A program made the translations under genes and the position numbers. The notes under the pieces were generated by a model that saw only the letters and a list, made by a program, of their open reading frames with translations, did not search any database and was not told the origin of the DNA. A stretch of 6,899 bases of DNA from an uncultured Bacilli bacterium (lineage in GTDB: Bacteria; Bacillota_I; Bacilli_A; RF39; UBA660). The stretch covers positions 1 to 6,899 of the forward strand of contig CALVUU010000117.1 of assembly GCA_944363655.1 (NCBI GenBank), in the 5' to 3' direction. The first letter of the stretch is position 1, and each line of letters opens with the position of its first letter. Below are positions 1-6,899 of this stretch, one piece after another.

Positions 1-328
1 AAACATAACACTTATCACTACTATTACTTTGCATTACTACTTTTTTTGTTTCTTTATTCCAAGATAACTTTCCGCCATTTTCACAACTAGATAATTCTTC
101 ATTAAAAATATAACCCTCCTGTGGCCACGATGTATCGCTACTAACTTCATATTCTCCACTACCCGATGATGTTTCATACATCATAGTTAATGCATTAGAA
201 TTAACCATTTGTTTACTTTCTTTAGCGTTTTCATATATTTTTTTATCTAAATTATAACTATTCATAATTAAAGCACTTACAATCAAACCAATAATTATTC
301 CACTAAATACGTATAAGATTTTTTTCAT
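1..328 (-). CDS. N-terminal part of a membrane-anchored or secreted surface protein (runs off left edge)
   Basis: An open frame of 109 codons starts at ATG 328-326 and continues past base 1, so the C-terminus is missing. An AGAGGT ribosome binding site (335-340) lies 6 bases upstream of the ATG. Residues 1-2 are followed by Lys then a hydrophobic helix (about residues 4-22, rich in Ile, Leu and Val) with no lipobox Cys, so it is a signal anchor or an uncleaved signal peptide. The exported part is Ser/Asn/Glu-rich. It contains a small module with two Cys (residues 82 and 107) around a KLSWNKETKK segment and ends in DKCYV at the edge; the Cys pair could form a disulphide. I recognise this Cys-LSW-KCYV style from hypothetical surface proteins of AT-rich uncultured Bacilli, but no function is known to me. 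It is transcribed divergently from the HTH gene at 443. A pilin-like pseudopilin is a weaker alternative. Confidence 0.8.
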   Translation of the reverse strand, partial: MKKILYVFSGIIIGLIVSALIMNSYNLDKKIYENAKESKQMVNSNALTMMYETSSGSGEYEVSSDTSWPQEGYIFNEELSSCENGGKLSWNKETKKVVMQSNSSDKCYV

Positions 329-367
329 TTTGATACCTCTTTATATTTTAAATTCTAACATCATGAC

Positions 368-406
368 AACTTGTATTCCACGGTGCAAACACCGTGGTTA
401 CAAGTT
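368..406. repeat. Long inverted repeat in the divergent intergenic region
   Basis: Left arm 368-385 reads AACTTGTA, then TT, then CCACGGTG. Right arm 390-406 is the reverse complement of AACTTGTA, then A, then CCACGGTG. The arms give two perfect 8-bp blocks (16 pairs) separated by a 2x1 internal loop, around a CAAA loop (386-389). The CCACGGTG core is markedly more GC-rich than its surroundings. It has no T-tract on either side, so it is not a standard terminator. It sits between the divergent starts at 328 (minus) and 443 (plus), 37 bases from the HTH start codon. It is therefore a candidate operator for the neighbouring HTH protein, or a structured 5' leader. I could not assign convincing promoters to either gene here. 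Confidence 0.75.
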
Positions 407-442
407 TACAATTATGAAATAATTAACTAGAGGATTTTAGAT

Positions 443-646
443 ATGTTTAAAGAATATCGCAAGAAATTAAAATTAACTCAAGAACAATTAGCAGATAAAG
501 CAGATTTAAATACCAGAACGATTCAAAGAATTGAAAATGAAGAAGAAATACCTAGTTTAGAAACTTTATCTAAATTAGTTAATGCTTTAGAAATAAAAGA
601 TAAAGATTTAATAGAATATATAAAAAAGTTTAGTAAACAAAAATAA
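443..646 (+). CDS. Small XRE-family helix-turn-helix DNA-binding regulator
   Basis: This 67-residue protein is essentially one HTH_3 (Cro/C1-type) domain. It contains the family pattern LTQEQLADKADLNTRTIQRIE: TQEQLADKA (about residues 12-20) forms helix 2 and NTRTIQRIE (24-32) the recognition helix. PSLETLSKLVNALEI (38-52) supplies helices 4 and 5. A short charged tail (to residue 67) follows, with no second effector domain. The AGAGGA ribosome binding site at 429-434 is 8 bases before the ATG. Stand-alone proteins of this kind usually bind short palindromes as dimers and often autoregulate; the target is not known here. The inverted repeat at 368-406 just upstream is the obvious candidate. 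It is followed by its own terminator and is thus separate from the small peptide locus downstream, although regulation of that locus cannot be excluded. Confidence 0.93.
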   Translation: MFKEYRKKLKLTQEQLADKADLNTRTIQRIENEEEIPSLETLSKLVNALEIKDKDLIEYIKKFSKQK

Positions 647-675
647 AGTGTTATGTTTAGCACTTTATTTTTGTT
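641..675 (+). terminator. Rho-independent terminator after the HTH gene
   Basis: A perfect 10-bp stem AAATAAAGTG (641-650) pairs with CACTTTATTT (661-670) around a 10-base loop, followed by a T-rich tail at 671-675. The left arm overlaps the TAA stop codon (644-646). The opposite strand also has a run of T after the hairpin, so it may terminate in both directions. Confidence 0.85.
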
Positions 676-705
676 TGTATGTCGAACTTTGTCGGACAAT
701 TTTTC

Positions 706-734
706 TTGCAATTGCATTTATTTCCCGTTAGAAT
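706..734 (+). promoter_or_regulatory. Sigma-70-type promoter for the small peptide transcript
   Basis: A -35 box TTGCAA (706-711) and -10 box TAGAAT (729-734) are separated by exactly 17 bases. Transcription would start near 740-741, immediately before the left arm of the 742-980 inverted repeat. The leader to the start codon at 832 would be about 90 nt. The -35 box overlaps the palindrome GCAATTGC (708-715), which recurs at 949-956. Confidence 0.7.
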
Positions 735-831
735 AAATAACCGTTACCTGCTAGTGGTAGTGCCTGCTTTAAATCTGAGTAATCTATTACTACTCAAATA
801 TTGGGGGTTTTGGATGCAAGGAGGCAAAGAT

Positions 832-909
832 ATGAACAAAGAAGAAAACATAAGTACTCTTTTAGTAATAATAATCTTATTGATTGTAGTTATACTGCAG
901 TTAGTATAG
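832..909 (+). CDS. 25-residue hydrophobic membrane peptide, candidate type I toxin
   Basis: The peptide begins MNKEENISTLL and continues as an almost unbroken run of Ile, Leu and Val ending in ILQLV, giving one transmembrane helix (about residues 9-25) behind a short charged N-terminus. The start is fixed by a strong AAGGAGG site (818-824), 7 bases before the ATG at 832-834. An in-frame ATG further upstream at 679 is not credible because it precedes the promoter boxes. Tiny single-helix peptides with strong ribosome binding sites and a convergent small RNA are typical of type I toxins such as Fst and TxpA. I do not recognise this peptide as a member of a named family, and it lacks the charged C-terminal tail usual in Fst. 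The leader is structured: GTAAT-CT-ATTAC (779-790) forms a small hairpin, and TGCCT (761-765) can pair with AGGCA (822-826), which overlaps the ribosome binding site. A signalling or regulatory membrane peptide is the main alternative. Confidence 0.72.
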   Translation: MNKEENISTLLVIIILLIVVILQLV

Positions 910-943
910 AAAAAAGACACTAGCCTTGTTCAGGTATAGTGTC
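910..943 (-). terminator. Rho-independent terminator, minus strand, just past the peptide stop codon
   Basis: GACACTA (916-922) pairs with TAGTGTC (937-943), extended by CCT (924-926) with AGG (932-934) around a 5-base loop. On the minus strand the hairpin is followed by six T residues (915-910). There is no T-tract on the plus strand, so it terminates leftward transcripts. It probably ends the small RNA that starts near 985, and may also end read-through from the DUF2207 gene, which has no other terminator. Confidence 0.8.
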
Positions 944-985
944 CGCAAGCAATTGCAGGCATTATCCACTAGGGGTAACGCTTAC
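910..985 (-). ncRNA. Predicted ~75-nt antisense-type small RNA opposing the peptide gene
   Basis: A well-placed promoter (992-1020) and a U-tailed terminator (910-943) on the minus strand delimit a short transcript from about 985 to 910. It contains no plausible reading frame. It is antisense to the region just downstream of the peptide stop codon (907-909), and its 5' end (blocks CGTTACC, CTAGTGG, TGCCTGC) nearly repeats the 5' end of the peptide mRNA. This arrangement, convergent with a short toxin mRNA, resembles RNA II of the pAD1 par (fst) system and RatA opposite txpA. Both boundaries are predictions from promoter and terminator signals only. Confidence 0.6.
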
Positions 986-991
986 ATGTAT

Positions 992-1020
992 AATATAACA
1001 AACTTTTATAGATTATGCAA
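992..1020 (-). promoter_or_regulatory. Sigma-70-type promoter for the predicted small RNA
   Basis: On the minus strand a -35 box TTGCAT (1020-1015) is followed by a 17-base spacer and a -10 box TATATT (997-992). Transcription would start near 985, just before the right arm of the inverted repeat. It mirrors the plus-strand promoter at 706-734 (TTGCAA, 17 bases, TAGAAT). Confidence 0.65.
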
Positions 1021-1028
1021 TACTTGAG

Positions 1029-2891
1029 CTAAAATCCTCCACCACTGCGGCCTCCACCACCGAAGCCACCTCCAGATGAAAATCCTCCGCCGAATCCTCC
1101 GCCACTACTCATAGATGAACTAGCATTCATTCTATTTATAGTCATTTGTGATGTATTTATCGCTTGATTCATCGATGAAGTTATTAAATTAGCTATATGA
1201 ATATTAGTTATATAATTTAAAGTAAAATAATCAACCCCTAATTCATCAACATTTATCTCACTTATCTTTACATTCATTACTTTTTCTACACGATCAGCAA
1301 GACCAAAAACCGTTGCATAAACTAAATATCTTTCCCACAAAACAATCTCAGGAAGTTCTTTAATACTAAAATTACCAAAATCATTTAAAAATCTTTTAAA
1401 AGCTTGCCATCTTGCATAATGTTCTATTCCTTTTTTAGTTTTTTTACTAAAAGCTGTTGTATAAATCATAAAAACAATTGCAAATAATATAGTAATAATT
1501 CCTGGAATAAATTCAATATTATTATGAGCAATATAAGTTATTAATAAAATTGAATAAATTAATAATATAAAAGGTATAATTATATATTTTTTCTTCTTTT
1601 CAAAAAATTCTTGGGCTTCCCCATCTTTAATAGCCTTATTCTTCCAATTAGTATAACTATTCATAAAAGTTTGACAAGTTTTAGTACTACTTGCATACTT
1701 TTTTAAATTTGTTGTTGTAAAGCTACCTGTTTTTTTACCAACTTTTTCAAATAAGAAATCTATTAAAGCATTTTCGGTATCATTTAATTTATTTCTTGTA
1801 ACTAAAGTAAATTTATATTCATCTTTAACCTCAGTTACTTTTTCTACTTTAATATTTTTCTTATAAACTAAATTCATTATAGATGCACTTAAAGCATTTT
1901 CAGTAATAGTTTTATGCATCAAGTAATCAACAACTTCAACATTATAATCATCTATAAATTCTCTATTATATTTTAAATTAAACATTGCTTTTCTTTCTTT
2001 ATCATATTTTAAATAAATATAAAGAAATGCTCCAATTAAAGAAATATAGAAAATAATTGTACCTACAATTGCTATTGTCATTTTACTTTTAATTTCTTTT
2101 CTTAAAAAATTAGCTTCGTCTGCTCTTGCAGTTTCTGTTTCAATTATTTCATCAAAAGACTCATCACTATATTTAGTTACACCTGTAACTAAATTATCAT
2201 CAAAAGTCATTCTTATATCCATTGTTCCATAAGATTCAAGCATAGGTATAGTTGCATAAATAACTGAATTAGTACTACTACTTTCTTCATATACTTCACC
2301 AGCTAGTGGACCATGTGCCCAAAAACGAAAATAATTACTATTATCAAGTTTTGGTAAAGTAACTCGTATATTTAAATTTCCTATTTCATCAGCAAGTTCT
2401 CCGCTAAAAAAATTCCAATAAAACTCTGCAAAATTATCATGCATAGTAACAATACCTTCAATAGTATAATCAAGTCTAAAAACATATTTATCTCGTTTTA
2501 TTGGATGATACATTCTAATTCTGTAACCATTAAATATTGAATCAACTGAATATTTTATATCTTCACCTGCACTAGCATAAGTAACTAATAGAAAAGGAAT
2601 GAAATTTTCATTAAATGTATCAAAAGATATTTTATTACTATCTAAACCTGATACTTTTATATTGGTAATATCATCAGCTTTCATAGAACTTTTTATACTA
2701 GAATATGCTAAATTCATTTCATAACCATTAAGTGTTCCATCAATTAAAAATAGTTCTGATACATCTACATTCCCATTTTCTAATATCTTAGCATCAATAT
2801 AATAAGATTCAATATCATAATTAACATCACTTGCCAAAGTAATAATTGGCATAATTAAAAATACTAATAAACTAAATATTAATTTTTTCAT
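1029..2891 (-). CDS. DUF2207-family predicted membrane protein
   Basis: The 620-residue protein opens with a signal peptide (MKKLIFSLLVFLIMPIITLA, likely cleaved before Ser21). An extracytoplasmic beta-rich region (about 22-260) follows, typical of the DUF2207 N-terminal domain and including VDVSELF, RLDYTIEG and AEFYWNFF. A transmembrane helix lies at about 272-294, then a cytoplasmic region, two more helices (about 437-456 and 462-481) and the family segment RWQAFKRFLNDFGNF with WERYLVYATVFGLAD (about 494-532). The last 26 residues are almost all Gly, Ser and Phe. The family is uncharacterised; genes of this type commonly lie beside lemA, as here, suggesting a shared envelope role (inference). 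I chose ATG 2891 over the in-frame GTG at 2897 because GAGAG lies 5 bases before the ATG but abuts the GTG. The site is weak, and a terminator-like hairpin lies just upstream, so expression is probably lower than that of lemA. Confidence 0.9.
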   Translation of the reverse strand: MKKLIFSLLVFLIMPIITLASDVNYDIESYYIDAKILENGNVDVSELFLIDGTLNGYEMNLAYSSIKSSMKADDITNIKVSGLDSNKISFDTFNENFIPFLLVTYASAGEDIKYSVDSIFNGYRIRMYHPIKRDKYVFRLDYTIEGIVTMHDNFAEFYWNFFSGELADEIGNLNIRVTLPKLDNSNYFRFWAHGPLAGEVYEESSSTNSVIYATIPMLESYGTMDIRMTFDDNLVTGVTKYSDESFDEIIETETARADEANFLRKEIKSKMTIAIVGTIIFYISLIGAFLYIYLKYDKERKAMFNLKYNREFIDDYNVEVVDYLMHKTITENALSASIMNLVYKKNIKVEKVTEVKDEYKFTLVTRNKLNDTENALIDFLFEKVGKKTGSFTTTNLKKYASSTKTCQTFMNSYTNWKNKAIKDGEAQEFFEKKKKYIIIPFILLIYSILLITYIAHNNIEFIPGIITILFAIVFMIYTTAFSKKTKKGIEHYARWQAFKRFLNDFGNFSIKELPEIVLWERYLVYATVFGLADRVEKVMNVKISEINVDELGVDYFTLNYITNIHIANLITSSMNQAINTSQMTINRMNASSSMSSGGGFGGGFSSGGGFGGGGRSGGGF

Positions 2892-2909
2892 ATACACTCT
2901 CTCTTTTTT

Positions 2910-2933
2910 AAAAAAAGACGTTTAGCACGTCTT
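2910..2933 (-). terminator. Terminator-like hairpin between lemA and the DUF2207 gene (possible attenuator)
   Basis: On the minus strand AAGACGT (2933-2927) pairs perfectly with ACGTCTT (2921-2915) around a 5-base loop, followed by a run of T to 2910. The stem starts inside the lemA stop codon. Only 18 bases remain to the next ATG at 2891, too few for a separate promoter. It would either reduce read-through into the DUF2207 gene or stabilise the lemA mRNA end. Confidence 0.75.
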
Positions 2934-3489
2934 AAAATTTAACTTGAACATTTTCTCTTTCAGCATCATTAGCCTCAAAGAAGGTTTCTTGTTTAAATTT
3001 GAAAATGCCCGCGATAATGTTACTTGGAACCATTTCAATTTTATTATTATATACAAGTACTGTATCATTATAAAATTGTCTAGCACTAGCAATCTTACTT
3101 TCCGTTTCTGTAAGTTCTGCTTGCAAATGTTGGAAGTTAGTATTTGCTTTTAAATCCGGATAAGACTCCGCAAGAGCAAATAACTTAGAAATAGCTTGTT
3201 CTAACTCCCCATCAGCCTTCATTTGTGCCTCAGGTGTTGTTGCAGAAACATAAGTATTTCTTGCTTTAATTACTGATTCCAAAGTTTCAGATTCATGTTT
3301 TGTATAACCTTTAACAGTTTCAACTAAATTAGGAATAAGATCAAATCTTCTTTTTAATTGCACATCAATTTGTGCCCATTGATCTTTTACTCTATTTCGT
3401 AAATCTACTAATTTATTATAAGTCGAAATAGCCCAAACTATTATTAGTAAAACTATTACTACTATTATACCTAAAATAATCCATCCCAT
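2932..3489 (-). CDS. lemA: LemA family membrane protein
   Basis: This 185-residue protein is full length for LemA proteins. A single N-terminal transmembrane helix (about residues 3-21) precedes a long helical domain. The family hallmark is intact: STYNKLVDLRNRVKDQWAQI followed by DVQLKRRFDLIPNLVETVKGY (about 22-62). Further family segments are LFALAESYPDLKANTNFQ and LTETESKIASARQFYND, ending with an Asn-Asp-Ala-Glu-Arg-rich tail. LemA proteins are anchored in the inner or cytoplasmic membrane; their exact role is not established. A strong AGGAGGA site (3504-3498) is 8 bases before the ATG. It lies 70 bases downstream of priA on the same strand and directly upstream of the DUF2207 gene, a pairing seen in many bacteria. 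Identification is secure. Confidence 0.97.
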   Translation of the reverse strand: MGWIILGIIVVIVLLIIVWAISTYNKLVDLRNRVKDQWAQIDVQLKRRFDLIPNLVETVKGYTKHESETLESVIKARNTYVSATTPEAQMKADGELEQAISKLFALAESYPDLKANTNFQHLQAELTETESKIASARQFYNDTVLVYNNKIEMVPSNIIAGIFKFKQETFFEANDAERENVQVKF

Positions 3490-3530
3490 AAAATATATCC
3501 TCCTAAAAATATTTTATCATATTTTAATAA

Positions 3531-3559
3531 ATTATAAAACTTTTTTTATCCTCTTTACA
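3531..3559 (-). promoter_or_regulatory. Possible promoter for lemA
   Basis: A perfect -10 hexamer TATAAT (3536-3531, minus strand) lies 17 bases from a poor -35 match TGTAAA (3559-3554). The predicted start would leave a leader of about 35 nt containing the AGGAGGA site. The surrounding AT richness makes chance -10 matches likely, so this is tentative. No clear terminator follows priA in this gap. Confidence 0.42.
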
Positions 3560-5737
3560 TTATATTCTTAAAGGATTAAAATCTATTTCTAAATAATTAT
3601 CTTTATTACTAGCAAATATATCATCTATTTCTTTTAAAGTACTAACTAATAAATCATCATACTTATATTTTATTATTATTTGCATCCGATATTCATTATT
3701 AAATTTAAATACAGATGCTGTAGTTGGTCCTAAAATAATCGTTTCTTTATTTAAATTATCATCTAAATATTTTTTTACTTTTTTAGCATTTAAAATAGTA
3801 TTTTCATAATCTTTTCCTATTACTTTAATACCTACTAAATAATAATATGGTGGATACTTTAATTTCTTTCTAAAATTCATCTCCTGTAAATAAAATTTAT
3901 CATAATTATTATTTTTTACACATTCTATTACATAATTATCCGGATTAAATGTTTGTATTACTACTTCTCCTAGTATATCACTTCTTCCTGACCGACCTGC
4001 AACTTGACTTAACAAAGAAAATGTTACTTCACTACTTCGGTAATCTGGTATATTTAAAGATGCATCAGCATTTATTACACCCACAAGCGTTACTTTAGGA
4101 AAGTCTAGTCCTTTACTAATCATTTGTGTACCTAATAATATATCATATTTATAATCTTTAAAATCATTTATAATTTTTTCATGACTTCCTTTATTTCTTG
4201 TTGTATCTTGATCCATTCTTACTACTCTAGCATTTGGATACATTTCTTTAATCTTTTCTTCTAACTTTTCTGTACCAAGTCCATAATAATTTAAACTTTT
4301 ATCATGACAATTTGGACAAACATCATCTTTTTTTCTTTGATATCCACAATAATGACATATCAAATTATTCGTCGATTTATGATATGTTAATGTTATATCA
4401 CAACTTGGACATTTATAAGTATAACCACAATTACTACAAGTAATAAATGTTGAAAAACCTCTTCTATTTAAAAGTAATATTATTTGTTCTTTTTTACTTA
4501 ATTTTTCTTTAATTTTTTCTTGTAAAAATTCACTAAATATCATATTTCTTTTTTTCATTTCTGCTTCCATATCAATTACATGTATTATAGGTAATTTAGC
4601 ATTACCCACTCTATTACTTAATCTAAGTAATTTATATACTCCCTTATCAGCTCTAGCCTTACTTTCAAGTGTTGGAGTAGCACTACCAAGGATAACAGGA
4701 ATATTATTATATTTTCCTCGGTATATTGCTATATCTCTAGCATGATACCTTGGATTATTATCTTGTTTATAACTACTACTATCTTCTTCATCAATTATAA
4801 TTATTCCTAAATTTTTTAAAGGAACAAATATAGCACTACGCGTACCAACTACTACATGTACTTCACCACGTAATATTTTTAAATATTCATCATACTTTTC
4901 TCCTTCAGATAAAGATGAGTGAAATATTGCAACATCACTACCAAATGCCTCATAAAACCTTTTGGCAATTTGCGTAGTTAAACCAATTTCTGGAACAAGC
5001 ATAATAGCAGTTTTACCTTCACTAATACATTTTTCAATCCATTTAATATAAACTTCTGTTTTACCACTACCAGTTACTCCATATAATAAATAAGTATCAT
5101 GTTTATTAAATAAAACACTTTCATAAACACTTTCTTGATCTTTAGTAAGATTCTTTTTAATTACTTCATTATTACCATTATTAATTCTATACTTAATTAC
5201 TTTTTCTATCTTAATAATTTTATTTTCTTCTAGAGTTTTAACTATATCACTAGATATATCCTTTTTATTTACTTTACCTAATTCTAATATACTATTTATT
5301 ACTTTAATTTGAGCTATTCTCCTTGGATATTTACAAATATATTCCATAGCTTTTAATTTATCAATTAATACAATATATTCATCAAATTTATTATAATTAT
5401 GTTCTTGTTTTTTTATCTTTAAAGAAGATGGTAACATAGTCTGATATGCAGTTATTAACGTACACAAAGTAATACTAGATAAATACTTACCAACATCTAT
5501 TAATTCTTTACTTAATACTAATTCTTCATTATCTATTCTAATAATTTCTTTAGTATCATACGAAGTATTATTACTATTAACTATTTCCATAACAAAACCA
5601 AATACTTCCATTTTTCCAAATGGTACATATACTTTCATTCCTACTTTAATTTTATCTTTTAACTCATCAGGAATTTTATATATAAATGTTTTATTTAATG
5701 ATTTAACCCCATATTCTATTATTACATTTGCATACAT
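3560..5737 (-). CDS. priA: Primosomal protein N' (PriA), replication-restart helicase
   Basis: PriA is a 3'-5' superfamily 2 DNA helicase that recognises stalled forks and reloads the replicative helicase. This 725-residue copy has a complete architecture. An N-terminal DNA-binding region with KTFIYKIP and GMKVYVPFG comes first, then Walker A GVTGSGKT (about 220-227) and the RYHARD segment. A zinc-binding insert has eight Cys (about 434, 437, 443, 446, 461, 464, 474, 477) in four CxxC pairs. Motif V GTQMISKGLDF (about 536-546) and motif VI QVAGRSGR (about 578-585) follow. Motif II reads DEED (316-319) instead of the family's usual DEEH. An upstream ATG at 5752 is in frame, but GGAGAGAG (5750-5743) would then lie inside the gene; it is properly spaced for the ATG at 5737, giving the start MYANVIIEYG. 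A good promoter lies upstream. Length matches E. coli PriA. Confidence 0.97.
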   Translation of the reverse strand: MYANVIIEYGVKSLNKTFIYKIPDELKDKIKVGMKVYVPFGKMEVFGFVMEIVNSNNTSYDTKEIIRIDNEELVLSKELIDVGKYLSSITLCTLITAYQTMLPSSLKIKKQEHNYNKFDEYIVLIDKLKAMEYICKYPRRIAQIKVINSILELGKVNKKDISSDIVKTLEENKIIKIEKVIKYRINNGNNEVIKKNLTKDQESVYESVLFNKHDTYLLYGVTGSGKTEVYIKWIEKCISEGKTAIMLVPEIGLTTQIAKRFYEAFGSDVAIFHSSLSEGEKYDEYLKILRGEVHVVVGTRSAIFVPLKNLGIIIIDEEDSSSYKQDNNPRYHARDIAIYRGKYNNIPVILGSATPTLESKARADKGVYKLLRLSNRVGNAKLPIIHVIDMEAEMKKRNMIFSEFLQEKIKEKLSKKEQIILLLNRRGFSTFITCSNCGYTYKCPSCDITLTYHKSTNNLICHYCGYQRKKDDVCPNCHDKSLNYYGLGTEKLEEKIKEMYPNARVVRMDQDTTRNKGSHEKIINDFKDYKYDILLGTQMISKGLDFPKVTLVGVINADASLNIPDYRSSEVTFSLLSQVAGRSGRSDILGEVVIQTFNPDNYVIECVKNNNYDKFYLQEMNFRKKLKYPPYYYLVGIKVIGKDYENTILNAKKVKKYLDDNLNKETIILGPTTASVFKFNNEYRMQIIIKYKYDDLLVSTLKEIDDIFASNKDNYLEIDFNPLRI

Positions 5738-5742
5738 AATTA

Positions 5743-5750
5743 CTCTCTCC
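5743..5750 (-). promoter_or_regulatory. Ribosome binding site that sets the priA start
   Basis: GGAGAGAG on the minus strand ends 5 bases before ATG 5737-5735. The alternative in-frame ATG at 5752 overlaps this site and has no purine-rich site of its own, which is why the shorter protein is chosen. Confidence 0.75.
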
Positions 5751-5771
5751 ATATATCATAAATTCCATTTT

Positions 5772-5800
5772 ATAATAACAAAATTTAATTATATTGTCTA
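5772..5800 (-). promoter_or_regulatory. Sigma-70-type promoter for priA
   Basis: A -35 box TAGACA (5800-5795) and a -10 box TATTAT (5777-5772) are separated by 17 bases on the minus strand; each has one mismatch to consensus. Transcription would start near 5765, leaving a leader of about 28 nt. It lies just after the terminator of the upstream surface protein gene. Confidence 0.65.
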
Positions 5801-5813
5801 TGATTTTGGCTTG

Positions 5814-5843
5814 AAAAAATAGTCATAATTAGTTATGACTATT
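5814..5843 (-). terminator. Rho-independent terminator of the surface protein gene
   Basis: An 11-bp perfect stem, AATAGTCATAA (minus strand 5843-5833) with its complement (5828-5818), encloses a 4-base loop and runs into T residues to 5814. The stem overlaps the TAA stop codon at 5844-5842. Confidence 0.88.
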
Positions 5844-6899
5844 AATTAATGCGATAGGGATCAGATTCTGTTCCGGATCCCCCGGTGAGAGTTACATTGG
5901 AGTTTAGGTAGAATGTTGGTCTGATATCTGCTTCTACTGTATAAATCTCAACCAATTCGACATAACCAAACTTAGTTATGAAGAAAGCACCAATCCAATC
6001 ATCCGAAGAACGTATAGTCCATTCTTTCCATCCCGTATATAACCAATTATTAGAACTTACATTTTCATATAAAATTGAACTTACTCCATATTTCCAATAA
6101 TTTGGACTTGTGGCATAGCCATAATCTGAAACGTACATTAAGCCCATTTTGGCACTATATGTTGTTGGCTCTGCTGGACTTACTATTTCATTTTGATAAA
6201 CTTGTTTTGAGTTTCCATTAGTTATACTATCGCTTGTATTTCCTCCGACTTGCCAGTTTGTTGTTGCTATTTTACTTGACCATGTACTTCCTAATCCATT
6301 TAAATATGTTCCATTTAATACACCTGTATTTAACGTACTTTCACTCCATGTATTACTATGATTCGAGCTTGATCCACTCCAATAATTCTCTCCTATTCTT
6401 GTGTTTTTTATTAGTTTTACTTGATTTCCAAACACGCCAATGATTCTGTACAAATTATCACTTGAGCATGTTGCTGCTGTTGAGCCAAAACAGACATAAT
6501 TATTGGGATTGGCTCCACTAAAACGGTATGAATTATCTCCTGCTTCAAGTGAACCATATGTTCCGCTTCCATCATGATAATAAATACCATCTACTCCATC
6601 TCCAACAATAGAATTAAATTTTTTTATACAACTTGCTAAATTTTCTCCGCTTGTACACACTTCAGCTAATGTTGATGGATTGTCCGTTGTTGCGCTGACA
6701 CTTTTTTGGCTTGATTGATGTCCTGCTGTATCTGTTACATATACTCTAAATGTGTATTGTGTACCTGCACTTAATCCTGTAAATGTATAACTACTACTTG
6801 TACTACTTACATAACTACTTCCATTATTACTTGAATAATAATATCTACTTATACTATTACTTCCTCCACTCGCTGTTACATTTATAGTTACACTATCAC
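5842..6899 (-). CDS. C-terminal part of a secreted or surface protein with FN3-like and Trp-rich C-terminal domains (runs off right edge)
   Basis: The frame is open from base 6897 to the TAA at 5844-5842 (351 residues); the N-terminus lies beyond the window. The GTG at 6660 is an internal Val codon, not a start, because coding continues upstream. The first ~72 residues look like a fibronectin type III domain: DSVTINVTAS, a Ser/Tyr-rich stretch, then GLSAGTQYTFRVYVTDTAG. A linker leads to a Cys-containing segment (VCTSGENLASCIKKF), then YYHDGSGTYG, NPNNYVCFGS and NLYRIIGVFGNQVKLIK. The C-terminal part has GLMYVSDYGYA, GWKEWTIRSSD and DIRPTFYLNS, ending GSGTESDPYRIN. The GW-EWT, GYV and IRP-F-L spacing recalls DUF6273 or formylglycine-generating-enzyme/C-type-lectin-like folds, which I infer from motif style only. 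No sortase motif is seen at the C-terminus. Repeated FN3-like tracts suggest a cell-envelope adhesin or extracellular protein. The last ~50 bases of coding sequence are distinctly GC-richer than the rest. Confidence 0.82.
   Translation of the reverse strand, partial: DSVTINVTASGGSNSISRYYYSSNNGSSYVSSTSSSYTFTGLSAGTQYTFRVYVTDTAGHQSSQKSVSATTDNPSTLAEVCTSGENLASCIKKFNSIVGDGVDGIYYHDGSGTYGSLEAGDNSYRFSGANPNNYVCFGSTAATCSSDNLYRIIGVFGNQVKLIKNTRIGENYWSGSSSNHSNTWSESTLNTGVLNGTYLNGLGSTWSSKIATTNWQVGGNTSDSITNGNSKQVYQNEIVSPAEPTTYSAKMGLMYVSDYGYATSPNYWKYGVSSILYENVSSNNWLYTGWKEWTIRSSDDWIGAFFITKFGYVELVEIYTVEADIRPTFYLNSNVTLTGGSGTESDPYRIN

Follow-up and report, generated by a model that had tools for sequence, protein, structure and literature searches.

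What does the block at 680–1020 of this DNA encode, and could it be a type I toxin–antitoxin module? Type I systems easily escape detection: their peptides fall below the length that gene callers handle, and their RNAs are too short for searches. A sequence-only reading of the window (the whole 6,899-nt stretch analyzed here, from an uncultured Bacilli bacterium) had proposed a plus-strand promoter, a Shine–Dalgarno sequence (SD) and a 25-codon peptide, facing a minus-strand promoter and a U-tailed hairpin. These parts proved real: their coordinates were confirmed, and they recur in homologues. We also found features absent from that reading, namely Spo0A boxes, an SD-hiding leader, and a leader-like 5′ part of the antisense RNA. 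The parts of the window locus are listed below.

680–696, plus strand: predicted tandem Spo0A (0A) boxes, TGTCGAA (680–686) and TGTCGGA (690–696), in a 10-bp register
706–734, plus strand: promoter of the peptide mRNA, TTGCAA (706–711), 17 bp, TAGAAT (729–734), with a probable start near 741
741–770, plus strand: mRNA leader, a 5′ hairpin GUUACC...GGUAGUG and then an anti-SD segment, GCCUGCUUU, at 762–770
803–811, plus strand: G-rich block GGGGGUUUU, between the leader and the SD
818–824, plus strand: SD, AAGGAGG, whose predicted pairing partner is the leader
832–909, plus strand: candidate toxin, the hydrophobic 25-aa peptide MNKEENISTLLVIIILLIVVILQLV (ATG at 832, stop at 909, 25 codons)
910–985, minus strand: candidate antitoxin, an antisense RNA of ~75 nt whose 5′ half repeats the mRNA leader in the same sense
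910–944, minus strand: U-tailed terminator hairpin of the antisense RNA, with its stem from 944 and its U-run at 915–910, reaching the peptide stop
992–1020, minus strand: promoter of the antisense RNA, TTGCAT (1020–1015), 17 bp, TATATT (997–992)

Evidence from the single window was weak. Promoter-like matches in window 1–2000 were at chance level (13 versus 12.8 in shuffles), the minus promoter was absent from the output of that scan, and the scan found no terminator under its settings (0 versus 0.4 in shuffles). By folding, the minus-strand RNA was more stable than its shuffles (z = −2.7), and the plus leader (741–850) was no more stable than its own (z = −0.2). It is the homologues that confirm the module, as judged by what recurs among them. 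Elsewhere in the window, a partial protein with a hydrophobic N-terminus (2–328) and a partial repetitive surface-like protein (5842–6897, scanned over 5842–6660) matched no Pfam family above cut-off.

A homology search by the peptide alone was abandoned, the queries being too short. A search by the neighboring DUF2207 gene yielded five relatives, all metagenome-assembled genomes. Blastn with window 700–1025 in these relatives gave seven long matches in three genomes (79–87% identity), six of them near full length, and many partial ones besides, some in tandem; next to DUF2207 itself, in loci L001–L003, there was no such block within contig reach. Window 680–1020 is one copy of a dispersed, at times tandem, module; in the genus, blastn (E ≤ 0.001) found it whole or partial in 22 of 30 genomes, some of them with short matches only. 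Profile searches of the collected loci returned 100 element pairs. After removal of 18 weak or reverse-strand matches, 82 elements were retained, with 11 tandem pairs; except where a copy is truncated or decayed, they show both promoters, the frame and the hairpins. Seven could not be parsed and one more with an odd frame was excluded, leaving 74 modules. L012, L237, L242, and L243 appear decayed (a broken frame, a missing box, or the antisense-RNA end alone); intact copies exist elsewhere.

The modules share a common layout. On the plus strand, one or more 0A-like boxes precede a promoter (TTGnnn-17-TAnAAT), a leader starting near CGUUACC, a G-rich block (GGGG or longer in 69/74 modules), the SD, and the peptide. 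On the minus strand, a promoter (TTGnnn-17-TATATT-like) leads into a GUGUUACC hairpin, which a short linker joins to a second, U-tailed hairpin reaching the peptide stop. We built a covariance model from the minus-strand RNA plus its −10. At the family level, it matched 8 of 145 genomes (E ≤ 0.01), including other genera, one match (G142) being a false positive on inspection. At the order level, it matched 47 of 385 sampled genomes (E ≤ 0.001), a count of model scores that were not individually inspected, and it gave up to at least 12 matches in a single genome (12 candidates scored). The host lineage resembles the uncultured Bacilli orders described in the available text of PMC10868615. Phage and plasmid records gave only short matches, with E ≥ 0.3 among the matches listed (20/118 records; 17/17 records), and two exact-pattern scans of viral contigs returned zero matches each, which at that stringency gives no hint that viruses carry the module. 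Rfam gave nothing above its gathering score and a single weak match (E = 7). Present across the genus and in further genera of the order, the family had no match above the cut-offs of Rfam, Pfam, NCBIfam, or PHROGs in these searches.

The peptides of the 74 parsed modules are 22–29 residues long and of several kinds, e.g., MNKEENISTLLVIIILLIVVILQLV, MKKDNILLVIIILLIVVILRLI, MNDNEFYLVMIIIILSLIADIKEKRR, and MSNNIFYQLVIILLFGIIYQNIEKRHRK. The ratio pN/pS was below 1 in all 12 peptide groups (range 0–0.68, with few differences behind some values), and divergence by codon position was 0.33, 0.12, and 0.43 among 25 distinct A-type sequences, position 2 being the slowest. By these measures purifying selection acts on the peptide frame, which upholds the frame first proposed, and the hydrophobic composition suggests a membrane location. 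The impression that the peptide belongs to no named family was borne out as well: seven peptides matched nothing above the family cut-offs of NCBIfam and Pfam, and the best PHROGs match had an E of 0.15, in libraries that, like Rfam, are insensitive to hydrophobic peptides of 25 residues.

We then examined the minus-strand RNA. Of 72 RNAs delimited, 41 were non-redundant and no longer than 82 nt; 36 of these were aligned and 5 omitted for length or divergence. The conserved structure has 15 pairs in two hairpins, with 93.9% of the cells paired across the 36 sequences. Six pairs changed on both sides, giving 29 double-changed cells where shuffles average 10.0. None of 500 shuffles equaled the RNA in its pairing or double-change score, and slid structures scored far worse. 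Further pair types, one of five measures, were not above shuffles in the 36 sequences. Compensatory changes across copies were seen in the terminator hairpin (910–944, minus strand). The small RNA of the sequence-only reading is, by this analysis, structured and covarying, and the model built on it recurs in the 47 order genomes above. A minus-strand terminator-like site is present in 53/71 modules. On the plus strand, such a site lies within 230 nt in only 7/71 modules. If transcription of the mRNA extends through it, the RNA is complementary by position to the mRNA 3′ region. Two features expected of a type I system, a short hydrophobic membrane-type peptide under selection and an opposite-strand non-coding RNA with its own promoter and terminator, are present here at the level of sequence. 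The 5′ half of the RNA copies the leader in the same sense, i.e., the shared element is inverted in the DNA. Because the RNA starts as a leader copy, the leader also matches the 3′ region of its own mRNA.

Dispersed and tandem copies with inverted, leader-like ends could also be produced by a miniature element, mobile or repetitive, with ends that just resemble promoters. We consider this the least probable account of the family: its conserved ends are two promoters with 17-bp spacing, constraint is visible in the evolution of its peptide frame and RNA stems, and both exact-pattern scans of viral contigs came back empty.

The core motif of the 0A box is TGTCGAA (PMC3485338, available text). 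A box within one mismatch was found upstream of the peptide promoter in all 57 non-redundant modules with enough upstream sequence (dinucleotide shuffles average 7.2), an exact box in 47 (shuffles, 0.5), and tandem boxes 10–11 bp apart in 36 (shuffles, 0.05). Since these modules were gathered with a profile spanning the box, the test was repeated on loci outside the genus that had been found with the RNA model only. Here, a box within one mismatch was present at 24 of 27 loci, 15 of them exact, versus 2/27 on the control side; a peptide-like ORF (loose rule) was present at 26, and both together at 23. These loci, from five genomes and with near-identical paralogues retained, derive from 31 of 43 places (12 in G002 and G050 were left out), of which four were set aside: three cut short at the end of a contig, and L246, a false positive. 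Among the three loci lacking a box, L237 looks decayed, L243 is without an upstream module, and L234 is divergent. In 17/71 modules of the first set, the 60 nt upstream of the antisense promoter also contain a box on either strand with at most one mismatch, and some of these boxes may belong to the following tandem module.

Spo0A itself is widespread in the hosts. In the genus, Spo0A_C was detected in 25/30 genomes and SpoIVA_ATPase in 27/30; Spo0A_C was not found in the other 5, nor in 4 of the 47 module-bearing genomes of the order sample, in assemblies of unstated completeness. Across the order sample Spo0A is near-universal (366/385 genomes), so its presence yields no association and was rejected as a correlate of the modules. 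The DNA-binding half of one Spo0A protein aligns with PDB 1fc3/1lq1 and keeps SRVERAIRHAIE. Two features expected of a Spo0A regulon are found, i.e., a 0A box at the promoter and a Spo0A with a conserved DNA-binding helix (in the one protein compared). Genome G099 has 12 exact TTTTGTCGAA sites, three of them in modules, against 8 for the reversed control; the motif is not clearly enriched there, and the idea of the box as a rare genomic mark was dropped as unsupported. One site, reversed in orientation, is ~110 nt upstream of the probable spo0A start; it overlaps the end of the gene before it, and another TTCGACA falls between the site and that start. A different site precedes a STAS-domain gene with a sigma-70 gene immediately after it, a pair that recalls spoIIAA-sigF, but without spoIIAB in between. 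Also in G099, near 404966 (L252), a module-like box and promoter have no peptide seen downstream and are possibly a remnant. At known Spo0A promoters, a box upstream of the −35 suggests activation. The box position in the modules, likewise upstream of the −35, suggests that Spo0A would control the peptide mRNA, more likely by activation.

The boxes, together with the sporulation genes of the host genomes, also suit a peptide that is not a toxin at all: a small membrane effector of sporulation, made upon Spo0A activation and silenced by the RNA during growth, for which small single-helix sporulation peptides such as SpoVM set a precedent. We think this unlikely. Dissimilar peptide kinds within one genome (G001, G002) and tandem arrays are more toxin-like, and sites that are present or absent between relatives, along with decayed copies, are unlike a housekeeping sporulation factor. 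Our preferred reading, to whose core we give a probability of roughly 70%, is that the modules form a dispersed, type I toxin–antitoxin-like family under Spo0A in uncultured Bacilli that bear sporulation genes. This core, which leaves aside the switch described below, draws on the conservation, structure, boxes, and complementarity seen across the sequences. It agrees with the type I-like interpretation of the sequence-only reading, whose predictions that can be tested on sequence are supported, with the peptide as a putative toxin and the RNA as its putative neutralizer.

How the RNA might control the peptide was explored by folding. In 42 non-redundant modules, the mean unpaired fraction of the SD was 0.19, versus 0.37 with shuffled leaders; the SD was less open than with shuffled leaders in 36/42 (p = 1e-7), and its main partner was leader nucleotides 14–45. 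The leader is thus predicted to hide the SD. In the extended mRNA, pairing between the leader and the antisense region was above shuffles in 42 of 43 non-redundant modules. The SD was then more open than with the 3′ region blocked in 32/43 (means, 0.33 versus 0.20; p = 2.6e-5) and, compared with a shuffled 3′ region, it was more open in 27/43 (p = 0.003). The gain was at least 0.2 in 13/43 modules (12/21 A-type, 1/22 others), a loss of at least 0.1 occurred in 4/43, and the SD was at least half open in 9/43. For example, SD openness in the window is 0.52 in the extended mRNA and 0.17 with the 3′ region blocked, and in 3 of 5 T-type modules the SD was fully hidden in both states. The predicted switch is supported mainly in A-type modules, the window's included.

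Among 13 types, complementarity of the leader with its own 3′ region exceeds that with the 3′ regions of other types, the cognate ranking first in 10/13 with a permutation p at its floor (5e-5); the types share ancestry, and this matching could come from gene conversion between module ends. The RNA did not pair directly with the SD any better in cognate than in non-cognate combinations (p = 0.098), and such pairing was rejected as a specificity determinant; because of this lack of preference, we favor action of the RNA via the 3′ region rather than by SD blocking. Leader–SD pairing, strong inside modules, likewise had no cognate preference across types (p = 0.095).

In the preferred type I-like reading, the boxes just upstream of the −35 would place the peptide mRNA under Spo0A, and the mRNA leader would conceal its own SD. 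The convergent RNA, made from its own promoter and ending at the peptide stop, would be fully complementary to the 3′ region of a read-through mRNA, and pairing there would silence or degrade that mRNA. A Spo0A-driven burst of mRNA would then outrun the RNA and release the membrane-acting peptide. We infer transcription, Spo0A binding and its sign, RNA–RNA control, and toxicity of the module as parts of this scheme. Its least certain step is that the leader pairs with either the SD or its own 3′ region, two possible partners that arise because the 5′ half of the RNA copies the leader; in part, the RNA would act by taking up the 3′ region, so that the leader stays available to conceal the SD. 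The fullest version, Spo0A-triggered cassettes in up to about a dozen copies per ~1-Mb genome with a leader-mimic antitoxin that frees the leader for the SD, is a tentative proposal that we hold to be possible and rather doubtful, and we lowered its odds slightly since SD opening is small outside the A-type. If the family is what it seems, type I-like modules are tied to the master regulator of sporulation. If the leader-mimic idea is also true, type I systems have a new control logic and commitment to sporulation is directly linked to intracellular toxins. The dozens of paralogues are a natural test set for RNA control.

Several known systems resemble the module by description. txpA/RatA of the B. 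subtilis skin element is likewise convergent, with a small peptide and an antisense RNA that overlaps the mRNA 3′ end by ~75 nt; however, its peptide has 59 aa (22–29 here), and the available text of PMC4147584 mentions neither a Spo0A box nor a leader-mimic, both of which are predicted in the present modules. Fst/par of pAD1 (RNA I/RNA II) shares convergent promoters, a small peptide, and intramolecular SD hiding, and is further described by direct repeats DRa/DRb, a bidirectional terminator, and a peptide PXXXG motif (PMC7472228, available text). In the module, the shared element is inverted in the DNA and has the same sense in both RNAs, whereas the par repeats are direct. Direct repeats at the initiation site were not found (RNA–SD cognate p = 0.098), a bidirectional intrinsic terminator was absent from the window (plus-strand terminator-like sites in 7/71 modules, as above), and PXXXG(C) occurred in 0/74 parsed peptides; by these features the module fails Fst/par membership. 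aapA/IsoA of Helicobacter, from a different host, also has several chromosomal copies and long-distance 5′–3′ pairing in the toxin mRNA (PMC6733600, available text). That pairing hides the SD, whereas the pairing predicted in the present modules would compete with SD hiding; in folding, SD openness went up in 32/43 modules and down by at least 0.1 in 4, contrary to the aapA/IsoA type. The type I modules of C. difficile (CD2517.1-RCd8 and relatives) are convergent, several per genome, and have regulated promoters, and their long complementary region is read as suggesting degradation (PMC6563280, available text). Their toxins are of 34–53 aa under SigB control, compared with 22–29 aa and putative Spo0A control here. 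No type I module under Spo0A was found in the literature consulted, PMC6563280, as available, naming Spo0A only in its reference list.

The setting beside lemA and an HTH gene, put forward in the sequence-only reading, is that of one locus; the module is a multi-copy family whose neighbors are not constant. In 32 loci (eight largest clusters listed, flanks mostly 1–1.5 kb), the largest neighbor cluster not reading through the module covers 4 loci, and only the window and L098 have DUF2207 as the gene next to the module; the HTH or lemA block was rejected as a partner for this lack of constancy. The survey bears on one more alternative. The cannibalism toxins of B. subtilis are Spo0A-controlled, and a Spo0A box before a hydrophobic peptide of 22–29 residues would also fit a secreted antimicrobial or signaling peptide whose leakage the RNA limits. 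We judge this very improbable, as no constant neighbor among the 32 loci means that no co-travelling transporter or immunity gene was seen there.

L098 (G105) has a module at the window's own site, with 80% identity over 1326 columns. L105 (G107:C2), compared with window 442–1030, has the HTH and DUF2207 neighbors and the module ends in common with it, and differs in its interior, with another peptide, SD region, and terminator. Module interiors may thus be exchanged within fixed ends at an orthologous site. In L039 (G002:C5), an apparent broken transposase was seen by eye between modules. L007 (1482–2520; G001:C17) contains three head-to-tail modules with three different peptides and very similar ends.
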